Assembly (NCBI RefSeq): GCF_024506395.1
Contig: NZ_JANIBO010000001.1
Coordinates: forward strand, 1,550,001 to 1,614,000
Origin: Cetobacterium sp. NK01
GTDB lineage: Bacteria > Fusobacteriota > Fusobacteriia > Fusobacteriales > Fusobacteriaceae
Direction of reading: 5' to 3'
Length of the DNA: 64,000 nucleotides
Shown: positions 1 to 64,000 of the stretch, piece by piece
Layout of the letters: each line of letters starts with the position of its first letter
Position numbering within the stretch: the stretch's first letter is position 1
Notes under the pieces: model-generated
Told to the model about the DNA's origin: nothing
Databases searched by the model: none
What the model saw: the letters and a program-made list of their open reading frames with translations, nothing else
Made by a program: the position numbers and the translations under genes

Positions 1-447
1 GATGAAATAGAGTTTTACTTAAGAGGAGAGGAATACGAGGTTTTTGATGTAGCAAATGGAATTGATGAGATGGAGAATATTGAAAATCTAATTTTAGTTT
101 CACCAACTTATGGAGTTGGAGAGCTACAAAAAGATTGGGAAAATGTGTATGATAAATTAAAAAGTTTAGATTTTACTAATAAAGTAGTAGGAATAGTAGG
201 TGTAGGAAATCAATTTGCATTTGGTGAGTCATATGTTGGAGCAATGAGAAAATTATATGATGCAGTTATAGCTAAAGGTGCTAAAGTAATAGGATTTACT
301 TCAACAGAAGGATATAGCTATGAAGAAACTGAATCAGTTGTGGATGATAAGTTTATTGGTCTTGCTTTAGATGAAAGTAATCAAGATAATGAAACACCTG
401 ATAGAATCAAAGCGTGGATAGAAGAGATTAAACCTCTATTTAATTAA
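1..447 (+). CDS. Flavodoxin (5'-truncated by the window edge)
   Basis: The reading frame is open from base 1, so the N-terminus with the usual phosphate-binding loop lies outside the window; 148 residues are visible. The segments SPTYGVGELQKDW and GVGNQFAFGESYVGA match the FMN-binding loops of short-chain flavodoxins, including the aromatic residue (Y) that stacks on the flavin. The ATG at base 70 is internal and is not the start. Flavodoxins carry single electrons in the cytoplasm; a likely partner here is the pyruvate:ferredoxin/flavodoxin oxidoreductase further along the window (inference). A rhodanese gene follows 9 bases later, probably in the same transcript. Confidence 0.85.
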   Translation, partial: DEIEFYLRGEEYEVFDVANGIDEMENIENLILVSPTYGVGELQKDWENVYDKLKSLDFTNKVVGIVGVGNQFAFGESYVGAMRKLYDAVIAKGAKVIGFTSTEGYSYEETESVVDDKFIGLALDESNQDNETPDRIKAWIEEIKPLFN

Positions 448-456
448 GGAAAAATT

Positions 457-750
457 ATGAAAAAATATCAAACATTAAATAAAATTGAAGTAAAAGAACT
501 GCTAACACAGGAGAATACAGTACTTTTAGATGTACGAACAGAAGATGAATACTGGGAAGAATCAGTTGAAGATAGTTTAAATGTTCCACTACATGAATTA
601 GAAGAAAGAGTTGTTGAACTGGATAAAAATAAGACGTATATAACTTTTTGTAGAAGCGGAGTTCGTTCTAAAACAGCAGCTTTAATTTTATTAGAAGAGG
701 GATTCGCAAAAGTTTTTAATTCTCAAGAGGGAATATTAACTTGGAAATAA
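457..750 (+). CDS. Single-domain rhodanese-like protein
   Basis: A 97-residue protein that is one rhodanese domain. It has the early LLDVRTEDEYWEES motif and an active-site loop CRSGVRS, with the catalytic Cys that carries the persulfide followed by the phosphate-like binding loop. Stand-alone rhodaneses of this size move sulfane sulfur in the cytoplasm; the physiological acceptor cannot be read from sequence. It starts 9 bases after the flavodoxin stop and is probably co-transcribed with it. No terminator follows: the promoter of the putP leader begins almost directly after the stop codon, so some readthrough is possible. Confidence 0.85.
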   Translation: MKKYQTLNKIEVKELLTQENTVLLDVRTEDEYWEESVEDSLNVPLHELEERVVELDKNKTYITFCRSGVRSKTAALILLEEGFAKVFNSQEGILTWK

Positions 751-753
751 AAA

Positions 754-782
754 TTGACAAAATTATTTTCATATGTTACCAT
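754..782 (+). promoter_or_regulatory. Promoter of the putP leader transcript
   Basis: TTGACA (754-759), a 17-base spacer, then TACCAT (777-782) with an upstream TG (774-775), which gives an extended -10. Transcription should start near 789, about 25 bases before a leader peptide. Confidence 0.65.
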
Positions 783-813
783 AATGAAAATAAAAAATTA
801 AAGGAGAGTTCTA

Positions 814-873
814 ATGAGAAAAGATCAAGTTATTTCAAATAATGTAAATAGACAACCCATCCCCCCTAGATAG
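814..873 (+). CDS. Putative 19-residue leader peptide of putP, proline-rich at its end
   Basis: An ATG at 814 sits 7 bases after a good Shine-Dalgarno (AGGAG, 802-806). It opens 19 codons that end ...RQPIPPR, then TAG. Three of the last six codons are proline (CCC, CCC, CCT), and CCC is a rare-looking codon in this A/T-ending genome. Pro-Pro-Arg is also the kind of motif at which ribosomes pause. It lies between a promoter and an intrinsic terminator upstream of a proline transporter, the classic setting of an attenuation leader peptide. The pause and its effect are inferred from layout only. No homology to a known leader is claimed. Confidence 0.65.
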   Translation: MRKDQVISNNVNRQPIPPR

Positions 874-1020
874 GGATTTGTGTTTTAAGCATTAGTTTAT
901 GTTTAGATACAGATCCATTTTGTGTTACGATTTTGGATCTGTATCTAAGGGGAAATAACTTTTAATAAAAGATTATTTTTAATAGGATTCTTTTGATGAG
1001 GGTCACTTAGGTACAAAACT
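862..1020 (+). promoter_or_regulatory. putP leader RNA: competing hairpins (candidate attenuator)
   Basis: A perfect 15-bp hairpin pairs 903-917 with 934-948. Its 3' arm has two other possible partners. First, 940-949 can pair with 1006-1015, the 5' arm of the downstream terminator (10 bp with one G-U), forming an antiterminator. Second, 942-952 can pair with 862-872, the last proline codons and stop of the leader peptide (10 pairs with one mismatch). The region therefore has the mutually exclusive pairings of an amino-acid attenuator. Which fold wins when a ribosome pauses cannot be decided by eye. Confidence 0.6.
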
Positions 1021-1044
1021 GTACTTGAGTGACCCTCTTTTATT
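998..1044 (+). terminator. Intrinsic terminator inside the putP leader
   Basis: Arms 998-1014 and 1021-1037 form a 17-bp stem (two G-U pairs) with a 6-base loop, followed by a T-rich run. It lies before the putP start, so it must be passed for putP to be expressed. Confidence 0.85.
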
Positions 1045-1072
1045 TTTATTAAAAATTTGGGAGGAGTATAAA

Positions 1073-2506
1073 ATGATAGGAGTAGAAACATTTATTACAT
1101 TTGGAGCATATTTATTATTTTTAATAGGAGTAGGAGTTTATTTTTATGGAAAAACCTCCAGTTCCGAGGATTACTTAATAGGAGGTAGAGGAGTAGGAAG
1201 TTGGGTAACTGCGCTATCAGCACAAGCTAGTGATATGAGTGGATGGTTATTAATGGGATTACCAGGAGCAGTATATCTTTCAGGATTTGGACAAATTTGG
1301 GTTGTAATAGGTTTAACCGTGGGAACATATTTAAATTGGAAATTTATAGCTCCAAAACTTAGAGTTGAAACTGAAATAGAAGATACCTTAACTTTACCAA
1401 CATTTTTAGAAAAAAAATTAAAAGATGATAAAGGAACAATAAGAAAAGTTCTAGCTTTAGGAACACTATTTTTCTTTACAATTTATTCATCATCTGGACT
1501 GGTAGCAGCAGGAAAACTATTTGAATCAATACTTGGAATTGATTACAAAGTTGCAGTAATAATTGGTGCAGTAACAATAGTTGTTTATACATTTATGGGA
1601 GGATATTTAGCTTCTTGTTGGACAGATTTTTTTCAAGGAGGGCTAATGTTTTTAGCTATAATAGCTGTTCCGTTAGCAGCATATTATAAAATTGGAGATA
1701 TTGAGACAGTTAGACAAGGAATTGAGTTGAAAGGAATTTCATTTAATATATTTAAACAAAATGGAGAGAATATAGGAATATTAGGAGTATTGTCTTCTTT
1801 AGCTTGGGGATTAGGATATTTTGGACAACCTCATATTTTAGTTAGATTTATGAGTATAAGTGATGTAAAAGAATTAAAAAAATCTAGAAGAATAGCTATG
1901 ATATGGGTAATTATCTCTTTAATTGGAGCAATAGCAATTGGACTTTTAGGAATACCACTTTTTAAAAATGTTGCAGAGTTAGGAGGAGATGCAGAAAAAA
2001 TATTTATCTATATGATAAAAGAGTTGTTTAATCCTTGGGTAGCAGGAATTTTATTAGCTGCAATATTATCAGCTATAATGTCAACGATAGATTCACAATT
2101 GTTAGTTTCATCAACTACTTTAACAGAAGACTTTTATAAATATATGAAAAAAGATGTTTCTGACAAAGAGATAATGTGGGTTGGAAGACTATGTGTTGTT
2201 GTAATCGCTTTATTAGCATTACTATTTGCTTTAAATCAAAATGCTAAAGTACTGTCATTAGTAGCTTACGCATGGGGAGGTTTTGGAACAATATTTGGAC
2301 CAGCGATAATATCGGTGCTTTATTTTAAAAATGTGAATAGTAAAAGTGTTTTATCGGGAATTTTAGTTGGAATGTTTATATTTTTAATGTGGAAAGTTTT
2401 AGGATTAGATAGTTATATGTATGAGTTATTACCAGGATTTTTTACTAATTTAATAACGGTTTATATAGTAGAGAAAGTAGTTTTTAAAAATGTAGTTGAA
2501 GCTTAA
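1073..2506 (+). CDS. putP: Sodium/proline symporter
   Basis: A 477-residue polytopic inner-membrane protein of the solute:sodium symporter family that imports L-proline with Na+. The segments SAQASDMSGWLLMGLPG and WKFIAPKLRVETE, and the SxxTLTEDFYK region late in the protein, closely match E. coli PutP (about 500 residues). The start is set at the ATG at 1073, which has GGGAGGAG 9 bases upstream. A longer frame from TTG 1025 would begin inside the terminator stem and is rejected. The gene stands alone behind the leader, and no putA is visible. Regulation by leader attenuation is likely. A bidirectional hairpin separates it from the convergent ogt. Confidence 0.93.
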   Translation: MIGVETFITFGAYLLFLIGVGVYFYGKTSSSEDYLIGGRGVGSWVTALSAQASDMSGWLLMGLPGAVYLSGFGQIWVVIGLTVGTYLNWKFIAPKLRVETEIEDTLTLPTFLEKKLKDDKGTIRKVLALGTLFFFTIYSSSGLVAAGKLFESILGIDYKVAVIIGAVTIVVYTFMGGYLASCWTDFFQGGLMFLAIIAVPLAAYYKIGDIETVRQGIELKGISFNIFKQNGENIGILGVLSSLAWGLGYFGQPHILVRFMSISDVKELKKSRRIAMIWVIISLIGAIAIGLLGIPLFKNVAELGGDAEKIFIYMIKELFNPWVAGILLAAILSAIMSTIDSQLLVSSTTLTEDFYKYMKKDVSDKEIMWVGRLCVVVIALLALLFALNQNAKVLSLVAYAWGGFGTIFGPAIISVLYFKNVNSKSVLSGILVGMFIFLMWKVLGLDSYMYELLPGFFTNLITVYIVEKVVFKNVVEA

Positions 2507-2507
2507 A

Positions 2508-2538
2508 AAAAAGGTGCAAAATTATTTTGCACCTTTTT
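2508..2538. terminator. Bidirectional terminator between putP and ogt
   Basis: Arms 2508-2521 and 2525-2538 form a 14-bp perfect stem (AAAAAGGTGC...) with a 3-base loop, A-rich on one side and T-rich on the other. It can stop transcripts from both convergent genes and overlaps the ogt stop codon. Confidence 0.85.
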
Positions 2539-2998
2539 CTAAATTAAGTAAATGGGATTTTATAGATAATCCATAGGCATATCCAGTTAGTTTGCCATTA
2601 GAACCAATTACTCTATGACAAGGAATAACTATGGGGATGGGATTTTTGTTGTTTGCTAATCCCACAGCTCTACATGCCTTAGGATTGCCAATAGCAATTG
2701 CAATATCTTTATAAGTTTTAACTTCTCCATAAGGAATATTAAGTAATGCTGTCCAAACAGATTTTTGGAACTCTGTTCCAATAGGATTTATTTTAAATGT
2801 AAATTTTTTTCTCTTGCCATTTAGAAATTCATCAATCTCTTTAAACGACTCTTTTAAAAATTTTGTAAGTTTAAAAGTTCTATTTGAAGTAGGGTTGTTA
2901 AGTTCAATTTTAATAATTTCATTATTTAATTCTTCAATTTTAAGTAAACCAAATGGAGTGTCAAAAATATAAAAATAACCTGGGATAATATTTTTCAT
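2522..2998 (-). CDS. ogt: Methylated-DNA--protein-cysteine methyltransferase
   Basis: A 158-residue suicide repair protein that takes the alkyl group from O6-alkylguanine (or O4-alkylthymine) in DNA. The active-site motif IPCHRVIG places the acceptor Cys at residue 127. The helix-turn-helix and Asn-hinge region (PYGEVKTYKDIA...GNPKACRAVG) precedes it as in all family members. There is no Ada-type regulatory domain, so it is the short Ogt/MGMT form. It has its own promoter and an AAGGAGAG ribosome site on the - strand, and converges on putP. Confidence 0.93.
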   Translation of the reverse strand: MKNIIPGYFYIFDTPFGLLKIEELNNEIIKIELNNPTSNRTFKLTKFLKESFKEIDEFLNGKRKKFTFKINPIGTEFQKSVWTALLNIPYGEVKTYKDIAIAIGNPKACRAVGLANNKNPIPIVIPCHRVIGSNGKLTGYAYGLSIKSHLLNLEKGAK

Positions 2999-3026
2999 AA
3001 ACTCTCCTTAAAAATTTTTTATCTAA

Positions 3027-3055
3027 ATTGTACTTAAAAAATATAAATAAATCAA
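3027..3055 (-). promoter_or_regulatory. Promoter of ogt
   Basis: On the - strand, TTGATT (complement of 3050-3055), a 17-base spacer, and TACAAT (complement of 3027-3032), followed by an AAGGAGAG ribosome site next to the ogt ATG. Confidence 0.6.
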
Positions 3056-3119
3056 GGTTAATTTAAAATATATTTTGTTCACTTATTGTTTAAAACTTTT
3101 AAAAATGAAGTGATTATAG

Positions 3120-3125
3120 TATAAT
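3120..3125 (+). promoter_or_regulatory. -10 element for the riboswitch-btuB transcript
   Basis: TATAAT just upstream of the cobalamin riboswitch. No convincing -35 is seen at the right distance. Confidence 0.5.
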
Positions 3126-3129
3126 AAGA

Positions 3130-3275
3130 CGTTATGGTTTTTATAAATTAAAAGGGAATTAAGTGAAAAGCTTAAACGGTCACGCCACTGTAAAATGGAC
3201 AAAAATAGATAAACCACTGGGAAACTGGGAAGGGCTATTGGAGGATGAAGTTGAGTCAGGATACCTGCCATAAAA
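3130..3275 (+). promoter_or_regulatory. Cobalamin (adenosyl/methyl-B12) riboswitch
   Basis: The region carries the conserved blocks of the cobalamin aptamer in order: AAAAGGGAATTAAGTGAAA, the core CGGTCACGCCACTGTAA, ACCACTGGGAA, and the B12 box GAGTCAGGATACCTGCC (about 3253-3269). It lies 40 bases before a TonB-dependent receptor start. No stem followed by a T-run comes after the aptamer, so control is more likely at translation, by hiding the GGGAGGA ribosome site, than by termination (inference). High intracellular B12 should turn the receptor off. Confidence 0.92.
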
Positions 3276-3312
3276 ATAAACTGCGAGTGACAGAATGGGA
3301 GGATTAAATTAA

Positions 3313-5190
3313 ATGAAAAAAAGATTTTATATTGCAGGATTGATTCTTGCATCTAGTTTATCAATGGGACAAGACAAGGTTGTGAAGTTAGAAGAAAGTG
3401 TTATAACAAGTGAAAATACAGAGACAACAATAGCAGATATACCTAAAAATATAACTGTATTAACAGGGGAAGAGATAACGCAAAGGGGAGCGAAAACAGT
3501 AGCAGAAGCTTTAAAATTAGTATCAAGTGTCACTGTAAAAGAGATGGGTGGAGCAGATGCCGCTTTTGATATAAGAGGTCAAGGGCCTACAGCAAAGTCA
3601 AATGTTATAGTATTAGTTGATGGAGCGCCAATTAATTCGATTGATTTATCAGGATATCAAACAAGCAATATTCCAGTAGATAATATAGAGAGAATTGAAG
3701 TAATACCTTCTGGAGGGTCAGTTTTATACGGAGATGGAGCAGTTGGAGGAACAATAAATATAGTGACAAAAGCACCTGAAAATAAAAAAAATTATGGAAG
3801 CTTAAATAGTGAAATAGGATCTTATGGATTAAAAAAACAGCAAATTACATATGGAACTAAAATAGGAGAAAAGCTTTTAGTTGAAGTAGATTATTTGAAA
3901 AAAGAAAAAGATGGATATAGGGATTATTCTAAAGATGATTTACAAAGTTTTGGATTTAGAAGTAGATATAAACTTAATGATGGAGAGTTAAAATTTAAAT
4001 ATAATTATTCTAAAAATGATTTTAAAGCTCCGGGAGCATTGACTAAAGATGAAGTTAATGAAGACAGAACACAATCTAATCCAAATGCTTGGAGAATTGA
4101 TGGAAAAACAGAGAAAAATAATTTTGTAGGAGATTACTTATATAATATAAATTCTGATTTAGAATTTAAACTATTAGGAAGATATGCTCATGAAAACTAC
4201 TCTTCAAATGGAAGTAATTACAAGACAGAAGTTAAATATTTAAAGCCACAACTTAAATATTCATATTTAGATGAGAATTATGTTGTATTTGGTGGAGATA
4301 TTTATCAGGGAGAGACAAGAGATTTTGCTTATGGAAATGGAAAATCTGAAAAAAACTCTTTAGGTGGATTTATAATAAATAGTTCTACAATAGAGAAGTT
4401 TAGATTTACTCAAGGATACAGAAGGCAAAATATTGAATACAAGGGAGATAGATTTGCAACAAGAAAGTTTAAAGAAGATGCAATAGAACTGACAGGAAGC
4501 TATTTATATTCTGATTCGGGATCTACATATGTAAGCTATACCAAAGGATTTAGAGCACCTAATACAGATGAAATAAATGCTTGGGCAGGAGAATTTAATC
4601 CTCAAAAAACAGAAACTTATGAAATTGGAGTAAAGGATTTTGTAGGGAATACATATATCTCAACATCAGTATTCTATATAGAAACAGAAAATGAAATTTT
4701 CTATGGAGTAAATAAAAACGATGAATTTAATAAAAATAGAAATTTAGATGGAACAAGTAAGAGAAAAGGAATAGAGTTTTCTTTAGAACACTATTTTGAT
4801 AAATTGACAATATCGGAATCAATAACTTATATGAAAACAGAGTTTAAAGAAGGGAAAGATATTCCTGGAATTCCTAATATAAAGGGAGTATTAAACTTTA
4901 ATTATAAATTTAATGAAAAATTAAGTATGAATAACTCTTGGGAATACTATGGAAAATCTTACGATAGTAATGATGAAGCCAATGAAAGAGAGAAAATAGA
5001 TAGCTATTTATTAAGTGGATTAACTTTTGTATATGATTTTCAAGATGGATTAGTTATAAATGCTGGAATTAATAATTTATTTAATGAAAAATATTATGAT
5101 TATGTAGGATATAGTAGTTATAGTAAAACTCGTAATTACTACCCTGCACCAGAAAGAAATTATTATATTGGATTTAAATATAGTTTTTAA
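3313..5190 (+). CDS. btuB: TonB-dependent outer-membrane receptor, BtuB-like (cobalamin)
   Basis: A 625-residue protein with a signal peptide (MKKRFYIAGLILASSLSMG), a probable TonB box (LEESVITSE), an N-terminal plug domain (about residues 35-155, ending GGTINIVTK) and a 22-strand-type beta barrel that ends in the C-terminal aromatic (YSF) used for outer-membrane insertion. Family members import vitamin B12 or iron chelates with energy from TonB. The cobalamin riboswitch directly upstream argues for B12. A strong terminator follows, so the next gene has its own promoter. The substrate is inferred from regulation, not from residues. Confidence 0.9.
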   Translation: MKKRFYIAGLILASSLSMGQDKVVKLEESVITSENTETTIADIPKNITVLTGEEITQRGAKTVAEALKLVSSVTVKEMGGADAAFDIRGQGPTAKSNVIVLVDGAPINSIDLSGYQTSNIPVDNIERIEVIPSGGSVLYGDGAVGGTINIVTKAPENKKNYGSLNSEIGSYGLKKQQITYGTKIGEKLLVEVDYLKKEKDGYRDYSKDDLQSFGFRSRYKLNDGELKFKYNYSKNDFKAPGALTKDEVNEDRTQSNPNAWRIDGKTEKNNFVGDYLYNINSDLEFKLLGRYAHENYSSNGSNYKTEVKYLKPQLKYSYLDENYVVFGGDIYQGETRDFAYGNGKSEKNSLGGFIINSSTIEKFRFTQGYRRQNIEYKGDRFATRKFKEDAIELTGSYLYSDSGSTYVSYTKGFRAPNTDEINAWAGEFNPQKTETYEIGVKDFVGNTYISTSVFYIETENEIFYGVNKNDEFNKNRNLDGTSKRKGIEFSLEHYFDKLTISESITYMKTEFKEGKDIPGIPNIKGVLNFNYKFNEKLSMNNSWEYYGKSYDSNDEANEREKIDSYLLSGLTFVYDFQDGLVINAGINNLFNEKYYDYVGYSSYSKTRNYYPAPERNYYIGFKYSF

Positions 5191-5191
5191 T

Positions 5192-5232
5192 AAAAAATGC
5201 TCTTTTCAATATATGAGAAGAGCATTTTTTAC
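5192..5232 (+). terminator. Terminator after btuB
   Basis: A stem of about 16 bp (AAAAAATGCTCTTTTC with its complement, one G-U) and a short loop, followed by six T. Confidence 0.88.
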
Positions 5233-5237
5233 ATATG

Positions 5238-5246
5238 TGTTATAAT
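5238..5246 (+). promoter_or_regulatory. Extended -10 promoter of the btuF-like operon
   Basis: TGTTATAAT, a TG plus consensus TATAAT, placed 30 bases upstream of the next start and right after the btuB terminator. Confidence 0.6.
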
Positions 5247-5277
5247 TGAAATATATTTTTATAGAAGAGGTGGGCGA

Positions 5278-6138
5278 GTGTTAAAAAAGGTATTTATGTT
5301 AAATATATTTGTATTTTCAATTGGATATTCAAGAATATTAGTAGATGGAATTGGTCGTAAAGTTGAAATTCCTGAAAAAGTAGAAAGAATAATTTCAACA
5401 GTTCCATCAAATACAGAGATAATAGTAGATATGGGATTAGTTAATATTTTAGCTGGAGTAGATATATATTCTGAAAAAATATCTAAAGAATTAGAAGGTA
5501 AAGGAATTCTAAATACAGATAGATTGAATGAAGAAAAAATAATGGAACTGATGCCAGATTTAGTTATAACATCCCAACACAATCTATCTAAAGGAAAAGA
5601 GAGCTTAAATATTTTTGATGAGGTTGGAATTCCTATTTATGTAATGAAAACTCCAAATTCATTAGAAGAAGTTAAAAATTCTATAGATGAAATTGGAAAT
5701 CTTTTAAATGAGAGAAAAAAGAGTGATAATTTAAAAAATAATTATGCTGAAGAATTAGAAAAGTTAAAATCACAAAAGGGAAAGGGAAAGCGAGTATACT
5801 TTGAAATTTTAAATAATCCTATATATACAACAGGAGGAAAAACATTTTTAAATGATGTTATAGAAAATGCTGGTGGAAAAAATATATTTGAAAATCAAGA
5901 GGGATGGATTTCACCGACTTTAGAATCTATTATTGAAAAAAATCCTGAATTTATATTTGTAGGTGAGGATAGAAAAGAGATTATAGAGGATATAAAAAGT
6001 AGACCAGAATGGCAAGAGATTGATGCTATAAAAACTGGAAAAGTATATTTTATAGACGAAGGGATTAATAGACCATCAACAAGAGTTTTAAAATCTTTAA
6101 AACAGATGAAGGAAGTGCTTTCAAATGATAAGTTTTAG
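5278..6138 (+). CDS. Periplasmic corrinoid/iron-type ABC substrate-binding protein (BtuF-like)
   Basis: A 286-residue class III (helical-backbone) binding protein. The GTG at 5278 follows an AGAGGTGGG ribosome site and opens a signal peptide (LKKVFMLNIFVFSIGYS); a longer frame from 5197 would overlap the upstream terminator. There is no lipobox Cys, so the mature protein should be soluble in the periplasm. The pattern DGIGRKVEIPEKVERIISTVPSNTE and the late SPTLESIIEKNPEFIF are typical of the BtuF/FecB/FhuD group. Its place after a B12-controlled receptor suggests cobalamin. No permease or ATPase gene is nearby, so the partner must lie elsewhere. Confidence 0.8.
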   Translation: MLKKVFMLNIFVFSIGYSRILVDGIGRKVEIPEKVERIISTVPSNTEIIVDMGLVNILAGVDIYSEKISKELEGKGILNTDRLNEEKIMELMPDLVITSQHNLSKGKESLNIFDEVGIPIYVMKTPNSLEEVKNSIDEIGNLLNERKKSDNLKNNYAEELEKLKSQKGKGKRVYFEILNNPIYTTGGKTFLNDVIENAGGKNIFENQEGWISPTLESIIEKNPEFIFVGEDRKEIIEDIKSRPEWQEIDAIKTGKVYFIDEGINRPSTRVLKSLKQMKEVLSNDKF

Positions 6139-7075
6139 TTTTATTCCTAAAAATGAAGAGGAAGAAAAATTTTTAAAAGTATATGAAAAATTAAGAAACG
6201 AAGGTATAACAGGTATAGAAACTATAATTGGGGATCATTTACCTTTAGAAAGTTATGAAAAGTATCCTGTAAAAGGAGTACATCTATTATACTATCCTAC
6301 TTGGTTAGAATTTTGGAGAGAGGATATGGAAAAGGTAAGAGAAGATTTTTACGATGATGAAGGAATATTAAGTTATTATCGTTCTTTTAAAAAAGAGATT
6401 TTATTAGAAACTTTTAAAAAACAATTTGAAGATGCAAAAAAAATTGGAGCAAAGTATTTAGTTTTTCATGTTTCACACGTAAGACCTAAAGATATATTTA
6501 CTTGTAATTTTGATTATACATCTATAGAGGTATTAGATGAAACCTTGAAAATAGTAAATGAAGTTTTTAAAGGCGATGGACCGTTACTGCTTTTTGAAAA
6601 TTTACCATGGCCAGGATTAACTTTAAAAGATTACGAATTAACAAAATATTTTTTTGAAAGAGTAAAGTATAAAAATAAAGGTTTTTTATTAGATTTATCT
6701 CATATAATATGCACAGAAAAAAATATAAAGAACTTTCAAGATGCAGATAGATATATTTTAAGTAGAATTAAAAATTTAAAAGACTTGAATAAATACATAT
6801 ATGGTGTTCATGTAAATGGAATTAGCTTTGAAAACTATTTGAAAAAAGATTTTTCAGGAGAAATTGAGAAGTGGTCAATAGGAAATAGAAATCAGAAATT
6901 TAAAATAGAGTGGGAACATATGAAAAAACTTGATCCACACAGGATTTATAGAGGAGATTTAAAAATTATATTTAATGAACTTCCGAATTTAAAATATATA
7001 AATTTGGAATTAAAGTTTTCATCTATCGACAATTTGAAAGAGGTAGTAAAGGAACAATTAAATTATATAAAATAA
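6125..7075 (+). CDS. TIM-barrel enzyme of the AP endonuclease 2 / sugar isomerase family; CbiR candidate
   Basis: A 316-residue protein whose start overlaps the BtuF-like gene by 14 bases, so the two are translationally coupled. Metal-ligand-like positions of the xylose-isomerase-type barrel are visible: H115 in VFHVSH, E158 in FENLPWPG, D190/H193 in LDLSH, H229 in GVHVNG and E295 in LELKF. There is no signal peptide, so it is cytoplasmic. CbiR, the cobamide-remodelling hydrolase first described in Akkermansia, belongs to this superfamily, and the B12-uptake context fits that role. Without an alignment it could also be an unrelated sugar-phosphate isomerase. Confidence 0.6.
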   Translation: MISFSFIPKNEEEEKFLKVYEKLRNEGITGIETIIGDHLPLESYEKYPVKGVHLLYYPTWLEFWREDMEKVREDFYDDEGILSYYRSFKKEILLETFKKQFEDAKKIGAKYLVFHVSHVRPKDIFTCNFDYTSIEVLDETLKIVNEVFKGDGPLLLFENLPWPGLTLKDYELTKYFFERVKYKNKGFLLDLSHIICTEKNIKNFQDADRYILSRIKNLKDLNKYIYGVHVNGISFENYLKKDFSGEIEKWSIGNRNQKFKIEWEHMKKLDPHRIYRGDLKIIFNELPNLKYINLELKFSSIDNLKEVVKEQLNYIK

Positions 7076-7096
7076 ATTCTTAAAAGATAAAAAATA

Positions 7097-7105
7097 TGGT
7101 ATACT
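7097..7105 (+). promoter_or_regulatory. Extended -10 promoter of ricT
   Basis: TGGTATACT, 39 bases upstream of the ricT ATG; no clear -35. Confidence 0.55.
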
Positions 7106-7143
7106 CTATAGTGTAGAATGTTAAGATTTTCGCGGGAGGATAT

Positions 7144-8115
7144 ATGACACAAGGAAATTTAGATATAGATAAAAATATAGATGAAACAGTACAACAAGAT
7201 AATGCAGAAGTAAAAGAAGAAGTAGTATCAGATCCTAATAAATTATATAACATTTTAGGTGTGATGTTTGAGACGACTAAAAAAAGATATAGTTTTGAAA
7301 TAGTAGATGATTTAGAGTATAAAAAAGGTGATAAAGTAATAGTTGATACTATAAGAGGAAAAGAAATTGGAGTTGTCTATGGAGGACCCATGCAACTACC
7401 AGAAAGAGTATTAGTTTTACCATTAAAACCTGTAATAAAAAAAGCTAGTGAAGATGAAATAAAAAAATATGATTTACTTCGTCAAGAAGCTAGAGAAGCA
7501 TTTAAAGTTTGTAAAGAAAGAATTGCACATCATAAACTACCAATGAAACTAATAGAAACAGAGTATACTTTTGACAAAACAAAATTAATATTTTATTTTA
7601 CAGCTGAAGGAAGAATTGATTTTAGAGACTTGGTAAAGGATTTAGCTAATATATTTAAATTAAGAATAGAACTAAGACAAATTGGTGTAAGAGATGAAGC
7701 TAGAATACTTGGGAATATAGGAGTATGTGGAAAAGAGCTTTGTTGTAGAACATTTATAAATAAATTTGATTCAGTATCAATAAAAATGGCAAGAGACCAA
7801 GGATTGGTAATAAATCCGACTAAGATATCTGGAGTATGTGGAAGATTACTTTGTTGTATAAATTATGAATATAAACAGTATGAAGAAGCGTTGAGAGTTT
7901 ATCCTGCTGTGAATCAGCTTGTTAAAACTCAAAAAGGAGAGGGAAAAGTAACAAGTATAAGTCCATTAAATGGATTTTTATATGTAGATGTTGAAGGGAA
8001 AGGAATTATGAAGGTTCTTATTGATGAGATAAAATTTAATAAAAAAGAAGCAAAGAAATTGCAGAATGTTTTATCAACAGAAGAGCTACAGCATAAGGTT
8101 TTAGAAAAGGAGTAA
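7144..8115 (+). CDS. ricT: PSP1-domain protein RicT (YaaT)
   Basis: A 323-residue cytoplasmic protein with a PSP1 domain. Paired cysteine motifs CGKELCC and CGRLLCC near residues 198-241 match RicT, a subunit of the Fe-S RicA/RicF/RicT complex that modulates RNase Y in Bacillus. The acidic N-terminus (first 35 residues) is poorly conserved. The ATG at 7144 has GGGAGGA 5 bases upstream. A tRNA methyltransferase gene follows 9 bases later. Whether RicA and RicF exist in this organism cannot be seen here. Confidence 0.85.
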   Translation: MTQGNLDIDKNIDETVQQDNAEVKEEVVSDPNKLYNILGVMFETTKKRYSFEIVDDLEYKKGDKVIVDTIRGKEIGVVYGGPMQLPERVLVLPLKPVIKKASEDEIKKYDLLRQEAREAFKVCKERIAHHKLPMKLIETEYTFDKTKLIFYFTAEGRIDFRDLVKDLANIFKLRIELRQIGVRDEARILGNIGVCGKELCCRTFINKFDSVSIKMARDQGLVINPTKISGVCGRLLCCINYEYKQYEEALRVYPAVNQLVKTQKGEGKVTSISPLNGFLYVDVEGKGIMKVLIDEIKFNKKEAKKLQNVLSTEELQHKVLEKE

Positions 8116-8124
8116 TAAAAGAAA

Positions 8125-8799
8125 ATGATTTTTGAAAATGAAGATATAGCTAATATTTGTGAAGGGTACACTTTAATTCAAAAAAAAGAGGGATTTAGAT
8201 TTGGAACTGATGCGGTTTTATTAGCTAATTTTTTCAATGGAAAGAAAAATTCTAAAATATTAGAAATTGGAACAGGAAATGGTATAATTCCAGTACTGTT
8301 ATGTGCTAAAGATAAAATATCTAAAATAAAAGCGGTAGAGATTCAAAAAGAAATTGCAGATTTAGCAATTAGAAATGTTAAAAGAAACGGATTAGAGGAT
8401 AGAATAGAAGTTGTTAATATGGATATAAAAAATATCCAAGAAGGAAATACATATGATTATATAATTTCAAATCCACCATATATGGTTTTGGATGGAAAAG
8501 AAATTAATGATAAAGATATAAAAAGTATAGCAAGACATGAAATAAAACTTAACTTGAAAGAGTTTATAGCAAATGCTAAAAGGTTATTAAAACCAAGAGG
8601 TGAGCTTTTTATGGTACATAAAAGCTATAGATTTTTAGAAATTACAGAAGAACTTATAAAAAATGGATTTTCAGTTAAAAGAGTTAAATTTGTTCATTAT
8701 TCAAGAGATAAAGATTCAAGCATTGTTTTAATTGAAGCTAGCAAAGGGAGAAAAAACATATTAAAAATTGAAACTCCAATTTTTCTAAACGATAATTAA
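8125..8799 (+). CDS. TrmN6-like tRNA (adenine-N6) methyltransferase
   Basis: A 224-residue Rossmann methyltransferase. The glycine-rich SAM loop LEIGTGNGIIPVLL and the catalytic NPPY motif of N6-adenine methyltransferases (ISNPPYM, about residue 115) are both present, as is the N-terminal GFRFGTDAVLLANF signature of the YfiC/TrmN6 group. That group methylates A37 of tRNA1(Val) in E. coli. The substrate is inferred from the family. It lies 9 bases after ricT and is followed by a hairpin, so the two genes form a short operon. Confidence 0.85.
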   Translation: MIFENEDIANICEGYTLIQKKEGFRFGTDAVLLANFFNGKKNSKILEIGTGNGIIPVLLCAKDKISKIKAVEIQKEIADLAIRNVKRNGLEDRIEVVNMDIKNIQEGNTYDYIISNPPYMVLDGKEINDKDIKSIARHEIKLNLKEFIANAKRLLKPRGELFMVHKSYRFLEITEELIKNGFSVKRVKFVHYSRDKDSSIVLIEASKGRKNILKIETPIFLNDN

Positions 8800-8810
8800 G
8801 AGATACTTTA

Positions 8811-8840
8811 AGGGAGAGGAGCGACCTCTCCCTATTTTAA
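8811..8840 (+). terminator. Hairpin terminator after the TrmN6-like gene
   Basis: Perfect 9-bp stem AGGGAGAGG / CCTCTCCCT with a 5-base loop, followed by ATTTTAAT. The T-run is short, so termination may be partial. Confidence 0.65.
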
Positions 8841-8855
8841 TGGAGGTGTCATAAG

Positions 8856-10826
8856 ATGTTTAAATTAAATTCAAAATATATTCCAACTGGAGATCAACCA
8901 GAAGCAATTAAGAGTTTACTTAAAGGATTAGAAAACGGAGTTAAAGATCAAACTTTATTAGGAGTGACAGGATCTGGAAAAACGTTCACAATAGCAAATA
9001 TAATAAAAGAAAGTGGAAGACCAGCACTTATCTTAGCACCAAACAAAACATTGGCAGCACAACTTTTTTCAGAATATAGAAGTTTTTTTCCAGAAAACGC
9101 TGTAGAGTATTTTGTATCTTACTATGATTACTATCAACCAGAAGCATATATAGCTACAACAGACACATATATAGAGAAAGACTCATCAATAAATGACGAG
9201 ATTGATAAATTTAGAAATGCTGCAACGGCAGCCTTGATAAATAGAAAAGACGTAGTGATAGTAGCATCAGTATCAGCAATTTATGGATTAGGATCTCCAG
9301 AGACATATAAGAAATTAACTATTGCAATAGATAAAAAAACAGGATATAGTAGAAAAAAATTGATATCAAAGTTAATAGAGCTAAGATATGAAAGAAATGA
9401 TGTTGCTTTTGAAAGAGGGAAATTTAGAGTAAAAGGAGATGTAATAGATATCTACCCATCATATATGGAAAATGGTTATAGAATTGAATTTTGGGGAGAT
9501 GAAATTGAAGAGATTTCAGAGATAAATACATTAACAGGACAAAAAATAAAGAGAAATTTAGAAAGAGTAGCTATTTCTCCTGCTACTCATTATGTTACAG
9601 AAGAAGGGGAACAGGAAAGAATTATAGAACAAATAAAAAAAGATTTAAAAAAAGAAGTAAAAGATTTTGAAGATAAGGGGAAACTTTTAGAAGCCCAAAG
9701 ACTTAAACAAAGAACAGAATATGATATAGAAATGATAAGAGAGGTTGGATATTGTAAAGGAATAGAAAATTATTCGAGATATTTAACTCATAAAAATCCA
9801 GGAGATAAACCAGACACCTTGATGGATTATTTTCCAAAAGATTTTATTGTTTATATTGATGAGTCTCATATAGGAGTTCCTCAAATAAGGGGGATGTATA
9901 ATGGAGATAGAGCTCGAAAAACAGCACTTGTAGAAAATGGATTTAGATTGAAATCAGCTTTAGACAACAGACCTTTAACATTTGAAGAATTTAGAGAAAA
10001 TTGTGGACAAACAATTTTTGTTTCAGCAACTCCAGGAGATTTTGAAATAGAAAAATCAAATGGACATATAGCAGAACAATTAATAAGACCAACAGGAATA
10101 TTAGATCCTATTATAGAGGTAAGAGAAACTAAGAATCAAGTTGATGATCTGCTAGAAGAGATAAGAAAAAATACACTAAAAAAAGAAAGAGTTTTAATAA
10201 CTACACTTACTAAAAAAATGGCAGAGGAACTAACAGAATATTACTTAACTTTTGGTATAAAAGTCAAATATATGCACTCGGACATAGATACCTTAGAAAG
10301 AATAGAGATTATAAAAGGTTTAAGAAAAGGTGAATTTGATGTTTTAATAGGAATAAATCTGTTAAGAGAGGGACTTGATATACCTGAAGTATCTTTAGTT
10401 GCTATTCTAGAAGCTGATAAAGAAGGATTTTTAAGAAGCAAAAGATCATTAGTCCAAACTATAGGAAGAGCAGCTAGAAATGTTGATGGAAGAGTTATTC
10501 TTTATGGAGATATTATAACTGATTCAATGAAATATGCTATAGAAGAAACAAATAGAAGAAGAAAAAAGCAGAATAAATATAATGTTTTAAATGAAATAGA
10601 ACCTAAAAATATATATAGAGAAGTTTCAGAATCTATTTTTACTTGGGAAGTGGAAGAAGAAAAAATAGTAGAATCTAAGCACTTTACATGTAAAGGGGAT
10701 ATAGAGAAAGAGATTCAAAAATTATTGATAGAGATAAAAAAACTATCTGAAGAGTTAGATTTTGAAAAGGCTATTGAAAAAAGAGATGAAATGAATAAAT
10801 TAAAGCTGATGTTATTGGAAATGTAG
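8856..10826 (+). CDS. uvrB: Excinuclease ABC subunit B
   Basis: A 656-residue nucleotide-excision-repair helicase-like ATPase. It shows Walker [11 protein letters not shown] (residue 39 onward), the damage-clamping beta-hairpin [10 protein letters not shown], the DESH Walker B box, helicase motif [11 protein letters not shown], and a C-terminal UVR motif (about residues 615-655) for contact with UvrC or UvrA. The length is normal. The ATG is preceded by GGAGGTG. xseA starts 9 bases later, suggesting a repair operon uvrB-xseA. Confidence 0.97.
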
Positions 10827-10835
10827 GAGTTGATT

Positions 10836-12035
10836 ATGGAAGAAAGAATTTATAATGTAACAGAATTTAATAGAATGGTGAAGGGCTACATTGATGAAAA
10901 TCCAAATTTCCAAGAGTTTTTTTTAAAGGGAGAGTTATCAGGTATTACTTATTATAAAAGTGGACATCTTTATTTTACTTTAAAAGATACTAAAAGTCAG
11001 ATAAAATGTGCAGCATTTAATTATAAGTTTAAAAGAATACCAGAAGATTTAAAAGAGGGAGATTCTATAAAAATTTTTGGAGATGTGGGATTCTATGAGA
11101 CTAGAGGAGATTTTCAAGTTTTAGTTAGACATATACAAAAAGAAGATAAACTAGGAGAGATGTTTGCTAAATTAGAAGAGTTAAAGAAAATTTTAGAAAA
11201 AGAGGGGTTGTTTTCACCTCTTTTTAAAAAAACTTTACCAAAGTATCCTAAAGCAATAGGTGTTGTTACAGCATATACAGGGGCAGCATTTCATGACATT
11301 ATAAATACAACTAGGAAGAGATTTTCAAATATTGATATATATATATATTCGGCTAAAGTTCAAGGTATTGGAGCAAAAGAAGAGATAGTAAAGGGAATAC
11401 AAACTCTAAATAAAATATCAGATATTGATTTAATAATAGCAGGTCGTGGTGGAGGTAGTGTTGAAGATTTATGGGCTTTCAATGAAGAGGATGTAGCTAG
11501 AGCATTTTATGAAAGTGAAAAGCCAATAATATCAGCAGTAGGGCATGAAATAGATAATCTTTTATCAGATTTAGTAGCAGATATAAGAGCTGCAACTCCA
11601 ACGCAAGCTATAGAAATAGCAATACCAGTAAAAAAAGATATTGAAAAACAACTTCTAGAAAAAGAAATAAAGGTTAAAAATTGTATTAATAGGCTAATAA
11701 AAAATAAAAAAAATGATCTAAATCAATTAAAAGAAAATTATGTTTTAAAAAATTTTATAAAAACAATAGAGGAAAAAAATTACGAACTTCTTTTAAAGGA
11801 AGAGAAACTTAATAAAGGGTTAAAAGAGGTACTTAGAGAAAAGAGTTACGAAATAAAAATTAGAACAGAAAAGTTAATTGCCTTGAATCCTTTAGAAATT
11901 TTAAAAAGAGGTTATACTATAACTAGAAAAAATCAACATATAGTTAAAGATTGTAAAAAATTAAAAGTTGGAGATCGAATAGAAACAATATTAAGAGATG
12001 GGAAAATAATTAGTAAAGTAGAGGAGATAAATTAA
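10836..12035 (+). CDS. xseA: Exodeoxyribonuclease VII large subunit
   Basis: A 399-residue protein: an OB-fold (about residues 6-100) for single-stranded DNA binding, the catalytic core with AGRGGGSVEDLWAFN and VGHEIDNLLSDLVADIRAATP, then a long lysine-rich coiled coil that binds small subunits. ExoVII degrades single-stranded DNA from both ends. The ATG at 10836 has AGGAG 6 bases upstream; an in-frame TTG at 10830 overlaps that ribosome site and is less likely. The partner xseB is not next to it and must lie elsewhere. Confidence 0.94.
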   Translation: MEERIYNVTEFNRMVKGYIDENPNFQEFFLKGELSGITYYKSGHLYFTLKDTKSQIKCAAFNYKFKRIPEDLKEGDSIKIFGDVGFYETRGDFQVLVRHIQKEDKLGEMFAKLEELKKILEKEGLFSPLFKKTLPKYPKAIGVVTAYTGAAFHDIINTTRKRFSNIDIYIYSAKVQGIGAKEEIVKGIQTLNKISDIDLIIAGRGGGSVEDLWAFNEEDVARAFYESEKPIISAVGHEIDNLLSDLVADIRAATPTQAIEIAIPVKKDIEKQLLEKEIKVKNCINRLIKNKKNDLNQLKENYVLKNFIKTIEEKNYELLLKEEKLNKGLKEVLREKSYEIKIRTEKLIALNPLEILKRGYTITRKNQHIVKDCKKLKVGDRIETILRDGKIISKVEEIN

Positions 12036-12036
12036 G

Positions 12037-12657
12037 ATGAAAAAATTAGTGGGAATATTATTTCTATTTTTTAGTTTTATGGCCTTAAGTGATCAAAGGC
12101 CGCCATATATTCAAAGCTTAGAAAGTCAAATATCAAGAGAAGACGATAGAGATAAAGCAGCGGTATTACTAAAAGAATACGAAAGATATTTTAAAAGTTA
12201 TATAGATTCTATAAGTAATAATGAGAATCAAGTTTTTTATTTAGGTGATCAATATTTTAGAAATAGAAAATATGAAAGAGCTGCGCAAATATTTAGTAGC
12301 AATATTGATAGCTCAAGAAATCTATTCGGTGCAGCAACAAGCTATAGATTTATAGGTAATTATAATAAAGCTGTTGATTTTTATAGTGTTGCAATAAGTA
12401 TAGAACCAAGTATGAGAGAGGCTTATCTAGGAAGAGGATTAGCCTATAGAAATTTAGGGAGATATAATAAAGCTGTAGAGGATATTCAAATTTACATGAA
12501 TTATTCACCAAGTGTAGAGGGGTTCTTAGCTTTAGGAGATATATATTTAGCAGAGAAAAAAATTGAAAGAGCAAGAGAAGTTTTACAAGAGGGACGAAGA
12601 TTATACCCTCAATCAAAGGAGATAAGCAACATGTTAACATCTACATATTCTAGATAA
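12037..12657 (+). CDS. Secreted tetratricopeptide-repeat protein
   Basis: A 206-residue protein with a signal peptide (MKKLVGILFLFFSFMALS) and no lipobox, so it is probably periplasmic. From about residue 65 to the end there are at least four TPR-type helical hairpins (for example AAQIFSSNIDSS, KAVDFYSVAISIEPSMREAYLGRG, KAVEDIQIYMNYSP, RAREVLQEGRRLYPQS). It starts one base after xseA and leads into dprA, so it is carried in the same transcript. TPRs mediate protein contacts; no specific function can be assigned. Confidence 0.75.
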   Translation: MKKLVGILFLFFSFMALSDQRPPYIQSLESQISREDDRDKAAVLLKEYERYFKSYIDSISNNENQVFYLGDQYFRNRKYERAAQIFSSNIDSSRNLFGAATSYRFIGNYNKAVDFYSVAISIEPSMREAYLGRGLAYRNLGRYNKAVEDIQIYMNYSPSVEGFLALGDIYLAEKKIERAREVLQEGRRLYPQSKEISNMLTSTYSR

Positions 12658-12669
12658 AAGAGGTGAGAG

Positions 12670-13734
12670 ATGGAGTGGTATCGATTGAAATTAATAGGTT
12701 TAAAAAGTAGTAAGATCAGAATTTTAATGGAAAATTGTAAAAGATATAATGATATTTTTGAAAACTTACAAGAACTTACAAAAACTCTGGATTTAACCAT
12801 AAATGATACCCAAATGATATTGAACTCAAAAACTTGCGAAAAATATTTGGAGGTTATGGAATATTTGGAGAATAATAGGATAGGACTTATAGATATAAAC
12901 GACTATAGATATCCTAAAAATTTGAAAAATACTACAAAGCCTCCACTTTTTCTTTTTTATAAAGGAAATATAGAACTTTTGACTAAAGAAAGAGTAATAT
13001 CAGTAGTAGGAACAAGAAGAGCTACTAAATATGGAGAGTTAGGATGCGAGAAAATAATAAAAGATCTTGTAGATGGTGACGTAGTAATTGTAAGTGGATT
13101 AGCTTTAGGAATTGACTCTTTAGCTCATAATGAAACTTTAAAACTAAAAGGAAATACAATTGCTATCTTAGGATGTGGAATAGATATATATTATCCAAGA
13201 ACAAATATAAAAATGAGGAAAGAGATTGAAAAAGTAGGCCTAGTTATTTCAGAATTTCCCTTAGGAACAATGCCAGCACCTAAAAATTTTCCTATAAGGA
13301 ATAGAATAATTTCTGGATTATCTAAAGGAACTATTATAATAGAAAGTTCTTTAAAGGGTGGTAGTTTAATAACTGCAAGTTTATCATTAGAAGAGGGAAG
13401 AGATGTTTTTGCTCTTCCAGGAGATATAACCTATCCTTTATCTCAAGGGTGCAATGAGCTTATAAAATTATCTCAAGCAAAGTTAATAACTTCAGGGGAT
13501 GATATTTTAAAAGAGTATAATTGGAGTAGAAAAACTGAAAATAATAAAAATTTAAATAAATTGACAGGTATAAAATTAAAAATATATAGTGTATTAAAAA
13601 CGAAAATGCATCTAGAAGAAATAAAGGAACAAATCACTTGTGAAACTAAGGAATTGCTGAGTAATTTAATGGAATTAGAAATAGAAGGATATGTACAAAG
13701 TTTGCCAGCTGGAAATTATCGAAGGCGTTTATAA
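12670..13734 (+). CDS. dprA: DNA-processing protein DprA
   Basis: A 354-residue Rossmann-fold protein that protects incoming single-stranded DNA and loads RecA during natural transformation. It contains VVGTRRATKYG, SGLALGIDSLAHNETL and GCGIDIYYPRTN of the DprA/Smf core, FPLGTMPAPKNFPIRNRIISGL after it, and a C-terminal winged-helix-like region. The N-terminal 80 residues are a weak SAM-like helical part. Its presence alone does not prove competence, since dprA is widespread. Confidence 0.93.
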   Translation: MEWYRLKLIGLKSSKIRILMENCKRYNDIFENLQELTKTLDLTINDTQMILNSKTCEKYLEVMEYLENNRIGLIDINDYRYPKNLKNTTKPPLFLFYKGNIELLTKERVISVVGTRRATKYGELGCEKIIKDLVDGDVVIVSGLALGIDSLAHNETLKLKGNTIAILGCGIDIYYPRTNIKMRKEIEKVGLVISEFPLGTMPAPKNFPIRNRIISGLSKGTIIIESSLKGGSLITASLSLEEGRDVFALPGDITYPLSQGCNELIKLSQAKLITSGDDILKEYNWSRKTENNKNLNKLTGIKLKIYSVLKTKMHLEEIKEQITCETKELLSNLMELEIEGYVQSLPAGNYRRRL

Positions 13735-13756
13735 ATGGGAAACTTAGTGACCTTAG

Positions 13757-13785
13757 TTGATTTTTTTAATAATTTCTAATATAAT
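13757..13785 (+). promoter_or_regulatory. Promoter of topA
   Basis: TTGATT (13757-13762), an exact 17-base spacer, TATAAT (13780-13785). It lies in the only gap between dprA and topA. Confidence 0.75.
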
Positions 13786-13830
13786 TAAGAGCGAATAATG
13801 TATATAGAGAAAAAATTAGGGGTGAAAGCA

Positions 13831-16089
13831 GTGGCGAAAAAAAATTTAGTAATAGTAGAATCACCTGCAAAAGCGAAAACAATTGAAAAAATATTGGGGA
13901 ATAATTTTCATGTTACAGCTTCCTTTGGACATGTAAGAGATTTACCAAAGAGTAAAATCGGAGTAGATGTAGCAGATGATTTTAAACCAAGCTATTCTAC
14001 GATAAGAGGAAAAGGAGATGTAATAAAGACTTTAAAAGATTTAGCAAAGAAGTCAAATAAAGTTTATTTAGCATCAGACCCGGATAGAGAAGGAGAAGCT
14101 ATTGCTTGGCATATAGCTCAAACATTAAAATTAGATGAAAATGAAGCAAATAGAATAGAGTTTAATGAAATAACAAATGGAGCAATAAGAGAGGCAATAA
14201 AAAATCCTAGAAAAGTTGATATAAATAGAGTAAATGCTCAACAAGCTAGAAGAATTTTAGATAGATTAGTAGGATACGAGATAAGTCCACTTTTATGGAA
14301 ATCGATTTCTTCAAATACTAGTGCTGGAAGAGTTCAATCAGTTGCTTTAAAATTAATATGTGATTTAGAAGATAAAATTAGAAAATTTATACCTGAAAAA
14401 TTTTGGGATATAAAAGGTGAATTTGAAAATAAAATGAACCTTTCTCTATACAAAATTGAAGGAAAAAGATTTGAAAGAGTTACAGATGAGGATATTGTTA
14501 AAAATGTGCAGTTAACTCTTAATTCAGAATATTCAGTTATAAATTCAAAAGTAACTAAAAAAACTAAAAATCCACCACTACCATTGAAAACAAGTACATT
14601 ACAGCAACTTTCATCATCATATTTAGGATTTTCTGCATCGAAAACTATGTCTGTAGCTCAAGGGTTATACGAAGGTATAAGTATTGATGGAAACCAAAAA
14701 GGTTTAATAACATATATGAGAACAGATTCTACAAGAATATCTGATGAAGCAAAAGAAATGGCAAAAAGTTATATCTTAGAAAATTTTGGAAAAGAATATC
14801 TAGGTAAAGAGGGCATAAAAAAGAAAAAAGAAGAAAAAATTCAAGATGCCCACGAAGCTGTAAGACCAACAGATATATATTTAGAGCCAGATAAAATAAA
14901 AAAAGATTTAGCTCCAGATCAATATAAGCTATATAAACTTATATGGGAAAGATTTATGATATCTCAGTTAGCTCCGATGCAATATGAGCAATTTGAAATA
15001 ATTTTAGAAAATGGAGATTATCAGTTTAGAGGAACTTTAAATAAGATAATTTTTGATGGATATTATAAAGTCTTTAAAGATGAAGAAGATCTTCCTTTGG
15101 GAGAATTTCCTACTATAAATGAAGGAGATTTTTTAAAGCTAAAAAAATTAAATATAAAAGAGGATTGGACAAAGCCACCTTCAAGATTAACAGAGTCATC
15201 TTTAGTAAAAAAATTAGAAGCTGATGGGATAGGAAGACCATCAACATATGCTTCAATAATAGAAACTTTAAAAAAGAGAGAGTATGTTGTTATAGAAGGA
15301 AAAAGTTTTATTCCAACAGAGCTAGGATATGAAATAAAATCAATATTAGAAAAAAACTTTAAAGATATAATGGATGTTAAATTCACGGCTTCATTAGAGG
15401 ATGGTTTAGATTTAGTTGAAGAGGGTGAAAGAGACTGGATTGAAATATTAAAAGATTTCTATTCAAAACTTTCAAAAGATTTGGAACTATATAAAATTAA
15501 AGTAGAAGAAGAATCGAGTAGAATAGTAACTTCAGATGTTCCTTGTCCATGTGGAAAAGGGAATATGATTATGAAAAATGGTAGATTTGGAAGATATTTA
15601 TGTTGTATAGATGAAAATTGCAAAGAAAAATATTCTTTAAAAGGAATTGAAATACCCTTAGAAGATATAAAAAATGGAAGTATAAAAGTAAAAGATTTAC
15701 TAGAGGAGCAATTAAGAGTTAAGCAGGGTAAATTAACAGATGTATTTTCTTCTGAAGGAAGTAGATTTCTTTTGAAATTAGGACGTTTTGGTAGTTATTT
15801 AGAAAGTGAAAACTTTAAAGAAGATAATGAAAGAGTATCTTTACCAGGAGAAGTAAAAAAACTTCTTGTAAATGGTTCAATTGAAGAGAAAGATGGTATA
15901 GTTCAATTAAAATGGATTATGGATAAAATTCAAAAAGAAGAAAATGAAATATTAAAAAATGCAGGTAATTGTGAAAAATGTGGAAGACCTTTTAAAATTG
16001 GAAGGGGAAGATGGGGTAAATTTTTAGCTTGTACTGGATACCCTGAATGTAAAAATATAAAAAAATTGGAAAAAGAAAAAAAAGATTAA
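13831..16089 (+). CDS. topA: DNA topoisomerase I
   Basis: A 752-residue type IA topoisomerase that relaxes negative supercoils. The Toprim domain begins at once (KKNLVIVESPAKAKT, later DPDREGEAIAWH). The active-site tyrosine lies in GLITYMRTDSTRIS, and SAGRVQSVAL is conserved. The C-terminus holds two zinc ribbons (CPCGKGNM...CC...C and CEKCGRPF...CTGYPECK). The GTG at 13831 fits the family N-terminus (VAKKNLVIVES) and has AGGGGTGA just upstream; an ATG at 13798 would add 11 residues with no homology. Confidence 0.95.
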   Translation: MAKKNLVIVESPAKAKTIEKILGNNFHVTASFGHVRDLPKSKIGVDVADDFKPSYSTIRGKGDVIKTLKDLAKKSNKVYLASDPDREGEAIAWHIAQTLKLDENEANRIEFNEITNGAIREAIKNPRKVDINRVNAQQARRILDRLVGYEISPLLWKSISSNTSAGRVQSVALKLICDLEDKIRKFIPEKFWDIKGEFENKMNLSLYKIEGKRFERVTDEDIVKNVQLTLNSEYSVINSKVTKKTKNPPLPLKTSTLQQLSSSYLGFSASKTMSVAQGLYEGISIDGNQKGLITYMRTDSTRISDEAKEMAKSYILENFGKEYLGKEGIKKKKEEKIQDAHEAVRPTDIYLEPDKIKKDLAPDQYKLYKLIWERFMISQLAPMQYEQFEIILENGDYQFRGTLNKIIFDGYYKVFKDEEDLPLGEFPTINEGDFLKLKKLNIKEDWTKPPSRLTESSLVKKLEADGIGRPSTYASIIETLKKREYVVIEGKSFIPTELGYEIKSILEKNFKDIMDVKFTASLEDGLDLVEEGERDWIEILKDFYSKLSKDLELYKIKVEEESSRIVTSDVPCPCGKGNMIMKNGRFGRYLCCIDENCKEKYSLKGIEIPLEDIKNGSIKVKDLLEEQLRVKQGKLTDVFSSEGSRFLLKLGRFGSYLESENFKEDNERVSLPGEVKKLLVNGSIEEKDGIVQLKWIMDKIQKEENEILKNAGNCEKCGRPFKIGRGRWGKFLACTGYPECKNIKKLEKEKKD

Positions 16090-16094
16090 TAAAA

Positions 16095-16123
16095 GGACTC
16101 GCCTTTATAGGCGAGACTTTTGT
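16095..16123. terminator. Terminator between topA and trmFO
   Basis: Stem CTCGCCT / AGGCGAG (16099-16104 region with 16109-16115) and a TTAT loop, flanked by AAAAG and CTTTT, so it can act in either direction. Confidence 0.65.
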
Positions 16124-16145
16124 ATGTATAAAAAAAGGAGAACAG

Positions 16146-17456
16146 ATGATAAATAAAGAAGTTATAGTAATAGGAGCAGGATTAGCTGGATCAGAGGCTG
16201 CTTATCAGTTAGCTAAAGGTGGAGTAAAAGTTAAATTATATGAGATGAGACCTAAAGTTTCAACAGAAGCTCATAAAAGCGATAAATTTGGTGAATTGGT
16301 ATGTAGTAATTCTTTAGGGGGAGATCATTTGGGAAATGCTTCTGGATTAATGAAAGAAGAACTTAGAAGAATGGGATCTTTATTAATTGAAATCGCAGAT
16401 GAAGTAAAAGTTCCAGCGGGGCAAGCTCTAGCTGTAGATAGAGAAGGTTTTTCAGAGAAAATTACACAAAAGTTGCATTCTATGGAAAACATAGAAATAA
16501 TAAATGAAGAGTTAAAAGAGATCCCAAAAGATAAATTAGTTATAGTAGCTAGTGGACCGTTAACATCTGATGATTTATCTAAAAATATAGGAGAATCATT
16601 AAAGCAAGATTATCTATATTTTTATGATGCAGCAGCTCCTATTGTAACTTTAGAGTCAATAGATCAAAATAAGGTATATTTTCAATCTAGATATGATAAA
16701 GGTGAAGGGGAATATATAAATTGTCCAATGAATAAAGAAGAATACGAAGCTTTTTATGAGGCTTTAATTACAGCGGAAAGAGCTCCTTTAAAAAAATTCG
16801 AAGAGGAAAAATTATTTGAAGCTTGTATGCCTGTAGAAAGAATAGCTCAAAGAGGGTTTAAAACATTATTATTTGGACCATTAAAACCAAAAGGACTAGT
16901 TAATCCTAGAACAGAAAAGGAAGATTTCGCTGTTGTTCAGCTAAGACAAGATGATAAAGACGGAAAATTATATAATTTAGTAGGTTTTCAAACGAATTTA
17001 AAATGGGGAGAGCAAAAAAGAGTATTCTCTATGATACCAGGACTTGAAAATGCCGAGTTTGTAAGATATGGAGTAATGCATAGAAACACTTTCATAAATT
17101 CAACAAAATTATTAACTCCCGCTTTAAATCTAAAAGAGAATGAAAATATATATTTTGCTGGTCAGATTACTGGTGGTGAAGGATATGTTTGTGCAATTGC
17201 AACAGGGTTGATGGCTGCTAAAAATATTCTAAGAAAAATGAATGGAAAAGAACCTTTAATTTTAGATGATAGAAGTTCAATTGGTGCAATTATAAAATAT
17301 ATAACAGAAGAGAAAAAAAACTTTCAACCAATGGGGCCAAATTTTGGTGTTATAAAATCTTTAGATGAAAGAATTAAAGATAAAAAAGAGAAATATAATA
17401 AAATATCTAAAATAGCATTGGATTATTTGGATGAAAAGTTAAGTCAAGAGAAGTAA
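16146..17456 (+). CDS. trmFO: Folate-dependent tRNA (uracil-54-C5)-methyltransferase
   Basis: A 436-residue flavoprotein that makes ribothymidine-54 in tRNA with methylene-tetrahydrofolate as carbon donor. The FAD dinucleotide fold opens the protein (VIVIGAGLAGSEAAYQLA). Diagnostic blocks of TrmFO/Gid are KLYEMRP, ELVCSNSLGGD, FEACMPVERIAQRG, RTEKEDFAVVQLRQD and FAGQITGGEGY. TrmFO replaces the SAM-dependent TrmA in many Firmicutes-like lineages. The ATG has AAGGAG upstream. A Xer-like gene follows within 12 bases. Confidence 0.95.
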   Translation: MINKEVIVIGAGLAGSEAAYQLAKGGVKVKLYEMRPKVSTEAHKSDKFGELVCSNSLGGDHLGNASGLMKEELRRMGSLLIEIADEVKVPAGQALAVDREGFSEKITQKLHSMENIEIINEELKEIPKDKLVIVASGPLTSDDLSKNIGESLKQDYLYFYDAAAPIVTLESIDQNKVYFQSRYDKGEGEYINCPMNKEEYEAFYEALITAERAPLKKFEEEKLFEACMPVERIAQRGFKTLLFGPLKPKGLVNPRTEKEDFAVVQLRQDDKDGKLYNLVGFQTNLKWGEQKRVFSMIPGLENAEFVRYGVMHRNTFINSTKLLTPALNLKENENIYFAGQITGGEGYVCAIATGLMAAKNILRKMNGKEPLILDDRSSIGAIIKYITEEKKNFQPMGPNFGVIKSLDERIKDKKEKYNKISKIALDYLDEKLSQEK

Positions 17457-17468
17457 AAGGAGTTTGGG

Positions 17469-18371
17469 ATGGGTACTCTTAATTTATTAGTGGATATAAA
17501 AGAATTTTTATATTACTGTGAATTTGCAAAAGGGAAAAGTTTAAATACAATAAAATCATTAAGAATAGATTTATATAGATTTAATGAATATATTTTAAAA
17601 TGTAATGATTTGGAAAAAATATCAGATATAGATGGATTTAATTTTAGAGAATTTTTAATAGAACTTCAAAGTAGTGATATAGGAAAAAGATCTTTAAATA
17701 GAAAGATATCATCTTTAAAATCTTTTTTTAAATATTTAAAAGAAATAGGAAAAGTAAAAAATAATCCAGCTCAATTAATTGTAGCACCAAGTTACGATAG
17801 AGGGGTTCCTGAAGTACTTGATTTAGATGAAATAAAGAGAATCAGAAAATCAATAGAATTAAAAAATTATCATAGTTTGAGAGATAGATTGATTGTAGAA
17901 TTATTGTATTCTAGTGGAATCACATCTCAAGAGCTTTTAGGATTAGGAGAAGATGTTTTTAATTTAGATGATAGAGAAGTTATTGTAACAAGTTTTAAAA
18001 AATATAGAACTGTATTTTTTAGTGAAAGAGCAAAAGAATTTTTTAAGAGATATATAGCAGCAAAAAAAGAAAAGTTAGGTAGTAAATACAATAAAGAAAT
18101 ATTATTTGTTAATGGTTCTGGAGGGAGATTAACAGATCGTTCTTTAAGAAGACTTATAGATAGATATGGAATTAAGGCTAAAATAATAAAAGAGATTAGT
18201 CCTCATAGTTTTAGACATACTTTTGCAGTTCATATGTTAGAAAATGGTATGAGTTTACTACAGCTACAAAAACTTTTAGGACATTCTAATTTAGATTCAA
18301 CAAAAATATATTTAGAAGCTTTAGAGAAAAAAAGGAAAAAAGAACTGTCTAAAGAGTTAGATATGGTATAA
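17469..18371 (+). CDS. Xer-like tyrosine recombinase lacking the first catalytic arginine
   Basis: A 300-residue protein with the two-domain layout of XerC/XerD/CodV: an N-terminal SAM-like core-binding domain (about 5-100) and a C-terminal catalytic domain. Visible catalytic positions are Lys in SFKKYRTV (177/178), H246 and R249 in PHSFRH, H272 in LGHSN and the nucleophile Y281. The first arginine, normally in a GLRxSEL motif, is replaced: the local sequence is GITSQELLGL with Thr152 in its place. Relatives resolve chromosome dimers at dif. With Arg-I absent, strand exchange may be weak, altered or lost. It lies directly behind trmFO, as codV/xerC does in several lineages. Confidence 0.82.
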   Translation: MGTLNLLVDIKEFLYYCEFAKGKSLNTIKSLRIDLYRFNEYILKCNDLEKISDIDGFNFREFLIELQSSDIGKRSLNRKISSLKSFFKYLKEIGKVKNNPAQLIVAPSYDRGVPEVLDLDEIKRIRKSIELKNYHSLRDRLIVELLYSSGITSQELLGLGEDVFNLDDREVIVTSFKKYRTVFFSERAKEFFKRYIAAKKEKLGSKYNKEILFVNGSGGRLTDRSLRRLIDRYGIKAKIIKEISPHSFRHTFAVHMLENGMSLLQLQKLLGHSNLDSTKIYLEALEKKRKKELSKELDMV

Positions 18372-18403
18372 AAATATTAATAGTATAGATTGAAGGAGAG
18401 TTT

Positions 18404-19513
18404 ATGACAAAAAAATGTATAGGATGTGGAATTGAACTTCAAGGAGAAAATCCCAACTCTAATGGGTATTTACCTAAATCAGTTTTAGAGGGAGATAATA
18501 AAGAATTGCTTTGTCAAAGATGTTTTAAAATAAAAAACTATGGACAATATATTCCTATAAAAATGACAAAAGATGATTATAGAAAAGAGGTTCAAAAGAG
18601 TTTAGAGGAAGCAGATGTAGCAATACCTGTATTTGATATTATTGATTTTGAGGGATCTTTTGACGATGAAATATTAGATATTCTAAGAGAAATGGATTCA
18701 ATTGTAGTAATAAATAAATTGGATTTAATTCCAGATGATAAACATCCGTCTGAAGTTGCAGATTGGGTAAAAGGAAGATTAGGAGAAGAGGGGATATCAC
18801 CTCTTGATGTAGCTATAGTAAGTTCAAAAAATGGTTACGGAATAAATGGAATATTTAAAAAAATAAAACATTTTTATCCTAATGGTGCCAATGCTTTAGT
18901 TTTAGGTGTTACAAATGTTGGGAAATCAAGTATTATAAATAAACTTATTGGTGCTAAAAGAGTTACGGTATCGAAATTTCCAGGAACAACTTTGAAAAGT
19001 GTTAAGACTGAAATACCATTTTCAAAAATAACTCTTATAGATACACCAGGATTGATTCCAGCTGGAAGATTTTCAGATTTTGTATGTCAAGAATGTAATC
19101 AAAGTATAATACCAGCTAATGAAATTTCAAGAAAAACATATAAAGTTCAAAAGGATAGAGTTATTTTAATAGGTGGAATGATTCAAATGAGAGTTCTAAA
19201 TGATGAAGATTTAAAACCGATATTTTCTTTGTATGCTTCTAAGGATGTAACATTTCATGAAACAAATATAGAAAAAGCACAAGAATTAATGCAAAAAGCA
19301 GAATTTTTAAATCCGCCGTGTGACGAATGTAGAGATGAATTTAATGCATTAGAAAAAAATGTAGAAATTTTTACTGTTGAAACAGGAGAAGAACTAGTAT
19401 TTAAAGGGTTAGGATGGTTATCTGTAAAAAGAGGACCATTAGAAGTTGAAATAACATCACCAAAAGGTGGAGATATAATTATTAGAGAGGCTTTTATAAA
19501 ACCAAAAAGATAG
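18404..19513 (+). CDS. yqeH: Ribosome-biogenesis GTPase YqeH
   Basis: A 369-residue circularly permuted GTPase. The zinc finger comes first (CIGCG...CQRC), then the G motifs in permuted order: NKLD (G4) near residue 106, G5, then the P-loop GVTNVGKSS (G1) and DTPG (G3). The C-terminal domain is the usual RNA-binding part. YqeH acts in 30S subunit assembly in Bacillus. Spacing to neighbours is short on both sides, in line with one long housekeeping operon. Confidence 0.94.
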   Translation: MTKKCIGCGIELQGENPNSNGYLPKSVLEGDNKELLCQRCFKIKNYGQYIPIKMTKDDYRKEVQKSLEEADVAIPVFDIIDFEGSFDDEILDILREMDSIVVINKLDLIPDDKHPSEVADWVKGRLGEEGISPLDVAIVSSKNGYGINGIFKKIKHFYPNGANALVLGVTNVGKSSIINKLIGAKRVTVSKFPGTTLKSVKTEIPFSKITLIDTPGLIPAGRFSDFVCQECNQSIIPANEISRKTYKVQKDRVILIGGMIQMRVLNDEDLKPIFSLYASKDVTFHETNIEKAQELMQKAEFLNPPCDECRDEFNALEKNVEIFTVETGEELVFKGLGWLSVKRGPLEVEITSPKGGDIIIREAFIKPKR

Positions 19514-19529
19514 ATGAGGTTATGAAAGT

Positions 19530-20006
19530 ATGGAAAAAGATGGAAGAATAACTACTTTAAACTGGATTATAAATATTGGAGTTACAATTTTATTTATTTA
19601 TTTGGCTATGAGAGGTATCGATGATCTCACTGGAACATATAAAATAGATGAAACTGTTAGAAATACAAAAGAGTTACGAATTGCCTTGGAAAAGTATTAC
19701 CAAAAAACAGGAAGTTATCCAGAATTAACTAAAGAAGGAGCAAATATAAATTTACATATTTTAGATTATATTGACTCAAAAGGACGAAAAATATCTTTTG
19801 CAGAGATATATGGGCGAAAAACTTTAGCAAAAACATATGGAAGTAACTCAATAATAGCATCAAATAATGTTTATGATGTACAAGATTTTGAAAATACAAC
19901 TAAAACTGGGGGATGGAATTACAATTATTCTCAAAAAACAGGAGAAATTCATCCTAATTTACCAGAAGATATATATTTAGAAAAAGTAAACTGGATTAGA
20001 CAGTAA
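19530..20006 (+). CDS. Pseudopilin-like membrane protein, function unknown
   Basis: A 158-residue protein I do not recognise by name. One hydrophobic helix (about residues 12-28, LNWIINIGVTILFIYLAMRG) is followed by a soluble domain. The segment NTKELRIALEKYYQKTGSYPE and the later TGGWNYNYSQKTGEIHPNLP resemble GspG-type major pseudopilins, in which a helix precedes a short periplasmic fold. A normal prepilin cleavage site (G followed by a hydrophobic run with Glu at +5) is missing, so it would remain membrane-anchored. It sits between yqeH and a FAD protein, with no secretion or pilus genes nearby. Confidence 0.55.
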   Translation: MEKDGRITTLNWIINIGVTILFIYLAMRGIDDLTGTYKIDETVRNTKELRIALEKYYQKTGSYPELTKEGANINLHILDYIDSKGRKISFAEIYGRKTLAKTYGSNSIIASNNVYDVQDFENTTKTGGWNYNYSQKTGEIHPNLPEDIYLEKVNWIRQ

Positions 20007-20028
20007 GAACATAAATGGAGGAAAATAA

Positions 20029-21420
20029 ATGTACGATATTATATTTTTAGGTGGAGGACAAGCTGGAGTTTTTGGAGCTTACGAAGCCATTAAAAAAAAT
20101 AAGGATTTAAAAATTTTAGTTTTGGATAAAGGAAGGATGCTTACACAAAGAGTTTGTCCAAAAGAAAAATTAGGAACATGTGTAAAATGTCCAACTTGTG
20201 CAATAATATATGGTGTTTCAGGAGCAGGGGCATTCTCTGATTCTAAGTTTAATATGGATTATAGAGTTGGTGGAGATGTACATGTTTTAACTGGGAAAGT
20301 AATTGTAAATGAAACTATTCAATACGTAGCAGACATATATAAAGATTTTGGTTTTGATGAAAAACCATCTGGATTAGAATATAATCAAGTTATGTTAGAT
20401 TTGAAAAAGAGATGTATTGAAAATAATGTTCAATTGGTTGATACACCAACAATGCATTTAGGAACAGATGGATCGAGAGAATTATATACAAAATTGGTGA
20501 ATTCTCTTTTAGAAAAGGGTGTAGAATTTATAACAGAAAGATCTGCTGAAGGTCTAATAATAGAGAATGGTGAAATTAAAGGTGTAACTGTAAAAAATAA
20601 GAAAGATGAAGTAGAAAATTATTATTCAAAAAATGTTGTGATTGGCCTTGGAAGAAGTGGAGCAAAAAAACTGATGGAAATGTGTGAAGAATCAGGGGTG
20701 TCTTATGAAACAGGAGCTGTAGACTTAGGAGTTAGAGTAGAAATTCCTGATTTAGTAATGAAGGACATTAATGAAAACTTCTACGAAGCTAAAATGATTT
20801 ATCATACAACAAAATATAGAGATAAAATGAGAACTTTCTGTTCTAATCCAAGTGGATTTATTGCAGCAGAAAAACATAGTGATGATGTTGTTTTAGCAAA
20901 TGGACACGCATATAAAGATAAAAAATCACAAAATACAAATTTAGCTTTATTATGTACAAAAACATTTACAGAACCATTTAAACAACCATTTGAATATGCA
21001 ACAGCAATAGCAAAAATGTCATCGATGTTAACTGGTGGAAAGATATTAATGCAATCTTATGGTGATCTTAAAGTTGGAAGAAGATCAACGGATGAATCAA
21101 TAGCAAGATTAAACATTATACCAACAACCGAGGATTATGTAGCTGGAGACATAGCTCTTGCTTGTCCGAAAAGAATTCTTGATAATATAATAGAATTTAT
21201 TGAAGTACATGATAAAATAACACCAGGATTTGCATCAAGTGATTTATTATTATATTTCCCAGAGATTAAATTTAGAAGTACAAGAATAAAGATAGATGCT
21301 AATATGGAAACTAATATAAAAGGATTATATGCAGCAGGAGATAGTTCAGGATATGGAAGTGGACTAAATATAGCTGCTGTAATGGGGATACTAGCTGTAA
21401 GACATATAATTTCTAAATAA
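20029..21420 (+). CDS. FAD-dependent dehydrogenase of the COG2509 type
   Basis: A 463-residue flavoprotein. The dinucleotide fold is at the N-terminus (IIFLGGGQAGVFGAYEA) and a second flavin contact near the end (GLYAAGDSSGYGSGLNIAAVMG). A cysteine cluster C43-x7-C51-x2-C54-x2-C57 follows the first fold and could bind an Fe-S cluster or form a redox disulfide. The family is widespread in anaerobes and has no settled substrate. The gene is tightly placed before ftsY, but context gives no metabolic clue. Confidence 0.8.
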   Translation: MYDIIFLGGGQAGVFGAYEAIKKNKDLKILVLDKGRMLTQRVCPKEKLGTCVKCPTCAIIYGVSGAGAFSDSKFNMDYRVGGDVHVLTGKVIVNETIQYVADIYKDFGFDEKPSGLEYNQVMLDLKKRCIENNVQLVDTPTMHLGTDGSRELYTKLVNSLLEKGVEFITERSAEGLIIENGEIKGVTVKNKKDEVENYYSKNVVIGLGRSGAKKLMEMCEESGVSYETGAVDLGVRVEIPDLVMKDINENFYEAKMIYHTTKYRDKMRTFCSNPSGFIAAEKHSDDVVLANGHAYKDKKSQNTNLALLCTKTFTEPFKQPFEYATAIAKMSSMLTGGKILMQSYGDLKVGRRSTDESIARLNIIPTTEDYVAGDIALACPKRILDNIIEFIEVHDKITPGFASSDLLLYFPEIKFRSTRIKIDANMETNIKGLYAAGDSSGYGSGLNIAAVMGILAVRHIISK

Positions 21421-21434
21421 TATGGAGGAGTATA

Positions 21435-22604
21435 ATGGGATTTTTTAATAAACTTTTCGGTAGAAAAAAAGAGGATAAAGTTGAAGAGCAAAAAGAAAAG
21501 TTAGAACAAGAAATAGTTCAAGAAGAGATTGAGACTATTAGTGAGATAAAAGAAGAAGAAATAAAAGAAGATAAAAAAATAGAAGAAGCTGTAGAAAAAG
21601 CCCTAGAAAAAGAATCTTCTGAAGAGCAAGAAATACAAAAGGAAGAAATAAAAGATGAAGTAGTTTATATAGAGAAACCAAAGGTTGAAAAAAGAAGTTT
21701 CTTTACTTCATTAAAAGAAAAGTTATTTAAATCAAGAGAAGGTCTATTTGGTACTTTAAAAAATATATTTACAGGTAAATCGATTGTGGATGGTGAGATG
21801 TACGAAGAGCTAGAGGATACTTTAGTACAATCAGATATAGGTATCGAAATGACTTTGAAAATTGTTAAAGATTTAAAAGCTGAAGTAAAAGTGAGGGGTG
21901 TAAAAAAGCCAGAAGATGTATATCCTGTATTAAAAGATGTGTTAGAAGGATATTTAATTACAGAAAATACAAAATTAAATATACAACCAGGAAAAATGAA
22001 TGTAATACTAATAGTAGGAGTAAATGGTGTAGGGAAAACCACTACTATTGGAAAAATTGCAGCTAAATTAGTTAAAGATGGTAAGAAAGTTGTTATAGGT
22101 GCTGCTGATACTTTTAGAGCTGCAGCGGTTGAACAACTAGAAGAGTGGGCAAAAAGAGCCGGAGCAGAAATTGTAAAGCATCCAGCTGGAGCAGATCCTG
22201 GAGCAGTAGTTTTTGATACATTAAAAGCTGGTGAGGATAAAAATGCAGATGTTGTAATAATAGATACAGCAGGAAGATTGCATAATAAGAATAATTTGAT
22301 GAAAGAATTAGAGAAGATTAATAATATTATTAAAAAGAAAATAGGAGATGAATCTTATGAGTCAATATTAGTTTTAGATGGAACTACTGGACAAAATGGA
22401 TTGATTCAAGCAAGAGTATTTAATGAAGTTACAAATTTAACTGGATTTATTGTAACAAAATTAGACGGAACAGCAAAAGGAGGAATACTATTTAGTATTT
22501 CAGAAGAGTTAAAGAAACCTATTAAATATATTGGAGTAGGTGAAGGAATAGAGGATTTAAGAGAATTTAATAGTAAAGAGTATATACAGGCAATTTTTGA
22601 CTAA
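21435..22604 (+). CDS. ftsY: Signal recognition particle receptor
   Basis: A 389-residue GTPase that docks SRP-bound ribosomes at the inner membrane. The first 85 residues are an acidic Glu/Lys-rich A domain. Then come the N domain and the G domain with GVNGVGKTTTIGKIA, DTFRAAAVEQL, DTAGRLHNK and TKLDGTAKGG. The order and motif spacing are those of FtsY rather than Ffh, which would have a Met-rich M domain at the end. It is the last gene of the run that starts at trmFO. Confidence 0.96.
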   Translation: MGFFNKLFGRKKEDKVEEQKEKLEQEIVQEEIETISEIKEEEIKEDKKIEEAVEKALEKESSEEQEIQKEEIKDEVVYIEKPKVEKRSFFTSLKEKLFKSREGLFGTLKNIFTGKSIVDGEMYEELEDTLVQSDIGIEMTLKIVKDLKAEVKVRGVKKPEDVYPVLKDVLEGYLITENTKLNIQPGKMNVILIVGVNGVGKTTTIGKIAAKLVKDGKKVVIGAADTFRAAAVEQLEEWAKRAGAEIVKHPAGADPGAVVFDTLKAGEDKNADVVIIDTAGRLHNKNNLMKELEKINNIIKKKIGDESYESILVLDGTTGQNGLIQARVFNEVTNLTGFIVTKLDGTAKGGILFSISEELKKPIKYIGVGEGIEDLREFNSKEYIQAIFD

Positions 22605-22737
22605 TATATTAAAAAAAATAGAATTTCTGTTGTAAATATATATAAAATTTGTTAATATATAGTTGAAAATTACGAGCACTATTACAGTATAGTTAAAAAA
22701 GTGCAATTTATTTAATAAAAATCAAGGAGGACTTAAA

Positions 22738-23736
22738 GTGAGCATTATAGTTCAAATTAAAGAAAAAGCAAAAACTTTAGGAAACAAAATAGTTCTTCCT
22801 GAGGCTACTGATGAGAGAGTAATCAGAGCAGCTGCAGGAGTAGTTGAGGAGAAGTTAGGAACTCCAGTATTAGTTGGAAATGTAGAGACAATTAAAGAGT
22901 TTGCTACAAAATTAGGAGTATCTTTAGAAGGTGTTGAAATAATTGATCCTAAAACTACTGACAAATTAGCTTCATATGTTGAAAAACTTTGTGAGTTAAG
23001 AGCAAAAAAAGGAATGACTCCAGAAGAGGCAGAAAGAATATTAACAACTGATGTTAACTTCTTTGGTGCTATGATGGTTAAAATGGGAGATGTAGCTGGA
23101 ATGGTTTCTGGATCAGACTCGCCTACAGCTAACGTTTTAAGAGCAGGTTTACAAGTTGTTGGAACAAAACCAGGAGTGAAAACTGTGTCATCAGTATTCT
23201 TAATGGAGTTAAAGCATAATATAGAAACTTACGGAGAAATATTAGTATTTGGAGATTGTGCTGTAATTCCTGAGCCAACATCTGAGCAATTAGCAGATAT
23301 TGCATCAGAAGCAGCAGTAACAGCATCAACAGTAGCAGGATTAGATCCAAAAGTTGCACTTATGTCATTCTCTACAAAGGGATCTGCAAAACATGAATCT
23401 GTAGATGTTGTAAAAAAAGCAGGAGAAATTTTAAGAGAAAGAAATGCTGATTTTGCATTTGAAGAAGAGCTACAAGCAGATGCTGCTTTAGTAGCATCAG
23501 TAGGAGCTAAAAAAGCTCCAAATTCAAAAGTTGCAGGACATGCTAATGTATTAATTTTCCCTAACTTAGCAGCAGGAAATATAGGGTATAAATTAGTTCA
23601 AAGATTAGCAGATGCTGAAGCATATGGTCCTTTAATTCAAGGATTAGCAGCACCAATAAATGATTTATCTAGAGGATGTTCAGTTAAAGATATCGTAGAT
23701 TTAGCTGCAATAACTTCAGTGCAAGCTGGAAAATAA
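22738..23736 (+). CDS. pta: Phosphate acetyltransferase
   Basis: A 332-residue cytoplasmic enzyme that swaps acetyl groups between acetyl-CoA and phosphate. The conserved LPEATDERVIRAA start, VSGSDSPTANVLRAGLQ and the late FPNLAAGNIGYKLVQRL are those of short single-domain Pta. The GTG start follows AAGGAGGA. The 133 bases upstream hold weak promoter-like elements and an ACTAT/ATAGT hairpin but no clear consensus. Codons ending in C (TTC, AAC) are more frequent than in nearby genes, as expected for high expression. With ackA it gives the ATP-yielding route to acetate. Confidence 0.96.
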   Translation: MSIIVQIKEKAKTLGNKIVLPEATDERVIRAAAGVVEEKLGTPVLVGNVETIKEFATKLGVSLEGVEIIDPKTTDKLASYVEKLCELRAKKGMTPEEAERILTTDVNFFGAMMVKMGDVAGMVSGSDSPTANVLRAGLQVVGTKPGVKTVSSVFLMELKHNIETYGEILVFGDCAVIPEPTSEQLADIASEAAVTASTVAGLDPKVALMSFSTKGSAKHESVDVVKKAGEILRERNADFAFEEELQADAALVASVGAKKAPNSKVAGHANVLIFPNLAAGNIGYKLVQRLADAEAYGPLIQGLAAPINDLSRGCSVKDIVDLAAITSVQAGK

Positions 23737-23763
23737 TAGATAAAATTTAAATTAAGGGTAAAA

Positions 23764-23794
23764 AATTAGTAAGGAGTTATACTCCTTACTAATT
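23764..23794. repeat. 14-bp perfect inverted repeat between pta and ackA
   Basis: AATTAGTAAGGAGT and its complement flank a 3-base loop. The A-run is upstream and no T-run follows on the + strand, so on this strand it looks more like an RNA-stabilising or processing hairpin than a terminator. On the - strand it would read as a terminator. Confidence 0.7.
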
Positions 23795-23836
23795 AAATAT
23801 ATTAAAATAAAAAATAAAATTAAGGTGGTAAATTTA

Positions 23837-25042
23837 ATGAAAGTTTTAGTTATTAACTGTGGTAGTTCATCTCTAAAGTACCAATTATTAAATCCTGAAT
23901 CAGGAGAATTATTTGCAATTGGACTTTGCGAAAGAATTGGAATTGAAGGATCAAAAATGGAGTATGAAACTCCAGCAAATGATTTTGAGATTGAAATAAA
24001 GCAAGATATGCCAACTCATAAAGAAGCTTTAGAGTTAGTAATAAGTGCTATTACAAATCCAGAATATGGAGTAATAAAATCAGTTGAAGAAATTGATGCA
24101 ATTGGTCATAGAGTAGTACATGGTGGAGAAAAATTTGCTTCATCAGTATTAGTAACACCAGAAGTTATGGCGGCTATGGAAGAGTGTTCAGAGTTAGCTC
24201 CATTACATAACCCTGCAAACTTATTAGGTATTAGAACAATGCAAGAGTTAATGCCAGGAAAACCAAATGTTGGAGTATTTGATACATCATTCCACCAAAC
24301 AATGCCAAAAGAAGCTTATATGTATGCATTACCATATGAGGATTATACAGAGTTAAAAGTTAGAAAATATGGATTCCACGGAACATCTCACAAGTTTGTT
24401 TCAGGAGTAGCTAGAGAGTTATTAGGAAATCCAGCTGAGTCAAAAATAATTGTTTGTCATTTAGGAAACGGTGGATCAATATCTGCAGTTAAAGATGGTA
24501 AATGTATTGATACAACAATGGGATTAACTCCATTACAAGGAATTATGATGGGAACTAGATGTGGAGATATCGACCCAGCAGCAGTATTATTCATAAAGAA
24601 CAAAAGAGGATTATCAGATAAAGAAATGGATGACAGAATGAATAAAAAATCTGGAATCTTAGGAGTATTTGGAGAGTCTTCAGATTGTAGAGATATGGAA
24701 ATTGCAGCAGCAGCAGGAAATGAAAGAGCATTACTAGCTGAAAATATGTTTGCTTATAAAATAAGAGGATATGTTGGAAACTATGCAGCTCAAATGGGTG
24801 GAGTAGACGCAATTTGCTTCACTGGAGGAATTGGAGAAAATTCTGGAAAAGTAAGAGAAGATGTATTAAAAGGATTAGAATTCATTGGAGTTGAATTAGA
24901 TAAAGAAATTAATTCTAAGAGACAAAAAGGAAATGTTCTTTTAACAAAAGAAACATCTAAGGTAAAAGTATTTAAAATACCTACAAATGAAGAGTTAGTA
25001 ATAGCTAGAGATACTTACGAAATTGTAAACGCTGCAAAGTAA
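23837..25042 (+). CDS. ackA: Acetate kinase
   Basis: A 401-residue kinase of the ASKHA fold that makes ATP and acetate from acetyl phosphate. VLVINCGSSSLKYQL opens the protein; GHRVVHGGEKF, HLGNGGSISAV, DTTMGLTPLQG and FTGGIGENS are the family signatures with the phosphate- and adenosine-binding residues. The ATG at 23837 with AAGGTGG upstream is preferred over a GTG at 23825 that lies inside the ribosome site. It lies 100 bases downstream of pta across a stable hairpin, so the two are probably on one RNA with differential stability. Confidence 0.97.
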   Translation: MKVLVINCGSSSLKYQLLNPESGELFAIGLCERIGIEGSKMEYETPANDFEIEIKQDMPTHKEALELVISAITNPEYGVIKSVEEIDAIGHRVVHGGEKFASSVLVTPEVMAAMEECSELAPLHNPANLLGIRTMQELMPGKPNVGVFDTSFHQTMPKEAYMYALPYEDYTELKVRKYGFHGTSHKFVSGVARELLGNPAESKIIVCHLGNGGSISAVKDGKCIDTTMGLTPLQGIMMGTRCGDIDPAAVLFIKNKRGLSDKEMDDRMNKKSGILGVFGESSDCRDMEIAAAAGNERALLAENMFAYKIRGYVGNYAAQMGGVDAICFTGGIGENSGKVREDVLKGLEFIGVELDKEINSKRQKGNVLLTKETSKVKVFKIPTNEELVIARDTYEIVNAAK

Positions 25043-25143
25043 TAAGTATTGAAAGTTGTCTAAAAAATAAACATATTAGTCAGTAAAAAATTATATTTGG
25101 TTGAATTAGTTTAAAAATTTCTTAAAAAAATCAAGAACTTTAA

Positions 25144-25172
25144 TTGACAATTAATAAGAATGCTCGTAAAAT
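25144..25172 (+). promoter_or_regulatory. Promoter of nifJ
   Basis: TTGACA (25144-25149), an exact 17-base spacer, TAAAAT (25167-25172). A strong match, in line with a highly expressed catabolic gene. Confidence 0.8.
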
Positions 25173-25215
25173 AGAGTTAACTTTAGAGTCAATTAAAAAA
25201 GGGAGGACAATTCAA

Positions 25216-28200
25216 ATGGCTAAAAAAATGCAAACTATGGATGGTAACCAAGCTGCAGCATATGCATCATATGCATTTACAGAAGTAGCAGGTATCTATC
25301 CAATAACTCCATCATCGCCAATGGCTGAGTACACTGACGAGTGGGCATCAAGAGGAATGAAAAATATGTTTGGAGTTCCAGTAAAAGTTGTTGAAATGCA
25401 ATCAGAAGCAGGAGCAGCTGGAACAGTTCACGGATCTTTACAAGCAGGAGCTTTAACTACAACATATACAGCATCACAAGGATTACTATTAAAAGTGCCT
25501 AATATGTATAAAATAGCTGGAGAACTTTTACCAGGAGTTATCCATGTATCAGCTAGATCTTTAGCAGCACAAGCGTTATCAATTTTTGGAGATCACCAAG
25601 ACGTTTATGCAGCAAGACAAACAGGATTTGCTATGTTATTTGAGAGTTCAGTACAAGAAGTAATGGACTTGTCAGGAGTTGCGCATTTAGCAGCGATTAA
25701 ATCTAGAGTTCCGTTCATGAATATATTTGATGGATTCAGAACTTCTCACGAAATTCAAAAAGTTGAAGTAATGGATTTTGATGTATTTAAGAGATTAGTA
25801 GATATGGATGCTATTAAAGCTTTCAGAGAAAGAGCTTTAAATCCAGAGCATCCAGTAACAAAAGGAACAGCACAAAATGATGATATCTACTTCCAAACTA
25901 GAGAAGTACAAAATAAATTCTACGATGCAGTACCTGCAATTGTAGCTAATTATATGGAAGAAATCTCTAAAGTAACTGGAAGAGACTATAAGCCATTTAA
26001 CTATTATGGAGCTGCAGATGCAGAGCACATTGTTATTGCAATGGGATCTGTATGCGAGACATTAATAGAAACTGTAGATTACTTAGTAGCAAAAGGAGAA
26101 AAAGTTGGATTAATAAATGTTCACCTTTATAGACCATTCTCTTCTGAGTATTTCTTCAATGTATTCCCTAAAACAGTTAAGAAAATTGCTGTATTAGATA
26201 GAACAAAAGAACCTGGAGCTTTAGGAGAGCCATTATATATGGATGTAAGAGGACTATTCTATGGAATGGAAAACGCTCCTGTAATCGTAGGTGGAAGATA
26301 TGGATTATCTTCAAAAGATACAACACCAGCACAAATGAAAGCTGTATTTGACAACTTAAAGAAAGATGAGCCAATGAATGGATTTGTAGTAGGTATTAAT
26401 GATGACGTTACTTTCAAATCATTAGAAGTTGGATCACACATTGATACAGGAGCAGAAGGAGTAAGAGAGTGCTTATTCTTTGGACTTGGATCAGATGGAA
26501 CAGTTGGAGCTAACAAAAACTCAATCAAAATTATTGGAGATAAAACAGATTTATATGCACAAGGATATTTTGCATATGACTCTAAAAAATCAGGAGGATC
26601 TACAAGATCTCACTTAAGATTTGGTAAACACCCAATTAAATCAACATACTTAGTATCTGCACCAAACTTTGTTGCTTGTTCAGTACCGGCATATTTAACT
26701 CAATATGATATGATTGGTGGATTAAAGCAAGGTGGAACATTCTTATTAAACTGTGTATGGGATAAAGATGAAGTAATTGCTCACTTACCAAACTCAGTTA
26801 AGAAGCAATTAGCAGAGAAAAACGCTAAGTTCTATATTATAAATGCTAATAAATTAGCTGCAGAAATTGGATTAGGAGGAAGAACTAATACAATAATGCA
26901 ATCAGCATTCTTCAAATTAGCAGATGTTATTCCATTTGAAGATGCACAAACTTACATGAAGCAATATGCTGAAAAGTCATATGCTAAAAAAGGTGACGCA
27001 ATTGTTAAAATGAACTATGAGGCTATTGATAAAGGAGCTGGAGAATTAGTTCAAATTACAGTTGATCCTTCATGGGCTAACTTAACAACTGAAGTTGTTG
27101 AAGAAAAAGGAACTTGCTCTTGTACAGGATGTGGATGTGGATCTACATCTAAATTAGAATCATTTGTAGAGAAGATTGCAAAACCTATAAATGCTTTAAA
27201 AGGTGAAGAGTTACCAGTTTCTACATTCTTAGGATATGAAGATGGAACATTTGAGAACGGAACAACTGCTTTTGAAAAAAGAGGAGTTGCAGTAAACGTT
27301 CCTGAGTGGAAATCTGAAAATTGTATTCAGTGTAACCAGTGTTCATATGTATGTCCACATGCAGTAATAAGACCGTTCTTGATGACTGCTGAGGAAAAAG
27401 CAGGAGCACCAAACGAGTTAAAAACAAAGACTCCAGTAGGAAAAGGATTAGAAGGATTAGAGTATAAAATTCAAGTTTCTCCTTTAGATTGTACAGGATG
27501 TGGACTATGTGCTAACGTATGTCCAGCTAAAGAGAAAGCTTTAGTAATGGTACCAATTGGTCAAGAAGTAGAAAAGGGAGAGCAAGAAAACGCTGATTAC
27601 CTATTCAACAATGTAACTTACAAAGATGAATTTATGCCTAAAACATCAGTAAAAGGATCTCAATTTGCACAACCATTATTTGAGTTCCACGGAGCTTGTG
27701 GAGGATGTGGAGAAACTCCTTACATTAAAGCGATAACTCAATTATTTGGAGACAGAATGATGATAGCTAACGCTACTGGATGTTCTTCAATTTATGGAGG
27801 ATCAGCACCATCAACTCCATATACAACAAATAGTTGTGGAGAAGGACCATCATGGGGTAACTCATTATTTGAGGATAACGCAGAGTTTGGTTACGGAATG
27901 GCAACAGCTGTTGAAACAATGAGAGATAGAATCCAAACAATTATGGAAGAGAACATGGCAAATGTTTCTCCAGAAGTTGCAGCAATGTTTGCTGAATGGA
28001 TTGAAAATAGAGCAGATGGAAACAAAACAAAAGAAATTAGAGATAGATTAGTTCCAGCTTTAGAAGCATGTAACTGTGGTGTATCTACTGAAATCTTAGA
28101 ATTAAAACAATATCTAGTTAAAAAATCACAATGGATATTTGGAGGAGACGGATGGGCTTATGACATCGGTTATGGAGGATTAGACCACGTTTTAGCTTCT

Positions 28201-28794
28201 TCAGATGATATTAATGTTTTAGTAATGGATACTGAGATCTACTCAAATACTGGAGGACAAGCATCTAAATCAACTCAAACAGGAGCGGTAGCAAAATTCG
28301 CTGCAGCAGGTAAACCTAACAAGAAGAAAGATTTAGCTGCAATAGCAATGTCTTATGGACATATCTATGTTGCACAAGTATCAATGGGAGCTAACCAAGC
28401 TCAATACTTAAAAGCTATCGCTGAAGCTGAGGCTTATCCAGGACCATCATTAATCATAGCTTATGCACCTTGTATCAGTCATGGATTAAAGAGTGGAATG
28501 GGTAACAGTCAACTTGAGATGAAGAGAGCTACTGAGTGTGGATACTGGCCAATATTCAGATACAATCCTGTATTAGAAAAAGAAGGAAAAAATCCTCTTC
28601 AAATAGATTGTAAAGAACCTAACTGGGATAACTATAACGACTACTTAATGGGAGAGGTTAGATATGCTACATTAGCAAAATCTCATCCAGAGCATGCAAA
28701 AGAGTTATTCACTAAGAATAAAGCAGAATCTCAAAGAAGATGGAGACAATATCAAAGACTTGCGTCATTAGACTTCACAGCAGAAGCTAAGTAA
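25216..28794 (+). CDS. nifJ: Pyruvate:ferredoxin (flavodoxin) oxidoreductase
   Basis: A 1192-residue fused homodimeric enzyme that converts pyruvate and CoA to acetyl-CoA, CO2 and reduced ferredoxin or flavodoxin. Visible are the N-terminal pyruvate domain (YPITPSSPMAE), two 4Fe-4S motifs (CIQCNQCSYVCP, CTGCGLCANVCP), the CGGCGETPY cluster ligand and the thiamine-pyrophosphate region (GEGPSWGNSLFEDNAEFG). Unusually, a CSCTGCGC stretch (residues 634-641) lies just before the ferredoxin-like domain. The ATG at 25216 has GGGAGGA upstream; an earlier TTG is really the -35 box. Codon use favours TTC, AAC and TAC. Confidence 0.97.
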   Translation: MAKKMQTMDGNQAAAYASYAFTEVAGIYPITPSSPMAEYTDEWASRGMKNMFGVPVKVVEMQSEAGAAGTVHGSLQAGALTTTYTASQGLLLKVPNMYKIAGELLPGVIHVSARSLAAQALSIFGDHQDVYAARQTGFAMLFESSVQEVMDLSGVAHLAAIKSRVPFMNIFDGFRTSHEIQKVEVMDFDVFKRLVDMDAIKAFRERALNPEHPVTKGTAQNDDIYFQTREVQNKFYDAVPAIVANYMEEISKVTGRDYKPFNYYGAADAEHIVIAMGSVCETLIETVDYLVAKGEKVGLINVHLYRPFSSEYFFNVFPKTVKKIAVLDRTKEPGALGEPLYMDVRGLFYGMENAPVIVGGRYGLSSKDTTPAQMKAVFDNLKKDEPMNGFVVGINDDVTFKSLEVGSHIDTGAEGVRECLFFGLGSDGTVGANKNSIKIIGDKTDLYAQGYFAYDSKKSGGSTRSHLRFGKHPIKSTYLVSAPNFVACSVPAYLTQYDMIGGLKQGGTFLLNCVWDKDEVIAHLPNSVKKQLAEKNAKFYIINANKLAAEIGLGGRTNTIMQSAFFKLADVIPFEDAQTYMKQYAEKSYAKKGDAIVKMNYEAIDKGAGELVQITVDPSWANLTTEVVEEKGTCSCTGCGCGSTSKLESFVEKIAKPINALKGEELPVSTFLGYEDGTFENGTTAFEKRGVAVNVPEWKSENCIQCNQCSYVCPHAVIRPFLMTAEEKAGAPNELKTKTPVGKGLEGLEYKIQVSPLDCTGCGLCANVCPAKEKALVMVPIGQEVEKGEQENADYLFNNVTYKDEFMPKTSVKGSQFAQPLFEFHGACGGCGETPYIKAITQLFGDRMMIANATGCSSIYGGSAPSTPYTTNSCGEGPSWGNSLFEDNAEFGYGMATAVETMRDRIQTIMEENMANVSPEVAAMFAEWIENRADGNKTKEIRDRLVPALEACNCGVSTEILELKQYLVKKSQWIFGGDGWAYDIGYGGLDHVLASSDDINVLVMDTEIYSNTGGQASKSTQTGAVAKFAAAGKPNKKKDLAAIAMSYGHIYVAQVSMGANQAQYLKAIAEAEAYPGPSLIIAYAPCISHGLKSGMGNSQLEMKRATECGYWPIFRYNPVLEKEGKNPLQIDCKEPNWDNYNDYLMGEVRYATLAKSHPEHAKELFTKNKAESQRRWRQYQRLASLDFTAEAK

Positions 28795-28804
28795 TTCTTT
28801 GATT

Positions 28805-28842
28805 AAAAGGATAAGATAGAAATATCTTATCCTTTTTTTATT
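28805..28842 (+). terminator. Terminator after nifJ
   Basis: 14-bp stem (AAAAGGATAAGATA with its complement) with a GAAA tetraloop and seven T. Confidence 0.92.
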
Positions 28843-28853
28843 GTAAAACTTTT

Positions 28854-28882
28854 TTGTAAAATAGTATATTATTTGGTATAAT
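28854..28882 (+). promoter_or_regulatory. Promoter of the LPS-core cluster
   Basis: TTGTAA (28854-28859), 17-base spacer, TATAAT (28877-28882). TTTGG precedes the -10, so there is no exact TG-n extension. Confidence 0.65.
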
Positions 28883-28918
28883 TAAGAGTAAGCAACAAAA
28901 AAAAGAAAGGGTGAAAAA

Positions 28919-29707
28919 ATGAAGATATCTGTTGCAATGATAACTTTTAATGAGGAAAAAATATTAAAAAAAACTCTGGAATCAGTTAAAAATCTAGCAG
29001 ACGAAATAGTTATTGTAGATAGCGGATCAACAGATGCAACTAAGAAAATAGCTGAAGAATTTGGAGCTAAATTTTATTATGAATCGTGGAAAGGATATGG
29101 TCCTCAAAGAAATTTAGCTATTGAAAAATGTAAAGGTGAGTGGATCTTAAATATAGATGCAGATGAAGAGATTTCAGAAGAATTAAAAAATAGAATACTT
29201 GAGATAATATCTGACGAAAATACAACGAAAGAAATTTATAAGATTAATAGATTATCAGTTTGTTTTGGAAAAAAAATAAAACATGGAGGCTGGGGAACAT
29301 CTTACGCAATTAGATTGTTTAAAAAAGGAGCTGGAATTTTTAATAATAATGTTGTCCATGAAGCTTTTGAGACAAATAAACAAATATATAAAATAAAAGA
29401 AAATATATACCATCATTCATATTTAACAATGGAAGATTATTTTAATAGATTTAATAGATACACTACTGAAGGAGCAAAAGACTATTACAATAAAGGAAAA
29501 AGAGTAAATATTTTCGATATAGTAGTAAATCCAATATATAAGTTTTTTAAAATGTATATTTTTAGATTGGGATTTTTAGATGGAGTTGAAGGATTTGTTA
29601 TAGCTTCTACGAGTTCTTTATATTCAATGGTTAAATATTTTAAGTTAAGGGAGATATATAAGAATGGCTCATACATACAAAAGAATAATAGTAGCAAGAA
29701 CGGATAA
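28919..29707 (+). CDS. Family 2 glycosyltransferase, WaaE/KdtX-like (LPS core)
   Basis: A 262-residue GT-A fold transferase. ISVAMITFNEEKILKKTLES opens the protein, DEIVIVDSGSTDAT binds the nucleotide sugar, and LNIDADEEIS carries the metal-binding DxD. The pattern WKGYGPQRNLAIEKCKGEW is typical of the WaaE/KdtX beta-1,4-glucosyltransferase group that decorates the first heptose of the LPS inner core. The next gene overlaps its 3' end by 44 bases. Sugar and acceptor are inferred from the family and from the heptosyltransferase neighbours. Confidence 0.85.
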   Translation: MKISVAMITFNEEKILKKTLESVKNLADEIVIVDSGSTDATKKIAEEFGAKFYYESWKGYGPQRNLAIEKCKGEWILNIDADEEISEELKNRILEIISDENTTKEIYKINRLSVCFGKKIKHGGWGTSYAIRLFKKGAGIFNNNVVHEAFETNKQIYKIKENIYHHSYLTMEDYFNRFNRYTTEGAKDYYNKGKRVNIFDIVVNPIYKFFKMYIFRLGFLDGVEGFVIASTSSLYSMVKYFKLREIYKNGSYIQKNNSSKNG

Positions 29708-30689
29708 AATAGGAGATTTAATTCTATCAATCCCTAGTTTTTTTATGCTTAGAAAAATGTATCCTGATGCTGAGATAACTCTATTGGTAAGAAATTATAA
29801 TTATAATATAGTGAAAAATTTGCCATATATAAATAGAGTTGTTCAAATAGATAATTACAGACAAAAAGAGCTTTTAGAAAAAATCAAATATTTTAATGCA
29901 GATGTTTTTATAGCCCTGTATGTAGATAATTTTGTTATGGAATTAGCAAAAGCTAGTAAAGCTAAGATAAAGATTGGACCACTTTCAAAATTAAAATCTT
30001 TTTTTACATTTAATAAAGGCATTTTACAAAAAAGATCTAAATCGATAAAACATGAAGCAGAATATAATTTAGATTTAATAAAAAAATTAGATAAAAAAAT
30101 TTTTGAAGAGAGATTTGAGATAAATACTCAAATATTTTTGGATAAAAATAATATAGAAGCTGCAGAAAAATTTTTTAAAGATAATAACATAGGTAAAAAA
30201 GTTTTAGTGGTAAATCCGTTTATGGGTGGTTCTGCTAAAAATATAACAGATAGTCAATATGCTGACATAATAAGAAGAGTTATAGATTACGATAAGGATA
30301 TAGAAGTTATTATAACAGCTCATATATCAGATGAAGATAGAGGTATAAATCTCTTAAAAAAAATAGATAGAGAAAAAGTTTATCTTTTTGCCAACGGTGG
30401 AGAGTTGCTAAATATAGGTGCAGTTATAAATAAAGCTAAAGTTTATTTTGGAGGATCTACTGGTCCAACTCACATAGCGGGTTCGTTACAAAAAAGCATT
30501 GTTGCATTATATCCTAAAAAACCAAGTCAAAGTCCAGTGAGATGGGGAATTTTTGGTAATGATGATGTAACATATATTATTCCAGATGAAAATTCAAAAG
30601 AAAATTATAAACATAAAGAGTTTGATTCGTATACTAAAGAGATAGAGAATACCTTAGTTCAAGAAATAATAAAAAGATTGGAGAGATAA
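29664..30689 (+). CDS. Family 9 (heptosyl-type) glycosyltransferase, first of three
   Basis: A 341-residue GT-B fold protein. IIVARTDKIGDLILSIPSFFMLRKMYP is the family 9 opening, with the Asp of KIGD as likely catalytic base. The late YFGGSTGPTHIAGSL is the nucleotide-sugar (ADP-heptose) binding block with the usual GPTHIA. The C-terminal section lacks the cysteine-rich CxPC..HG motif seen in its two paralogues. It overlaps the previous gene and is followed one base later by the next, so the cluster is co-transcribed. Confidence 0.85.
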   Translation: MAHTYKRIIVARTDKIGDLILSIPSFFMLRKMYPDAEITLLVRNYNYNIVKNLPYINRVVQIDNYRQKELLEKIKYFNADVFIALYVDNFVMELAKASKAKIKIGPLSKLKSFFTFNKGILQKRSKSIKHEAEYNLDLIKKLDKKIFEERFEINTQIFLDKNNIEAAEKFFKDNNIGKKVLVVNPFMGGSAKNITDSQYADIIRRVIDYDKDIEVIITAHISDEDRGINLLKKIDREKVYLFANGGELLNIGAVINKAKVYFGGSTGPTHIAGSLQKSIVALYPKKPSQSPVRWGIFGNDDVTYIIPDENSKENYKHKEFDSYTKEIENTLVQEIIKRLER

Positions 30690-30690
30690 C

Positions 30691-31701
30691 ATGAAGATAT
30701 TAATTATACATACAGCTTTTATAGGAGATATAGTGTTATCAACACCATTATTAAAAAGAATAAAAGAGGTTTATCCAGAGGCTAAAATTACTTACGTAAC
30801 TACTCCAATAGGAGCAACTATCTTAAGGAATAATCCAAACATAACTGAAATAATAGAATACGATAAAAGAGGAAATCACTCAGGAATAAAAGGTCTTGTA
30901 GCTTTAGGAAGAAGATTAAGATATGAGAATTTTAATATTGTAATTACTCCACATAGATATTTACGTAGCTCGGTTTTGGCTTGGTTAACGAGATCTCCTA
31001 AAAGAATAGGGTATGATATAGCAAGTGGTAGTTTTCTATTTACTAATAAAATAAAATACGATAAAAATAAACATGAGGTAGAGAAGTTATTGTCATTTTT
31101 AGGAGAGGTTCCTAAAAATCCTAGAGAAGGTTATCCGATAGAATTATACCCTAATAAAAAAGATAGTGATACAGTTGATAAAATTTGGAATGAGAATGGT
31201 TTGTTTTCCGAAAAAATTGTTGCAATAGCTCCAGGAAGTAAATGGTTCACTAAAAAGTGGCCTTTAGAGTATTTTAACGAAGTTATAAAACTACTTCTTA
31301 AGGATAATGTAAAGGTAGTTGTCATTGGTGGAAAGGATGAACTTTTTTTAAATATGGAAACTCATAAAAATATTATTGATTTGAGAGGTAAGACAACATT
31401 ATTAGAACTAGCAGAAGTATTAAAAAGAGTTGAAGTTGTTTTAACAAACGACTCATCGCCTATTCATATAGCGTCTGCATTTTCAAAAACAACTATTTTA
31501 GCTATTTTTGGACCAACAGTAAAGGAATTTGGTTTTTTCCCATGGAGTAGAAATAGTGAAGTTTTAGAAATTGAAGAATTAGCATGTAGACCTTGTGCAA
31601 TTCATGGAGGGAATAAATGCCCGAAAGGACATTTTAAATGTATGTTGGAAATAAAACCAGAGAAAGTTTATGAAAAGATTCTACAAAAACTAAAGAGGTA
31701 A
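30691..31701 (+). CDS. Family 9 glycosyltransferase, WaaF/WaaC-like heptosyltransferase
   Basis: A 336-residue protein that likely adds an L-glycero-D-manno-heptose to the LPS inner core. ILIIHTAFIGDIVLSTPLLKRIK, APGSKWFTKKWPLEYF and TNDSSPIHIASAF are the family 9 blocks (first Asp catalytic, the later ones binding ADP-heptose). The motif CRPCAIHGGNKCPKGHFKCM near the end is conserved in WaaF-type enzymes. It is tightly packed between another GT9 gene and a core kinase gene. Confidence 0.88.
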   Translation: MKILIIHTAFIGDIVLSTPLLKRIKEVYPEAKITYVTTPIGATILRNNPNITEIIEYDKRGNHSGIKGLVALGRRLRYENFNIVITPHRYLRSSVLAWLTRSPKRIGYDIASGSFLFTNKIKYDKNKHEVEKLLSFLGEVPKNPREGYPIELYPNKKDSDTVDKIWNENGLFSEKIVAIAPGSKWFTKKWPLEYFNEVIKLLLKDNVKVVVIGGKDELFLNMETHKNIIDLRGKTTLLELAEVLKRVEVVLTNDSSPIHIASAFSKTTILAIFGPTVKEFGFFPWSRNSEVLEIEELACRPCAIHGGNKCPKGHFKCMLEIKPEKVYEKILQKLKR

Positions 31702-31702
31702 T

Positions 31703-32374
31703 ATGGAAAAAGTTGTATGTAATGAAAATATAGACTTTAATATAGTAAATAAAATAAAAAAAATGGATTTCAAAATAATAAAAAGTTTAAAAGATGATAA
31801 AAGAAGTAAAGTTATTTTAATAGAGATAGATAAAAATAGATATGTTTATAAAATTCCAAAAGAAAAAAATAAAAGAATTTGGCAAAGAATAATCTCTTTA
31901 ATAAGAGGTAGTGAAAGTAAGAGAGAATACAAAAATTATCTACGAATACAAGAGTTAGGATTTAAGGGGCCAATTCCAGTTATGTATTGGGAAAAAAAAA
32001 TCTTCGGAATATGTATAGATTCATTTTTAGTGAGCTTTTATTTAGAAGGGAATCCAGCTACTAAAAATGAATTAGATAAAGTTGAGAAAGAGTTGAAAAA
32101 GATACATGAAAAAGGATATTTACATGGTGATTCACAACTTAATAATTTTATAATAAAAAATGATGAAACTTATTTAATTGATGCAAAATTAATAAAAAAT
32201 AGATACAAAAGAGCAGGGGAAGCGTATGAATTTATATACTTAGAAGAGAGTTGTCATGAAGAGATAAATATATATGATAAAAAAAGCTTGAGTTATAAAT
32301 TAGCAAAAGGTTTGAATAGTTACCTGCATTGGATTGGGAGAATGAAAAAAACAATTCGAGGAAAGGAAAGATAA
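31703..32374 (+). CDS. LPS core kinase, RfaY/WaaY-like
   Basis: A 223-residue small protein-kinase-like fold. It has the catalytic loop GYLHGDSQLNNFII (HGD with downstream Asn) and LIDAKLI in place of the DFG metal site, as in WaaY/WaaP-type lipopolysaccharide heptose kinases. A lysine-rich N-terminal lobe contains VYKIPKEKNKRIWQ. Its place among heptosyltransferases supports phosphorylation of an inner-core heptose. Which heptose is unknown. Confidence 0.8.
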   Translation: MEKVVCNENIDFNIVNKIKKMDFKIIKSLKDDKRSKVILIEIDKNRYVYKIPKEKNKRIWQRIISLIRGSESKREYKNYLRIQELGFKGPIPVMYWEKKIFGICIDSFLVSFYLEGNPATKNELDKVEKELKKIHEKGYLHGDSQLNNFIIKNDETYLIDAKLIKNRYKRAGEAYEFIYLEESCHEEINIYDKKSLSYKLAKGLNSYLHWIGRMKKTIRGKER

Positions 32375-32375
32375 A

Positions 32376-33374
32376 TTGAGAGTTTTAATAATAAGACTTA
32401 GTTCAATAGGAGATGTAATATTAACGACTCCTGTATTAAAAGAGTTGAAAAAAAAATATCCAGATATAATTATAGATTTTTTAGTTATGGAAAATTTTAA
32501 AGATGCAATATCAGGATGTCCATATATAGATAATTTGATTTTATTTAACAAGAAAAAACATGACGGTTTAAAAAAAATGATTACTTTTGGTAAAGAGTTG
32601 AAAAAAAATAACTATGATTATATTTTTGATCTACATGCTAAAGTTAGATCAAAAATTATAGGAAATGCTGTTGGAGCTAAAGTTTATACATATAAAAAAA
32701 GAAGTTTATTAAAAACTATTTTAGTAAAAACAAAAGCTATAAAATATAAGGTTGATGACACAATTATAAGAAATTATTTTGGAGCGTTTAAAGTTTTGGG
32801 ATTAAAGTATAAAACTGAGGATTTAACTTTTAGTTTTGAAAAAAAAGACTTGGATAAATTGAGTTCACTTTGTATAGAATATGAAAATGTACCGATGATA
32901 GCACCAGGCGCTTCAAAGGAAACTAAAAAATGGACAAAAGAAGGATTTGCAGAATTAGTAAAACTACTTTATAATAAATATGGGAAGAAACCTATTATAA
33001 TAGGTGGAAATAATGAATATGAAATGTGTGAAGAAATTAAAAAACTTTCAGGTAATTTAGCAGTTAATTTAGCAGGAAAATTAAATTTAAAAGAAAGTGG
33101 AGCATTATTATCGAAAGCTAAGTTTTTAATAACTAATGATTCGGGACCATTTCATATAGCAAGAGGAGTAAAATGTCCAACATTTGTTATATTTGGACCA
33201 ACTAGTCCAGAAATGTTTGAGTATGACAAAGATAACATTTTAATCTATTTAAATGAATCTTGTTCGCCTTGTAGTTTGCATGGTGATAAAGAGTGTCCGC
33301 AAAAACATTTTAATTGTATGAAAAAATTGAGTGCACAGATGGTAATGGAAGTAATAGAAAAAAATGGGAGGTAA
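32376..33374 (+). CDS. Family 9 glycosyltransferase, third heptosyltransferase-like gene
   Basis: A 332-residue protein starting at TTG (32376) right after the kinase stop, with GGAAAGG upstream. VLIIRLSSIGDVILTTPVLKEL, APGASKETKKWTKEGFAEL, TNDSGPFHIARGV and CSPCSLHGDKECPQKHFNCM are the GT9 blocks in the usual order. It is closer in layout to the second GT9 than to the first. Three such enzymes suggest an inner core with at least two or three heptoses or related sugars (inference). recA follows immediately. Confidence 0.87.
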   Translation: MRVLIIRLSSIGDVILTTPVLKELKKKYPDIIIDFLVMENFKDAISGCPYIDNLILFNKKKHDGLKKMITFGKELKKNNYDYIFDLHAKVRSKIIGNAVGAKVYTYKKRSLLKTILVKTKAIKYKVDDTIIRNYFGAFKVLGLKYKTEDLTFSFEKKDLDKLSSLCIEYENVPMIAPGASKETKKWTKEGFAELVKLLYNKYGKKPIIIGGNNEYEMCEEIKKLSGNLAVNLAGKLNLKESGALLSKAKFLITNDSGPFHIARGVKCPTFVIFGPTSPEMFEYDKDNILIYLNESCSPCSLHGDKECPQKHFNCMKKLSAQMVMEVIEKNGR

Positions 33375-33380
33375 TTGAAT

Positions 33381-34454
33381 ATGGCAAAAAAATCAGTGGA
33401 TACAACAGATAAGTCAAAGGCTTTAGAGACGGCATTAAAACAGATAAGAAAAGATTTTGGAGAGGGATCAATAATGAAACTTGGGGAAAACCAAGGTATG
33501 AATATTGAAGTTATCCCTACAGGAAGTATAAATTTAGATTTAGCTCTTGGTTTAGGTGGAGTTCCTAGAGGAAGAATAATAGAAGTGTATGGAGCAGAAA
33601 GTTCAGGAAAAACAACAATTGCATTACATATTGTAGCACAAGCACAAAAAATGGGAGGGGTAGCAGCTTTTATAGATGCTGAACATGCTTTAGATCCAGT
33701 ATATGCAAAAGCTTTAGGAGTAGATGTAGAAGAGTTATTGATTTCTCAACCAGATTTTGGAGAACAGGCATTGGAAATTGCAGATATGCTAGTTAGATCA
33801 GGTGCAATTGATGTTATCGTTGTTGACTCTGTAGCAGCTTTAGTTCCAAAAGCTGAAATTGATGGTGAAATGTCAGATCAACAAATGGGTCTTCAGGCTA
33901 GATTAATGTCAAAAGCTTTAAGAAAGTTAACGGGATCTATAAATAAATCAAAAACAACAATGATATTTATAAATCAAGTTAGAGATAAAATAGGTGGATT
34001 TAGTTTTGGTCCTCAGACAACGACAACAGGTGGTAAAGCTCTTAAATTCTATTCATCTGTAAGAATGGAAGTTAAAAGAGTTGGAAGTGTAAAACAAGGA
34101 GAAGAGGTCATTGGAAATGAAACGGTAGTAAAAGTTACGAAAAATAAAGTTGCTCCACCGTTTAAAGAGGCTAAATTCCAAATTATGTATGGGAAAGGGA
34201 TATCTAGAGTTGGAGAAATTTTAGATATGGCTTTAGATAATGATATTGTTGCAAAATCAGGTGCATGGTTTAGTTTTGGAGATATTAGATTAGGTCAAGG
34301 TAAAGAGAATGTAAAAGCTAGATTAGAAACTGAACCTGAATTACTAGCAGCAATTGAAGAAAAGGTAAACCAACTTTTAGAAAAAAATACAATAGTACTT
34401 CATACATCAGAAGGAGAGGAAGAAGTTGAAACTGAAGAGAGTATTGAAGAATAA
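33381..34454 (+). CDS. recA: Recombinase RecA
   Basis: A 357-residue ATP-dependent strand-exchange protein and SOS co-protease. Visible are Walker [22 protein letters not shown] (Walker B), the L1/L2 DNA-binding loops around GEMSDQQMG and [21 protein letters not shown], and an acidic C-terminal tail. The ATG at 33381 has GGGAGG 8 bases upstream; a TTG 6 bases earlier is less well placed. It begins 6 bases after an LPS gene, with no promoter or LexA-like box evident in between, so it appears to be read with the LPS cluster. recX overlaps its end. Confidence 0.98.
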
Positions 34455-34980
34455 ATATCTCTTTGAAAATGGTTTGAATATTGGACTAAATAATGAAATA
34501 ATAAATAAATATGATTTAAAAAAGAGAGAGGAGCTATCTCAGGAAGAATACTTACAAGTGTTAGAGTTAGCTGCTCTCTCTACTTCATATTATTATTTAG
34601 CTAAAAGAGACTATACCAAAAAAGAGATATACAATAAATTATTGCAAAAATATTGGGAAAAAATTCCTGTATCAAAAGTGATTTTAAAATTAGAAAAATC
34701 TGGATATATTAATGATAAAGAGTTTGCAATCTCCTATATAAAAAATAGAAAATGTGGTAGAAAAAAAATAGAATATGAATTAAAAATGAAAGGAATAACT
34801 TCAGAAATACTAGAAGAAGTTTTAGAGTTCTATGAAGAAGATGAAGAATTAGAAGAGTTAAACAGAGCATGGGAAAAACTTGGAAACAAAGACGAGCAAA
34901 AAAAAATTGCTTCTTTAATGAGAAAAGGATTCTCATATGGTGATATAAAAAAAGTTATAGCAAAGAAAAGGGAGGAATAA
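34426..34980 (+). CDS. recX: Regulatory protein RecX
   Basis: A 184-residue helical protein that caps RecA filaments and moderates them. The start overlaps the last 29 bases of recA, a common translational coupling. The pattern [16 protein letters not shown]...[20 protein letters not shown]...[14 protein letters not shown] matches the three tandem three-helix repeats of RecX. The N-terminal 35 residues are less conserved. An ATAATG junction joins it to the next gene. Confidence 0.92.
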
Positions 34981-35705
34981 TGTTAACACTATTTAAAGTT
35001 ACATTAGTAGCGCTACTGAATTTTACCTATATAACGTTATTTAAAGCTAGCAAAATAAAGAAAATGGCTAGTGATAAAGCGCCGTTTGAAGCTAGAAAAG
35101 AATTGAAAAAACTTTCTGAAAGAATAGTAAAAGCATCTAAAATAGATTTAGAAGTAGTTTATTTAGATGAAAAAGCATATAAGAAAATGAAATTAGAAGA
35201 TGGAATAGTGATAGTAGCTAACCATGCAAGTAATTTAGATATACCTGTAATAGTTACAGCATTAAGTATACCTGTAGGATTTGTTGCCAAGAAGGAGATG
35301 GAAAATTGGCCTTTTTATTCAATGTGGATGAAACTAAGTAAATGTATTTTTTTAGATAGATCAAATCCAAGAGAGGGAATAAAAAGTATTAGAAAAGCTG
35401 TTGATATAGTAAAGCAAGGATATCCAACTGTTATTTTTCCAGAGGGAGAAAGAACATTAACAGGAGAGATCGGAAATTTTAAAAAAGGAAGTTTTAAATT
35501 AGCTACAGAAACTAATGGAATTATTTTACCGTTAACAATAGATGGAACCTTTTTTGTTCAAAATAGAAAAAGTATTTTTATTAAACCAAATATAAAAGTT
35601 AGATTGACTGTAGGAAAACCGATAGATTTGAGAAAAATAAGCCAAGAAAATAGCAAAAACATTAGCGAGATTGTTCGAGAATCGATAGTAAAAGAAATAA
35701 AATAA
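34980..35705 (+). CDS. plsC: 1-acyl-sn-glycerol-3-phosphate acyltransferase
   Basis: A 241-residue membrane-bound acyltransferase that turns lysophosphatidic acid into phosphatidic acid for phospholipid synthesis. It has one N-terminal hydrophobic helix, the catalytic NHASNLD (H-x4-D) motif, and the substrate motif FPEGERTLTG. It overlaps the recX stop by one base, so it is the last gene of the recA transcript. No terminator is visible after it. Confidence 0.93.
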   Translation: MLTLFKVTLVALLNFTYITLFKASKIKKMASDKAPFEARKELKKLSERIVKASKIDLEVVYLDEKAYKKMKLEDGIVIVANHASNLDIPVIVTALSIPVGFVAKKEMENWPFYSMWMKLSKCIFLDRSNPREGIKSIRKAVDIVKQGYPTVIFPEGERTLTGEIGNFKKGSFKLATETNGIILPLTIDGTFFVQNRKSIFIKPNIKVRLTVGKPIDLRKISQENSKNISEIVRESIVKEIK

Positions 35706-35769
35706 AAAAATAATTAAAAAATAACCACTAAATAAGTATAAAATTAATCGTTAAAAACTCGGGAAAAGT

Positions 35770-35798
35770 TTGACACTAATTATTATTTGTGCTATAAT
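35770..35798 (+). promoter_or_regulatory. Promoter of pflB
   Basis: TTGACA (35770-35775), an exact 17-base spacer, TATAAT (35793-35798). One of the best promoter matches in the window; the transcript would have a 5' leader of about 80 bases. Confidence 0.85.
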
Positions 35799-35888
35799 CT
35801 CCTTGAAAATTAAGTTGAGCTTAACAGGGCTTAAACGAAAAATATAAATGGAATATATATTATTTATAATCCACTCAGGAGGAAAAAG

Positions 35889-38129
35889 ATGGAAAACTTA
35901 CAATCTTACTGGTCAGATTTCAAAGGAAACTTATGGAAGAAAGAAATCAATGTTAGAGATTTTATTCAGAACAACTACACACCATACACTGGGGATGAGT
36001 CATTCTTAGTTGGAGCTACTGAAAATACAAAAGCTGTTTGGTCAAAGTTAACAGAAATGTTCAAAGAAGAGATTGCAAGAGGTGTTTATGATGCAGAAAC
36101 TAGAACTCCTCAATCAATAACTACTTATGGACCTGGATACATTTCAAAGGATAACGAGTCAATCGTAGGACTACAAACAGATGCACCATTAAAGAGAGGA
36201 ATCTATCCAAAAGGTGGATTAAGAATGGTTGAGAACTCTTTAAATGCATATGGATATGAAATTGATCCAATAACAAAAGAGATTTTTACAAAATATAGAA
36301 AAACTCATAACGAAGGAGTTTTCTCAGCATATACAGATGATATGAAAGCTGTAAGAAAATCAGGAATCGTAACTGGATTACCAGATGCTTACGGAAGAGG
36401 AAGAATAATCGGAGACTACAGAAGAGTAGCTCTATATGGAGTAGACAGATTAATCGAAGAGAGAAAATTTGAATTAAAGAAAGCTGAAGCTCCAGAATTA
36501 ACTGAAGAGATTATCAGAAAAAGAGAAGAGATTACTGAGCAAATCAATGCATTAAAAGCATTTGTTAAAATGTGTGCTTCTTATGGATTTGACGTAACTA
36601 AGCCAGCTTCAAACGCTAGAGAAGCTGTACAATGGGTATACTTTGCATACTTAGCAGCTACAAAAGATCAAGATGGAGCAGCAATGTCAGTTGGAAGAAC
36701 TGCAACATTCTTAGATATATATATTGAGAAAGATTTAGCAAAAGGATTAATTACAGAGAGCGAAGCTCAAGATTTAATCGACCAATTTATCATAAAATTA
36801 AGAATTATCAGATTCTTAAGAACTCCAGAGTACAATGATTTATTCTCAGGAGATCCAACTTGGGTAACTGAAGCTTTAGGAGGAGAAGGAGTAGATGGAA
36901 GAACATTAGTTTCTAAAACAGCGTTCAGATACTTAAATACTCTTTATAACTTAGGACCAGCTCCAGAACCAAACTTAACAGTATTATGGTCACAAAAATC
37001 TCCAGCAAACTGGAAAAACTTCTGTGCTAAAGTTTCAATAGATACATCAGCTATTCAATATGAAAATGATGATTTAATGAGACCTGAGTTAGGAGACGAT
37101 TACGGAATCGCATGTTGTGTATCTCCAATGAAAATAGGAAAACAAATGCAATTCTTCGGAGCTAGAGTAAACTTACCAAAAGCTTTATTATATGCTATTA
37201 ACGGAGGAAGAGACGAGAAGTCAGGAGCACAAGTTGCACCTAAATTCGAAGGAATCACTTCTGAGTACTTAGATTTCAATGAAGTAATGGAAAAGTATGA
37301 CTTAGTATTAAAATGGTTAGCAGGAGTATATATCAATGCTCTAAAAGTTATCCACTATATGCACGATAAATATTCTTACGAAGCATTTGAAATGGCTCTT
37401 CATGATGTAGAAGTTTTAAGAACTCAAGCATCAGGAATTGCAGGATTATCAATCGTTGCTGACTCATTAGCAGCTATTAGAGATGCAAAAGTAAGAGTAA
37501 TCAGAGATGAGAGAGGAATCGCTGTTGACTTCGTAAGAGAAGGAGAATACGTAGCATTCGGAAACAACGATGATAATACAGATAAGTTAGCAGTTGAAAT
37601 AATGGAGAAATTCATGAACTACATCAGAACTCATGAAACTTACAGAAATTCAAAAGCTACACAATCAATCTTAACAATAACTTCAAACGTAGTTTATGGA
37701 AAGAAAACAGGAACTACTCCTTGTGGAAGACAAGCAGGAACTCCATTCTCTCCAGGAGCTAACCCAATGAACGGAAGAGATACTAGAGGAGCTGTAGCAG
37801 CACTTGCTTCAGTAGCTAAGTTACCATTCCACCATGCAGAGGATGGAATTTCTTACACATTCGCTATAACTCCAGGAGCTTTAGGAAAATCTAGAGAAGA
37901 GAGAGTAGCTAACTTAGTAGGATTAATGGATGGATACTTCACAGCTGATGGAGGACAACACTTAAATGTTAACGTATTTGATAGAGCGTTATTAGAGGAT
38001 GCAATGGCAAATCCTGAGAAGTACCCTCAATTAACAATTAGAGTATCTGGATATGCAGTTAACTTTGTAAGATTAACAAAAGAGCAACAATTAGACGTTA
38101 TTTCAAGAACAATTAACGGAAATATGTAA
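35889..38129 (+). CDS. pflB: Formate C-acetyltransferase (pyruvate formate-lyase)
   Basis: A 746-residue glycyl-radical enzyme that splits pyruvate and CoA into acetyl-CoA and formate. The paired active-site cysteines are in GIACCVSPM (C409, C410). The radical site is in RVSGYAVNF (G721). The segment [22 protein letters not shown] is typical of true PflB rather than of glycerol dehydratase. The ATG follows a CAGGAGG site. Codon use is strongly biased to C-ending codons. Oxygen would cleave the protein at the radical glycine, in line with an anaerobe. Confidence 0.98.
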
Positions 38130-38153
38130 TAATAAAAAAGGATGTGCTAAGAA

Positions 38154-38879
38154 ATGAAAAAGGGATTTATTCACTCACACGAGAGTTTTGGAACTGTAGA
38201 TGGACCAGGTATTAGATATGTAGTGTTTACTCAAGGATGTCCTTTAAGATGTAAATACTGTCACAATTGTGATACTTGGAAAAGAGAGGATGCAAAATTC
38301 TTGGAAACTCCTGAACAAACTTTCTTAGAGATCTGTAGATATAAAAACTTTATAAAAACAGGTGGAGTTACGGTGACAGGTGGAGATCCGTTAACTCAAC
38401 CTGAGTATGTAAAGGAGCTATTGAGACTTTGTAAACAGGAAGGTATACATACAGCAATTGATACTTCAGGGTATTTATTTAATGATAAAGTTAAAGAAGC
38501 TTTAGAGTATGCAGATCTTGTTCTGTTAGATATAAAATCAATAGATCCAGTACAATACAAAGAATTGACTGGTGTTGAATTAGAGCCAACACTTCAATTT
38601 GCAAAGTATTTAAAGGAGATTGGGAAGCCAATGTGGGTAAGACACGTTGTTGTACCAGGAATTACTGATAATGATGAATTATTAGGAAAGTTAGCTGATT
38701 ACTTGAAAGATTTTGATAATCTTGAAAAAGTAGAAGTTTTACCATATCACTCTTTAGGAGAGTACAAATGGCAAAAGATGGGGCTAGATTATCCTTTAAA
38801 AGGAGTTGAACAGCTTTCAGCTGAGAGATTTGAAAATGCAAAAAACATATTTAAAAGTAGAGGTTTATCAGTTAAATAG
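38154..38879 (+). CDS. pflA: Pyruvate formate-lyase activating enzyme
   Basis: A 241-residue radical-SAM protein that places the glycyl radical on PflB. The CxxxCxxC iron-sulfur motif is in CPLRCKYCHNCDTW. GGVTVTGGDPLTQ (the GGE-like SAM motif is GGD here) and the final GLDYPLKGVEQLSAERF match the PflA family. It lies 24 bases downstream of pflB and is followed by a strong terminator, so pflB-pflA form a two-gene operon. Confidence 0.95.
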   Translation: MKKGFIHSHESFGTVDGPGIRYVVFTQGCPLRCKYCHNCDTWKREDAKFLETPEQTFLEICRYKNFIKTGGVTVTGGDPLTQPEYVKELLRLCKQEGIHTAIDTSGYLFNDKVKEALEYADLVLLDIKSIDPVQYKELTGVELEPTLQFAKYLKEIGKPMWVRHVVVPGITDNDELLGKLADYLKDFDNLEKVEVLPYHSLGEYKWQKMGLDYPLKGVEQLSAERFENAKNIFKSRGLSVK

Positions 38880-38889
38880 TAAAGTTTTG

Positions 38890-38928
38890 ACTACCTTAGA
38901 ACAAAAAAGTTCTGAGGTAGTTTTTTAT
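38890..38928 (+). terminator. Terminator after pflA
   Basis: 13-bp stem (ACTACCTTAGAAC with its complement, one G-U) with an AAAAAA loop, followed by TTTTTT. Confidence 0.92.
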
Positions 38929-38946
38929 ATATTTTAGTAAAAAATA

Positions 38947-38955
38947 TGGTATAAT
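38947..38955 (+). promoter_or_regulatory. Extended -10 promoter of tsaD
   Basis: TGGTATAAT; no -35 match at the usual distance, as expected for an extended -10. Confidence 0.6.
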
Positions 38956-38980
38956 TAAATAAAAAATTAAGGAGAATACA

Positions 38981-39991
38981 ATGATAATATTAGGAATAGA
39001 AACATCTTGTGATGAAACATCTATAGCTGTTTTGAAAGATGGGAAAGAAGTTTTATCTAATAACATATCTTCTCAAATAGATATACATAAGGAGTATGGA
39101 GGCGTAGTACCAGAAATAGCTTCGAGACAACATATAAAAAATATTGCAACAATATTAGAAGAGAGTTTAGAAGAAGCAAAGATAACTATGAATGATGTAG
39201 ACTACATCGCTGTAACATATGCTCCTGGATTAATAGGAGCTCTATTGGTTGGAATATCTTTTGCTAAAGGCTTAGCATATGGTCATGATATACCCTTAAT
39301 ACCTGTTCATCACATAAAGGCACATATATATGGAAATTTTATAGAACATGATATTGAGCTTCCATGTATAGCCTTAGTTGTATCAGGAGGACATACCAAT
39401 ATTGTTCATATAGATGAAGATCATAACTTTGTAAATTTAGGCTCAACATTAGATGATGCTGTTGGAGAAAGCTATGATAAAGTAGCAAGAGTTATGGGAA
39501 TTGGTTACCCAGGTGGTCCAATAGTTGATAAATTATATTATAAAGGAAATAAGAATGCTTTAAAGATACCTGAACCTAAAGTTGAGGGATATGATTTTAG
39601 TTTTTCAGGGATTAAGACATCGGTTATAAATGCTGTAAATAAAGCTAGAATGAAAGGTGAGGATTTTAAACCAGAGGATTTATCGGCATCATTTCAAGAT
39701 AAAGTAGTTGATATTTTATGTAAAAAAACATTGAAAGCAGTTCAGGATAAAAAAGTTAAACAGATTATAATAGCTGGAGGAGTTGCTGCAAACTCTTTAT
39801 TGAGAAGTGAATTAACAAAGCGAGCGAATGAAATAGGAGTAAAAGTAAATTATCCTTCAATATTATACTGTACAGATAACGCGGCTATGATAGCTGAAGC
39901 AGCATATTATAAGTTGAAGTACGGAAAAGAACCGATATTTGCTGATTTAACATTGAATGGAAAAGCAACATTAGACATAATGAAAGACTAA
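38981..39991 (+). CDS. tsaD: tRNA N6-adenosine threonylcarbamoyltransferase
   Basis: A 336-residue ASKHA-fold enzyme that transfers the threonylcarbamoyl group to A37 of ANN-decoding tRNAs, with TsaB and TsaE as partners. ILGIETSCDETSIAV opens the protein. The metal-binding HHIKAH (about residue 110), VSGGHTNIVH, GYPGGP and VAGGVAANSLLR blocks follow in order. The neighbours are unrelated: own promoter before, own terminator after, so it is a single-gene unit. Confidence 0.97.
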   Translation: MIILGIETSCDETSIAVLKDGKEVLSNNISSQIDIHKEYGGVVPEIASRQHIKNIATILEESLEEAKITMNDVDYIAVTYAPGLIGALLVGISFAKGLAYGHDIPLIPVHHIKAHIYGNFIEHDIELPCIALVVSGGHTNIVHIDEDHNFVNLGSTLDDAVGESYDKVARVMGIGYPGGPIVDKLYYKGNKNALKIPEPKVEGYDFSFSGIKTSVINAVNKARMKGEDFKPEDLSASFQDKVVDILCKKTLKAVQDKKVKQIIIAGGVAANSLLRSELTKRANEIGVKVNYPSILYCTDNAAMIAEAAYYKLKYGKEPIFADLTLNGKATLDIMKD

Positions 39992-40018
39992 AAAATACCC
40001 CAAATTTTGGGGTATTTT
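39991..40018. terminator. Terminator after tsaD
   Basis: Near-perfect palindrome AAAATACCCC...GGGGTATTTT with A- and T-runs at its ends; it can act on either strand. Confidence 0.88.
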
Positions 40019-40026
40019 AAATTTTA

Positions 40027-40035
40027 TGATATAAT
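40027..40035 (+). promoter_or_regulatory. Upstream extended -10 promoter before dus
   Basis: TGATATAAT, about 115 bases upstream of the dus ATG; it would give a long leader. Confidence 0.45.
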
Positions 40036-40052
40036 TTAATGTGGAAGAGTAT

Positions 40053-40101
40053 TCAATAGTTGATTAAAGATCAAGGGTATTTTACATTGAAAAACTATTG
40101 A
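40053..40101. repeat. Spaced inverted repeat overlapping the dus promoter
   Basis: TCAATAGTT (40053-40061) and AACTATTGA (40093-40101), a perfect 9-bp inverted repeat 31 bases apart. The second arm lies in the spacer of the proximal promoter. It could be an operator or a long-loop hairpin in the RNA from the upstream promoter. Confidence 0.45.
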
Positions 40102-40115
40102 AAATATGGTAAAAT
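40087..40115 (+). promoter_or_regulatory. Proximal promoter of dus
   Basis: TTGAAA (40087-40092), exact 17-base spacer, TAAAAT (40110-40115) with TGG before it (extended -10). Confidence 0.65.
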
Positions 40116-40148
40116 TTTTGGATAACAAAATGTTATTTTGGAGGTAAA

Positions 40149-41087
40149 ATGAAGATATATATTGCTCCTTTAGCAGGAGTTACAGATTATACATTTAGAG
40201 GAATTTTAGATGATTATAAACCAGATTTGATGTTCACAGAGATGGTTAGTATAAATGCTTTAGAAATGGAAAATGAAAAAACATTAAATCAAATTTTAAG
40301 AATAAGAGATGGAGAAGCTGTTCAGATTTTTGGTAAAGATGTAGAAAAAATGGTTTATAGTGCAAAATATATAACTGAAAAGCTAGGTGTAAAACATATT
40401 GATGTAAATGCAGGATGCCCTGTTAATAAAATCATAAAAAATGGATATGGAGCGGCTTTATTAGAAGATCCAGATCATATAAAAAGAATTTTATGTGAGA
40501 TAAGAGAGGCTATACCAGAAAATGTTGATCTTTCATTGAAAACAAGAGTAGGTTATAAAGGTGAAAAACAACATAAAAAAGTGGGGAAAATTGCTGAAGA
40601 GGCAGGATGTAAGCATATTACAATACACGGTAGAACAAGAGAACAGATGTATAGTGGACATGCTAATTGGGAGCTTATAAAAGAAGTGAAAGAAAGTGTA
40701 AACATTGAAGTTATAGGTAATGGTGATATATTTACAGCTGAAGATGCATACGAAAAAGTGAAGTACTCAGGCGTTGATGGTATAATGTTAGCGAGAGGAA
40801 TTTGTGGAAATCCTTGGTTAATAAAGCAAATAAAAGAGAAGTTTGAAACAGGAGAAGTTCAAACTGAAGTAACTCCTGAGATGAGATTAGATATGGCGAT
40901 TAGACATGCTTTACAAGGTAAACTAGATAATCCAAATAAAAAATTTTTATTTGAATTAAGAAAACATTTATGTTGGTATTTAAAGGGAATAAGAAATGGA
41001 GCGGCCTTAAAAGGAGCAATAAATCAAATAGAAAATTATGATGAATTAATTGAACTATTAGAGAGGGCTAAGGAAAATTTAAAATAA
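40149..41087 (+). CDS. tRNA-dihydrouridine synthase (Dus family)
   Basis: A 312-residue flavin TIM-barrel enzyme that reduces uridine to dihydrouridine in tRNA. YIAPLAGVTDYTFR and MFTEMVSINAL bind FMN. The catalytic Cys is in NAGCPVNKIIKNGYGAALL; HGRTREQMYSGHANW and GVDGIMLARGICGNPWL complete the pattern. It most resembles DusB, but the exact target uridine is not decided by sequence alone. mutS starts 14 bases later and probably shares the transcript. Confidence 0.92.
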   Translation: MKIYIAPLAGVTDYTFRGILDDYKPDLMFTEMVSINALEMENEKTLNQILRIRDGEAVQIFGKDVEKMVYSAKYITEKLGVKHIDVNAGCPVNKIIKNGYGAALLEDPDHIKRILCEIREAIPENVDLSLKTRVGYKGEKQHKKVGKIAEEAGCKHITIHGRTREQMYSGHANWELIKEVKESVNIEVIGNGDIFTAEDAYEKVKYSGVDGIMLARGICGNPWLIKQIKEKFETGEVQTEVTPEMRLDMAIRHALQGKLDNPNKKFLFELRKHLCWYLKGIRNGAALKGAINQIENYDELIELLERAKENLK

Positions 41088-41101
41088 GGAGATGTGGTTT
41101 T

Positions 41102-43726
41102 TTGTCAGCAGATACGCCATTAATGGCTCAATACAAGGAAATAAAAAAAGAAAATCAAGATAATATCCTATTTTTTAGATTAGGAGATTTTTATGAAATG
41201 TTTTTTGAGGATGCAGTAGTTGTATCTAAAGAGTTAGGATTAACTTTAACAAGTAGAAATAAAGAAAAGGGAATAGAAGTTCCATTAGCAGGAATTCCTT
41301 ATCACTCTTCAGCTGGATATATAGGTAAACTTGTAGCTAAAGGTTATAAAGTAGCTATATGTGAGCAAGTTGAAGATCCGAAGACGACAAAAGGAATTGT
41401 GAAAAGAGAGGTAGTTAGAGTTATAACTCCTGGAACAATAATTGATACAGAATATTTAGATGAAAAAAGCAATAATTATTTAATGGGAATTATTTTGAAG
41501 AAGGATTCTATAGGGTTATCATATATAGATATAACAACTGGTGAGTTTGTAGCTAGTGAAAAAGAAAAAACGGAAGACTATATATATAAAATATTAGGAG
41601 AGGTAAATAAAATCTCACCTAGAGAGATTTTAATAGATGAAAATTCATATGTAGAATTAGAAAAAGAATTGAAACAGTTTGCTCAATTAAATAAAATAAA
41701 TATAAACTCTTGTTTAAAAGTAAAAAAAAGTGAAGAGTTTATAAAAGCATATTTTAAGATTATTTCACTAGATAGTTTTGATCTAAATGGGAAGATATCA
41801 GCTATAGAAGCATCGGCAATGATTTTAGATTATGTTTTAGAACTTCAAAAAGGAAATAATATTCCAGTTGATAAAATAATATATACTGGAAGTGAAGATA
41901 TAATGGAACTTAACTTAACAACACAAAGAAATTTAGATATTGTTGCATCTAATAGAGAAAATGGTGTTTTAGGAACATTACAATGGGTTTTAGATAGTTG
42001 TAAAAGTTCTATGGGAAGCAGACTGTTGAAACATTTTTTAAAAAATCCATCAATTTCTAAAAAAGTTATATTAGAAAGACAAAAAGATATTGGTTTTTTT
42101 TATGACAATGTTCTTTTAAGAGAAGAAACTAGAGAAAAGTTAAAAGAGATATATGATATTGAAAGAATAATAGGAAAGCTCGTTTTAGGAAATGAAAATG
42201 CAAGAGATATAGTTGCTTTAAAAAAATCTATATTAAATAGTTTAGAAATTTATAAAATTTTAAAAGGAAATAGCATTTTTGAAATAGCTTTAAATGAGTT
42301 AGTTGAAATTTATAATTTAATAGAAAAATCTCTAAAAGATGAAGTTCCATTTTCGATTAGAGAGGGTGGAATGATAAAAGATGGATATAGTAGTGAGTTA
42401 GATGATTTGCATAATATATCAAATAATGGAAAAGATACGATTTTGAATATTGAAAATAGAGAAAGAGAAAGAACTGGAATAAAAGGGTTAAAAATAAAAT
42501 ATAATAAGGTTTTTGGATATTTTATTGAAATAACTAAGGCCAACATTCATCTTGTTCCAGAAGATTATATAAGAAAACAAACATTAGCTAATGCAGAAAG
42601 ATATATTGTAGAAGATTTGAAGATTTATGAAGAAAAAGTTTTAAATGCAAAGGATAAAATAGAGAATTTAGAGTATATATTATTTAAAGAAATCTCTGAA
42701 CAAATAAAAAAATATAAAAATATTTTACACGATCTAGCATACAAATTAGCCTATTTAGATGTAATTACAAATTTTGCCTACATAGCAACAAAGAATGGTT
42801 ATATAAAGCCAGAGATTACTACAGAAGGAGATATTGAAATAATAGGAGGAAGACATCCAATTGTAGAACAACTAGTTGGAAAAGAAAATTTTGTTAAAAA
42901 TAGTATTGTTTTAAATGAAAATAAGAATCTAATAATTTTAACTGGACCAAATATGTCAGGAAAGTCTACTTATATGAAACAAGTGGCGCTAATTTTAATT
43001 ATGGCACATATAGGGTGTTATGTTCCAGCAGAATATGCTAAAATAGGAATTGTAGATAAAATATTTACAAGAATAGGCGCAAGTGACGATTTAGTGACAG
43101 GACAATCAACATTTATGCTAGAGATGAGTGAAGTGGCAAATATAGTTAATAGTTCTACAAAAAATTCATTTATTATATTAGATGAAATAGGGAGAGGAAC
43201 TTCAACATTTGATGGTATATCAATAGCAACAGCAATAACAGAATATATTCATGATAATATAGGTGCTAAAACAATATTTGCGACACATTATCATGAGTTA
43301 ACACAACTTGAATCTAAATTAAGTAAATCTACGAATTTTAGAATTGAAGTTAAAGAGGATGAAAAAGAAATTCTATTTTTAAGAGAAATTGTAAAAGGTG
43401 GAGCAGACAAATCTTATGGAATAGAGGTTGCTAGATTAGCTGGACTACCAAAAGAAATTTTAGATAGAGCTAAAGAGATGGTAAAAGTTTTAGAAAATAG
43501 AAAGATGATAATAGAAAAAAAAGTAAAAAAAGAACAACTAATATTATTTGGAGATTTTGAAACAGAGATTACAAAAAAAGAAGAGAAAAAAATAGAAGAA
43601 ATTACAGTAGAATTAGAAAGTGAAGAAAAAATAGTATTACGTCTTTTAAAAGAGATAGAATTAGATAAAATGACACCAATGGATGCTTTTTTAAAGTTAA
43701 ATGAATTGAAACGTATCTTAAACTAG
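41102..43726 (+). CDS. mutS: DNA mismatch repair protein MutS
   Basis: An 874-residue ATPase that recognises mismatches. The N-terminal mismatch-binding domain begins with MAQYKEIKKENQDNILFFRLGDFYEMFFEDA, containing the stacking Phe of the FYE wedge. The ATPase has Walker A TGPNMSGKSTYMKQ, DEIGRGTSTFDG and the ATHYHELTQL block near the end. It starts at TTG (41102) with AAGGAGATG 6-7 bases upstream, the only start that keeps the conserved N-terminus. mutL is not adjacent. The length is normal. Confidence 0.97.
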   Translation: MSADTPLMAQYKEIKKENQDNILFFRLGDFYEMFFEDAVVVSKELGLTLTSRNKEKGIEVPLAGIPYHSSAGYIGKLVAKGYKVAICEQVEDPKTTKGIVKREVVRVITPGTIIDTEYLDEKSNNYLMGIILKKDSIGLSYIDITTGEFVASEKEKTEDYIYKILGEVNKISPREILIDENSYVELEKELKQFAQLNKININSCLKVKKSEEFIKAYFKIISLDSFDLNGKISAIEASAMILDYVLELQKGNNIPVDKIIYTGSEDIMELNLTTQRNLDIVASNRENGVLGTLQWVLDSCKSSMGSRLLKHFLKNPSISKKVILERQKDIGFFYDNVLLREETREKLKEIYDIERIIGKLVLGNENARDIVALKKSILNSLEIYKILKGNSIFEIALNELVEIYNLIEKSLKDEVPFSIREGGMIKDGYSSELDDLHNISNNGKDTILNIENRERERTGIKGLKIKYNKVFGYFIEITKANIHLVPEDYIRKQTLANAERYIVEDLKIYEEKVLNAKDKIENLEYILFKEISEQIKKYKNILHDLAYKLAYLDVITNFAYIATKNGYIKPEITTEGDIEIIGGRHPIVEQLVGKENFVKNSIVLNENKNLIILTGPNMSGKSTYMKQVALILIMAHIGCYVPAEYAKIGIVDKIFTRIGASDDLVTGQSTFMLEMSEVANIVNSSTKNSFIILDEIGRGTSTFDGISIATAITEYIHDNIGAKTIFATHYHELTQLESKLSKSTNFRIEVKEDEKEILFLREIVKGGADKSYGIEVARLAGLPKEILDRAKEMVKVLENRKMIIEKKVKKEQLILFGDFETEITKKEEKKIEEITVELESEEKIVLRLLKEIELDKMTPMDAFLKLNELKRILN

Positions 43727-43735
43727 GAGGGTAGT

Positions 43736-46492
43736 ATGGATAAAAAAAAGATTGCCTATAAAGTTGTTATAGTAGCAGTATTGGTTTTGGGATATTTAAA
43801 TTATTTTGGTGATGAAAAGAAAGTAGAAAAAAAAGAGGAGGTAGTAGAAACAACTGGAGCTATATATGATAGTGAGGGATATCATATTGAAGCAGATAAG
43901 CAAAAGGATTTTCTTAAAACAGATGAAACTACCTTTGAAAAAGCTAAAGCGGTAATAGATGGAATGATCTTAACAGGAGATAATGCATTTTTAGATGCAG
44001 GAAAAAATTTGTTATTAAAGTCAAATATTTTAGGTAAGAGTTTAAATGGCTGGGAATTTGAAACACAAGAAGCTAAATATAACAAAGAAAATGGAGAAGT
44101 TGAATCGACTATTGGGGTAACAGCAATAAATAAAGCTGAAGGCATAGAGGTATCGGGAAAAAACTTTAAAAGTGATACAAAAATGGAGAATGTAGTTTTA
44201 TCAGGAGATGTAAAATTTAAAACTAAAAATATGACGTTATCAGCTGAAAAAGCGAATTATAATGATAAGGATAAAATAATTAATATAGAGGGAAATTCTT
44301 TTTTATCAGGATCTAATTTTGGAGATGGTTCTGGAATATTGAGCGGAAACTTTAAAGGGTTAAAGTACAATACAGAAACAAATGTACTCACTACTTCAAA
44401 TTCTTTTATGTTAGACTATAATGGAATAAAGTTATATGGTGATGATTTAGTTTTAAATGATAAAACAGAGGCATTTGAAATTACAAAAAATGTGTATGTT
44501 TTAGCAGATGGATATAAAATTAATATGGAAAGTATAACATCAGATGGTGGAGATAATATTAATTTTAATGGAAAAATTGACGGAACTAATGGGATATATT
44601 CTTTTAAAGGTGATGATGGAGTTTATAATAAAGTAACTAAAAAATTTGTTGTAAAGGGAAATGTTCAAGGAACTGATAAAGACGGAGGAAAGTTAATTGC
44701 AGATATGGCAATATATGCAACTGATACAAAAGAATTAGAATTAATTAGTGATAAAAATGTAGAATATACAAGTCCTGAAAATAAAATTTTAACAAAAAAT
44801 TTAATTTATTTAACTGAAACAGGAGAACTTTACTTAAAAGATGGATATAGTTATTTTAGTAAAAAATATAATAGTAAAGGACAAAATTTCTTCTATAATA
44901 AAATAACTGGTAAAGGTTATGTTTTAAAAGGAGATATAAAAAATATTGTTACTGATCAATATGCATCAGGTGATAGAGTAGATTTTGATAGGGAAGAAGA
45001 TAGTTATTTAGTTCAAGGAGATGCTTACTTTGAAGATAATGACTATATATTTGAAAGTCAAAAAATAGATTATTTAGGGAAAAAAGGGTATGTATATTTA
45101 CCTGAAAAATATGTTTTAAAGAGAAAAAAAGAAAAAGATATGTTTGAAGGATTAAAGGGTGAGTATAATTTAACAACTGAGGTATTTAAATCCTTTGGTC
45201 AATTTAAATACACTAGCCCAGACAATGTAGTTGAGGGGATAAATTTAGAGTTTAATCAAAAAACTGGAGTTGGAATAGTTGAAAAAGATTTAGTTGCTTT
45301 TGATAAAAAGGGAGAAACTAAAGTGGTATCCTCATATGGTGAATTTAAAGAAAATGAATTTGTAAAAATTAAAGATAAATTAATTTTAACAAGTGGTGAT
45401 ATTGTAGCTAATGCAAGTTCAGCTGATTATCAAATAAAAGATGAAAAAATATTTATTCCTGGTGAGATTTTATTTGAGGATAAAGTAAAAAATAGTTCAG
45501 GAAAAATGTATAATGGAGTTTATGAAACTGGTAAAAAATTATTCACTGGTGAAAATTTTAGTGGAAAAGATGTGAAGAATACTTTAAAAAGTGATATAAT
45601 AAGATACTTTACTTCTCAAGGAGATTTTGTTTTAGAAAAAAATGCTGAGATAAAAGATGAAACAACAACTTTAAAGGGAAATCATTTAGAGTATAATAAA
45701 AATACAGAAATAGCAAAATCACCGAAACCATTTACTATAAAATATGGAGATTACGATATTTTTGGAACAAGTGGAACATTAGATAAAAAAACAAGTCATT
45801 TAACAGGAGCTAATGTAGTTATTAAGTCTAAATTGAATGAAGAGTTTAAAGGTGATAGAGTGGATGGTACTTTAAATAATATGAATTTAGATTTTATAGG
45901 GAATGTATCAGGACGAATATATCAAGATGGAGTACCTGTAGACTTTGAAGGAGATTTTGTAAGAGCATATTTTAAGAAAGATTCCCAAGGAAAAAATCAA
46001 ATTCAAAGAGTTGAAATTAGAAAAAATGCAATTATAAAAAAGGAAGGTAATACATTATATTCAGATTATTTAGAGATACAACCAGAGAAAAAATTAGTAT
46101 TTGGAAAAGATAATACTAAAGCAGTTTTAAAAGATAAAGATGGAGTTATAACAACAGTTACTTCAAATATGATGAATGGTAATTTAAATACAGAAGTTAT
46201 TGATTTAGTTGGAAAAGTTGTAATAGTAAGAAAAGATAAAGATAAAACTTTAAATGCAACATCGACAAAAGCAAAGATAAAAAATAAAGAAAATTTAATT
46301 GAATTAAGAAAAAATGTAGTTGTAGACGATGGTGAATCGATAATAACAGCAGATGAAGCAGATTATAATACAAAAACAAACAAAGTAAAGGCTAGAGGAA
46401 ATGTATTTGTAGATTATAAAACTAATGAGAAGAAAAGTGTAACAAACGCAAGTCAAATAAATTCAGGATATAATAAAATCTTAAAAAAATAA
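43736..46492 (+). CDS. Giant LptC/LptA-like (OstA-fold) LPS-transport protein
   Basis: A 918-residue protein with one N-terminal membrane helix (about residues 8-23) and an all-beta periplasmic part made of many short 'GxxxxY/ANYNxxxxxIxxxGxVxF' units, the pattern of the OstA/LptA/LptC jelly roll. Examples are LSAEKANYNDKDKIINIEGNS and, at the end, ITADEADYNTKTNKVKARGNVFV, a typical LptA ending. LptC and LptA are normally two proteins of about 190 residues. Here one chain about five times longer takes the place of lptC-lptA, directly before lptB. It probably forms a continuous bridge for LPS between the membranes. Function is inferred from fold pattern and context. Confidence 0.78.
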   Translation: MDKKKIAYKVVIVAVLVLGYLNYFGDEKKVEKKEEVVETTGAIYDSEGYHIEADKQKDFLKTDETTFEKAKAVIDGMILTGDNAFLDAGKNLLLKSNILGKSLNGWEFETQEAKYNKENGEVESTIGVTAINKAEGIEVSGKNFKSDTKMENVVLSGDVKFKTKNMTLSAEKANYNDKDKIINIEGNSFLSGSNFGDGSGILSGNFKGLKYNTETNVLTTSNSFMLDYNGIKLYGDDLVLNDKTEAFEITKNVYVLADGYKINMESITSDGGDNINFNGKIDGTNGIYSFKGDDGVYNKVTKKFVVKGNVQGTDKDGGKLIADMAIYATDTKELELISDKNVEYTSPENKILTKNLIYLTETGELYLKDGYSYFSKKYNSKGQNFFYNKITGKGYVLKGDIKNIVTDQYASGDRVDFDREEDSYLVQGDAYFEDNDYIFESQKIDYLGKKGYVYLPEKYVLKRKKEKDMFEGLKGEYNLTTEVFKSFGQFKYTSPDNVVEGINLEFNQKTGVGIVEKDLVAFDKKGETKVVSSYGEFKENEFVKIKDKLILTSGDIVANASSADYQIKDEKIFIPGEILFEDKVKNSSGKMYNGVYETGKKLFTGENFSGKDVKNTLKSDIIRYFTSQGDFVLEKNAEIKDETTTLKGNHLEYNKNTEIAKSPKPFTIKYGDYDIFGTSGTLDKKTSHLTGANVVIKSKLNEEFKGDRVDGTLNNMNLDFIGNVSGRIYQDGVPVDFEGDFVRAYFKKDSQGKNQIQRVEIRKNAIIKKEGNTLYSDYLEIQPEKKLVFGKDNTKAVLKDKDGVITTVTSNMMNGNLNTEVIDLVGKVVIVRKDKDKTLNATSTKAKIKNKENLIELRKNVVVDDGESIITADEADYNTKTNKVKARGNVFVDYKTNEKKSVTNASQINSGYNKILKK

Positions 46493-46501
46493 GGAGAATC
46501 T

Positions 46502-47227
46502 ATGAGAAGTATAGTTGCTCAAGGATTATGTAAAAGCTATAAAAAAAGACAAGTAGTTAAAAATGTAAGCTTAGAGGTAAAAAAAGGGGAAATAGTAGGA
46601 CTTTTAGGACCTAACGGAGCTGGAAAAACTACTACATTTTACATGATAACAGGAATAGTAAAACCTGAAAAAGGTCAAGTTTTTATAAATGAAGTAGATA
46701 TAACAGAGTATCCAATGTATAAAAGAGCTGATATGGGAATTGGATATTTAGCACAAGAACCATCAATTTTTAGAAATCTTTCAGTTGAAGATAATATATT
46801 AGCTATATTGGAGATGAAAGGTTTACCAAAACAAGAACAAATAAAAAAAATGCAAGAACTATTAGAAGAGTTTAAATTAACACATGTAGCTAAATCTATG
46901 GGATATTCTCTTTCAGGTGGAGAGAGAAGAAGAGTAGAGATAGCAAGAACTATAGCCAATGATCCAGATTTCATACTACTAGATGAACCTTTTGCTGGAG
47001 TTGACCCCATAGCAGTTGAAGATATTCAACAAATAATTAGATATCTAAAGCAAAGAGGATTGGGAATTTTAATAACAGATCACTCTGTTAGAGAAACTTT
47101 ATCTATAACTGAAAAAGCTTATATAATGGCTAACGGAAAAGTTTTAATAAGCGGAACTCCTGAGGAGATTGCATCAAATCCTATGGCTAAAAAAGTTTAT
47201 TTAGGAGAAAATTTTAAATTAGATTAA
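46502..47227 (+). CDS. lptB: LPS export ABC transporter ATPase
   Basis: A 241-residue ABC ATPase that powers LPS extraction with LptF and LptG. Walker A GLLGPNGAGKTTTFYMITG, the signature LSGGERRRVEIARTIA and Walker B FILLDEPFAGVDP are those of LptB (the FAGVDP variant is typical). It begins 9 bases after the LptC/LptA-like gene. The permease genes lptF and lptG lie 8 kb downstream in another operon. Confidence 0.95.
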   Translation: MRSIVAQGLCKSYKKRQVVKNVSLEVKKGEIVGLLGPNGAGKTTTFYMITGIVKPEKGQVFINEVDITEYPMYKRADMGIGYLAQEPSIFRNLSVEDNILAILEMKGLPKQEQIKKMQELLEEFKLTHVAKSMGYSLSGGERRRVEIARTIANDPDFILLDEPFAGVDPIAVEDIQQIIRYLKQRGLGILITDHSVRETLSITEKAYIMANGKVLISGTPEEIASNPMAKKVYLGENFKLD

Positions 47228-47260
47228 AAATTTTAAAAATACAGTGGAGGAAACAAAGAG

Positions 47261-49867
47261 ATGTTAACAGGTAACGAAATTAGAAGCAAATTTATAGAGT
47301 TTTTTGTAAAGAAAAACCATAAGCACTTTGAAAGTGCATCACTTATTCCAGATGATCCAACTCTTTTACTAACAGTTGCTGGAATGGTTCCATTTAAACC
47401 ATACTTTTTAGGACAAAAAGAGGCACCAACACCAAGAGTAACAACTTATCAAAAATGTATCAGAACAAATGATTTAGAAAATGTTGGAAGAACAGCTAGA
47501 CATCATACTTTTTTTGAGATGTTAGGAAACTTCTCTTTTGGAGATTACTTTAGAGAAGAAGCAATAATTTGGTCATGGGAATTTATAACAGAAGTTTTAA
47601 AATTAGATAAGGATAAATTATGGGTTTCAGTATTTACTACAGATGATGAAGCAGAAAAAATTTGGGTTGAAAAATGTAATTTCCCAAAAGAAAGAATCGT
47701 AAGAATGGGAGAGTCTGAAAACTGGTGGGCAGCAGGACCAACAGGTTCATGTGGACCATGTTCAGAAATCCACGTGGATTTAGGACCAGCTTATGGTGGA
47801 GATGAAAATTCTAAATTAGGTGATGAAGGAACTGATAACAGATTTATAGAGATTTGGAACTTAGTTTTTACAGAGTGGAATAGAATGGAAGATGGATCAT
47901 TACAACCACTTCCAAAGAAAAATATTGATACAGGAGCTGGACTAGAAAGAGTAGCGGCAATGGTACAAGGAAAATCAAATAACTTTGAAACAGACTTATT
48001 ATTTCCAATTGTTGAAGAAGCTGGAAAACTTACAAATACAAAATATGGAATAGAGCCTGAAAAAGATTTCTCACTAAAAGTAATAACAGACCATGCAAGA
48101 GCAGTAACTTTCTTAGTTAATGATGGAGTTATACCATCTAATGAAGGAAGAGGATATATTCTAAGAAGAATTTTAAGAAGAGCAGTAAGACACGGAAGAC
48201 TTCTTGGAAGAAAAGAACTATTTATGTATCAAATGGTAGATAAAGTTGTAGAAATCATGGAAGGAGCATATCCTGAATTAAGAAAAAATATAGAGCATAT
48301 TAAAAAAGTTGTAAAGATTGAGGAAGAAAAATTCTCAAACACTTTAGACCAAGGTATGCAACTAGTTATGAACGAAATAGAAATGGTAAAATCAAAAGGT
48401 GAAACAAAATTATCAGGAGATGTAACATTTAAACTTTACGATACATATGGATTCCCTTATGAATTAACAGAAGAGATTTGTGAAGAAAATGGAATTGAAG
48501 TTTCAAAAGATGAGTTCTTAGAGAAGATGGAAGAGCAAAGAGAAAAAGCTAGATCAGCTAGAGCAGTTGTTATGGAAAAAGGGCAAGATAGCTTTATAGA
48601 GGAATTCTATGATAAACATGGGAAGACAGAGTTTACAGGATACTGTGACTTAATGACTCCTGCAACTCTTTTAAGTGCAAGAGAATTAGAAAATGGAAAG
48701 TATGCTCTTATTTTTGATCAGACACCATTTTATGCAGAATCTGGAGGACAAGAGGCTGACCAAGGTATTATAGAAGGAGAAAATTTAGTAGCAAAAGTAC
48801 TAGATGTTCAAAAACAAAAAGAAATTTATACTCATATAGTTGAAATCGAAAGTGGATTAGAGGAATTAGTAGAAGGTACATTATTAAATCTAACTGTAGA
48901 TCCAGTTAGAAGAGAAGAGATTGCAAAGAACCACACAGCAACTCACTTACTACATCAAGCTCTTAAAGATGTTTTAGGAACTCATGTTCAGCAAGCTGGA
49001 TCATCATGTGGTGCAGAAAGATTAAGATTTGACTTTAATCACTATGAAGCTTTAACAGCAGAGGAAATTGAAAAGGTTGAAAAAGCAGTAAATGAAAGAA
49101 TATTTATGGCTACATCTGTAAATGCTGAAGTAATGTCTATGGATGATGCAAAAGTGAAAGGAGCAACAGCTCTATTTGGAGATAAATATGGAGATGAAGT
49201 AAGAGTTGTTTCAATAGGTAATTATTCAATGGAGCTTTGTGGAGGAACTCACATAAGTAATATTGGAAAAATTGGAATCTTTAAAATTGTTTCAGAAGCT
49301 GGAGTTGCAGCTGGAGTTAGAAGAATAGAAGCTCAAACTAGTTATAAAGCATACTTAGCAGTTTTAGAGATGGAAAAAACTATGAAAAGAGTCGCTAAAA
49401 ACTTAAAAACTGATTTACATAAAATTGAAGAAAGATCAGAAAAAGTAGTTGAAGAAACGAGAGAGTTATCAAAAGAAGTTGAAACTTTAAAAGCTAAAGT
49501 AGCATCATTTGAAGCAAACTCATTATTTGATGAGATTGAAGAAATAAATGGAATTAAAGTTTTAGTAAAAGACTTTAAAGATAAAGAGGCAGATTCGTTA
49601 AGAGAGATTGTAGATAAAGCAAAAGATAAATTAGGAAGTTGTGTTATTGCATTAGGATCAGATAACGAGAAAGCCATATTTGCTATTGGAGTTACAAAAG
49701 ATTTAATTGGAAAAGTTAAAGCTGGAGATTTAGTAAGAGAAGCTGCTAAGATAGCTGAAGGAAATGGTGGAGGAAGACCTGATTTTGCACAAGCTGGAGG
49801 AAAGAATGGAGCAAAAGTTAAGGAAGCACTTTCTGCTGTAAAGGAGATTTTAGCAAAATCATTATAA
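47261..49867 (+). CDS. alaS: Alanyl-tRNA synthetase
   Basis: An 868-residue class II synthetase. The aminoacylation domain opens with EIRSKFIEFFVKKNHKHFESASLIP. The editing domain has the zinc-binding HTATHLLH and the later CGGTHISNIGKIG, and a C-terminal Gly-rich DHHA1 domain ends with EGNGGGRPDFAQAGG. All modules are present and the length is normal. The ATG has a GGAGG site upstream. ruvX follows 16 bases later. Confidence 0.97.
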   Translation: MLTGNEIRSKFIEFFVKKNHKHFESASLIPDDPTLLLTVAGMVPFKPYFLGQKEAPTPRVTTYQKCIRTNDLENVGRTARHHTFFEMLGNFSFGDYFREEAIIWSWEFITEVLKLDKDKLWVSVFTTDDEAEKIWVEKCNFPKERIVRMGESENWWAAGPTGSCGPCSEIHVDLGPAYGGDENSKLGDEGTDNRFIEIWNLVFTEWNRMEDGSLQPLPKKNIDTGAGLERVAAMVQGKSNNFETDLLFPIVEEAGKLTNTKYGIEPEKDFSLKVITDHARAVTFLVNDGVIPSNEGRGYILRRILRRAVRHGRLLGRKELFMYQMVDKVVEIMEGAYPELRKNIEHIKKVVKIEEEKFSNTLDQGMQLVMNEIEMVKSKGETKLSGDVTFKLYDTYGFPYELTEEICEENGIEVSKDEFLEKMEEQREKARSARAVVMEKGQDSFIEEFYDKHGKTEFTGYCDLMTPATLLSARELENGKYALIFDQTPFYAESGGQEADQGIIEGENLVAKVLDVQKQKEIYTHIVEIESGLEELVEGTLLNLTVDPVRREEIAKNHTATHLLHQALKDVLGTHVQQAGSSCGAERLRFDFNHYEALTAEEIEKVEKAVNERIFMATSVNAEVMSMDDAKVKGATALFGDKYGDEVRVVSIGNYSMELCGGTHISNIGKIGIFKIVSEAGVAAGVRRIEAQTSYKAYLAVLEMEKTMKRVAKNLKTDLHKIEERSEKVVEETRELSKEVETLKAKVASFEANSLFDEIEEINGIKVLVKDFKDKEADSLREIVDKAKDKLGSCVIALGSDNEKAIFAIGVTKDLIGKVKAGDLVREAAKIAEGNGGGRPDFAQAGGKNGAKVKEALSAVKEILAKSL

Positions 49868-49883
49868 TTGGAGGAAGATAATT

Positions 49884-50303
49884 ATGTATAAAAGATATCT
49901 TTCTTTAGATGTAGGAGATGTAAGAATAGGGGTGGCAAAATCGGATTTAATGGGAATGGTTGCCACTCCCTTAGAGGTAATTGATAGAAGAAAGACTAAA
50001 GCTGTAAAAAGAATTGCTGAGCTGTGTAGACAAGAAAATACTAAATCGATAGTTATAGGAATACCTAAAAGTTTAGATGGAACAGAAAAGCGTCAAGCAG
50101 AAAAAGTGAGAGAATTTATAGAAAAACTAAATAAGTCTATTGAAGGTTTAGAATTTTTTGAAATAGACGAAAGACTTTCCACTGTTTCAGCAGATAGAAT
50201 GTTGAACGAAACAAATTTAAGGGGAGCCAAAGAGAAAAGAAAGGTTGTGGATAAAGTAGCAGCAGCTATAATATTACAAACTTTTTTAGACATGAAAAAA
50301 TAA
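49884..50303 (+). CDS. ruvX: YqgF/RuvX-family putative Holliday junction resolvase / pre-16S rRNA nuclease
   Basis: A 139-residue RNase H-like protein. YLSLDVGDVRIGVAKSD carries the first catalytic Asp, GIPKSLDGTEKRQAEKV is the second block, and DERLSTVSADRML the third acidic block. In E. coli YqgF matures the 5' end of 16S rRNA; a resolvase role is also proposed for the family. It lies between alaS and secD and is probably co-transcribed with both, an arrangement of alaS-yqgF seen in many bacteria. Confidence 0.9.
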   Translation: MYKRYLSLDVGDVRIGVAKSDLMGMVATPLEVIDRRKTKAVKRIAELCRQENTKSIVIGIPKSLDGTEKRQAEKVREFIEKLNKSIEGLEFFEIDERLSTVSADRMLNETNLRGAKEKRKVVDKVAAAIILQTFLDMKK

Positions 50304-50319
50304 CTAAGTGGAGGCTAGC

Positions 50320-51540
50320 ATGAATCTTAAGGGGATGACCAAATTATTTTTTGTATTAGTTATACTAGTGTGTTCTTGGTGGTTAGCAGTAATGAAACCA
50401 ACAAAACTAGGATTAGATTTAAAAGGGGGAGTTTACGTTGTTTTACAAGCTCAACCAGAAGCTGGAACTGAGTTAGATGACGATGCAATGAATAGATTAA
50501 TAGAAGTTTTAGATAGAAGAATAAATGGTCTTGGGGTAGCGGAATCAGTTGTACAAAGAGCAGGTATGGATAGAGTTATTATAGAATTACCTGGAATAAC
50601 AAACTCTGATGATGCAGTGAAAATGATAGGAAAAACAGCTTTACTAGAGTTTAGAATAATGAATGATGATGGATCTTTAGGTGATACACTACTAACTGGA
50701 GGAGCATTAAAAAAGGCAGAAGTTTCATACGACAACTTAGGAAGACCTCAAATTCAATTTGAAATGAATATAGAAGGAGCTAAGGAGTTTGCTAAGATAA
50801 CAAGAGAGAACATTGGAAAAAGATTAGCAATTACTTTAGATGGAGAAGTTCAAACTGCACCATCAATTAATAGTGAAATCCCAAGTGGAAATGGAGTTAT
50901 AACAGGAAATTATACACCAGATGAAGCTAAAAAAACAGCAACACTATTAAATGCAGGAGCATTACCAGTAAAAGCAGAAATTATAGAAACTAGAATAGTT
51001 GGAGCATCTTTAGGTGATGAATCAATAGCTCAAAGTAAAACTGCCGCGATGGTTGCAGTTGGATTGATAGCCACATTTATGTTAATTATGTATAGATTAC
51101 CAGGATTTGTAGCAGATTTAGCATTAGTGAGTTTTGGATTAGTAATGTTTGCAATGTTAAACTTTATAGATGCAACATTAACTTTACCAGGAATAGCTGG
51201 TATGATTCTTTCTGCAGGAATGGCAGTTGATGCCAATGTTATAATTTTTGAAAGAATAAAAGATGAGTTAAAATTAGGAAATACAATAAATGGAGCAATA
51301 AAGCTTGGATTTAGTAAAGGTATAGCTTCAATAATTGACTCTAACGTAACAACGTTATTAACAGCTCTTGTATTATTTATGTTTGGAACAGGAACTGTAA
51401 AAGGGTTTGCAGTAACTTTAACAATTGGAACTGTAGCATCGATGCTTACAGCAATTTTCATAACAAAGGTTCTGTTAACAACAACAGTGGATTTATTTAA
51501 AATAAAAAGAACAGAGTTCTTCGGTGTGAAAAGGGGGTAA
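50320..51540 (+). CDS. secD: Protein translocase subunit SecD
   Basis: A 406-residue inner-membrane protein that, with SecF, uses the proton-motive force to pull proteins into the periplasm after SecYEG. GLDLKGGVYVVLQ, LDRRINGLGVAESVVQ and ITLDGEVQTAPSI are periplasmic P1-domain blocks. The membrane part has SAGMAVDANVIIFERIKDEL with the proton-relay Asp. It is shorter than the E. coli protein (615) but within the normal range for this branch. The ATG at 50320 has GGAGG 6-7 bases upstream; the GTG at 50308 overlaps that site. Confidence 0.95.
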   Translation: MNLKGMTKLFFVLVILVCSWWLAVMKPTKLGLDLKGGVYVVLQAQPEAGTELDDDAMNRLIEVLDRRINGLGVAESVVQRAGMDRVIIELPGITNSDDAVKMIGKTALLEFRIMNDDGSLGDTLLTGGALKKAEVSYDNLGRPQIQFEMNIEGAKEFAKITRENIGKRLAITLDGEVQTAPSINSEIPSGNGVITGNYTPDEAKKTATLLNAGALPVKAEIIETRIVGASLGDESIAQSKTAAMVAVGLIATFMLIMYRLPGFVADLALVSFGLVMFAMLNFIDATLTLPGIAGMILSAGMAVDANVIIFERIKDELKLGNTINGAIKLGFSKGIASIIDSNVTTLLTALVLFMFGTGTVKGFAVTLTIGTVASMLTAIFITKVLLTTTVDLFKIKRTEFFGVKRG

Positions 51541-51544
51541 ATAA

Positions 51545-52483
51545 ATGTATATTGAGGTAATAAAACACAGCAAAAAATGGATAACATTATCAACAATATC
51601 TTTTATAATATTCCTAGGAATGTTTTTTGTAAAAGGATTGAATTATGGTATAGATTTTACAGGAGGAAGTTTAATTCAATTGAATTATTCTAAAACTATA
51701 ACATTATCTGATATAAATAAAGAGCTAGATTCATTAGCAGTAGACATACCACAACTAACGTCTACAGCTAGAAAAGTTCAAGTTTCACAAAGTGATAATA
51801 ATGTTATAATAAGAACTGCTGAAATGAGTGATAAACAAACTGAAGAATTGTTAACAAAACTTCAAACATTAGGTGAATATAAGTTAGAAAGAGCTGAAAA
51901 AGTTGGAGCTACAATAGGGGAAGAATTAAAAACTTCAGCTATATATGCCTTAACAATAGGTGGACTACTTATAGTTTTATATATAACAATGAGATATGAA
52001 TTTAAGTTTGCAATAGCAGGAATTTTGACACTATTGCATGATGTTACAGCAGCTTTAGGAGTGATTGCGTTATTGGGGTATGAAGTTGATACTCCATTTA
52101 TAGCAGCAATTTTAACTATTTTAGGATACTCTATCAATGATACAATAATTATTTACGATAGAATAAGAGAAAGTTTAAGAAAAAAATCAGATATGACTTT
52201 CGGAGAAGTACTAAATAAAAGTTTAAATCAGGTTTTAGTAAGATCAATTAATACTTCAGTGACAACATTATTAGCGTTAGTTGCAATATTAATTTTTGGT
52301 GGAGATAGTTTAAGAACATTTACAACAACACTGTTAGTGGGAATTGGAGTGGGAACGTATTCATCAATATATATTTCAACACCGTTGGTATATTTATTTG
52401 AGAAAAAAAGAGATGATAAATATGAGCCAAAAAAAGATGATGATGATGATGATTCACATCCTGAAGAAAAAATTGTAGTATAA
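51545..52483 (+). CDS. secF: Protein translocase subunit SecF
   Basis: A 312-residue six-helix partner of SecD. LNYGIDFTGGSLIQL is the SecF periplasmic opening, and TILGYSINDTIIIYDRIRESLR in the fourth helix region is the family signature with its conserved Asp. The tail is very acidic, with a run of Asp near the end. It starts 4 bases after secD, so the pair is coupled. A hairpin follows the stop codon. Confidence 0.95.
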   Translation: MYIEVIKHSKKWITLSTISFIIFLGMFFVKGLNYGIDFTGGSLIQLNYSKTITLSDINKELDSLAVDIPQLTSTARKVQVSQSDNNVIIRTAEMSDKQTEELLTKLQTLGEYKLERAEKVGATIGEELKTSAIYALTIGGLLIVLYITMRYEFKFAIAGILTLLHDVTAALGVIALLGYEVDTPFIAAILTILGYSINDTIIIYDRIRESLRKKSDMTFGEVLNKSLNQVLVRSINTSVTTLLALVAILIFGGDSLRTFTTTLLVGIGVGTYSSIYISTPLVYLFEKKRDDKYEPKKDDDDDDSHPEEKIVV

Positions 52484-52490
52484 AAACAAA

Positions 52491-52514
52491 AAAGCCACCT
52501 GTAGAAGGTGGCTT
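52491..52514. terminator. Hairpin between secF and alr
   Basis: Perfect 9-bp stem AAGCCACCT / AGGTGGCTT with a 5-base loop. The T-run follows on the - strand (A-run upstream here), so on + it may be only a weak terminator. A second pairing GTAGA (52501-52505) / TCTAC (52517-52521) competes with it. Confidence 0.55.
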
Positions 52515-52544
52515 AATCTACTTAATAAGATGTTGGAGGAAAAA

Positions 52545-53654
52545 ATGAGAACGTGGGCAGAGATAGATCTAGATAATTTAGAATACAATATAAACAAAAT
52601 AAAAGAACTATCTCATGACAGAGACATAATGGCAATAATAAAAGCAGATGCCTATGGAATGGGAGCAGTCACAATAGCAAAGGAACTTTCAAAGATGGGA
52701 GTAAAAATATTCGGAGTTTCATCTTTAGAAGAAGGGATTGAACTGAGGAATAATGGAATTACTAATGATATTCTAATCTTAGCAGGAACTTTTAATGAAG
52801 AGTTAGAAGATGCTGAAAGAAATAATCTTCAAGTTACTTTGACTGATCTTTCTCAAATAGATTATATTTATGAAAATAATCTTCTATTAAATGTACACAT
52901 AAAAGTAGATACTGGAATGGGTAGAGTAGGATTTACTGTAGAAGAGGGAAAAAAGGCTATTGAGATGTGTAAAAATAAAAGTATCAATGTAGTTGGAGTT
53001 TATTCGCATCTATCAGTTTCAGATGAATCAGATGAAGAATCAGTAAGCTATACAAAAAAGCAATTAGAAAAGTTTAAATATTTTGAAAAGTTAGAAGAGA
53101 TAAAATATATCCATATTCTTAATAGTGGAGGAATATTAAAGTTTTCTGAAATTCCTCAAAGTAATTTAGTTAGAGCTGGAATAGTTATGTATGGTGTTTA
53201 TGGAGAGGGAGTAATAGAAAATTTAAAAAGAGTATTTACTTTAAAAAGTAGAATTCTTTTTTTAAAAGAACTAAAAGAGGATATAGATATATCTTATGGA
53301 AGAGTAGGTAAAGGATATAAAAATGAATTAATAGCAACTATAACTGTGGGATATGCTGACGGATTTAGAAGAGAGTTATCTAACAAAGGTACAGTAGAAA
53401 TTCATGGAATACCTTGTAAAATAGTTGGTAAAGTTTGTATGGATATGTTAATGATAAAAATACCAGAAGAAATAAAAACAAAAGTAAAAATAGGTGATGA
53501 AGTTATTGTGATGGGTGAAGACATTTTTGAAAAATCAAAAATGGTAGGATCATCAATTTATGAGTTATTTACTGGATTAAGTAGAAGAGTTAGTAGAGTT
53601 TACTTGAAAAAAGGAAAACCCCATATTGTAAATAGCTTAATAGGAAAGTTATAA
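52545..53654 (+). CDS. alr: Alanine racemase
   Basis: A 369-residue PLP enzyme that makes D-alanine for peptidoglycan. The PLP lysine is K33 in AIIKADAYGMG. HIKVDTGMGRVGF and the C-terminal CKIVGKVCMDMLMI (before the catalytic tyrosine/second-domain region) are typical. The ATG at 52545 has GTTGGAGG upstream and fits the MRTWAEIDLDNLEYNI opening; a TTG 15 bases earlier would include the ribosome site. An rRNA methyltransferase gene follows closely. Confidence 0.95.
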   Translation: MRTWAEIDLDNLEYNINKIKELSHDRDIMAIIKADAYGMGAVTIAKELSKMGVKIFGVSSLEEGIELRNNGITNDILILAGTFNEELEDAERNNLQVTLTDLSQIDYIYENNLLLNVHIKVDTGMGRVGFTVEEGKKAIEMCKNKSINVVGVYSHLSVSDESDEESVSYTKKQLEKFKYFEKLEEIKYIHILNSGGILKFSEIPQSNLVRAGIVMYGVYGEGVIENLKRVFTLKSRILFLKELKEDIDISYGRVGKGYKNELIATITVGYADGFRRELSNKGTVEIHGIPCKIVGKVCMDMLMIKIPEEIKTKVKIGDEVIVMGEDIFEKSKMVGSSIYELFTGLSRRVSRVYLKKGKPHIVNSLIGKL

Positions 53655-53665
53655 AGGAGAGATAA

Positions 53666-54850
53666 ATGGCAAAAATAATATTAGAATCAGGAAAAGAAAA
53701 GAAAATTAGGAATTTTTATCCTAATGTTTTTAAAGATGAAATTCAAGATATATTGGGAAATGTATCAAATGGAGATATAGTAGAAGTTTGTACAACCGAT
53801 GGAGAAATAGTTGGAAAAGGTTATGTTGCTGAGGCAACAAATGCTTTTGTAAGAGTTTTAACAACTAAAGATATACCTGTAGATAAAACTTTGATTTTAG
53901 AAAAAATAAAGAGAGCTTATGAAAAAAGAAAACATCTTTTAGCTGAAACAAATTGTATAAGAGCATTTTATTCTGAAGCAGATGGAATACCAGGTCTAAT
54001 AATAGATAAATTTGATAAGTATGTTTCAGTGCAGTTTAGAAATTCAGGATTAGAAGTAGCTTTTAGACAAGAAATAATAAATGCTATAAAAAAGGTTATG
54101 AAACCAAAGGGAATATATGAAAGAAGTGATGTTGAAAATAGAACTCATGAGGGAGTAGAGCAACAAACTGGAATAATATACGGTGAGATTCCTGAAAGAA
54201 TAGTAATGGAAGATAATGGATTAAAGTATTATGTAGATATAATTGATGGACAAAAAACAGGATTCTTCTTAGATCAAAGAGATTCAAGAAAATTTATAAG
54301 ACCATTTTTAAATGAAAATACAAGATTCTTAGATGTATTTTCAAGTAGTGGTGGATTTTCTGTTGCAGCATTAAAAGAAGGATGTAAGAAGGTTATTGCT
54401 ATTGATAAAGAACCTCATGCACTAGAGTTATGTAAAGAAAATTATGAATTAAATGAGTTTAAAAACGATTTTGAAACAGCTGAGGGAGATGCATTTTTAA
54501 TGTTAAAAATCTTAGCAAATAGAGGTGAAAAATTTGATGTAATAACATTAGATCCTCCGTCATTAATAAAGAAAAAAATTGATATTCACAGAGGAAGAGA
54601 TATGTTCTTTAGTTTATGTGATGAAAGTTTTAAATTAATAGAAGATGGTGGTATTGTAGGTATTATAACGTGTGCATACCATATGAGTTTACAAGATTTA
54701 ATTGAAGTTACGAGAATGGCAGCTTCAAAAAATGGGAAATTATTACAAGTTATTGGTGTAAATTATCAACCAGAGGATCATCCTTGGATTTTACATGTGC
54801 CAGAAACACTTTATTTAAAAGCTTTATGGGTTAGAGTAGTAAATAATTAA
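53666..54850 (+). CDS. RlmI-like 23S rRNA (cytosine-C5) methyltransferase
   Basis: A 394-residue protein with an N-terminal PUA RNA-binding domain (about residues 1-75, VSNGDIVEVCTTDGEIVGKGYV), a middle EEHEE-type region, and a C-terminal Rossmann methyltransferase: FLDVFSSSGGFSVAALKEG binds SAM and TLDPPSLIKKK is the catalytic block. This layout is that of RlmI/RlmK-type enzymes. The exact base is unknown. It lies 11 bases after alr and 17 before a CvpA-family gene. Confidence 0.88.
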   Translation: MAKIILESGKEKKIRNFYPNVFKDEIQDILGNVSNGDIVEVCTTDGEIVGKGYVAEATNAFVRVLTTKDIPVDKTLILEKIKRAYEKRKHLLAETNCIRAFYSEADGIPGLIIDKFDKYVSVQFRNSGLEVAFRQEIINAIKKVMKPKGIYERSDVENRTHEGVEQQTGIIYGEIPERIVMEDNGLKYYVDIIDGQKTGFFLDQRDSRKFIRPFLNENTRFLDVFSSSGGFSVAALKEGCKKVIAIDKEPHALELCKENYELNEFKNDFETAEGDAFLMLKILANRGEKFDVITLDPPSLIKKKIDIHRGRDMFFSLCDESFKLIEDGGIVGIITCAYHMSLQDLIEVTRMAASKNGKLLQVIGVNYQPEDHPWILHVPETLYLKALWVRVVNN

Positions 54851-54867
54851 TTTAAGGGGGAATAATT

Positions 54868-55401
54868 ATGTACTTAGATATTTTAATAGCAGTAATACTT
54901 ATATTTGCAATAGTTGAAGGCCTAAAAGATGGATTTTTATTACAGTTCTTTTCAATATTTGGGATATTTATAGACTTTATAATAGCTCAAAAATTTACTC
55001 CAATAGTAATGGAAAAATTAGCTATTAATACTAATGAAAGCAACTTCTTATTAACATATATAGGTGTATTTATAGCTTCTTACTTTGTTATTGCTATTTT
55101 AATGTTTTTTATAGGAATTATTTTGAAGAACCAAAATAAAGGATTTTTATCTAGAGGATTAGGAGGAGTTTTTGGTTTTGTAAAAGGACTTGTAATCTCT
55201 TTAATAATTTTATTTATATTTAACTATACTTCCCAAAAATATACAGCTTTAAAAAAATATGGAGTAGATAGTAAAACAAATGAATTTTTCTTAAATAAAT
55301 CGCATTATATAGAAGAATATCTACCTAAAGAGTTGAAATCGGAGTTAAATTATATAAAAGGAAAAGAGCTAGTTGAAAAATACTTTAATAAAATGTTTTA
55401 G
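54868..55401 (+). CDS. CvpA-family membrane protein
   Basis: A 177-residue inner-membrane protein with four predicted hydrophobic helices (about 3-22, 28-45, 62-84, 100-122) and the family's early ILIAVILIFAIVEGLKDG pattern. CvpA was found through colicin V production and is linked to envelope stress in several Gram-negatives, but its molecular role is not settled. It sits 9 bases upstream of lptF and is probably in the same operon. Confidence 0.85.
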   Translation: MYLDILIAVILIFAIVEGLKDGFLLQFFSIFGIFIDFIIAQKFTPIVMEKLAINTNESNFLLTYIGVFIASYFVIAILMFFIGIILKNQNKGFLSRGLGGVFGFVKGLVISLIILFIFNYTSQKYTALKKYGVDSKTNEFFLNKSHYIEEYLPKELKSELNYIKGKELVEKYFNKMF

Positions 55402-55410
55402 GAGAGAAAG

Positions 55411-56490
55411 ATGAAAATAATTGAAAAATATATATTGGAAGATGTAAAAATGCCAATAATATTTGGAGTTTCACTATTTACATTTATTTTCTTAATTGAA
55501 ATTATTGTTTCTCTTATGGAAAATATAATAGTAAAAGGAATCTCTTTAATAGATGTACTAAGAATACTATCATTTTATCTTCCACCAATTTTATCTCAAA
55601 CAATACCTATGGGAGTATTTTTAGGTGTTATGATAACTTTTTCTAAATTTACTAGAACAAGTGAAGCAACAGCAATGAGCTCAATAGGAATGTCTTTAAA
55701 AGATATATTGAAGCCAATAGTAATGTTAGCTTCAATTGTAACTATTTTTATTTTTTTCTTACAAGAAAGTATTATTCCAAGATCTTTTAGTAAATTAGAA
55801 GAGATAACTATGAAGATAGCATATGAAAATCCAGTATTTCAATTAAAAGAAAGAATCTTAATAGATGAAGTTGATGAATATAGTTTATATATTGAAAAAA
55901 TAAATAGAAAAACAAACGAAGCAGAAAATGTATTGATATTCCAAAAAGAAGATAAAAATACTTTTCCAACTATTTTATTAGGAGATAAAGCATATTGGAA
56001 AAATATAAATATGATTTTAGAAGATTCTAAATTTTATACATTTAATCCAGATGGTACTATTAAATTAGAAGGAGAATTTAAGCAGAAAAAAATACCACTA
56101 AGTTCATATTTTCAGGAAGTATCTATAGATGTAAAAGATATTGAGGCCATGGGAATAATGACTCTCTTTAAAAGTTTAAAAGGAAAAACATATGAAGAGA
56201 AGATTCCATATTTAGTAGAAATTAATAGAAAAATAGCGATACCTTTATCAACTATTGTATTAGCAGTATTAGGTGTTTTGTTATCTATTGGACATCATAG
56301 AAGTGGTAAAGGGGCTAGTTTTGGAGTAAGTTTAGGAGTTATATTTATATATATTGTATTTTTAAATGTAGGAATGGTAATGGCAAATAAGGGTGTGGTA
56401 TCACCTTATATAGGAGTTTGGTTACCTAATTTACTATTATTTGGTGGAACAGCTCTACTATATAAAAGAAAAGCAGGTGGTGCTAGATGA
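55411..56490 (+). CDS. lptF: LPS export permease LptF (YjgP/YjgQ family)
   Basis: A 359-residue permease with three N-terminal and three C-terminal membrane helices around a periplasmic beta-jelly-roll domain (about residues 125-265). EKYILEDVKMPIIFGVSLFTFIFL and FTRTSEATAMSSIGMSLKDIL (coupling helix region) are typical. It works with LptG and the LptB ATPase to lift LPS out of the inner membrane. The next gene overlaps its end by 4 bases. Which of the two is F and which is G is assigned by order only. Confidence 0.87.
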   Translation: MKIIEKYILEDVKMPIIFGVSLFTFIFLIEIIVSLMENIIVKGISLIDVLRILSFYLPPILSQTIPMGVFLGVMITFSKFTRTSEATAMSSIGMSLKDILKPIVMLASIVTIFIFFLQESIIPRSFSKLEEITMKIAYENPVFQLKERILIDEVDEYSLYIEKINRKTNEAENVLIFQKEDKNTFPTILLGDKAYWKNINMILEDSKFYTFNPDGTIKLEGEFKQKKIPLSSYFQEVSIDVKDIEAMGIMTLFKSLKGKTYEEKIPYLVEINRKIAIPLSTIVLAVLGVLLSIGHHRSGKGASFGVSLGVIFIYIVFLNVGMVMANKGVVSPYIGVWLPNLLLFGGTALLYKRKAGGAR

Positions 56491-57566
56491 AAAAATTAGA
56501 TATATATATAAGTAAGAACTTTATAAAATCATTTTTATTAAGTTTGATAGCTTTTATAAACATTTTTATTTTAAGTCAACTTTTTAAAATAATAAGATAT
56601 ATTACAGCTGGAAGAATGAGTGTATCTGAATCAGCAACCTATATATTATATTTGTTACCAAAAATTTTTATAGAGGTGACACCTTTAGCAGTTTTATTAG
56701 GGTCTCTAATGTGCATAAATAAAATGGCTTCAAATTTAGAGATAATATCATTAAAAACATCAGGGATAAGTTTTAGAAGAATAGCTAGATATCCAATAAT
56801 AATATCGTTTTTTATATCACTTATAGTTTTCCAAGTTATGAATAAAGTTCATCCAATGGCTTTAGCTAAAAGTAGAGCTTTAAGAGCAGGAAGAAAGATT
56901 TCAGAAAGAGTTTTACCTGCAACTAAAAACAACGCATTTTTAAGAACAGAAGATAATTTAGTTTATTATATAAGACAAGTTGATAGAGTAAAAAATACAG
57001 GATCTCTAATTGAAATAATAAAATTAGATAAAAATTTTGAAAAAATAGAAAAAATTATAACAGCTAAAACAGGTATATTTAGTGTAGAGAAAAATTCTTG
57101 GATATTAAAAGATGCTGTTGTTAACAATTTAAGAAATAAGACTCAAGAAACATATAAGACATATTCAAATGAAGAGTTAGATAAAGCACCAGAAGATTTC
57201 ATAACAATACAAGGAGATCCAGATGAATTAACAAATGCAGAGATAAGAAAAGCAATTAGAGATATTCGTATAACAGGAGGAGATATAAAAGAACCTCTTT
57301 CTGTTCTAGGAAAAAGATATTCTTTTCCCTTTGCAAGTTTTATAGTATCGTTTTTAGGTTTATCTTTAGGAAGTAGATATGTTAGAGGAGCTTCTGCTAT
57401 AAGTATAGCATTAAGTGTAGGACTTGGATATTCGTACTATATTGTTCAAGCATCTTTTGAAGCATTAAGTGTAAATGGAATATTAAATCCATTTGTAAGT
57501 GGTTGGATACCAAATATTATATTTTTATCTTTAGGAATATACTTTATGAAAAGAGCGGAGTATTGA
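56487..57566 (+). CDS. lptG: LPS export permease LptG (YjgP/YjgQ family)
   Basis: A 359-residue paralogue of the preceding gene with the same six-helix plus periplasmic-domain plan: DIYISKNFIKSFLLSLIAFINIFIL opens it, and ASNLEIISLKTSGISFRRIARYP is the cytoplasmic coupling segment. The start overlaps the lptF stop by 4 bases (ATGA type), so the two are translated as a unit. Its end is followed closely by an M16 peptidase. Confidence 0.87.
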   Translation: MKKLDIYISKNFIKSFLLSLIAFINIFILSQLFKIIRYITAGRMSVSESATYILYLLPKIFIEVTPLAVLLGSLMCINKMASNLEIISLKTSGISFRRIARYPIIISFFISLIVFQVMNKVHPMALAKSRALRAGRKISERVLPATKNNAFLRTEDNLVYYIRQVDRVKNTGSLIEIIKLDKNFEKIEKIITAKTGIFSVEKNSWILKDAVVNNLRNKTQETYKTYSNEELDKAPEDFITIQGDPDELTNAEIRKAIRDIRITGGDIKEPLSVLGKRYSFPFASFIVSFLGLSLGSRYVRGASAISIALSVGLGYSYYIVQASFEALSVNGILNPFVSGWIPNIIFLSLGIYFMKRAEY

Positions 57567-57574
57567 GGAGGAAA

Positions 57575-58822
57575 ATGAGCATAATTACTAAGAGGTTAGA
57601 TAACGGGATAACAGTTTTAATTGAAGATATAAAAAGTATAAATACAGCTAGTTTAGGATTTTTTGTGAGAGCAGGAGTTAAAAACGAGCTACCAGGTGAA
57701 GAAGGTATATCACATTTTATTGAACACTTATTATTTAAAGGAACAACAAATCGTTCAGCAAAAGAGATTTCAGAAGAGATAGATGATCAGGGTGGAATGA
57801 TAAATGCATATACAAGTGTAGAAAAAACTGCATATTACATACAAATGACATCAAATACTTTAGAAATAGGTATAGATATTTTAAATGATATGTTTTTAAA
57901 TTCTACATTTACAGAGGAAAATATTGAAAAAGAAAGAAATGTTATAATAGAAGAAATAAGAATGTATGAAGATATACCAGAGGAAGTTGTACATGAAGAG
58001 AATTTAAGTTTTGCTATAAATGGTGTTCAAAGTCAAAAAGTAGCCGGAACAATAGAAAGTTTAAAGGGAATAAATAGAGATAAGATAATTAAGTATTTTA
58101 ACGATATGTATAAACCTGAAAACATAGTTATTGCAGTTGCGGGTAATATAAACGTAGAGGATACCTATGAAAGATTAAATAAAGGTATAGGACAATTAAA
58201 AGATAAAAGTACTAAAAGGTTTTATGATGGATCTATGAATATAAATTCTGGTGAAAAAATAATAAATCAAGAAACGAATCAAGTACATTTATGTGTGAAC
58301 ACATTAGGTGCATCAAATATAGATAAAGATAGAGTTTCAATGTCAGTAATTTCTAATGTATTAGGTGGAAATATGAGTTCAAGACTTTTCCAAAAAATTA
58401 GAGAGGAAAGAGGCCTTGCATATTCGGTATATTCATATACAACGAATTTTGATGAGGGGGGATTGTTTACAATTTACGCAGGAACGACTCATGATGATTA
58501 TAAAGAAGTTATATCTATTATAGAAAATGAATTAAAAGAAATAAAAGAAAAGGGAATAACTGAAAAAGAATTACAAAGAGCTAAAAATCAGTTTTTAAGT
58601 ATGGTAACTTTTGGACTTGAAAGTAGTAAAGGAAAAATGTCAAGAATGGCAGGATCTTATTTAGTATATGGCGAAGTAAGAGATATTGAAATAGTAATAG
58701 AAGAGATTGAAAGTGTTAATCTAGAAGATATTCAAAGAGTTGCGAAAAAAATATTTGATGAAAAATATATTTCTAAAACAATTTTAGGAAATATGAATCT
58801 GTTAACTAAAGATGAAAAATAG
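57575..58822 (+). CDS. M16 family zinc peptidase (mitochondrial processing peptidase-like)
   Basis: A 415-residue metallopeptidase. The inverted zinc motif HxxEH is H47-FIE-H51, and the third ligand is expected in ERNVIIEEIRMYED. A second inactive lobe follows, as in processing-peptidase-like bacterial proteins (ALGGNMSSRLFQKIREERGLAYSVYSY). There is no signal peptide, so it is cytoplasmic. The ATG at 57575 has GAGGAGG upstream. The stop codon directly abuts the left end of an insertion sequence. The length is near normal, so little or nothing has been lost. Confidence 0.9.
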   Translation: MSIITKRLDNGITVLIEDIKSINTASLGFFVRAGVKNELPGEEGISHFIEHLLFKGTTNRSAKEISEEIDDQGGMINAYTSVEKTAYYIQMTSNTLEIGIDILNDMFLNSTFTEENIEKERNVIIEEIRMYEDIPEEVVHEENLSFAINGVQSQKVAGTIESLKGINRDKIIKYFNDMYKPENIVIAVAGNINVEDTYERLNKGIGQLKDKSTKRFYDGSMNINSGEKIINQETNQVHLCVNTLGASNIDKDRVSMSVISNVLGGNMSSRLFQKIREERGLAYSVYSYTTNFDEGGLFTIYAGTTHDDYKEVISIIENELKEIKEKGITEKELQRAKNQFLSMVTFGLESSKGKMSRMAGSYLVYGEVRDIEIVIEEIESVNLEDIQRVAKKIFDEKYISKTILGNMNLLTKDEK

Positions 58823-58857
58823 GTCCAATTCCTAAAAAAGGGATAAAGATTTTCGAC
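58823..58857 (+). repeat. Left terminal inverted repeat of the IS
   Basis: Begins GTCCAATTCCT and ends TTCGAC. It matches the complement of the right end at roughly two thirds of positions when small gaps are allowed. Confidence 0.6.
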
Positions 58858-58892
58858 TTGAAATATTTTTGTAAAAAAATGATATCACAAAA

Positions 58893-58913
58893 AGACATAG
58901 CTTGTCTATGCCT
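58893..58913 (-). terminator. Terminator of the transposase gene
   Basis: On the - strand AGGCATAG, loop ACAAG, CTATGTCT (one G-U), then TTTTTG. It lies after the transposase stop. Confidence 0.65.
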
Positions 58914-58914
58914 C

Positions 58915-58932
58915 AAAAAGAATATTCTTTTT
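58915..58932. repeat. 18-bp perfect palindrome inside the IS 3' end
   Basis: AAAAAGAATATTCTTTTT, between the transposase stop and its terminator. Purpose unknown. Confidence 0.6.
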
Positions 58933-58937
58933 CTTTG

Positions 58938-59963
58938 TTAAAATAGCAGTAGATTTTTTCTGCTGACTTCGCTATATTCTACGCCAGCAACTTTGGCAGG
59001 AGTAAGGTTACTCAATCCTTTATGCGGTGTAATGTAGTTGTAGAAGAAAAAGAAGCCTTCTAATAGTGCGTTTACACTTGTTTCGCACTTTAAACCGTGG
59101 GTTGTTCTATATTTATGTTTGAATCTTTTAAAAAAGGTTTCAATTAGGTTGTTAGTTACTTCGTCATACCATGATTGAACTTTAATATGTTTAGATTCTG
59201 AGAATACTATTTTTGTTGGAATATTGTAGCTAGGTAATCTATCAGATACTATTGATTTAGGTGCTCCAAATCGCTTTTTAACCTTATCAAACAGGTGGAA
59301 AGCAGAGGTTGCTTCTCTTGAAGTTGTAAGGTACCAATCAATAACGTATCTAGTTTCAGAGTCAATTAAAGTCCAGATGTAATATCTTTTACCTTTGATT
59401 TTAATTACAGTTTCATCAACGTGCCACTCATCAGATAGATTTAAATCTTGCGGAGTATGTTTAGAAACAATATCTTTAAATATGCCTGCAAAACCTTTGA
59501 TCCATTTGTAAATGGAGACATGAGAGATTTTAATATTTTTACGATCTAAAAGGTATTGTGAAATAGCTCTTGTGGTAGCTGAATGAACAAAATACATATA
59601 CAAAGCATCAATGACAACATTGATATTTGTTCGAAGTCTTTTGATATTAATTGTTTTAGATTTAAATTCAGAAGAAATACTATCAAAATTAGAAGTCTTT
59701 TTTACTGCAATATGAATATGATTACACTTTCTGGAATTGCATTTAAACCTAGAATAGTAAAGATAATCATGATGCAAATATGTTCCTGAATTACAAATAG
59801 GACATTTAGGATATGAACGCCTATTATCACCGAGTTTAGAATTAGCAGAGAATTGTCTAGCGCATTCTTTGCATTGGTATTTTTGATGTCCAAGATTATT
59901 TTTACCAAAACGATAAAGGTTTTTAGAGAAACAACGAGGACAAGAGATATTATTAATATACAT
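58938..59963 (-). CDS. DDE transposase of the IS240/IS6-like type
   Basis: A 341-residue transposase, apparently intact. Two N-terminal zinc ribbons (C8/C11/C31/C34 and C54/C57/C75/C80) are followed by a helix-turn-helix region (TTRAISQYLLDRKNIKISHVSIYKWI) and the catalytic domain with D183 in DEWHVDETVIK, D241 in SDRLPSY and E275 in NNLIETFFKRF, a DD34E spacing. WHVDET and the pattern around it are typical of the IS240/IS6 group; the zinc ribbons make it longer than classic IS6 enzymes. The ribosome site GAAAGGAG is about 11 bases before the ATG. Confidence 0.9.
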   Translation of the reverse strand: MYINNISCPRCFSKNLYRFGKNNLGHQKYQCKECARQFSANSKLGDNRRSYPKCPICNSGTYLHHDYLYYSRFKCNSRKCNHIHIAVKKTSNFDSISSEFKSKTINIKRLRTNINVVIDALYMYFVHSATTRAISQYLLDRKNIKISHVSIYKWIKGFAGIFKDIVSKHTPQDLNLSDEWHVDETVIKIKGKRYYIWTLIDSETRYVIDWYLTTSREATSAFHLFDKVKKRFGAPKSIVSDRLPSYNIPTKIVFSESKHIKVQSWYDEVTNNLIETFFKRFKHKYRTTHGLKCETSVNALLEGFFFFYNYITPHKGLSNLTPAKVAGVEYSEVSRKNLLLF

Positions 59964-60002
59964 AGTTAAAAACTGCTCCTTTCTTGGGGGGAATATTGGT
60001 TG

Positions 60003-60036
60003 GTCGAATAACTATTATACCTCAAAGGATTGGAAC
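60003..60036 (-). repeat. Right terminal inverted repeat of the IS
   Basis: Read on the - strand it begins GTTCCAATCCT and ends TTCGAC, matching the left end with a few gaps. Confidence 0.6.
60014..60019 (-). promoter_or_regulatory. -10 element of the transposase gene within the right inverted repeat
   Basis: TATAAT on the - strand. A TTGAAA lies 19 bases upstream, outside the element in flanking DNA, so expression may depend on where the element lands. Confidence 0.4.
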
Positions 60037-60088
60037 AGTTTCAATAAATTTTAAGTTAACAGAAACGGAAATATATAAAGGGGAAAAA

Positions 60089-60529
60089 ATGAAAAAAGTA
60101 ACAGTGAAATTAGTATTAGAAAATGGAATAGAATTACCTAAATATATGACAGAAGGAGCGGCTGGAATGGATGTTAAAGCAAATATTTCAGAGCCACTTA
60201 TTTTAAAAACATTAGAAAGAAAATTAGTTCCTACAGGAATTAAAATGGAAATTCCATATGGATATGAAGTTCAAGTTAGACCAAGAAGTGGACTTGCTTT
60301 AAAGCATGGAGTAACACTAGTAAATGCACCAGGAACAATTGATTCAGATTATAGAGGGGAAGTTGGAATAATATTAATAAATCTAAGTAATGAGGAGTTT
60401 GTTGTAAATCCTGGAGAGAGAATAGGTCAATTAGTTCTTCAAAAAGTTTATAAAATGGAATTTGAAGAAGTTGAGGAACTATCAACAACTGTAAGAGCTG
60501 AAGGTGGATTTGGGCATACAGGGAAATAG
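60089..60529 (+). CDS. dut: dUTP diphosphatase
   Basis: A 146-residue trimeric dUTPase that hydrolyses dUTP to dUMP and keeps uracil out of DNA. The five motifs are visible: [34 protein letters not shown] (catalytic Asp), [10 protein letters not shown] and the C-terminal GGFGHTGK. The ATG at 60089 has AAAGGGG upstream; an upstream ATG at 59984 would begin inside the IS and is rejected. The IS has separated it from its former upstream neighbour. rodA follows 9 bases later. Confidence 0.95.
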
Positions 60530-60538
60530 GAGAAGTAA

Positions 60539-61642
60539 ATGGGAAAAAATCATGATTTGGTAGTTACTATAAAAAGAATAAAAAAGATGAAAAATATGAT
60601 TTTATATATTGCTTTGTGCATTGTTTTAATAAGTTTATTAACTGTTTATAGTGCCACAATACATAAAGGAACATCTTTTTTTTATAAAGAGATTGCATGG
60701 ATAGGATTAGGAGTTTTAACATATTTTATATTTTCTTTTATAGATTATAAAGTATATGGAAAATACTATAAAGTGATATACTTGATAAATGTAATTTTAT
60801 TACTTTTGGTATTTATAATAGGGGATAAAAGACTAGGAGCTCAGAGATGGATTGATTTAGGATTTATAACAATTCAGCCATCAGAATTTTCAAAGTTATT
60901 TATAGTCTTAACTTTTGCAGAAGTTTTAGCTACAAAATATAACCATAAATTTTCAGGATTAAAAAGTGTTTTATCCACAAGTATCCATGTTTTACCAATA
61001 TTTTTATTAATAGCTGCACAACCAGACTTAGGAACATCTTTAGTTATAATATTTTTATATTTAATTTTAATATTTATAAATGGAATTGATTGGAAAACTA
61101 TAATAATCTTAGCAATTGTTGGGTTATCAATGGCACCAATTGGATACTTTTTTTTATTGAAAGATTATCAAAGAGAAAGAGTATTAACATTTTTAAATCC
61201 AGAAGCTGATTTATTAGGAAGTGGTTGGAATGTAACTCAATCGATGATAGCAGTAGGATCTGGTGGAATTTTTGGAAAAGGTTTTTTACAAGGAACTCAA
61301 AGTAAGTTAAGATTTTTGCCAGAATCACATACAGATTTTATAGCAGCAGTATTTTTAGAAGAGAGAGGATTAGTTGGAGGATGTGTTTTATTAGTACTTT
61401 ATATGTTGCTTTTATGGGGAATATTAAGAATAGGAGATAAAGCTGAAGGTTATGGAAAATTAATATGTTATGGAATATCAGCTATTTTTTTCTTTCATAT
61501 AGTTATAAACATTGGTATGGTAATGGGAGTAATGCCTGTAACAGGATTACCTCTTCTTTTAATGAGTTATGGAGGAACTTCTTTTTTGTTTGCCTTTGCA
61601 ATGTTAGGAATTGTCCAAAGTATAAATGTATATAGGGAGTAA
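60539..61642 (+). CDS. rodA: SEDS-family peptidoglycan polymerase, RodA-like
   Basis: A 367-residue protein with about ten membrane helices. QPSEFSKLFIVLTFAEVLA, RVLTFLNPEADLLGSGWNVTQSMIAVGSGGIFGKGF, FLPESHTDFIAAV (with the catalytic Asp) and the final LLMSYGGTSFL are SEDS signatures. The single-gene context without division genes and the AKLFIVLT... pattern favour RodA (side-wall synthesis) over FtsW. It overlaps the next start by one base. Confidence 0.9.
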   Translation: MGKNHDLVVTIKRIKKMKNMILYIALCIVLISLLTVYSATIHKGTSFFYKEIAWIGLGVLTYFIFSFIDYKVYGKYYKVIYLINVILLLLVFIIGDKRLGAQRWIDLGFITIQPSEFSKLFIVLTFAEVLATKYNHKFSGLKSVLSTSIHVLPIFLLIAAQPDLGTSLVIIFLYLILIFINGIDWKTIIILAIVGLSMAPIGYFFLLKDYQRERVLTFLNPEADLLGSGWNVTQSMIAVGSGGIFGKGFLQGTQSKLRFLPESHTDFIAAVFLEERGLVGGCVLLVLYMLLLWGILRIGDKAEGYGKLICYGISAIFFFHIVINIGMVMGVMPVTGLPLLLMSYGGTSFLFAFAMLGIVQSINVYRE

Positions 61643-61644
61643 TG

Positions 61645-62508
61645 ATGGAATATATTATAGATTCTAGTTTTCATGAGGTAAGATTAGACAGATTTTTAAG
61701 AAAAAAATATGAGAAGATACCGTTAACAGAAATTTTTAAAGGAATTAGAACAGGGAAAATTAAAGTTAATGGAAAAAAATCTAAAGAAAATTATAGATTA
61801 AAAGAGGGAGATATAGTAAAGGTTTTAATATCTGGTGGTGAAACAAAGGAAAAAAAATTTATTGAAATATCTTCAAAAGATTTAGATGTGTTAAAAAATG
61901 GTATTGTTTATGAAGATGAAAAAGTAGTTCTATTTAATAAAGAAGCGGATATGGTAATGCATAAAGGTAGTGGCCATGAATACGGATTATCAGAATTATT
62001 TAAAAGTTTTTATAAAACAGATGAATTTAATTTTGTAAATAGAATAGATAAATCAACTTCGGGTCTTGTGATAGGAGCAAAAAATCTAGTTGTAACTAGA
62101 GAACTAGCTGAAGAAGTTCGAGAAGGAAATACTGAAAAAAAATATTACATATTGGTAGATGGGATAGTTGATAAGGATAAATTTACTTTAAAAAGCTATT
62201 TAAAAAAAGAAGAGACAAAAGTTATAGAGTTAGATTCTTATGAGAGTGGTGCTAAAGAAAGTATTTCTTATTTTAAAGTTTTAAAAAGAGGTAAGAATAG
62301 AACAATTTTAGAAGCTACTCTTGAAACGGGAAGAACTCATCAATTAAGAGTACAACTATCAAATTTAGGATATCCAATAGTAGGAGATGGAAAGTATGGT
62401 AAAAAAGAAAAAAATATGTTTTTATTTTCTTACTACTGTGAAATTCCAAAATATAATATAAAGATAGAGTTACCTCTACCAGAAAATTATATTAAAAACT
62501 TAATTTAA
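61645..62508 (+). CDS. RluA-family pseudouridine synthase
   Basis: A 287-residue enzyme (288 if the ATG 3 bases earlier is used; the later one has the better spacing to GGGAG). An N-terminal S4 RNA-binding domain (about residues 10-65, GIRTGKIKVNGKK) precedes the catalytic domain: NRIDKSTSGLVIGAKN holds the catalytic Asp (NRID in place of the usual HRLD), and GRTHQLRVQLSNLGYPIVGDGKYG is the late motif. RluA-type enzymes modify rRNA or tRNA; the target is not known. A terminator follows. Confidence 0.9.
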   Translation: MEYIIDSSFHEVRLDRFLRKKYEKIPLTEIFKGIRTGKIKVNGKKSKENYRLKEGDIVKVLISGGETKEKKFIEISSKDLDVLKNGIVYEDEKVVLFNKEADMVMHKGSGHEYGLSELFKSFYKTDEFNFVNRIDKSTSGLVIGAKNLVVTRELAEEVREGNTEKKYYILVDGIVDKDKFTLKSYLKKEETKVIELDSYESGAKESISYFKVLKRGKNRTILEATLETGRTHQLRVQLSNLGYPIVGDGKYGKKEKNMFLFSYYCEIPKYNIKIELPLPENYIKNLI

Positions 62509-62541
62509 AAAACGGTTTATAAATTTAAACCGTTTTTTTTA
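62507..62541. terminator. Bidirectional terminator between the pseudouridine synthase gene and ftsZ
   Basis: 13-bp stem AAAAAACGGTTTA / TAAACCGTTTTTT with a short loop, A-run before and T-run after. It serves both convergent genes. Confidence 0.92.
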
Positions 62542-62545
62542 TTAA

Positions 62546-63490
62546 TTAAATTTTAAAAAAAGAATTAGCAATTAAGATAACTTTTATGTTATCATCTGAA
62601 TCTTCATCAATAGAAACTCCAAAAAGTACATCATCTATTTCACCTTCGCACTCTTTTTTTATAGTTTCTACAATAATACTAGACTCAATTAGATTTAAAT
62701 CCTTAGGACCAATAATATTTACTAAAAATTTAGTTGCTCCTAAAATAGTTCTTTCAAAAAGAGATGAGTCGACAGCAGCAAGAGCAGCTTTTTCTGAACG
62801 ATTTTCACCAGAACCTTCACCAAATCCCAAGATAGCTTCTCCAGATTCTAGTAAAAGCGATTTAATATCTGCAAAATCTAAATTTATAAGTCCTTTAGCA
62901 AGCATAAGATCAGTCATACCTTTAACTGCTGTATATAAAACAAAATTACTTTTTTTAAATGCTTCTTGTACTGTTATATTAGCTGATGAATTATCTAAAA
63001 GTTTATCATTTGGGACAACAATAAGAGAATCAACAAAAGGCTTAAGGTTTTTTATTCCAGCTTCAGCAATTTTCATTCTTCTTTTTCCTTCAAAAGAAAA
63101 TGGTTTTGTAACTATAGCAACAGTTAATATGTTCATTTCTTTTGCTAATTTAGCAATTAGAGCTGTAGCTGCACTACCAGTTCCACCACCCATAGTAGAA
63201 GTTAAAAAAAGAAAATCAGTTCCTCTTAGAATATTTTTAATAAAAGGTAAACTTTCTTTTATTGCTTTTTCTCCTAATTCAATATTTCCACCACAACCAA
63301 GACCTTTAGTTGTAGAGATTCCTAATTGAATTTTATGAGGTGTTTTAGAATTATTTAAATCTTGTAGATCAGTATTAAGTGCAAAAAAGTTAACGCCATC
63401 AATTTCAGAAGTAACAATCTCGTCGATGGCATTTATTCCGCCACCTCCAATACCCATAACCTTTATATTAACATTGAACTTATCTCCCAA
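62546..63490 (-). CDS. ftsZ: Cell-division tubulin FtsZ, short form without a C-terminal tail
   Basis: A 314-residue GTPase. The tubulin signature GGGTGSAA, the early VMGIGGGGINAI, NTDLQDL and the T7 synergy-loop NLDFADIKSLL with its catalytic Asp are intact, so it should polymerise. It stops at the last strand of the globular domain (IKVILIANSFFKI). The disordered linker and the conserved C-terminal peptide that binds FtsA/ZipA are absent. The TTG at 63490 has AGGGGGTGA 5 bases upstream; a GTG at 63499 would overlap that site. No ftsA or ftsQ is next to it, so it may be a second copy. Confidence 0.9.
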   Translation of the reverse strand: MGDKFNVNIKVMGIGGGGINAIDEIVTSEIDGVNFFALNTDLQDLNNSKTPHKIQLGISTTKGLGCGGNIELGEKAIKESLPFIKNILRGTDFLFLTSTMGGGTGSAATALIAKLAKEMNILTVAIVTKPFSFEGKRRMKIAEAGIKNLKPFVDSLIVVPNDKLLDNSSANITVQEAFKKSNFVLYTAVKGMTDLMLAKGLINLDFADIKSLLLESGEAILGFGEGSGENRSEKAALAAVDSSLFERTILGATKFLVNIIGPKDLNLIESSIIVETIKKECEGEIDDVLFGVSIDEDSDDNIKVILIANSFFKI

Positions 63491-63537
63491 AAAATTCACC
63501 CCCTGAATAAAATAACATCAATATATACAATAGTACT

Positions 63538-63566
63538 TTAATACTTCATGATTTCCTTTGTGTCAA
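63538..63566 (-). promoter_or_regulatory. Promoter of ftsZ
   Basis: On the - strand, TTGACA (complement of 63561-63566), an exact 17-base spacer, TATTAA (complement of 63538-63543). Confidence 0.75.
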
Positions 63567-63577
63567 CAAGAAAAAAA

Positions 63578-64000
63578 TTATTTTAAGTGTTCTGTGTCAG
63601 AAAACTTGATAATTTTAAATTTATTTGAATCATACTCAACGATAGTTGTACTTGTATTTTCAGGAACAGGTTGTTTAGAGAATTCGTCAATGCCTTTTTC
63701 ATTAATAATGTTAAATAATGCCTTAAGTGTAACACCATGACTAATTACTAGAATGTTTCCATCATTATTTTCTTGAATAAGTTTATTTAATCCAACTCTA
63801 ACTCTATCTAAAATTTCATCGTAGCTTTCTCCATTGTAAGCTGTAGGATTATATTCAACAGCATTGTTCCAAAAATTGTGGTATTCAATAGGATAATTTT
63901 TTTCAAACTCTTCCCTAGGAATTCCTTCAACTTTCCCCATGTTTATCTCTTGAAACTCATCAATAGGAATAATATCTATATTTTTACTTCCTAATAAAAG
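63578..64000 (-). CDS. Histidine phosphatase (phosphoglycerate mutase-like), N-terminus outside the window
   Basis: The frame stays open to the window edge, giving 140 visible residues; the N-terminal RHGET-type motif with the phospho-accepting His lies beyond base 64000. The segment PIDEFQEINMGKVEG and the second catalytic His in ILVISHGVTLKALFN mark the branch-1 histidine phosphatase family. An internal ATG at 63940 falls in the middle of a conserved block and is not the start. The substrate cannot be assigned. It is upstream of ftsZ on the same strand, but ftsZ has its own promoter. Confidence 0.85.
   Translation of the reverse strand, partial: LLLGSKNIDIIPIDEFQEINMGKVEGIPREEFEKNYPIEYHNFWNNAVEYNPTAYNGESYDEILDRVRVGLNKLIQENNDGNILVISHGVTLKALFNIINEKGIDEFSKQPVPENTSTTIVEYDSNKFKIIKFSDTEHLK

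Follow-up and report, generated by a model that had tools for sequence, protein, structure and literature searches.

A predicted proline-sensing transcription attenuator upstream of putP in Cetobacterium and its relatives with exchanged sensor codons

Introduction

Ribosome-mediated attenuators of the his type, known from the his operon of Escherichia coli and Salmonella, consist of a leader peptide carrying sensor codons, a chain of alternative stems and an intrinsic terminator, and a ribosome stalled in the leader favours the stem set that breaks the terminator. At amino-acid transporter and synthetase genes, T-box riboswitches sense the charging of tRNA, which they read directly and without a leader ORF. 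Attenuators of Firmicutes his operons have been described in 17 genomes, with leader peptides of three to five His codons and attenuator, terminator and antiterminator hairpins (Ashniev et al. 2022, PMC9413887). At mgtP/mgtL of Salmonella, which has a Pro-codon leader ORF, transporter-operon transcription rises under conditions of reduced Pro-tRNA charging (PMC3641672). The trpB motif (RF04312), with more than 900 representatives in Firmicutes and Fusobacteria, is listed as a strong riboswitch candidate, for which its authors note that a classic attenuator cannot be ruled out (PMC11109978).

Here we describe an element upstream of putP in a 64,000-nucleotide stretch of the Cetobacterium sp. 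NK01 genome (the window, in whose coordinates all positions are given). Like his-type attenuators, it combines a sensor-codon leader, chained alternative stems and an intrinsic terminator. Unlike them, it belongs to a single scaffold that serves several amino acids, precedes transporters and tRNA synthetases in addition to biosynthesis genes, occurs in Fusobacteriota and Firmicutes and, in part of the family, has sensor codons that pair with the tail of the antiterminator strand. The Firmicutes his attenuators share with this family the His-codon leader peptides and the terminator and antiterminator hairpins, but the consulted part of their description, on which the comparison rests, draws no link from them to Fusobacteria, to the trpB motif or to amino acids other than histidine (PMC9413887). 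The Salmonella mgtP/mgtL case likewise has a Pro-codon leader ORF before a transporter gene, although its leader is unrelated and, in the portion of the source considered, the genes concern Mg2+ transport and virulence rather than a proline transporter (PMC3641672). The leader ORF also distinguishes the putP element from T-boxes. No match at E<=1 to the His_leader (RF00514), T-box (RF00230) or trpB (RF04312) models was found in the first 3000 bases of the window, nor to RF00514 at E<=0.1 in eight scanned loci or to the T-box at E<=0.001 in G000. T-box matches at E<=0.001 occur in 20 of 98 genomes, above the cut-off in two of these 98, and in none of the 12 that belong to the same genus as the window.

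Given its sensor-codon ORF, terminator and placement of sensor codons, the putP element is predicted to be a leader-peptide attenuator. We consider it very probable that it senses proline through the supply of Pro-tRNA, controls putP transcription and represents proline within a family with swappable codons, a reading well supported by comparative evidence.

Table 1. Features of the putP leader region (window coordinates)
Feature	Position	Strand	Basis or remark
Promoter-like site TTGACA-17 nt-TACCAT	754..785	+	conservation in alignment
Shine-Dalgarno AAGGAGAG of leader ORF	801..808	+	kept in homolog alignment
Leader ORF MRKDQVISNNVNRQPIPPR*	814..873	+	ATG/GTG start and stop kept in 12/12 sequences
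Sensor codons Pro(CCC 856)-Ile-Pro(CCC 862)-Pro(CCT 865)	856..867	+	CCC is first sensor codon in 22/22 Pro leaders
Segment L (last sensor codons and stop)	862..872	+	can pair with tail of C (942-952)
Segment A (GGATTTGTGTTT)	874..885	+	directly 3' of leader stop; pairs with B (905-916)
Segment B (5' arm of local hairpin)	902..917	+	pairing analysis
Segment C (hairpin 3' arm and tail; antiterminator strand)	934..952	+	pairing and covariation
Segment D (terminator 5' arm)	998..1015	+	terminator scan, pairing; 1006-1015 pairs with C 940-949
Segment E (3' arm of intrinsic terminator and U-run)	1020..1047	+	terminator scan
putP, sodium/proline symporter	1073..2506	+	TIGR02121 609.6 bits (cut-off 515.5); PF00474

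A leader with rare proline codons upstream of putP

An earlier note on this DNA, made from the sequence alone, had proposed a 19-codon leader with rare CCC codons and a Pro-Pro pair in front of a proline transporter gene. The profile score of the downstream gene (Table 1) confirms its identification as putP, the ORF is present, and CCC accounts for only 13 of the 562 Pro codons in the 48 window ORFs. The only tRNA-Pro seen was tRNA-Pro(UGG), in three copies (17 loci scanned). In a set of 12 sequences, the window and 11 homologs, the ORF and its Pro codons are kept throughout and variant codons comprise 9 synonymous and 12 nonsynonymous ones; the ORF is presumably translated. Among the findings that the note had named beforehand as speaking against its proposal, two, a small ORF or Pro codons that are not conserved and arms that do not covary, were looked for, and the proposal survived both (for the arms, see below).

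In the promoter-like site before the leader (754-782), TTGACA is kept in 10 of the 12 aligned sequences, is replaced by TTGACT in L009 and is missing from L012. The number of promoter-like sites in the region is not above chance (5 found vs 3.0 expected), so that the support for this site is its conservation. The intrinsic terminator proposed before putP is likewise present with its U-run, although the scan gives it 18 pairs (998-1037) rather than 17; two terminator-like sites were found on both strands of 500-1200, against 0.2 expected. The 15-bp hairpin named in the earlier note (903-917/934-948) is present, and it is perfect. Hairpin and terminator are both kept in all 11 of the 12 sequences long enough to include them, and folding of 790-1045 gives z = -9.3 relative to shuffles.

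Frameshifting by +1 or -1 at CCC CCC T was considered as a separate reading of this leader. Close homologs keep the +1 frame open (LDRDLCFKH*), yet the idea was rejected because the pairing of segment A with segment B explains the conservation after the stop codon and because this part is not the same in leaders from other genera. The peptide resembles proline-rich antimicrobial peptides; an antibiotic-like arrest peptide was dropped, since the sensor residues change with the gene.

A chain of predicted alternative pairings

The putP leader can form a chain of helices, A:B, B:C, C:D and D:E, the last being the terminator. The two alternative partners proposed earlier for the 3' arm of the hairpin, the terminator 5' arm (940-949/1006-1015) and the Pro codons (862-872/942-952), both form, with 10 pairs each, whereas segment A and its partner within B had been missed. 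The position of the ribosome would act on this segment A and not just on the 15-bp hairpin, and adding the segment makes the wiring of the switch intelligible.

Native pairings were better than nearly all swaps between genera, the permutations as good numbering 3/720 for A:B, 1/720 for B:C, 2/720 for C:D and 1/720 for D:E, counts that include the native arrangement and a sequence set including the window, for segments that were set by hand after the pairings had been seen and whose windows are shared across sequences in the swaps, a design that leaves this selection in place. Covariation of the arms, which the earlier note had asked for, is borne out by these swaps and by two-sided changes in A:B: in a hand-chosen set of 18 sequences that spans four sensor classes, 6 of the 12 pairs are altered on both sides (reached by 3 of 500 shuffles), and A:B is 92.6% paired against 23-55% when slid, while further pair types in the same set are not above shuffles (134/500 reach the same number). 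In the 91 analysed family elements, A:B reaches p<=0.01 in 77, including all 22 Pro elements. The proposed antiterminator stem C:D, which would exclude the terminator, reaches p<=0.05 in only 40 of the 91, and L:C reaches p<=0.01 in 51. The L:C pairing covaries with sensor class in representatives chosen by hand from classes where it had already been seen. Comparison among sequences establishes the predicted leader, A:B, B:C and D:E, their geometry and the codon-gene match described below, and lends moderate support to C:D and L:C.

Ribosome position and a proposed order of folding

The last sensor codon lies 7-13 nt 5' of A in 82 of the 91 elements, by a spacing rule set after the leaders had been seen. 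A ribosome at the stop codon covers much of A, whereas one at the first Pro codon leaves it free. Before C is made, moving the ribosome from the stop codon back to a stall at the first sensor codon adds over three expected pairs to A:B in 83/91 elements and in 22/22 Pro elements. In the window, A:B is not lost altogether when the ribosome is at the stop, since 6.3 of 16.9 expected pairs are left, and a strict contrast, with 7 pairs or more for the stalled ribosome and 3 or fewer for the one at the stop, is found in 41/91 elements and 9/22 Pro elements.

Once C and D are made, the effect of ribosome position is weak at equilibrium: in the window element B:C prevails whatever the ribosome state, with C:D close to zero, in agreement with what the earlier note said of the local hairpin, namely that most states seem to favour it. 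An attempt to prove switching by equilibrium folding failed in the genus of the window, which counts against the model; as B:C is favoured in all states, the switch would need co-transcriptional kinetics. The same predominance of B:C, and hence of the terminator, in all tested window states is what would be expected of a conserved terminator behind a chance upstream ORF, giving fixed partial termination without sensing, but such an arrangement leaves unexplained the A:B covariation across sensor classes, the codon-gene match and the kept geometry, and we regard it as highly improbable.

We infer that the proline attenuator takes tRNA charging as its signal and that its steps and the direction of its response are as follows. 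When Pro-tRNA is short, the ribosome would wait at the first, rare CCC codon, leaving A free to pair with B as B emerges; C would then be available to D, the terminator would be blocked and putP would be transcribed. When proline is plentiful, the ribosome would reach the stop codon and cover most of A, allowing B:C and D:E to form and ending transcription before putP. If no ribosome is present, L may pair with the C tail, and in this case too the terminator would be free to form. The earlier suggestion that a ribosome pausing for Pro-tRNA changes the choice of stem is supported by codon conservation, covariation of the arms and the occurrence of other sensor codons on the same scaffold.

Proline leaders of other genomes

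In 42 other genomes, a leader of the same build was found before 8 of 11 true putP genes (that of G036 is also part of the 12-sequence set) and was not found at the remaining three (L061, L067 and L070). Most of the eight differ in peptide, with ends such as ..NPIVP*, ..YPIVP*, ..NPMVP* and ..SPIMP*. The leader pattern search was empty in the 33 putP loci of other phyla listed, of 80; plasmid searches with the putP leader and with the His element found nothing, and a protein search had only distant binding proteins among its matches.

These peptides bear on two other ways in which the leader might sense proline. TnaC is an arrest peptide that senses tryptophan in the exit tunnel, and a ...PxxP end at the stop might similarly stall release when free proline is bound there. 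P-x-x-P is indeed present in 22/22 Pro leaders and 6 of them end directly on it, but one residue follows the last Pro in 12/22 and five or six in 4/22 (all of genus g7), and HHHHH, MMMM, YYYYY and WQxW on the same scaffold fit a reading of codons, not one peptide pocket. Across the family, none to six residues follow the last sensor codon (17 in L319), unlike a TnaC-like conserved peptide end at the stop. We find this mode of sensing very unlikely. The second is slowing at a Pro-Pro peptide bond under EF-P shortage instead of Pro-tRNA limitation; a pause for a Pro-Pro bond had been offered in the earlier note, and this mode would suit the Pro-Pro pair in the PIPPR of genera g1 and g2. Such a pair is present in only 11/22 Pro leaders; the other 11, outside g1 and g2, have PIVP, PMVP, PTVP, PRVP or PIMP, and His, Met or Tyr codons take the place of Pro on the same scaffold, which disfavours it to the point that we give it hardly any credence.

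One scaffold with swapped sensor codons

Decisive for the proline-attenuator reading is that the same scaffold bears other sensor codons (His, Met, Tyr, aromatic and Trp) before matching genes. With class labels set after the leaders had been seen and downstream gene families named by HMM for representatives, only 2 of 40320 assignments, the native one included, match codons to genes as well (8 gene classes, one typed leader each). Thr and Leu may tentatively be added as further classes; two Leu elements lack a credible A:B, and the Thr and one Trp element are weak.

It is likely that, in Fusobacteriota and some of the Firmicutes, this scaffold with interchangeable sensor codons is the general attenuator for amino acids, in the role that T-boxes have elsewhere, that a codon swap re-targets it, that in several classes the tail of C changes along and keeps the untranslated state off, and that the trpB riboswitch candidate represents its tryptophan version. 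A general means of sensing amino-acid shortage would thereby be given to a phylum with few T-boxes, and the natural codon swaps amount to an evolutionary experiment in attenuator re-targeting. Since the sensor codons name the amino acid, substrates of downstream transporters become predictable: AGCS symporters behind YYYYY leaders are predicted tyrosine importers and family-3 binding proteins behind HHHHH leaders predicted histidine importers.

Relation to the trpB motif

The first hairpin and terminator of RF04312 correspond to B:C and D:E of putP-type elements, and the putP element follows an RF04312-like plan, with a hairpin, an antiterminator strand in its right shoulder and then the terminator. 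Above the gathering cut-off (59 bits), RF04312 matches 0 of 98 genomes of the phylum; sub-threshold matches fall on the putP elements of G003 and G005 (42 and 39.6 bits). That the element is a metabolite-binding riboswitch, as published for this motif, could draw on its listing as a strong candidate and on sub-cutoff matches in 46/98 genomes, which cover mostly the B:C and terminator part and include some chance places. We attach almost no probability to it: sensor codons vary with the gene, the pairings account for the conserved sequence, and the motif's own authors left a classic attenuator possible. Moreover, in 299 Bacilli-class genomes 9 RF04312 places were found above the cut-off, and all 9 have a Trp-codon leader ORF, none being described in the consulted part of PMC11109978, as well as a segment A, upstream of the modelled part. 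An orphan riboswitch candidate thus becomes testable as a leader-peptide attenuator.

Composition of the element set

The 91 analysed elements were drawn from 110 places examined; rows that were antisense or were overlapping duplicates had been removed before this count, as had a second, identical place in G075 (L122). Sixteen places were left out for want of a credible leader (L147, L154, L158, L288, L290, L291, L298, L301, L305, L307, L312, L313, L314, L315, L317 and L318), among which L298, L301, L313 and L315 bear chance ORFs. Three leader-bearing places were also left out, namely L321 (contig end), L161 (terminator not found) and L143, whose ORF was missed by the script and in which Met codons are nevertheless visible.

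Structure of the putP leader

The region upstream of putP is very probably a ribosome-mediated transcription attenuator that senses proline via Pro-tRNA and thereby controls putP. The leader ORF, the 15-bp hairpin (B:C) and the intrinsic terminator (D:E) all lie where an earlier note on this DNA had placed them (see table), and the downstream gene is, as proposed there, a true putP, with a TIGR02121 score above the cut-off. The entire leader stretch folds much better than shuffled sequence (z = -9.3). The number of promoter-like sites, five against 3.0 expected, is not above chance. An Rfam scan of the leader yielded no match at E<=1, and the six sub-threshold Rfam matches within the first 3000 bases of the window are all located at 2477-2587, at the putP end. 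The CCC codons of the leader are indeed rare, as previously noted, making up 13 of the 562 Pro codons of the window genes, and CCC is the first sensor codon (leader codon for the amino acid of the downstream gene) in 22/22 Pro leaders. A scan of 17 of the 30 fetched loci gave 82 tRNA matches, and UGG was the only tRNA-Pro anticodon seen among them (three copies), so that slow reading of CCC is probable.

Segments of the putP leader in the window, and related leaders with the genes that they precede (asterisk, stop codon)
Feature	Position	Sequence or peptide	Context
Leader ORF	814-873	MRKDQVISNNVNRQPIPPR*	window
Segment A	874-885	GGATTTGTGTTT	directly after leader stop; complementary to B
Segment B	902-917		5' arm of local hairpin
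Segment C	934-952		3' arm of local hairpin
Segment D	998-1015		5' arm of terminator
Segment E	1020-1047		3' arm of terminator
L120, second family element of the window's genome	G000:C1:1873721-1873828, - strand	MSLLFVVLNSLHHHHRY*	before family-3 amino-acid binding protein
Pro leaders			before putP
His leaders		HHHHH(R)	before family-3 amino-acid binding protein or hisZ
Met leaders		MMMMLW	before metN, metG or homoserine dehydrogenase
Tyr leaders		YYYYY	before tyrS or AGCS symporter
Aromatic leaders		WYFYYYF or SFWYFYYF	before DAHP synthase
Thr leader		TTTT	before thrS
Trp leaders		WQSH or WWWQ	before TrpX
Leu leaders		LLLL	before sodium:neurotransmitter-type symporter
Vulcanibacillus		HHHHR	before hisZ (HMM, under cut-off)
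Tepidibacter		HHHR	before hisZ-like gene
Tepidibacter		FFF	before ABC permease
Clostridium ganghwense		FF	before sodium-dependent transporter
One of the eight named-Firmicutes RF04312 places		..KLLLANL*	before sodium-dependent-type transporter

The segments form a chain of pairings, A:B, B:C, C:D and D:E, in which neighbouring helices are mutually exclusive. When arms were swapped among six sequences including the window (720 permutations, native counted), 3 permutations were as good as native for A:B, 1 for B:C, 2 for C:D, 1 for D:E and 6 for L:C, a further pairing considered below. Covariation of the arms, suggested earlier as a check, was also found. Among 18 sequences selected from the Pro, His, Phe and Trp classes, 6 of the 12 A:B pairs were altered on both sides (reached by 3/500 shuffles), with 16 two-sided cells (0/500) and an ordinary number of further pair types (134/500). 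B:C had 22 two-sided cells (0/500) spread over 5 pairs (54/500).

The AGGGG tail of C has, in the genus of the window, a further possible partner: the stop codon together with the final sensor codons before it (L:C). This pairing reached p<=0.01 by shuffles in 37/45 His, 12/22 Pro and 2/3 Trp elements; all 21 elements of other classes fell short of this level. In ribosome-free equilibrium folds, a broader L region pairs with C in several elements of these other classes (among them Met and some of the Tyr and aromatic ones, with medians near 9-16 expected pairs) and in the Pro elements of genus g5; the window shows almost no such pairing. A swap test on eight elements picked from the Pro, His, Trp and Phe classes gave 2/40320 as good as native. 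Given this swap result, the class-limited shuffle support and the weak equilibrium pairing in the window, L:C is likely, though not proven, to be part of the mechanism.

Conservation of the putP leader

A DNA search of 61 genomes returned 12 strong places, including the window's own. Conservation of the small ORF, another check proposed in the earlier note, holds throughout: the leader is present in 12/12 places with its P-I-P-P-R, stop and start codon (ATG or GTG), and the hairpin and terminator in 11/11 places that no contig end cuts. Variant leader codons are synonymous in 9 cases and not in 12, a ratio that, taken alone, modestly supports coding. The pattern for the window's leader type matched in 12/96 genomes of the order. 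PutP scored above cut-off in 11/42 genomes searched, and 8 of these 11 putP genes are preceded by a same-layout leader; one, in genome G036, was already among the 12, and the other seven have different peptides, which end in NPIVP, YPIVP (two), NPMVP or SPIMP or contain NPTVP (two). No same-layout leader was seen on inspection before the remaining three.

In G036 (L012), a Gly-rich coding sequence ends 5' of the putP leader in place of the usual promoter, so the leader may be transcribed from a different one. Genus g7 (L065, L066, L115 and L129) has a second small ORF in the interval from the terminator to putP, with peptides similar between species (MLKVPRIKG.., MIKVPRSNK..).

A possible switching mechanism

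The last sensor codon begins 7-13 nt 5' of A in 82 of 91 elements of the wider family described below, and the footprint of a ribosome extends ~12 nt downstream from the start of its A-site codon. With this spacing and reach, A would stay free while the ribosome is held at one of the first sensor codons, and most of it would be covered once the ribosome has arrived at the stop. Free A would pair with B and release C for the antiterminator C:D; with A covered, B:C and the terminator would form. In window transcripts ending before C, the expected A:B pairs number 16.9 at early stall, 6.3 at the stop and 16.4 with no ribosome. In transcripts of this kind across the 91 elements, early stall gave >3 A:B pairs more than the stop in 83 and the reverse held in 3, and a strict contrast (stall >= 7, stop <= 3 pairs) in 41, a difference that is partly built in by element geometry. 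Once C and D are present and folding has reached full equilibrium, the window's leader keeps B:C in every ribosome state, in line with the previous suspicion that the local hairpin is favoured in most states, and we infer from this that the switch in the window's genus would have to be kinetic. Of the 91 elements, 19 had more C:D at equilibrium with the ribosome stalled than with it at the stop, and 6 had less; B:C was stronger at the stop in 35 elements and stronger at the stall in 12.

A family of leaders across Fusobacteriota

In the window's genome, a 3073-base stretch of the second contig shares 92% identity with a 705-kb Cetobacterium somerae plasmid, and genome G035, judging by its plasmid, is Ilyobacter polytropus (sequence in agreement with NC_014633.1, Fusobacteriota); the phylum group of 98 genomes is accordingly taken to be Fusobacteriota. 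R1, a covariance model built from nine Pro leaders, matched in 47/98 of these genomes at E<=0.1, and RF04312, the Rfam 'trpB motif', in 46/98 at E<=0.01, with none above cut-off. Removing antisense and duplicate rows left 110 places for inspection, with a leader present at 94 and absent at 16. The 91 analysed elements comprise 45 His, 22 Pro, 9 Tyr, 7 Met, 3 Trp, 2 aromatic, 2 Leu and 1 Thr, and a gene lies within reach of 90. HMM searches supplied the gene names for representatives, and all other genes were named by eye: MetG, homoserine dehydrogenase, TyrS, ThrS, DAHP synthase, AGCS and TrpX scored above cut-off in at least one representative, and hisZ, MetN and the binding protein were best HMM matches, yet under strict cut-offs, the family-3 binding protein matching best to a model other than HisJ. 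In Ilyobacter polytropus, an annotated aroF follows the aromatic leader, and then prephenate dehydrogenase. When one leader per class was randomly assigned to eight gene classes, 2/40320 assignments, native counted, were as good.

Sensor codons also yield a substrate prediction: the AGCS-family symporters behind YYYYY leaders (L134, L293, L306, L316 and L320) probably transport tyrosine. Leu-rich leaders (VLLLLADLL; KLLLANL) precede sodium-dependent transporters at L303, L304 and L277; L303 and L304 have no credible A:B and may represent another kind of attenuator. Three sub-threshold RF04312 matches (L288, L291 and L307) coincide with the 3' ends of genes identified by eye as rubredoxin-like, and were rejected as chance combinations of hairpin and terminator.

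Relation to known regulators and to the trpB motif in Firmicutes

T-boxes are scarce in the phylum (RF00230 at E<=0.001 in 20/98 genomes, above cut-off in 2, and in 0/12 genomes of the window's genus), which fits with leader-peptide attenuators serving amino-acid sensing there. Leader-peptide attenuation as such is long known. From the text available of each source, proline-codon leaders are known in Salmonella mgtP/mgtL (PMC3641672), His attenuators have been described in 17 Firmicutes genomes (PMC9413887), and Naville and Gautheret presented a His leader from bacilli, knowing no earlier leader outside Proteobacteria and Actinobacteria except ermC (PMC2965389). A literature search, with most subscription journals outside its reach, found no Fusobacteria putP attenuator, nor this scaffold. 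The accessible part of the paper defining RF04312 presents it as a strong riboswitch candidate, its authors leaving room for a classic attenuator, and a search on trpB-motif names found nothing beyond that paper (PMC11109978).

Nine named Firmicutes genomes contained 8 RF04312 places, 0 above cut-off; leaders with cognate-looking codons occur at 4/8 and no leader at 3/8. A:B has weak support at the His place of Tepidibacter (p = 0.08 despite a widened search range). In the class to which Vulcanibacillus belongs, which we take to be Bacilli, RF04312 scored above cut-off at 9 places in 8 of 299 genomes, with a tenth just under. All ten places have a Trp-codon leader ORF, with W-Q-x-W near its end in 9 and a single Trp in 1, and a TrpX-like gene comes next in 8/10, that is, wherever the scan found a gene (identity HMM-confirmed in 2/2 genes tested). 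At p<=0.05, A:B was supported at 9/10 of these places, L:C at 9/10 and C:D at 8/10.

Follow-up and report, generated by a model that had tools for sequence, protein, structure and literature searches.

A CbiR-like protein of the endonuclease IV fold, encoded beside btuF in Cetobacterium, as a probable hydrolase of imported cobamides

Here, we provide evidence that a gene overlapping btuF in a Cetobacterium genome (Fusobacteriota, 3.1 Mb) encodes a CbiR-like AP endonuclease 2 TIM barrel of 316 aa, at positions 6125-7075 of the plus strand of the 64 kb stretch of DNA that we analysed (the window). We think it quite likely that this protein is a cytoplasmic, metal-dependent hydrolase of imported cobamides built on the endonuclease IV fold, the target being most probably the phosphoribosyl bond of the lower ligand. 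This is the bond opened by CbiR of Akkermansia muciniphila (Amuc_1679), which converts cobamides to cobinamide phosphate and alpha-ribazole by an oxygen-sensitive hydrolysis (PMC7733943). Judged by its fold, its metal ligands and its gene context rather than by an alignment to Amuc_1679, the barrel is a probable member of the CbiR kind.

The only feature returned by an Rfam scan of the 64 kb was a cobalamin riboswitch aptamer (RF00174, 3118-3286, plus strand; cmscan 92 bits, E 1.6e-21). It precedes, on the same strand, a gene for a BtuB-like TonB-dependent receptor of 625 aa (3313-5190; PF00593 122 bits, PF07715 88 bits), whose B12 specificity rests on the riboswitch because generic TonB receptor models score too. 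The next gene, at 5278-6138 of the plus strand, encodes a BtuF-like periplasmic corrinoid-binding protein (PF01497 118 bits; 78 bits against the NCBIfam BtuF model, under its cut-off of 234); its start is best placed at the GTG at 5278, and its stop lies at 6138. The barrel gene begins inside btuF, with 14 nt in common, and its product matches PF01261 at 34 bits (cut-off 31.1) and has no visible signal peptide. All four features, as well as the overlap, were found where the initial annotation had placed them. Furthermore, the gene order and the btuF/barrel overlap (14, 8 or 4 nt) are kept in 9 of 9 carriers of the Cetobacterium group, window genome included, and the riboswitch ahead of the receptor was confirmed in the four sister genomes scanned.

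The initial annotation had also set the barrel downstream of the riboswitch and the BtuB-like receptor. This position stands, but a single riboswitch-controlled unit does not, as a terminator conserved in the genus intervenes. Indeed, the gap between the receptor gene and btuF holds a terminator-like hairpin (5191-5231, plus strand; 18-bp stem followed by a T run), and a stable hairpin occupies this gap in 9 of 9 Cetobacterium-group genomes, the window's among them, with differing stem sequences. Behind it, a putative extended -10 promoter element, TGTTATAAT, can be read at 5238-5246 of the plus strand, and TGnTATAAT stands at the equivalent place in most sister genomes. With the hairpin kept throughout the genus, btuF and the barrel gene probably have their own transcript, and it is doubtful that the upstream riboswitch controls them. 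Read in this way, the two genes would be translationally coupled and served by a promoter of their own, and the riboswitch would mainly govern the receptor.

Two other elements of the window deserve mention in their own right. Between 811 and 1070, a short ORF starting near 814 and ending in NRQPIPPR and a stop codon lies ahead of a sodium/proline-type symporter gene (1025-2506); behind the ORF come two strong hairpins, of which the second resembles a terminator. Peptide and hairpins are kept in 9 of 9 sister genomes, and the element is possibly a proline-sensing attenuator. On the minus strand, at 58938-59963, an ORF resembling a transposase, in which zinc-finger-like CxxC motifs accompany an integrase-like core, is located directly upstream of a dUTPase-like gene.

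What does the structure of the barrel say about its chemistry? The AlphaFold model, computed from a 41-row alignment without rows from plasmid records, is a confident barrel (pLDDT 95.6, pTM 0.93). When it was compared with solved structures by Foldseek, the best match was E. coli endonuclease IV (Nfo; E 5.9e-9), followed by the methanobactin protein MbnB, epimerases and IolI, and the leading matches all belong to the AP endonuclease 2 superfamily. Endonuclease IV is a phosphodiesterase. A profile-profile comparison of the barrel family with Nfo gave a probability of 98.7% and aligned H115, E158, D190, H193 and H229 of the barrel with H109, E145, D179, H182 and H216 of Nfo, a mapping made on an E. 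coli Nfo sequence of the correct length with its nine known ligand letters in place. Ten residues (E32, H53, H115, E158, D190, H193, H229, D270, H272 and E295) are invariant or nearly so in 100 unique members of the family and in 11 further ones; among them, H53, D270, H272 and E295 fall outside the local Nfo alignment but follow in the expected order. The metal-ligand set of the endonuclease IV type thus appears complete, and phosphodiester chemistry would fit the barrel for this reason. The AP endonuclease 2/xylose isomerase fold assigned to the protein at the outset, together with its metal-ligand-like residues, is therefore well supported by the PF01261 match, by the predicted structure and by the conservation within the family.

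The family to which the barrel belongs is sharply bounded. On the family profile its members reach 242 to more than 400 bits, whereas the next-best proteins, which are true Nfo, do not exceed 40. A tree of 66 sequences sets the family apart from the Nfo clade (support 98 for the latter), and the members linked to cobTUS, to cbiZ/cobN and to uptake genes all fall inside the family; the tree was made by a quick method, with SH-aLRT supports only and some long branches. The family is spread over Fusobacteriota, Clostridia, Negativicutes and Treponema: 29 of 98 Fusobacteriota carry the gene, as do 15 of 396 genomes of one clostridial order, and when 84,980 species genomes were scanned, 80 loci came up, all from Bacillota, Fusobacteriota or Treponema. 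A set of 291 genomes from other phyla yielded no full-length relative, and its weak matches are nearly all Nfo; a 16S probe gave no Verrucomicrobiota in this set, the best identity to the segment used being 68-75%. A search of viral contigs returned no relative, and among plasmid records relatives occurred only in Fusobacterium vincentii and Acetoanaerobium noterae. A RecA search of the plasmid records gave no Akkermansia chromosome among the organisms listed. The two records NZ_CP084075.1 (F. vincentii, 2.1 Mb) and NZ_CP154629.1 (A. noterae, 2.6 Mb) are filed as plasmids and are of chromosome-like size, the former carrying recA.

The gene neighbourhoods of the family repeatedly involve corrinoid metabolism. 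The Cetobacterium loci follow the order riboswitch, receptor, BtuF, barrel, and in a sister genus (L038) the riboswitch and the receptor gene are followed by a cobalamin adenosyltransferase gene and then the barrel. In Clostridium and Oceanirhabdus (L085, L087) the barrel follows a riboswitch, BtuF, BtuC and BtuD, and Sporomusa and its relatives combine it with a riboswitch, a receptor, BtuC and BtuD, often together with CbiZ or CbiK. In the clostridial order mentioned above, the gene lies beside cobT-cobU-cobS in 11 of the 15 carriers, on the same strand in eight. Moreover, five loci (L206, L208, L209, L211 and L212) present one same-strand run, btuF-btuC-btuD-cobT-cobU-cobS(-cobC)-barrel, with a cobalamin riboswitch in front in all four of those scanned. 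The btu and cob genes of this run provide import, ligand activation and rebuilding without the removal of the lower ligand, and the barrel fits this gap. Cobalamin riboswitches were found in many further barrel loci.

More than half of the unique members (53 of 100), mostly from Cellulosilyticum, Epulopiscium and Clostridium, have no recognised B12 gene within 8 kb. In L068, L076, L088, L098, L110, L123 and similar loci of Cellulosilyticum and Epulopiscium relatives, the barrel gene sits in a conserved uvrC/hprK-like neighbourhood; in loci of this type a small membrane-protein-like ORF (about 176 aa) precedes it, and B12 genes are absent from the vicinity.

A different arrangement is seen in several Fusobacterium-type genomes, where genes for CbiZ, a CobN-like protein, a radical SAM protein, and ChlI-like and ChlD-like proteins accompany the barrel. 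cbiZ is present in six of the 98 Fusobacteriota, and all six copies lie inside the gene cluster of the barrel. We noticed the cluster, with a radical SAM/SPASM and a ChlD/VWA-like protein, in L049 (25-9903), L047, L050, L052, L053, L056 and L121, and in part in L115 and L141. From its gene content, it looks like a set for the stepwise removal of the lower ligand of a corrinoid, of its linker and perhaps of its metal. CobN-like proteins include the heme de-chelatase HmuS (PMC12583661) and BtuS1/2 (PMC6460266). CbiZ, the adenosylcobinamide amidohydrolase, likewise serves cobamide remodelling, the role proposed here for the barrel, and is encoded in the barrel's gene cluster in six Fusobacteriota genomes, but the two are unrelated in sequence, the barrel having no PF01955 (CbiZ) match, and CbiZ cuts an amide bond.

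The initial annotation had proposed that a full salvage route sits in one locus. This is not borne out, since btuCD and the rebuilding genes lie elsewhere: the host genome, surveyed by targeted searches and by reading stretches of it, has, near 1.058 Mb, a CbiK-BtuF-BtuC-BtuD cluster preceded by a riboswitch, and thus its inner-membrane importer about 0.5 Mb from the window locus, while cobU-cobS-cobC-cobT are found on contig 1 near 694-697 kb, about 0.86 Mb away. A gene run around CbiD on contig 2 reads as an anaerobic corrin pathway (the names other than CbiD being read from the sequences), and from these genes the host is taken to make corrin rings, and B12, de novo. Salvage would therefore not be needed to live, and the likely benefit, for a host that makes corrinoids itself, is the use of foreign cobamides in its preferred form. 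No CbiZ (PF01955) was found in the host genome. All 29 Fusobacteriota carriers of the barrel have CobS, but so do 51 of the 69 non-carriers; outside this phylum 42 of 50 carriers have it, and most of those lacking it are draft metagenome or single-cell assemblies.

How would the barrel act in such a cell? An imported cobamide would be bound by BtuF and brought in by BtuCD. The barrel would then cut the phosphoribosyl bond, as Akkermansia CbiR does, giving cobinamide phosphate and alpha-ribazole. CobU would activate the cobinamide phosphate, and CobS would join to it a new alpha-ribazole phosphate made by CobT, so that these enzymes and CobC, encoded elsewhere in the genome, would attach another lower ligand. 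The overlap of btuF and the barrel gene would tie stripping to import. A point against this scheme is that identity between the window protein and the members linked to cobTUS is only about 25%, so that the activity could have drifted.

Like CbiR, the window protein adopts the AP endonuclease 2 TIM-barrel fold and carries conserved His, Asp and Glu ligands; members of its family sit with cobT, cobS, cobU and corrinoid transport genes, and the rebuilding genes are present, and cbiZ absent, in its host. In contrast to CbiR, its own neighbours are btuF and the TonB receptor gene, with no cobamide biosynthesis genes adjacent. Homologs of CbiR have been described in 22 phyla, most of them in Chlorobi, Chloroflexi and Proteobacteria, with 80% next to cobamide genes and 25% next to transporters; adjacency to cobamide genes served there to choose the members of the CbiR tree (PMC7733943) and is not a requirement for function. 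Unlike those homologs, the relatives found here belong to Fusobacteriota, Bacillota and Spirochaetota. An uptake-linked relative in Fusobacteriota is nevertheless in line with what is known, given the 22 phyla and the 25% beside transporters, and the barrel family is probably a further, uptake-linked branch of CbiR-type enzymes. The CbiR-like enzyme foreseen in the initial annotation finds good support in a barrel closest to endonuclease IV, with invariant ligands, and in its linkage to cobTUS, cbiZ, btuFCD and riboswitches in three phyla.

A rather doubtful variant of this scheme, although one that we do not hold to be negligible, is that the family is not orthologous to the Akkermansia-type CbiR and consists of separate uptake-coupled cobamide phosphodiesterases from the endonuclease IV branch, some of which start a stepwise disassembly of corrinoids. 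In some Fusobacterium, Negativicutes and Treponema the order would then be the barrel for the lower ligand, CbiZ for the linker and CobN-ChlI-ChlD for the metal. It is unlikely, in our view, that the barrel is a corrinoid-linked hydrolase acting on another bond or another corrinoid (for instance a bond close to the aminopropanol linker, a cobamide that is damaged or incomplete, or alpha-ribazole phosphate) for clean-up or recycling rather than lower-ligand exchange. The gene context indeed says no more than that the family is part of corrinoid metabolism, several members accompany CbiZ and the CobN-ChlI-ChlD chelatase set in a way more like corrinoid disassembly than ligand exchange, and the host seems to be a de novo producer. 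However, the endonuclease IV-type metal site fits phosphodiester cleavage, which is also the reaction of the fully characterised CbiR, of the same fold and gene context (PMC7733943), and without the barrel, the btuFCD-cobTUSC-barrel runs would be one step short of remodelling.

The superfamily itself suggests two further identities. A sugar-phosphate isomerase or epimerase of the IolI/xylose isomerase type, lying near B12 genes by chance, is highly improbable: the barrel shares its Pfam superfamily with such enzymes, and of all solved structures its sequence matches IolI, the 2-keto-myo-inositol isomerase, best (19.5 bits with the single protein, 31.8 bits with the profile), but the fold search puts endonuclease IV first, the barrel's ligands are those of the phosphodiesterase branch, and a B12 linkage repeated in three phyla is not coincidence. 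IolI differs moreover in reaction class and gene context, and we rejected this identity, the match being weak and far below any cut-off. A role as an AP endonuclease (deoxyribonuclease IV) in DNA repair is hardly credible at all. Nfo offers the nearest solved fold, the same metal-ligand set and a weak NCBIfam match (17.7-18.1 bits), yet the nfo cut-offs are 129.65 and 376, the gap on the family profile is that between more than 240 and at most 40 bits, and the barrel has about 25 extra residues between the ligands H229 and D270. Furthermore, the host has a separate true Nfo (215 bits on PF01261), along with a mannonate-dehydratase-like and a UV-endonuclease-like protein of the same superfamily. 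With scores so far under the models and a position outside the Nfo clade, this identity was rejected as well, and the better isomerase or DNase IV match against which the CbiR assignment had initially been set did not appear.

If the barrel does cut the lower-ligand bond of imported cobamides, its family makes lower-ligand stripping likely in Fusobacteriota, in many Clostridia, in Treponema and in relatives of Sporomusa as well, and links this stripping to import. It depends on which gut bacteria are able to rework the B12 variants of other species who can feed whom. The clostridial run, with its riboswitch, importer, stripping and rebuilding genes, is a compact, self-contained unit that could be moved to E. 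coli. Cetobacterium has been reported as a supplier of vitamin B12 in fish guts (PMC10268390); should our reading be true, it would be both a producer and a remodeller of B12.
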